This document shows, piece after piece, positions 1 through 14,164 of a stretch of 14,164 nt of DNA; positions within the stretch are counted from its first letter, which is position 1, and the number at the start of each line of letters is the position of its first letter. The stretch lies in assembly GCA_030019105.1 (NCBI GenBank), contig JASEGY010000048.1, positions 1 through 14,164 on the forward strand. The letters run 5' to 3'. Position numbers and translations under genes: made by a program. The stretch is from a bacterium (GTDB lineage: Bacteria; UBA9089; JASEGY01). Under the pieces are notes generated by a model. The model was not told the origin of the DNA, did not search any database, and worked only from the letters and a program-made list of their open reading frames with translations.

Positions 1-3000
1 AAGAAACCTCTGTTGGAGCTACGATCCTGACAGTCACCCCGGAGGAGCTCGTCTGGGTATCTCCACTGATTTTGCTGGTTATCGAAGTCCCCTCCGGATT
101 TATGCAAAGCACATCTCCCTCGAAGGTCTTAATTCCACTCTCATTAGCCGGGATCTGAACCCGATAGGTGGTAGTCTGATCAAGTATTCCCTCGGAGTCA
201 TAGAAAAGCCACTTCACTTCACCAGTTGAAGGATTAAAGCTAACAGAGTCTGGAGTCGAAGAGATTGCAGTCCAGTTAGCAGGGATATATTCCCTGATAA
301 TGATCTCATTAGGTTTATTAGACTCATTGACATCAATGGTCAGGTTTACCTCTATCGTAGTATCGGAGGAATAACTTTGAGGCAAGGTTCTGGTAACTGT
401 AACCTGAGGTTCAGAGGAAACTCCTTCTCCACTTAAAGACACATCCAATGCCGGTGTATCAGGGTTATTGGATGCGATGAAGAGACTCGCGCTCTTTAAC
501 CCTGCTGATACAGGAGAGAATACCACATCAACTGGACAGGTAGCTGATGGTGCCAAGGTCTGTCCTGAGTAGTTGTTGTTCTGTATGCTGAACGCAGAAG
601 CATCTGTGCCTGTGAGGGTAATTGTGCCTATCACAAGATCTGCATCGCCTGTGTTTGAGATGGTAAAAGTCTGGGGATCTGATGAGTTGCCAATATTTAC
701 ACTACCAAAGTTATGGGAAGCTGGAGAAACCGAAATATCAGGAGCAGATATACCACCAATAGCATAAAGATAACCATCAAAATTTCCGATATATATTGTT
801 CCATCAGCACCTATCGCAGGAGAGGAAAATAAATCACCACCCGTCTGGTACCGCCACTTAAGTGTGCCATTGGAATTTATGGCATAAAGATAATTATCAT
901 CACTTCCAATATATATTGTCCCATTAGCGTCTATTGCAGGAGAAGAATCTACATGACCACCGGTTTGATATCGCCATCTACGTGTGCCATCAGGATTTAT
1001 GGCATAAAGATAATTGTCTTGACTACCAACATATATTGTCCCATCAGAACCTATCGCGGGGGAGGATCCTACACCACCTCCCGTTTGATACCGCCATTTA
1101 CGTGTGCCATCAGGATTTATGGCATAAAGATAATTGTTCCGAGTTCCAACATATATTGTCCCATCAGAGCCTATCGCGGGAGAGGAGCCTACACTACCCC
1201 CGGTTTGATACCGCCATTTACGTGTGCCATCAAGATTTATGGCATAAAGATAATTATCCCAGCTTCCAACATATATTGTGCCATCATCGCCTATCGCGGG
1301 AGACGAAAAGCCACCCCCGGTTTGATATCGCCATTTACGTGTGCCATCAGGATTTATAGCGTAAAGATAACCATCAGCACTTCCAACATATATTACCCCA
1401 TCATCACTTATTGCTGGGGATGATGTAACACCACCCCCCGCTTGATACCGCCATTTACGTGTGCCATCGGAATTTATAGCATAAAGGTAATTATCACTAC
1501 TTCCAACATATATTGTACCTTCGCTACCTATCGCAGGAGAAGAAATTACATCATCCCCAGTTTGATACCGCCATTTAAGAATTCCATCAGGATTGACAGC
1601 ATAAAGATAATTATCATTACTTCCAACATATATTGTACCTTCACTACCTATCGCAAGAGAAGAAAATACATCACTACCAGTTTGATATTGCCATTTAAGT
1701 GTAGCATCTTTACCCACATAAGGACTTCTCCTTGTATGTCTTAAATCATGTCCAAATATCGGCCACGGCCCATTATCCAAGCCACCAGAGCTTTCCGTAT
1801 ACTCAATAACCAGGTACGGCTTATATGACGAACCCGATTCAGACGACCAGATATTAACAAATTCATGCTGAGTGGGAGTAGTCTGACTGATATCTCTGCT
1901 GCTTCTAAACCCAATTTTTGTTGCTCCTCCCTTGTTTATCCAGCTCAGGCCCGTAGCGTTAAATGTAATACTGTTTATTCCATTATTATCCTGCCAATTG
2001 CTTGAATTAAGCGAACCGCCGGAAGTTGTTCCAAAACTCCCAAAATCTGAGAGAGCAAGAGAGCTAACCGATGCCTGATTGCTTTGCACAATTTCAATAT
2101 CAAAATCTGTATAGGAATAGTCAGCATCATAACCATATAGATACAAGGTCGCACCGGTTATGGTGCAATTGTCTGGCAGCAAGCCGGTGTCAAATGGGAT
2201 CGAAGCTCTGTAAACATAATATTCCCCGGAAGCTGCCTTATCCTGACCCACAATAAGCATCGTGGTATAAGCAGGGTTGCTAACTTCATTGGCTGTCTGA
2301 GCACTTTGTAGGGTAAGATAGTCATTAAAACCGTGATTAAAGATAAATCCATCGTTAACAGTGCCGTTGCCTGAAAAGAATATTTTTTGATGTGTTTCAG
2401 GATTAGAGCTTACTTCCAGCATAACTGCATTAGAATTAGGTGATTCCGCAGTATTGTGATAAGCCTGCACAAAATAGGTATATGAATGTCCTGCTACAAC
2501 AGTATCATCTACAAAACTGGTCGCATCCGGCGCTAAAACCGCAATTCTTTCGGTGGGGCTTCCCGTCCGAAAAACGGATATCCCGTTGGCTAAAACTCGA
2601 TTTTCCCAGGAAAGGTTCACAGCCCCATCCTGGCTTACCTCTGCCGTCAGGTTAGTCGGGTGCGTGTTGGAGACAAATTCAGTGGTCTGGCCATCGGATT
2701 GTATGTATCCGCCTTCAAAATCCTGGCATTCTCCTCCTGAGCAAGAATACCGGTCAGAGGTCGGAAACCCGACCCAGGTGGCATATCCCTGTCTGCCCCA
2801 TTCCTGATAAATCAGCCCGGAAACTGCATATGAATTCCCGGAATGCACCTGGATAGACCCGCCTTCAAAGAGCTGATAGTATCCCTCTGTCCCAAAACCG
2901 GAGGTAGTCTGTATTCGATCACTTATCGGAAAACCAAGTGCGCCCGCAGCGTAAGAAACAGAACTCCATTTAGCGTAAACTTCGCCGTAGACGGCAAAGG

Positions 3001-4399
3001 GATGAAGAGTGTTCAACTGTATGGAGCCGCCTTCAAAAATCTGGTAAGTCCCGGAGGTATTGAAAGAAGAGGTTGTCTCTATCCTGTTGTCTGTTGGAAA
3101 ACCCAGCAGGCTATCTGCGTAGCCCAGGTCACCCCACTTCTCGTAGAGTTTGCCGTACAGAGCATAAGCCTCTCCTGCCTGCGAACCACTGTTTATGTAC
3201 TGGATGGAGCCGTATTTAAAGAGCTGATAATAGCCTTCTACACCACTCAAGACAGATGTGGTTGATTCAACTGTCCCTGTTGCTGTGCCGAGTTGGGCTG
3301 AGTTTGCCTCCCAAACCGATATAAACTTTTGGCTTATATCTCCATTGGGCGCTCCTTCGCCAACCGCTATCTGGCTGTCACCCTGAACAATCATGCTAAT
3401 GCGTACCGGCTTAAACTGGGTGTCCCTGTCTGGTACCCAGCCACCGCTGACATGGTAGGGATAGAAATATTCCTTATATTCGCCAGGTGTAGTCGGGGCC
3501 TGTATTGAAAAATGAAAAGTGGCTATTCCCCCCTTTTCGATTGTGGTTTCATTCGGATAACAGACCTTCCAATCAGAATCCACCCAGGTGTTGTGGGCAA
3601 AGGAAGAATGACCAGTGGGCGGCGTTTGGGTGGGATCGATAGAATCTTCAGAGACGGCAAGATAAATGTTGGTAGGATTGGACGGATCATTGTTCCAGGG
3701 TTCTCGCCCCTCATTCTTCCACTTTATGGTTATAGTTACAGCCTCACCAGGTGCAAGGGTGATAGGGTCTTCAGCGCTTTTGCTGTTGGAGTGATCCGCA
3801 TACGACAGGGTGTATTCCCAGCCCTTTGAAAAGGCATAGACAGACTTGCCCTTCAGAGAAAAAAAGTGCTTTCTTACTTTATAATCCGGATAGCTAACAC
3901 AACTTGAACACCAATTAGAATCCAAAACCCATATTTTCTCAGGGTTGCCTTGAGCATCCAATACGGGACGACCGAGTGCAATCATGGTGTGAGGTATGGA
4001 AGTATATAGAATATCTCCAGGCACCACATCTTTGATATTTTTGGAAAAGTTGTCATAATATCCCCCACAACTTCCGTTTATACAATCATTATTGGGGATA
4101 TCATGATTTCCAGTCGCTTCACAAACAATAATCTCAACAAATTGCTTACACCACCCCGGATCAAAGCCAGCATCGTAGCATTCCGGTTTTGAATAATGGA
4201 TGATCTTGTCAAGCTCTTTAAGCTGATGGACGTTGCTTGTATTCTTGCCCTCTCTCTCAATAGTGAAAGAACCGTCAAAATTTAAAGATTGGGCGATCTG
4301 CAAAATGTCGTAATTGTAATTTCTGGCCTCTGCCAGAGAAGAAAAAATAAGAAAAAATATCACTCCAAAAATCACGATACCTGATTTAGAAACCTTCAT
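1..4399 (-). CDS. Giant secreted modular surface protein, CHAP-like amidase plus LGFP and beta-propeller (3' end beyond window)
   Basis: One open frame runs from ATG at 4399 to the window edge: 1466 complete codons with no stop, so the C-terminus is missing. GGGAGGAG (4405-4412) fixes the start, and a signal peptide follows (hydrophobic 8-22, ending LAEA). Domains in order: a CHAP/NlpC-like cysteine amidase (about 75-195) with candidate catalytic Cys84 (WCKQFV), His137 (PHTMIALG) and Asn162 (DSNW), plus possible disulfide cysteines including a CSSC; an NBR1-Ig-like domain (about 200-340); four LGFP-type repeats (about 385-570; FEGGSIQ, LGFP, GFPTSDR); fibronectin III (about 577-662); a DNRLRE/CBM96-like beta-sandwich (about 670-870); a PQQ-type propeller with eight 39-40-residue blades (about 875-1215; WRYQTGG, SSPAIG, GTIYVGS, NYLYAINPDG); an ASH/choice-of-anchor-D domain (about 1217-1325); then another Ig-like domain. 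LGFP and CHAP modules are known for cell-wall binding and peptidoglycan cleavage. Wall or surface action is inference. An anchor or secretion tail may lie off-window. Longer in-frame ATGs (4420, 4471) lack a good ribosome site. Confidence 0.9.
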   Translation of the reverse strand, partial: MKVSKSGIVIFGVIFFLIFSSLAEARNYNYDILQIAQSLNFDGSFTIEREGKNTSNVHQLKELDKIIHYSKPECYDAGFDPGWCKQFVEIIVCEATGNHDIPNNDCINGSCGGYYDNFSKNIKDVVPGDILYTSIPHTMIALGRPVLDAQGNPEKIWVLDSNWCSSCVSYPDYKVRKHFFSLKGKSVYAFSKGWEYTLSYADHSNSKSAEDPITLAPGEAVTITIKWKNEGREPWNNDPSNPTNIYLAVSEDSIDPTQTPPTGHSSFAHNTWVDSDWKVCYPNETTIEKGGIATFHFSIQAPTTPGEYKEYFYPYHVSGGWVPDRDTQFKPVRISMIVQGDSQIAVGEGAPNGDISQKFISVWEANSAQLGTATGTVESTTSVLSGVEGYYQLFKYGSIQYINSGSQAGEAYALYGKLYEKWGDLGYADSLLGFPTDNRIETTSSFNTSGTYQIFEGGSIQLNTLHPFAVYGEVYAKWSSVSYAAGALGFPISDRIQTTSGFGTEGYYQLFEGGSIQVHSGNSYAVSGLIYQEWGRQGYATWVGFPTSDRYSCSGGECQDFEGGYIQSDGQTTEFVSNTHPTNLTAEVSQDGAVNLSWENRVLANGISVFRTGSPTERIAVLAPDATSFVDDTVVAGHSYTYFVQAYHNTAESPNSNAVMLEVSSNPETHQKIFFSGNGTVNDGFIFNHGFNDYLTLQSAQTANEVSNPAYTTMLIVGQDKAASGEYYVYRASIPFDTGLLPDNCTITGATLYLYGYDADYSYTDFDIEIVQSNQASVSSLALSDFGSFGTTSGGSLNSSNWQDNNGINSITFNATGLSWINKGGATKIGFRSSRDISQTTPTQHEFVNIWSSESGSSYKPYLVIEYTESSGGLDNGPWPIFGHDLRHTRRSPYVGKDATLKWQYQTGSDVFSSLAIGSEGTIYVGSNDNYLYAVNPDGILKWRYQTGDDVISSPAIGSEGTIYVGSSDNYLYAINSDGTRKWRYQAGGGVTSSPAISDDGVIYVGSADGYLYAINPDGTRKWRYQTGGGFSSPAIGDDGTIYVGSWDNYLYAINLDGTRKWRYQTGGSVGSSPAIGSDGTIYVGTRNNYLYAINPDGTRKWRYQTGGGVGSSPAIGSDGTIYVGSQDNYLYAINPDGTRRWRYQTGGHVDSSPAIDANGTIYIGSDDNYLYAINSNGTLKWRYQTGGDLFSSPAIGADGTIYIGNFDGYLYAIGGISAPDISVSPASHNFGSVNIGNSSDPQTFTISNTGDADLVIGTITLTGTDASAFSIQNNNYSGQTLAPSATCPVDVVFSPVSAGLKSASLFIASNNPDTPALDVSLSGEGVSSEPQVTVTRTLPQSYSSDTTIEVNLTIDVNESNKPNEIIIREYIPANWTAISSTPDSVSFNPSTGEVKWLFYDSEGILDQTTTYRVQIPANESGIKTFEGDVLCINPEGTSITSKISGDTQTSSSGVTVRIVAPTEVS
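762..1708 (-). repeat. 120-bp tandem repeat encoding propeller blades
   Basis: Eight repeat boundaries lie at plus-strand positions 841, 961, 1081, 1201, 1318, 1438, 1558 and 1678. The period is exactly 120 bp except one 117-bp unit (1201-1317), which lost one codon in frame. Each unit encodes one blade of the propeller in the giant protein. The central units (961-1317) look roughly 85-90% identical as DNA by eye. The most constant parts encode IYVGS and YLYAINPDGT. The outer units are more diverged. Such similarity suggests recent duplication or gene conversion between blades. Confidence 0.93.
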
Positions 4400-4420
4400 C
4401 TTGTCTCCTCCCTTTCTCAT

Positions 4421-4498
4421 TTCGGATTTCGGATTTTGGATTGCAGCATCTTTTATTACAAACTCCTTCATTACGGATTTCGGATTGCAGATTACGGT
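4421..4498. repeat. Intergenic heptamer repeats (TTCGGAT type)
   Basis: Two clusters of a 7-bp unit lie in the 141-nt gap before the giant gene. At 4421-4447 the heptamers read TTCGGAT, TTCGGAT, TTTGGAT, TGCAGCA. At 4472-4498 they read TACGGAT, TTCGGAT, TGCAGAT, TACGGTA. The clusters also share a longer core, CGGATT followed closely by GGATTGCAG. Short heptamer repeats of this kind occur between genes in several bacterial groups and usually have no known function. The gap shows no convincing terminator or promoter, so whether the giant gene is co-transcribed with the genes upstream is open. Confidence 0.6.
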
Positions 4499-4540
4499 AT
4501 GGTTAGGGTATAACTTCTTTTAAAAAGCTGACATCTGTAT

Positions 4541-6367
4541 TCAGAATCTTAGCTGATAATTGAGAGCTATCTGCTTTTCCTTGAGGTTGTAGTCAAGGGA
4601 GAGCCTGTTTAGTTCCTCTTTTAGTCGGTTAAGTTCTTGTTTGTCTTGTTTGATGCCGTTTTCTATGAAGCTTCCTTTTGTGTACTTTATAATATAAGGT
4701 ATACCGCCCAGGGCCAAAAAACTACCCCCTATTATTCGACACATCTTCTCTCGCAAAGCAGTCTCTTCTTCCGCAGCCTTTTTTGCCTCTTCACTTTCAT
4801 CTTCTGGTTCTGTTGGGGAAGGAATAAAGCCTATTCCAAGAGTGAGAATTCCTGCAAAAAGAGATCCTCCTTGTATAGGCGAAGGCTTTCGCCAGTTAGG
4901 ATCATATTTACTTTCCAAACTTGCCAGATGAGATTCTTTTTGGGAGATCAATCTAACCAATTCATCCTTTCTGTCCTCTGTTCTTTTAAACTCTCTTACT
5001 TCCTTCCTTTCTGTAACTATTCTCTCGCCAAGTCCTTTCTCCATCGCAACAGTAGCCACACTCTCCACATCTATCAGACTGACGAGAAGTTGCGCCTTAT
5101 AAGCCACCTGATTTTTCTCTAACTTCTCTGATGCCTGGGTGAGCTTTCCATAGATAAAGGCATCTATGCCCCGACTCTCACCTTTTTTAGCCATGGTCTG
5201 TTTGTCTAATACCCCTTCTTTGGTCAACTGTATTTCCTCTTTGAATGCTTCAAGACTCTCTCTGTCCACCACTTCCAGGGATAAGTTTTCTACCATCCTG
5301 GCGATCATCTTGTCAACCACAGCCCGGTCATCGATCCTTTTTTCAGTCGTCTCATCAACAAATTGAAGCAAGGAAACCCTTTTGACATCAAGTCCGGATT
5401 CGGCCTCTTTGAGATTATCCACCAAATCCAAAACCGCCCGATCCACACCTGTTTCAAGATAGTCTTCAGTCAAAGGAACTTCCTTTGCCCAAACCAGTAT
5501 TCCCCGCTCCACATCGACCATCTTAAGAACAAGCGAGGGATTATTTTTGTGAAGGATAGGATTTTCATAGATTGCGCCGTAAATAAAGGCATTGATCCCG
5601 TATCCCTTGCCAAGTTCTGCGGCTGTCTCTTGATCTACCCAAAGGTAGTGCCTCTCTGCCAACTCCTTTTCCTTGTAAAGCTCTTCGATATTTCCCCGGT
5701 CAATCACAGTAAGCCCTGTCTCCCTGACCAATTGAGCAGTCAGTTTATCCACGACAAAAGAGTGGTTCAGTTTTATGCCGGTGTTGTTTGAGATATTCCA
5801 GAGGGCAATCCTTTCTATCCCTGCTGCCTTCAATCTAACTTCTGCCTCTTTTACCGAAGAAGAGATCGCATCTGCTGCCATCTTGAAAGGGACATCTTCC
5901 CTGCCAAGGTTTATTTCCAGTGTCCAGGCAAGGGATTGGCGCTCTAAGTCAAGGAGCTTCAGGATGAGGATTGGAGACCCTTCTTCAGCTTGATAAACTC
6001 TGCCAACAAGAATTCCATCTATCCCCTTGATCCCCCCATATTGATTGGCCTTCTTTTGATCAAAGTAACCCGATTCTTTTTCATACTCAATCTCTTCTAT
6101 CAGTTCTTCAAACAGGCCCCTCTCTACAACCTGAAACCGGCCGTCATTTACCAGCTCATAGGTTAATATCTCACTCAGTTCTTCAGTATCAACTTTCCCT
6201 GTTTCGTCTTGGATATTCAAGATACCAAGGTGTTTCAGGTCAGGGTCTTTGACCGTCTCCACCATAGATGAAACAGCATTCTTTGCCATCTCCTCCAGAT
6301 TCACAGTTGCCCAGCAGGGAAAAGATGTAGCAACCAATGCAAGTGTCAAAATTACCTTTTTTAGCAT
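4541..6367 (-). CDS. Secreted protein with three tandem CsgG/LpoB-like repeats and C-terminal hydrophobic/coiled-coil region
   Basis: 608 residues. The start is ATG 6367, preceded by GGAGG at 6 nt; the upstream gene's TAA overlaps this site (TAAGGAGG). A signal peptide covers residues 1 to about 20 (PCWA end); there is no standard lipobox. Three CsgG/FlgO/LpoB-type alpha-beta repeats lie at about 45-178, 183-325 and 328-450. They carry the family pattern: a ..VVDR..L motif, an acidic helix, then G.DAFIYG and a strand ending in (L/I)VDVE(R/S). The tail differs from other family members: an RKDELV..SQKES helix (462-487), a hydrophobic Gly-rich segment (499-517), an acidic Glu/Ala stretch (519-541), a second hydrophobic Gly-rich segment (545-561), a Leu-rich coiled coil (574-600) and a final strand ending NYQLRF. 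It is a close paralogue of the 1009-residue protein encoded upstream in the same cluster. Periplasmic, membrane-associated scaffold is inference; the exact family (CsgG, LpoB or FlgO) cannot be settled by eye. Confidence 0.88.
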   Translation of the reverse strand: MLKKVILTLALVATSFPCWATVNLEEMAKNAVSSMVETVKDPDLKHLGILNIQDETGKVDTEELSEILTYELVNDGRFQVVERGLFEELIEEIEYEKESGYFDQKKANQYGGIKGIDGILVGRVYQAEEGSPILILKLLDLERQSLAWTLEINLGREDVPFKMAADAISSSVKEAEVRLKAAGIERIALWNISNNTGIKLNHSFVVDKLTAQLVRETGLTVIDRGNIEELYKEKELAERHYLWVDQETAAELGKGYGINAFIYGAIYENPILHKNNPSLVLKMVDVERGILVWAKEVPLTEDYLETGVDRAVLDLVDNLKEAESGLDVKRVSLLQFVDETTEKRIDDRAVVDKMIARMVENLSLEVVDRESLEAFKEEIQLTKEGVLDKQTMAKKGESRGIDAFIYGKLTQASEKLEKNQVAYKAQLLVSLIDVESVATVAMEKGLGERIVTERKEVREFKRTEDRKDELVRLISQKESHLASLESKYDPNWRKPSPIQGGSLFAGILTLGIGFIPSPTEPEDESEEAKKAAEEETALREKMCRIIGGSFLALGGIPYIIKYTKGSFIENGIKQDKQELNRLKEELNRLSLDYNLKEKQIALNYQLRF

Positions 6368-6378
6368 ATCAATCCTCC

Positions 6379-7143
6379 TTAAAAACTTATGGTCAAGCCA
6401 GCCTTTATGGTCAGGCCGCCTAAATCAATGCTGCTGTACTCGCGCCATTCAGATGGAATTTTTTCATATTCCTTTTCACCAACTTCTCTTTCTAAGTCCG
6501 CAAGAGAACTGTAATAGGTGTATCCCGCCTTGCCGTTTAAGGCCAAAAAGTCGGTCAGATTTAGTCTCAAACCTGCAAATCCTTGAAGACCCCAACCAAT
6601 ATCCACTGCGTCTTCAGAGAGAGAATAGCGTCCACCACCTTCATCTTTTATGTATCTCTGGCCTCCAAGACGGGCAATCAATGCTCCAACAGAGCCGTAC
6701 GTCTCAAAACGCTCTGAGATAAAATCTTTTGGTTTTAGAATGTAGTTAATGTCGACTTGATACGCTGTTTTTATTCCATCAAGAGAGATCATTGCAATCC
6801 CGACTTCTGCGTAATTAAGAGGCCTTTTTGGTTGATATGCTATTCGTATGGCTGAGGCAGATTCTATGGGTGTAGGAGTAACTTTTTCCCCTCCCCATGT
6901 TTCCTTTCTGCACATCTCTTTGAATTTCCAGCCGATTTCTGAGCTTACAGACAAAGGGTAATACTCAACAGTTATGCTATTGCGAGAAGCGCGCGCCTTT
7001 TCTCTTTCTGCTTTTTTCACCTCTTCTTTTGCCTCAAAATAGTCCTCAGTCTCCACCTTTTCCATATCATCCTCATCTGCCCAGCCATGAAAAGGAAAGA
7101 AGATGGCCGCCAGAACAAGTATTACGACAAAGCTTTTCTTCAT
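6379..7143 (-). CDS. Small outer-membrane beta-barrel-like protein
   Basis: 254 residues. The start is ATG 7143, preceded by GGAGG at 7 nt. Its first four bases overlap the stop of the preceding gene (ATGA), so translation is probably coupled. A signal peptide (1-22, ending HGWA) is followed by a short charged helix (about 25-55: MEKVETEDYFEAKEEVKKAE). From about 56 onward the chain is a run of alternating, aromatic-rich strands with turns (SITVEYYPL, SAIRIAYQ, YAEVGIAMISL, TAYQVDINYIL, FETYGSVGALIARL, VDIGWGLQGFAGLRLNL, ALNGKAGYTYYSSL). It ends GLTIKAGLTISF, with the terminal Phe typical of substrates of the BAM machinery. This fits an 8- to 10-strand outer-membrane barrel of the OmpA/OmpW-like fold. 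I do not recognise a specific family. Its place between the two tandem-repeat proteins suggests that it is their outer-membrane partner (inference). Confidence 0.85.
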   Translation of the reverse strand: MKKSFVVILVLAAIFFPFHGWADEDDMEKVETEDYFEAKEEVKKAEREKARASRNSITVEYYPLSVSSEIGWKFKEMCRKETWGGEKVTPTPIESASAIRIAYQPKRPLNYAEVGIAMISLDGIKTAYQVDINYILKPKDFISERFETYGSVGALIARLGGQRYIKDEGGGRYSLSEDAVDIGWGLQGFAGLRLNLTDFLALNGKAGYTYYSSLADLEREVGEKEYEKIPSEWREYSSIDLGGLTIKAGLTISF

Positions 7144-10100
7144 TGTGAAACCTCCTTTAATTTTTTATCTATCTTATCTGCCAGTTCAGGCAGAGTCTCT
7201 TCTGAAAGTTCCTTAATGATATCCTCAAGATACAGGTTCTTGATATCCTCTGTCTTCATATACATGCTCCCGTCCTGGTAGAAACGGAGACCTGGCGATC
7301 CAACACCAAGTACCATGCCTCCAAGCACCCCAAAGGAGTTTGTAAAGGAAAAGGACAAGCGAGATATTTTTTGGAGATTATGGGCTTCCAAAGAGTTCTT
7401 TCCCTCCAGGCTTATTTTTGTTAATCGGTTATCGGATTTGCTCGTAGCAGTAATAGAAACCTCACAAAGAAAGGATAGCCGCAAGTCTGCCATATCCTCA
7501 TTGACTCTCTTGAATCTCCAGGAATCATCCAGGACAGCCCTGATCTCGTCTACGAGATGTCCCTTGATTAATTCTCCGGCCTTTTTAGAATAGCTGCTGT
7601 TATAACTGCCTAAGTCTACCTTCACTTGAAGATAAGGGGCAACCAGTATTGGCCTTAATGCCTCTGTCACCAGCCTTCCCAGAGAAGAGTCAGGATTCAT
7701 ATCTACTGCCTTTTTTATTACCCGATACCCATTCTTCTCATCCTTTAGCCGAAAAAAGGAAAGACCAAGATGAAGCCAGGTCTTCTGAGAAACAAAACCA
7801 AGCTTTATGGCCTCCTCAAAAAATGAGATGGCCTTTTTATAATCCTTGTTTTGGTAATGGCTGATACCTTTCTCTGTCAGTTCCCTTGCCTTCTCTTCTT
7901 TCTTCCTCTCTTCTACAAACCGCCCCTCCTTGATTTCCTCCTCTGCCTTCTCCCTGACCATAGCCAGAACCTTTCCTGTTGCGATCTCGATCACCTTGGC
8001 AGAAATAGTGTAGGTGTTAACCACCTTGCTCCCCTTTATCTCTGACTCCTTCTTTACCTCTCCAGTTATAAAGGCATCTACACCATATCTCTTGCCCAGC
8101 TCCACGCTCTTCTCATCCAAAATTCCTTCTTTAGCCTTCTTTATCTCCTCTATCAGTAGCGTTAAGCTGCTTCTATCAATCAGAGAAAAACTGAAATTAT
8201 CCACCATCTTTGAGGTAAGCTTGTCGATGAGGATATCTTCCCCTATCTTTTCAGTTTTGTCCGTGAACTGTAAAAAGGCAGCGGTCTTTATGGGTTTGAG
8301 CTTATCCCCTTGCTCTTTAAGAAAGGCTATTACCTTCTCCATCCCTTCATCGATGCCGGTCTTTATGTAATCTTTTCCAAGGGGCATCTCCTTTGCCCAG
8401 ACCAGGTTGCCTTTCTCTAAATCAGCCATCTTCAGGATAAAAGAGGGGTTCTTCTCAAAACCAAAGGTATTGTCATAAAAACTGCCGTAGAGAAAGAGAT
8501 CGATCCCATACATCTGGCCAAGCTTCTTGGCGGTCTCCCTGTCGATTATCCCTTCTTTGGAATGACGCACCTCTGCCATCAGCTTCTCTAATTGGGATCG
8601 GTCGATCATCTTAAAGAGATCGGCCTTCATTAAGTTGACAGTGAGTTTGTCTATAATCAGATTCTCATCCACCTTTAGACTGCTTTTGTCTAATATCCTC
8701 CAGAACGAGACCTTCTTATCAGGACTGGCCTTTCTTTCCCGGGTGAGGAAGGAGGTAAGCTCTTCTGCCACAACATCTGTCTCTGTCTTGATTGACCTCT
8801 TATTAACAGGAATCTCAGCAGACCAGATCAGGATGCCCTTTTCTAAGTCAACCACCTTCACTATCAGGACAGGATTTGGATTGCCATCGGAAGGATTATT
8901 GTAAAAAGTTCCGTAGAGTACGCTGTCCATTCCATGCACCTTGCTCAATTTTGCCCTGGTCTCCGGGTCTATTAGTCCGGTCAGGCCCTCTTTCTGTTCC
9001 TTTAAAATTGTTTCTAAGTTGTCCCGATTGACTATCTTAACCTGGCGGCCCCTGGCCAAGTGAATATCAAATTGATCAACGATATGTTTGGGCTGAATAG
9101 AGAGCGAGGACTTATTGGCTATCTCCCAGACACCCATACTCTTTATCTTCAATCTATCCAGGTTTTCACTCAGGTCTTTGACAGCCTCAACAACAACACC
9201 TTCTGTCTCAGATAGGGGAAGGTTGATATTAAGACTCTTTCCCCAGACGATCTCTCCTTTATCTGAAGAAACCATCTTAAGCAGGATAGAAAGAGAATTG
9301 TCACTGACAATGGCACTGGTTATTTCTCCCAGGATAAAGCCCTTTATGCCATAGACATTCCCCAATTTCTTGATGGTTTCAGGATTGATTATGGAATGCT
9401 CCCTGCCTAAGCTATCGGTAAAGGTCTCCTTCCCAAGCCTGTATTCCTCAAACAGCTTCTTAAGATTGTTGCGGTCAACCACCTCTAAGTCAGATCTCAT
9501 TACCAGATTAGCGGTCAGTTTGTCTATCAGAAATCGCTCATTCACCTTTCTATGATAGGTATCATTTGAGATGTTCAGAATGGCTATCTTGTCTACACCT
9601 GCCTCTTTTATGAAGGAATCATGGGCTTTTATGTCCTCAATCGTTTTATCAACCATTTCATCAAGAAGATGGTCTTTGGAAGGGCTAAGCGGCAATTCCT
9701 TTGCCCAGACCAGGCGTTGTTTTTCTATATCGAGCATCCGCAAGATCAGGCATGGGTCACCTTCTCCTGTGACTCCTGTTGGGTAGACCTCTCCAAATAT
9801 GAGGCCATCTATGGGTTGAACCCTGCTGAACTCCTTGGTGGTCTCCTGATCAAAGTAATCAGAGATGTCAGAGGCGGTCTCAAGGTCTATCTCTTTTAAT
9901 GCACTGGCTAGGATATCCCTCTGGACAACCTTGAATCGTTTGGTGTTAACCAGGCAATAGGTTAGCTCATCCTTCAATTTGACCGTATTAACACTTTCTG
10001 TCGGGTCTTTGATATTCCAGATAGCAACACCTTTTAGGGAAGGGTCAGTGATTGTGGAGGCCAGATGCGAGATTGCCTCTTTGGCTATTTGTTCAATCTG

Positions 10101-10169
10101 TTCTGATGCTTTAACTCCTCCACCGAAAAGTAATAATCCTGCTGTAAGAATGAAAAGAAATTTCCTCAC
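7140..10169 (-). CDS. Periplasmic protein with five tandem CsgG/LpoB-like repeats, TPRs and a novel C-terminal domain
   Basis: 1009 residues. GTG start at 10169, immediately after the TAG of the upstream gene; GGAGG lies 10-11 nt upstream inside that gene. Signal peptide about 1-21 (VKA end), no lipobox. Five repeats of one alpha-beta fold sit at about 45-180, 190-335, 340-475, 485-618 and 625-745. Each has an ILIDKLT-type helix, a VVDR..L motif, a helix rich in Glu and Lys, (Y/H)G(I/V)DxFxxG and a strand ending in (V/A)DLEKG.(L/I)VW followed by A.E(I/M/L)P. This matches the CsgG/FlgO/LpoB superfamily. Two TPR-like units (about 762-829: ISHYQNKDYKKAISFFEEAI) and a unique C-terminal domain (about 840-1009, two strand-rich parts and a helical end) follow. 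Family members usually have one such domain per chain, so five is unusual. Likely a periplasmic scaffold or ring subunit under the outer membrane (inference). Confidence 0.9.
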   Translation of the reverse strand: MRKFLFILTAGLLLFGGGVKASEQIEQIAKEAISHLASTITDPSLKGVAIWNIKDPTESVNTVKLKDELTYCLVNTKRFKVVQRDILASALKEIDLETASDISDYFDQETTKEFSRVQPIDGLIFGEVYPTGVTGEGDPCLILRMLDIEKQRLVWAKELPLSPSKDHLLDEMVDKTIEDIKAHDSFIKEAGVDKIAILNISNDTYHRKVNERFLIDKLTANLVMRSDLEVVDRNNLKKLFEEYRLGKETFTDSLGREHSIINPETIKKLGNVYGIKGFILGEITSAIVSDNSLSILLKMVSSDKGEIVWGKSLNINLPLSETEGVVVEAVKDLSENLDRLKIKSMGVWEIANKSSLSIQPKHIVDQFDIHLARGRQVKIVNRDNLETILKEQKEGLTGLIDPETRAKLSKVHGMDSVLYGTFYNNPSDGNPNPVLIVKVVDLEKGILIWSAEIPVNKRSIKTETDVVAEELTSFLTRERKASPDKKVSFWRILDKSSLKVDENLIIDKLTVNLMKADLFKMIDRSQLEKLMAEVRHSKEGIIDRETAKKLGQMYGIDLFLYGSFYDNTFGFEKNPSFILKMADLEKGNLVWAKEMPLGKDYIKTGIDEGMEKVIAFLKEQGDKLKPIKTAAFLQFTDKTEKIGEDILIDKLTSKMVDNFSFSLIDRSSLTLLIEEIKKAKEGILDEKSVELGKRYGVDAFITGEVKKESEIKGSKVVNTYTISAKVIEIATGKVLAMVREKAEEEIKEGRFVEERKKEEKARELTEKGISHYQNKDYKKAISFFEEAIKLGFVSQKTWLHLGLSFFRLKDEKNGYRVIKKAVDMNPDSSLGRLVTEALRPILVAPYLQVKVDLGSYNSSYSKKAGELIKGHLVDEIRAVLDDSWRFKRVNEDMADLRLSFLCEVSITATSKSDNRLTKISLEGKNSLEAHNLQKISRLSFSFTNSFGVLGGMVLGVGSPGLRFYQDGSMYMKTEDIKNLYLEDIIKELSEETLPELADKIDKKLKEVSQ

Positions 10170-11549
10170 CTATCTTTCACCTCCACAAAGATAATCTGCC
10201 ATCAATGAGGCCGCCTTATTGAGGGCATCTGTGCCCGCCGATTCCATATCCAGCCCAAACCCAGCTACATCTGAAGCCTCTTTCTGAAAGATTACCTCTT
10301 GTTTGTTGAGATCAATTACTTTAAGTGAGCCAGAAGCAAAAGAGGAGAAGAGATCGTTCTCTAACTTAGCTCCCCTGCGGGTAAAGAAATTACCAGTAAT
10401 AATCGTATCTGCTAAGAGCTGCAGGGAGGCAAAATCTCCCTCCTTAAGTAACTCTTCTACTGCCTGCATAGATTCTCCTAATTCGCTTTGACCAACTATC
10501 TTCTGGCCTGACTCAACCAGCCTTGAGGAGAATTTAGCCTCCATAACTGCTCTGTCTGCCTTTTCTCCCAGGCTCTCACAGGAGATAGAGAGGACAATCT
10601 TTCCCAAGTCACGGGTGAGGTGAAACTCCACCTTTCTTTCGAAAAGAAGGTCAATCGCCTTTTGTATCTCTTTGGCATCCTTCTCTGACAGGTCGGAAAG
10701 GGAGAGTGAGAATGCTTCCTGGATATCTACAGCGGCCTCAATCACATTTATCAGCCCGGTAAGCTGAACAGGCTCTAAGATGCCCATCCCTGCTTGATTG
10801 GTTATTACCTTCTGACCAGAGCTAAATGTTATCGGCAGGTTTACAATAGGTGTCTTGCCACCTTCTGTCTGTAATGCTGCTCTTACTGTCAGTCGGGATA
10901 TCTCTTCTGATGCCTTCTGCAAATCTATTCTTTGAATGAGGCTTTCAATGCTGCTTAAAGCCCTGGTGCGGGAGGATTGATCAAAACCGATATTTGCCGA
11001 GCGTAGAGATGAAAGATAGGCTTGAAAGGCAGAGAGAACTTTGCCTTTTTCTTCTGCGGCCTTGCCTTCTGCGAGGTATCTCCTGGCAAGCTTAAGGTGC
11101 TCTTCTGTCTCTTGCTTAAGACGCTCCTGCTCCTTTTTTATGGCCTCTCTGGAATACTTGAGCCGCAGGGCAATGTCGTAACTCCTGTAGGCTTTACCAT
11201 ATCTTTCTTCTTCTCTCTCCTCGCATTTCCATTTGTCAATGTAAAGTCCTTCCAATAAGGGCTGCTTCCCTGTAACATCAATTTCAGCCTTTATTCTGGT
11301 TTTTAATTCTGTAACCAGAATCTCAACCTCCTTACTGGCCCTTGCCCCGAAGAAGGTGACAATGTTTGCGAGTGCATCTGCGGTAGCCAGCTTTGTTCCT
11401 TCTTCAAAGGAATCTGCGCCTCTGGCCATTCCTACAAAATACATGTACTGATTATCTTCGGTTGTTCTCAGGTTCTGCCAGTTCTCCTGGCATCCAGGGA
11501 TAACAGCGGCAACAAGCAATATAAACAGCAATGCTTTATTTGTGCCCAT
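10170..11549 (-). CDS. LPP20/FlgT-like lipoprotein with helical middle
   Basis: 459 residues. ATG 11549 is preceded by AGGAG at 7 nt. A lipoprotein signal ends at VIPGC, making Cys20 the likely lipidated residue; Pro at -2 is unusual. Residues about 34-135 resemble the LPP20/FlgT-N fold: YMYFVGMARGADS, then an Ala-rich helix (TKLATADALANIVTFFGARAS) and a strand pair. A charged helical stretch follows (about 134-220, EREAIKKEQ-like and AEEKGK...AFQAYLSSLRS), then a strand-rich segment with PIVNLPITFSSGQ (about 235-275). The C-terminal part (about 405-455) again shows strand, VIDL and a final Ala-rich helix (DALNKAASLMADYL), as in LPP20/LpoB folds. The next gene starts at the base after this stop, so the two are translated as a pair. 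Role inferred: outer-membrane-anchored partner of the tandem-repeat proteins. Confidence 0.86.
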   Translation of the reverse strand: MGTNKALLFILLVAAVIPGCQENWQNLRTTEDNQYMYFVGMARGADSFEEGTKLATADALANIVTFFGARASKEVEILVTELKTRIKAEIDVTGKQPLLEGLYIDKWKCEEREEERYGKAYRSYDIALRLKYSREAIKKEQERLKQETEEHLKLARRYLAEGKAAEEKGKVLSAFQAYLSSLRSANIGFDQSSRTRALSSIESLIQRIDLQKASEEISRLTVRAALQTEGGKTPIVNLPITFSSGQKVITNQAGMGILEPVQLTGLINVIEAAVDIQEAFSLSLSDLSEKDAKEIQKAIDLLFERKVEFHLTRDLGKIVLSISCESLGEKADRAVMEAKFSSRLVESGQKIVGQSELGESMQAVEELLKEGDFASLQLLADTIITGNFFTRRGAKLENDLFSSFASGSLKVIDLNKQEVIFQKEASDVAGFGLDMESAGTDALNKAASLMADYLCGGER

Positions 11550-11570
11550 CCAGGCTCTCCTAAATACGGC

Positions 11571-11617
11571 AAAAAAGGGGTGGAGACCGGTAGAAATTTG
11601 ACTTTAGCCCCTCACCC
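11571..11617 (-). terminator. Weak possible intercistronic terminator/attenuator
   Basis: In the 80-nt gap between the two lipoprotein genes, the minus strand has GGGTGAGG (11610-11617) that can pair with CTCCACCC (11578-11585) across a 24-nt loop, with one mismatch and one G-T pair. Six T residues (11571-11576) follow. The long loop makes it weak. It might reduce rather than stop transcription into the downstream genes. Confidence 0.3.
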
Positions 11618-11629
11618 TCTTTTTTATTA

Positions 11630-12340
11630 TTATTCACCAGAAAATTTTTCATCCACTTCCTTGTCAATCTTATCCATTACATCCAGTTTGTCTTGGACTT
11701 CAGCCGAGATTGGTCCTGCCCTAAGCATTTTTGTTTCACTTTCGATTGCCCTTTTCAGTCCCCTCTTATACTCTTCCTCAGACATCTGCAAGAGGGCATA
11801 TATTCTGTAGCCAATATGCTCCACATTTGGATAATCCAACAACTTCACCAGTTCACAAGGAATTCTTTTCCTGACTGTCATGCCATGGACATTCACATTC
11901 TTAGCTGCTATTTTGCCAAGACCTTTTATGTATTGGGCAGTTCCTGCTCCAGTTGCCTCAGCTAATTTGTATGCCTTGGTTCCAGAAATGACAGCTTCGT
12001 ATGATTGGGCAATATCTACCGCTCCAAGCGCTTCAGCTCCTATTTGAGCAGCCGTGATATTGTCTGCATCTACATAATTTACAAAGTAAACATATCTTTC
12101 TGGAAGACCCATCTCCTTAGCCATTTCAGGAAGAATAGATCCTGCTTCGATCCATGCGGGAAGCTCTACTCCCCTGAGGGGCAGGCCTTTTGTTCTTCCA
12201 GGATACCAACCCTCTTTTTCTGACTCCTCCAGAACTGCCTTCTCTTTCACAACCTCTTTTATAACCTGCTGTTTCGCACAACCTGCGATCAGCATTCCTA
12301 TTGATGCCACAACTATCAAACCATAAATTGCCTGTCTCAT
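11630..12340 (-). CDS. LPP20-like outer-membrane lipoprotein
   Basis: 236 residues. I start it at ATG 12340, preceded by AGGAGGT (12347-12353) at 6 nt; an upstream in-frame TTG (12388) has no ribosome site. The lipoprotein signal (MRQAIYGLIVVAS...) ends in LIAGC, a good lipobox, so Cys21 is lipidated; Ala at +2 favours the outer membrane. A Lys/Glu-rich linker (22-45) leads to a domain beginning WYPG and LPAWIEAG, then YVYFVNYVDADNITAAQIGAEALGAV and repeated Ala-rich helices. This is the layout of LPP20-type lipoproteins (P.W, a core strand, then an Ala helix). The C-terminus is helical and acidic (MSEEEYKRGLKRA..., DVMDKIDKEVDEKF). FlgP of Vibrio and Campylobacter is in this family; no flagellar gene is seen here. 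The family call is tentative. Confidence 0.82.
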   Translation of the reverse strand: MRQAIYGLIVVASIGMLIAGCAKQQVIKEVVKEKAVLEESEKEGWYPGRTKGLPLRGVELPAWIEAGSILPEMAKEMGLPERYVYFVNYVDADNITAAQIGAEALGAVDIAQSYEAVISGTKAYKLAEATGAGTAQYIKGLGKIAAKNVNVHGMTVRKRIPCELVKLLDYPNVEHIGYRIYALLQMSEEEYKRGLKRAIESETKMLRAGPISAEVQDKLDVMDKIDKEVDEKFSGE

Positions 12341-12367
12341 CACAAGACCTCCTATTTTAGATTTAGT

Positions 12368-12385
12368 AAAGGCATTGCTGCCTTT
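12368..12385 (-). promoter_or_regulatory. Intercistronic hairpin with GNRA loop
   Basis: On the minus strand, AAAGGCA GCAA TGCCTTT forms a perfect 7-bp stem with a GCAA (GNRA) tetraloop. It lies in the 61-nt gap between the FlgO-PA14 gene and the first lipoprotein gene, 15 nt upstream of the AGGAGGT site. No T run follows, so it is not a terminator. It could mark a processing or stability site between a first and a second part of the transcript. Confidence 0.4.
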
Positions 12386-12401
12386 CAAAAGAACTTCTTT
12401 T

Positions 12402-13937
12402 TCACCTCCCTTTGGTTTTAAGATACGAGGAGGAAATCACCTCAAAATCATCTTTCCCTGGCTGCCGCCATAAAAGCTCTACTTTTGCCCAGCCGGCAAT
12501 CTCAAAGAACTCAACCTTGACTTGATGCCACTGCTTACCTTCAAGGAATAGATTTACCTTGTGATCGTTATAATTGTAAGGATGCCAGTAGCCTATGATA
12601 ATCTTGTTATCTATTAACAGCCTTACTCCATCATTATGCGCTATCCTGAAAAGATAGGTTCCTGTAATAGGGGCATAGAGCTTTCCTTCCCAGCTTACAC
12701 CAAAATAATCTGCTGAGATATTTGGAGCCGGAGAGCCTTCTCCCCAGTCAAAGTCTATTGAGTTATCTATTCGGACTGTGGTCGGTTCATCTGGCAGTGC
12801 CCCTGGATTATCGTTGAATGGGGCAAGGTTAAAGTATTCTCCCCTCAGACCTTCTCTTTCTCCTGCTGAGACCGGCTTCTCCTTCTCCGGTTTCCCTTTC
12901 TCTGGCAGGGTGGGAACAGAAGGAACAGAAATCTTCTCCTTTGCAATCCTGGTAGTAGCTGTAGCCGAGATAGCCCCGGTTTCTGCTGAAATTAAGCGGG
13001 CATTAACTCTTAAGAATTCGCCAAGGTCGGTTATTGTTCCGGTAATTATAGCTTCTACCCCAAGTATCTTGCCCAATCTTACGGCTGTTTCCGGGTCAAT
13101 AATAGTAGAAATCCCCAGATTTTGTTCTTTGAGGACTTCGTCTAAGAATTTCCTCTCTACAAGTTTAAATTTCCCTGTCTGGTGAAGTTTAGAAATAAGC
13201 TCATCTGATAGATAATCTCCTAATTCATCCACCTTGCTCTCGCTGTTTCTAAGGCCAATCACCGCAACTCTCTTCTTCTCTTCCTTGAGGATGTCCCAAG
13301 AAAGTTGGGTAGCCACAGAAGCAATCTTTATACCTAAATAATCCTCTGATTGAAGAGGGTCAGGTGTTTTGGCAGGCAGAAAGGACTCTTTCTTAATATC
13401 CATGATGCTTAACACAGCTTCATTCTTTACGACAGATACCTCAGAGGATGCAATTATTTCATTTGTGAAGGTATCGATCAACCTGACATTGACCTTGAAC
13501 TGTTCACCAAGGTCTGTAATCACACCCTTGCAAACTGCGTCAATACCTATCAACATCCCTGCTCTGGTCATAGAGGAAGAACTGGCCAGGTCGGAAAGGC
13601 TCAACCCTCTCTCTTTCAGGGTCTTTTGGAACAGAGCCTTTTCCATAACGGTAAGGTTCTTGTTTTGGGATAGCTTGGCGATCAGTTCTTCAGTCAGGAA
13701 TTTTCCAAATTTGGTGATATTCCCCTCATAATCAGTAAAATCAATTACCACTATCTCCATTCCTTCAGCCACATCTTTAGAAAGTTCTTGTGATAACTCC
13801 TCTACTGCTATATTTATCTCGACTCCATAGGCTGTATTTTTCTCCTCTTTCTTATCTACAGCAGTAGAAATATTTGGCAAGGCAAAAGTTGTTGACACCA
13901 AACAAAAGATAACCGTTAAGATTTTTCTTTTTAGCAA
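12402..13937 (-). CDS. Secreted FlgO/CsgG-like double-domain protein with C-terminal PA14 domain
   Basis: 511 residues. I choose TTG 13937 as the start: GGAGGAG (13945-13951) lies 7 nt before it, and a signal peptide follows directly (KRKILTVIFCLVSTTFAL, cut near STA, residue 26). The longer in-frame TTG at 14063 has no ribosome site and lies upstream of the proposed promoter -10. Two FlgO/CsgG-like domains occupy about 55-170 (VVIDFTDYEGN, LTEELIAKLSQ, GIDAVCKGVITDLG, VNVRLIDTFTNEIIAS) and about 222-332 (VAVIGLRNSES, LSDELISKL, LVERKFLDEVLKEQNLG, GVEAIITGTITDLG, VNARLISAETG). A Pro/Lys/Glu linker (about 337-360) precedes a PA14 domain (about 364-510: LRGEYFNLAPF, SWEGKLYAPITGTYLFRIAHNDGVRLLID, VKVEFFEIAGWAKVELLW). 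PA14 is a carbohydrate-binding beta-barrel in many adhesins and glycosidases. No lipobox is seen. First gene of the cluster. Confidence 0.9.
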   Translation of the reverse strand: MLKRKILTVIFCLVSTTFALPNISTAVDKKEEKNTAYGVEINIAVEELSQELSKDVAEGMEIVVIDFTDYEGNITKFGKFLTEELIAKLSQNKNLTVMEKALFQKTLKERGLSLSDLASSSSMTRAGMLIGIDAVCKGVITDLGEQFKVNVRLIDTFTNEIIASSEVSVVKNEAVLSIMDIKKESFLPAKTPDPLQSEDYLGIKIASVATQLSWDILKEEKKRVAVIGLRNSESKVDELGDYLSDELISKLHQTGKFKLVERKFLDEVLKEQNLGISTIIDPETAVRLGKILGVEAIITGTITDLGEFLRVNARLISAETGAISATATTRIAKEKISVPSVPTLPEKGKPEKEKPVSAGEREGLRGEYFNLAPFNDNPGALPDEPTTVRIDNSIDFDWGEGSPAPNISADYFGVSWEGKLYAPITGTYLFRIAHNDGVRLLIDNKIIIGYWHPYNYNDHKVNLFLEGKQWHQVKVEFFEIAGWAKVELLWRQPGKDDFEVISSSYLKTKGR

Positions 13938-13944
13938 TTTAAAT

Positions 13945-13951
13945 CTCCTCC
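13945..13951 (-). promoter_or_regulatory. Ribosome binding site that sets a TTG start
   Basis: GGAGGAG on the minus strand (within AAAGGAGGAG) lies 7 nt before the TTG at 13937. It decides the start of the FlgO-PA14 protein in place of the longer in-frame TTG at 14063. Confidence 0.8.
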
Positions 13952-13959
13952 TTTTTTTG

Positions 13960-13994
13960 ACACTCACTTCCACCCCGTAGGTGAAAGTGGGTGT
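13960..13994 (-). promoter_or_regulatory. 5' leader hairpin
   Basis: Between the promoter and the ribosome site, the minus strand holds two 15-nt arms (13980-13994 and 13960-13974), ACACCCACTTTCACC and GGTGGAAGTGAGTGT, with a 5-nt loop TACGG. The stem has one C-A mismatch and one G-T pair. It is followed by an A-rich run and then GGAGGAG, so it is not a terminator on this strand. A 5' mRNA stabiliser or a regulator of ribosome access are both possible. Confidence 0.55.
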
Positions 13995-14022
13995 ATCTCT
14001 TGGGCAAATCCAATTGTCTTTG

Positions 14023-14050
14023 ATTCTACCCCCCCCCCCGTAAATGTCAA
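14023..14050 (-). promoter_or_regulatory. Sigma70-like promoter with 11-G tract in the spacer
   Basis: On the minus strand a perfect -35 TTGACA (14045-14050) and a -10 TAGAAT (14023-14028, five of six consensus bases) are separated by 16 nt. That spacer is TTTAC followed by eleven G residues (14029-14039). Transcription would begin near 14017, giving an ~80-nt leader before the TTG start at 13937. Homopolymer tracts inside promoter spacers are a known phase-variation device (for example in Neisseria porA and opc): slipped replication changes the -35/-10 distance. Here 16 nt is near optimal, and 17 or 18 nt are one or two insertions away. Confidence 0.75.
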
Positions 14051-14164
14051 GTCTTTTTTTCAAAGAAGTAGGTAGAAGGCTATCGAGACCGTTTTGAAAT
14101 TGGGACTTCTATGATTTATGCTTGATTTTACTGGGCTTCAGCCGCAGGTGGCCGTCTGTATTGC
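14051..14164. other. Upstream region without a supported gene
   Basis: No coding frame with a ribosome site or family resemblance is seen here. The stretch just upstream of the -35 contains an A-run (GAAAAAAAGA on the minus strand) that could act like an UP element. The outer edge (14136-14158) is G+C-rich with only a short imperfect stem. Confidence 0.4.

Follow-up and report, generated by a model that had tools for sequence, protein, structure and literature searches.

A candidate porA-type promoter with a poly-G spacer, adjacent to a transposon end and upstream of a bacterial envelope gene cluster

Introduction

In Neisseria meningitidis, the porA promoter carries a poly-G tract between its -35 and -10 elements, for which the optimum spacing is 17 nt, as described in the excerpts of PMC7864442 drawn upon here (see also the excerpt of PMC2791445). 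In Neisseria gonorrhoeae, a poly-C tract lies between the -35 and -10 elements of fetA (excerpt of PMC5320596). A third case is tprL of Treponema pallidum, a gene for a putative outer membrane protein with a variable poly-G of 7-11 residues in its promoter region (excerpt of PMC7864442). Tracts of at least eight Gs are reported to switch genes in Campylobacter, where 5% of the tracts within open reading frames have C on the coding strand (excerpt of PMC6321876), and homopolymers in coding genes are treated in PMC2831843, likewise represented by an excerpt.

Here, we describe a site in which a run of 11 Gs fills most of the interval between two sigma-70-like hexamers. We propose, with a probability of roughly 0.65, that this is a sigma-70-type promoter of an envelope cluster headed by a CsgG/FlgO-PA14 gene, and that the length of its poly-G spacer is tuned by slippage in the manner of porA.

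Results

The window, meaning the whole stretch of DNA that was analyzed (14,164 nucleotides), is the entire contig C486 of genome G000, which totals 4.34 Mb in 1053 contigs. Read directly on the minus strand, positions 14051-14022 are C-TTGACA-TTTAC-G11-TAGAAT-C, comprising the following elements:

14045..14050, minus strand: -35 hexamer TTGACA, exact consensus
14029..14044, minus strand: 16-nt spacer, TTTAC (14044-14040) plus G11 (14039-14029)
14023..14028, minus strand: -10 hexamer TAGAAT, 5/6 to TATAAT

The sequence, the 16-nt spacer and the coordinates given in the initial annotation were all exact when re-read on the minus strand, and its statement that the window has no other G/C run of similar length holds, as the only others of at least 6 are three C6, the next longest. 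The hexamer pair agrees with the sigma-70 consensus, TTGACA/TATAAT, in 11 of its 12 bases and ranks first among seven sigma-70-like sites found in a scan of 12300-14164 at a threshold of 9/12, at which shuffles yield 3.1 (sd 1.6). TTGACA-N15-19-TANNNT matches twice in the window, compared to 0.56 expected, and at least two matches occurred in 24 of 200 shuffles. The hexamers alone are therefore weak evidence of a promoter. That the resemblance arose by chance could be argued from these same two matches; against this, the site is the best of the seven, precedes a ribosome-binding site and start codon, and is marked by the fixed spacing of a transposon described below, and we regard coincidence as the least credible account of it. 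Given that spacing and the downstream ribosome-binding site and start codon, the promoter proposed in the initial annotation is, to judge from its sequence context, very probably real.

The G11 tract ends at the -10 box, 85 nt 5' of the TTG start of a gene encoding a CsgG/FlgO+PA14 protein, the first of a cluster that continues to the end of the contig:

13960..13994, minus strand: strong hairpin in the presumed 5' leader, from folding of the leader stretch
13945..13951, minus strand: ribosome-binding site GGAGGAG, 7 nt 5' of the start codon
12402..13937, minus strand: gene 1, TTG start at 13937, 511 aa, CsgG/FlgO-type and PA14 domains
11630..12388, minus strand: gene 2, lipoprotein-like N-terminus by eye, without a Pfam family
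10170..11549, minus strand: gene 3, lipoprotein-like N-terminus by eye, no family above cut-off
7140..10169, minus strand: gene 4, 1009 aa, four LpoB-type stretches and TPR (Pfam LpoB 1e-37; TIGR02722 above cut-off)
6379..7143, minus strand: gene 5, 254 aa, signal-peptide-like N-terminus by eye, without a family
4541..6367, minus strand: gene 6, 608 aa, three LpoB-type stretches (Pfam LpoB 9e-28)
2..4471, minus strand: gene 7, incomplete at the contig end, with LGFP and PQQ-propeller repeats and an Ig-like domain

Searches with gene 1, run on the frame from 13934 and hence one residue shorter than the re-read TTG start, matched Pfam PA14 (4e-22), CsgG (5e-21) and FlgO (4e-20), and no NCBIfam family above cut-off. 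Its N-terminus is signal-peptide-like by eye. Three of the six further cluster genes are without a family above cut-off. Envelope-type Pfam domains in several of the genes bear out the earlier suggestion that they encode envelope or surface proteins, and an envelope function for the cluster is likely from these sequence matches. A surface or envelope product, as encoded behind porA-type promoters, is thus predicted here from the CsgG/FlgO, PA14, LpoB and LGFP domains. The shared strand and short gaps suggest that the genes are co-transcribed, and control of the whole cluster by the poly-G site would depend on such co-transcription. The stretch 13925-14016, which contains the presumed leader, folds at -27.5 kcal/mol (z -3.86), a value that none of 200 shuffles reached; a search of Rfam gave no match for it. 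Pairing in this fold extends to the TTG start codon, and translational control by the hairpin is possible.

In order to judge the tract itself, we compared run lengths in G000 with an order-0 estimate, taking a GC content of 0.45 from a 24-kb sample. Ten distinct G/C runs of at least 9 were found where ~9.7 are expected; at lengths of at least 11, a single run (of 11) compares to ~0.5 (0.24 to 1.0 for GC 0.42 to 0.48). These counts are close to the expectation from base composition and therefore the length of G11 is unremarkable; we rejected the idea that it is surprising by length alone. What is remarkable is its placement within the promoter spacer: TTGAC-N2-8-G8-N0-4-TANNNT has a single match in the 4.34 Mb, which is this promoter, and the reversed pattern has none. 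The lack of a second promoter of this pattern in G000 counts against a switch, as does the lack of a genome-wide excess of G tracts.

Relatives were examined for the same arrangement. Matches to the first protein occur in 17 of 19 genomes of the phylum, its own included, and are only partial and domain-level outside G000. This is also true of the same-genus genome, in which no comparable promoter was found, again counting against a switch. The promoter region was searched in 61 genomes, and within the phylum no match outside G000 covered the tract. A contig scan with the first protein gave one distant locus, in Candidatus Auribacterota. Relatives at 85% and 62% identity exist.

We surveyed 386 genomes from 326 genera, including the window's own, for promoter spacers containing homopolymers. 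Poly-G spacers occur in 28 of the 386 genomes, with 4 matches to the reversed pattern, and poly-C spacers in 8, with 7 matches to the reversed pattern (28 versus 8 genomes, Fisher p 0.0009). This favoring of G over C in promoter spacers is an unexplained strand preference. The 38 survey rows reduce to 36 poly-G places, since G029 and G386 each contain one place that was read twice, and 24 of these have a spacer of 15-18 nt, compared to 40% predicted by the pattern alone (p 0.001); the 15-nt reading was kept for G386, and its 10-nt reading would give 23/36 instead. TTGACA-G9-TATTGT in G014, with a spacer of 9 nt, was not counted as a promoter. Of 30 genomes from the phylum to which G029 belongs, 12 match the poly-G pattern (18 rows representing 15 distinct places; 1 match to the reversed pattern), and by eye the genes behind these loci (L028-L044) encode lipoproteins, PAS, GGDEF or chemotaxis-like sensors, and others. 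Of ten proteins encoded behind poly-G promoters in other genomes, L107 and L077 were scanned against Pfam; the rest were labeled as sensors or lipoproteins by eye. Among the loci pooled from the promoter-region search, the pattern scans and the survey, first genes look secreted or lipoprotein-like at 11 of 22 places with 15-18 nt spacers, by a crude signal test without a background rate. Poly-G promoter spacers therefore recur across bacteria above controls, a result in favor of slippage control.

A real promoter could nonetheless have an incidental poly-G spacer, the length of which may drift without being used as a switch. That a run of this length is close to the chance expectation in G000 fits this, as does the fact that no length variation is seen (in one assembly), and 16 nt is an ordinary working length for a spacer. 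However, the tract sits inside the spacer, the design recurs relative to controls, and surface-type genes lie downstream, and we consider an incidental spacer unlikely.

Length differences, which favor slippage control, were found at related promoters elsewhere. L032 (G067) and L034 (G073) are identical at 159 of 160 flanking bases and have 11 and 10 Gs, respectively. Genome G077 has two contig ends, L037 and L044, whose flanks agree and which carry 13 and 11 Gs, respectively. Within one genus, L066 (G358) and L067 (G225) have 8 versus 11 Gs and spacers of 14 versus 17 nt, and the genes behind them are 58% identical over 143 residues. All of these differences come from assemblies, and therefore homopolymer or sequencing errors are possible. 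The same concern applies to the window: homopolymers are error-prone, G000 is a single fragmented assembly of 1053 contigs, and the contig ends 125 bp beyond the tract, so that the true run length could differ and the assembled 11 imply no switch. Yet a miscounted run would still be a G-rich spacer between hexamers, and 16 nt is a plausible spacing, and we view an error of this kind as distinctly improbable.

G000 has further G tracts. At C185:4915-4924 (L146:1827-1925), a G10 begins seven codons past the lipobox cysteine of an open reading frame with a good ribosome-binding site; the assembled register stops translating at the G10 tract, and the remainder of a surface-type protein, ~480 codons that include CarboxypepD_reg and Ig/PKD-type domains, goes on in another register. 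This layout is possibly that of a translational contingency locus for a phase-variable lipoprotein, which would favor slippage control at the promoter as well, or else an assembly error. The fetched stretches of related genes in G003 and G008 (L148, L149) have no G run of at least 6 on either strand. A weak candidate is L005 (C242:4094-4103), with a G10 just 5' of an ATG, a -10-like sequence and, by eye, a poor -35. L007 and L142 (C254 and C300) are related stretches of the form ATATGA-G(n)-TCC-G(n)-AGACTAATAACTC, in which the two runs measure 10 and 8 versus 8 and 9, making them paralogous tracts of unequal length.

Immediately upstream of the promoter lies a repeat:

14085..14164, minus strand: right-type transposon end, with the terminal inverted repeat motif at 14085-14106; the element is cut off by the contig end
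14051..14084, minus strand: 34-bp gap between the transposon end and the -35 box, a spacing common to other copies

Copies of 14085-14164 are repeated within G000, mostly close to contig ends. The motif GTCCCAATTTCAAAACGGTCTC has 27 matches in G000 at up to 3 mismatches and none reversed, and inverted motif pairs occur at four loci, measuring 390, 401, 619 and 680 bp end to end (the pair at L093 has 6 mismatches at one end). Because of these inverted pairs, we interpret GTCCCAATTTCAAAACGGTCTC as the terminal inverted repeat of a mobile element. The alternative that the repeat is a regulatory site was rejected, because a mobile element accounts for copies that are almost identical, for breaks at contig ends and for the inverted ends. 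The copy at C497 is flanked on both sides by AGCGTAAG, an 8-bp target duplication, and the two copies for which both flanks could be compared, in G013 and G017, have no 8-bp duplication by eye.

An outward TTGAC is found 32, 33 or 34 bp from 15 of 28 ends in G000, G001 and G008, versus 1 in 2296 other flank positions. The count takes in 28 of 29 ends, as matching without overlaps skipped one of the two tandem C864 ends; ends in G013, G016, G017 and G018 are not part of it. When ends are sorted by ten bases inside the motif, a sorting done after the spacing had been noticed, TTGAC lies at 32-34 bp from 12 of 14 right-type ends, none of 7 left-type ends and 3 of the remaining 7, and the difference between right and left types means that the spacing rule is directional. 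The right-type exceptions are C631, with TTTACA at 34 bp, and a copy in G008. A -10-like hexamer (0-2 mismatches, 16-18 nt from TTGAC) accompanies 13 of the 15 obeying ends, the others being L109 and L020; the end at C100 obeys with TTGACT, and without a convincing -10. The loci of this spacing family are 14085-14164 together with L012, L015-L019, L021-L024, L103, L109 and L111. In G013 and G017, which belong to another family of the phylum and carry diverged repeats, one end each has TTGAC at 33 bp (L093, L100), and no other end listed for G013, G016, G017 and G018 has it at 32-34 bp.

The distance at the window is 34 bp, and therefore the element treats the poly-G promoter like ordinary promoters. 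On balance, we favor the view that this transposon family homes to sigma-70-type promoters, inserting in one orientation with its right end geneward, at 32-34 bp 5' of the -35 box. The cue would presumably be that box itself or RNA polymerase bound to the DNA. On this view the transposition machinery would have recognized a promoter in the poly-G site, and across the phylum copies of the element would naturally flag where promoters lie. This fixed directional spacing is more surprising and novel than the poly-G promoter. An outward promoter of the transposon might alternatively drive the cluster, leaving the poly-G site as a relic. The transposon end does lie directly upstream, but its visible 80 bp contain no minus-strand site of at least 9/12, the rest of the element being outside the contig, and we hold this alternative to be very remote.

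Only fragments of a transposase were found, with no complete gene, and these broken pieces gave no match to a DDE transposase domain; one has a zinc ribbon weakly like that of ISL3 at E 0.041, below cut-off and so a hint, not a classification. We take ISL3-family insertion sequences to be the nearest comparison. The possible likeness would consist of the 8-bp target duplication at one copy, the inverted terminal repeats and that sub-cut-off zinc ribbon; unlike that family, the element here inserts directionally 32-34 bp 5' of TTGAC, and its transposase is known from pieces. Narrow searches of open-access literature listings showed no precedent for a promoter-homing transposon, which is weak evidence of novelty.

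Discussion

If the poly-G promoter is indeed tuned by slippage, the G11 run would gain and lose Gs through slipped-strand mispairing, and the spacer, 16 nt as assembled, would shift about the usual 17-nt optimum. Gene expression might thereby rise, fall or be shut off in a reversible and heritable manner, as is the case for porA in Neisseria. Our analysis shows the anatomy of the site, the gene behind it, the recurrence of the design in other bacteria and unequal G counts in near-identical promoters of other genomes; variation of this tract, its transcriptional effect and the co-transcription of the cluster are what we infer. That the spacer is 16 rather than 17 nt counts against a tuned promoter.

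Should this reading be true, poly-G slippage promoters would be a recurring device across bacterial families, beyond a few pathogens, and the as yet unexplained bias toward G rather than C on the non-template strand would be open to testing. If the homing is true, we would be dealing with a bacterial element whose insertion sites are picked beside RNA polymerase targets, and target choice of this kind could be tested directly.

How does the locus compare with known systems? As at porA in the excerpts cited, a poly-G lies between the -35 and -10 elements, at a spacing near 17 nt and in front of a surface protein gene, here a predicted one. A homopolymer of at least 8 separates the hexamers (G11), and the 16-nt spacer is close enough to the 17-nt optimum for repeats gained or lost to bring it there. 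Unlike porA, for which the same excerpts have length variation and its effect demonstrated, the site here is a candidate by its sequence anatomy, and the first gene encodes a CsgG/FlgO-PA14 protein of an uncultured lineage. By anatomy the site would work like porA, strict membership in that class resting on observed variation. The arrangement is also like that of fetA, as excerpted, in having a G/C homopolymer between the -35 and -10 elements; unlike the poly-C of fetA, G is on the non-template strand here, which is also the commoner kind in our survey. Like the site described here, tprL has a poly-G in its promoter region, and its product is a putative outer membrane protein; unlike the G11 run, the tprL tract does not, in the excerpted account, sit in a clear -35/-10 spacer, and its variation has been measured. 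Finally, the G preference of Campylobacter tracts, as given in the excerpt of that work, parallels the preference for poly-G in our survey of promoters.
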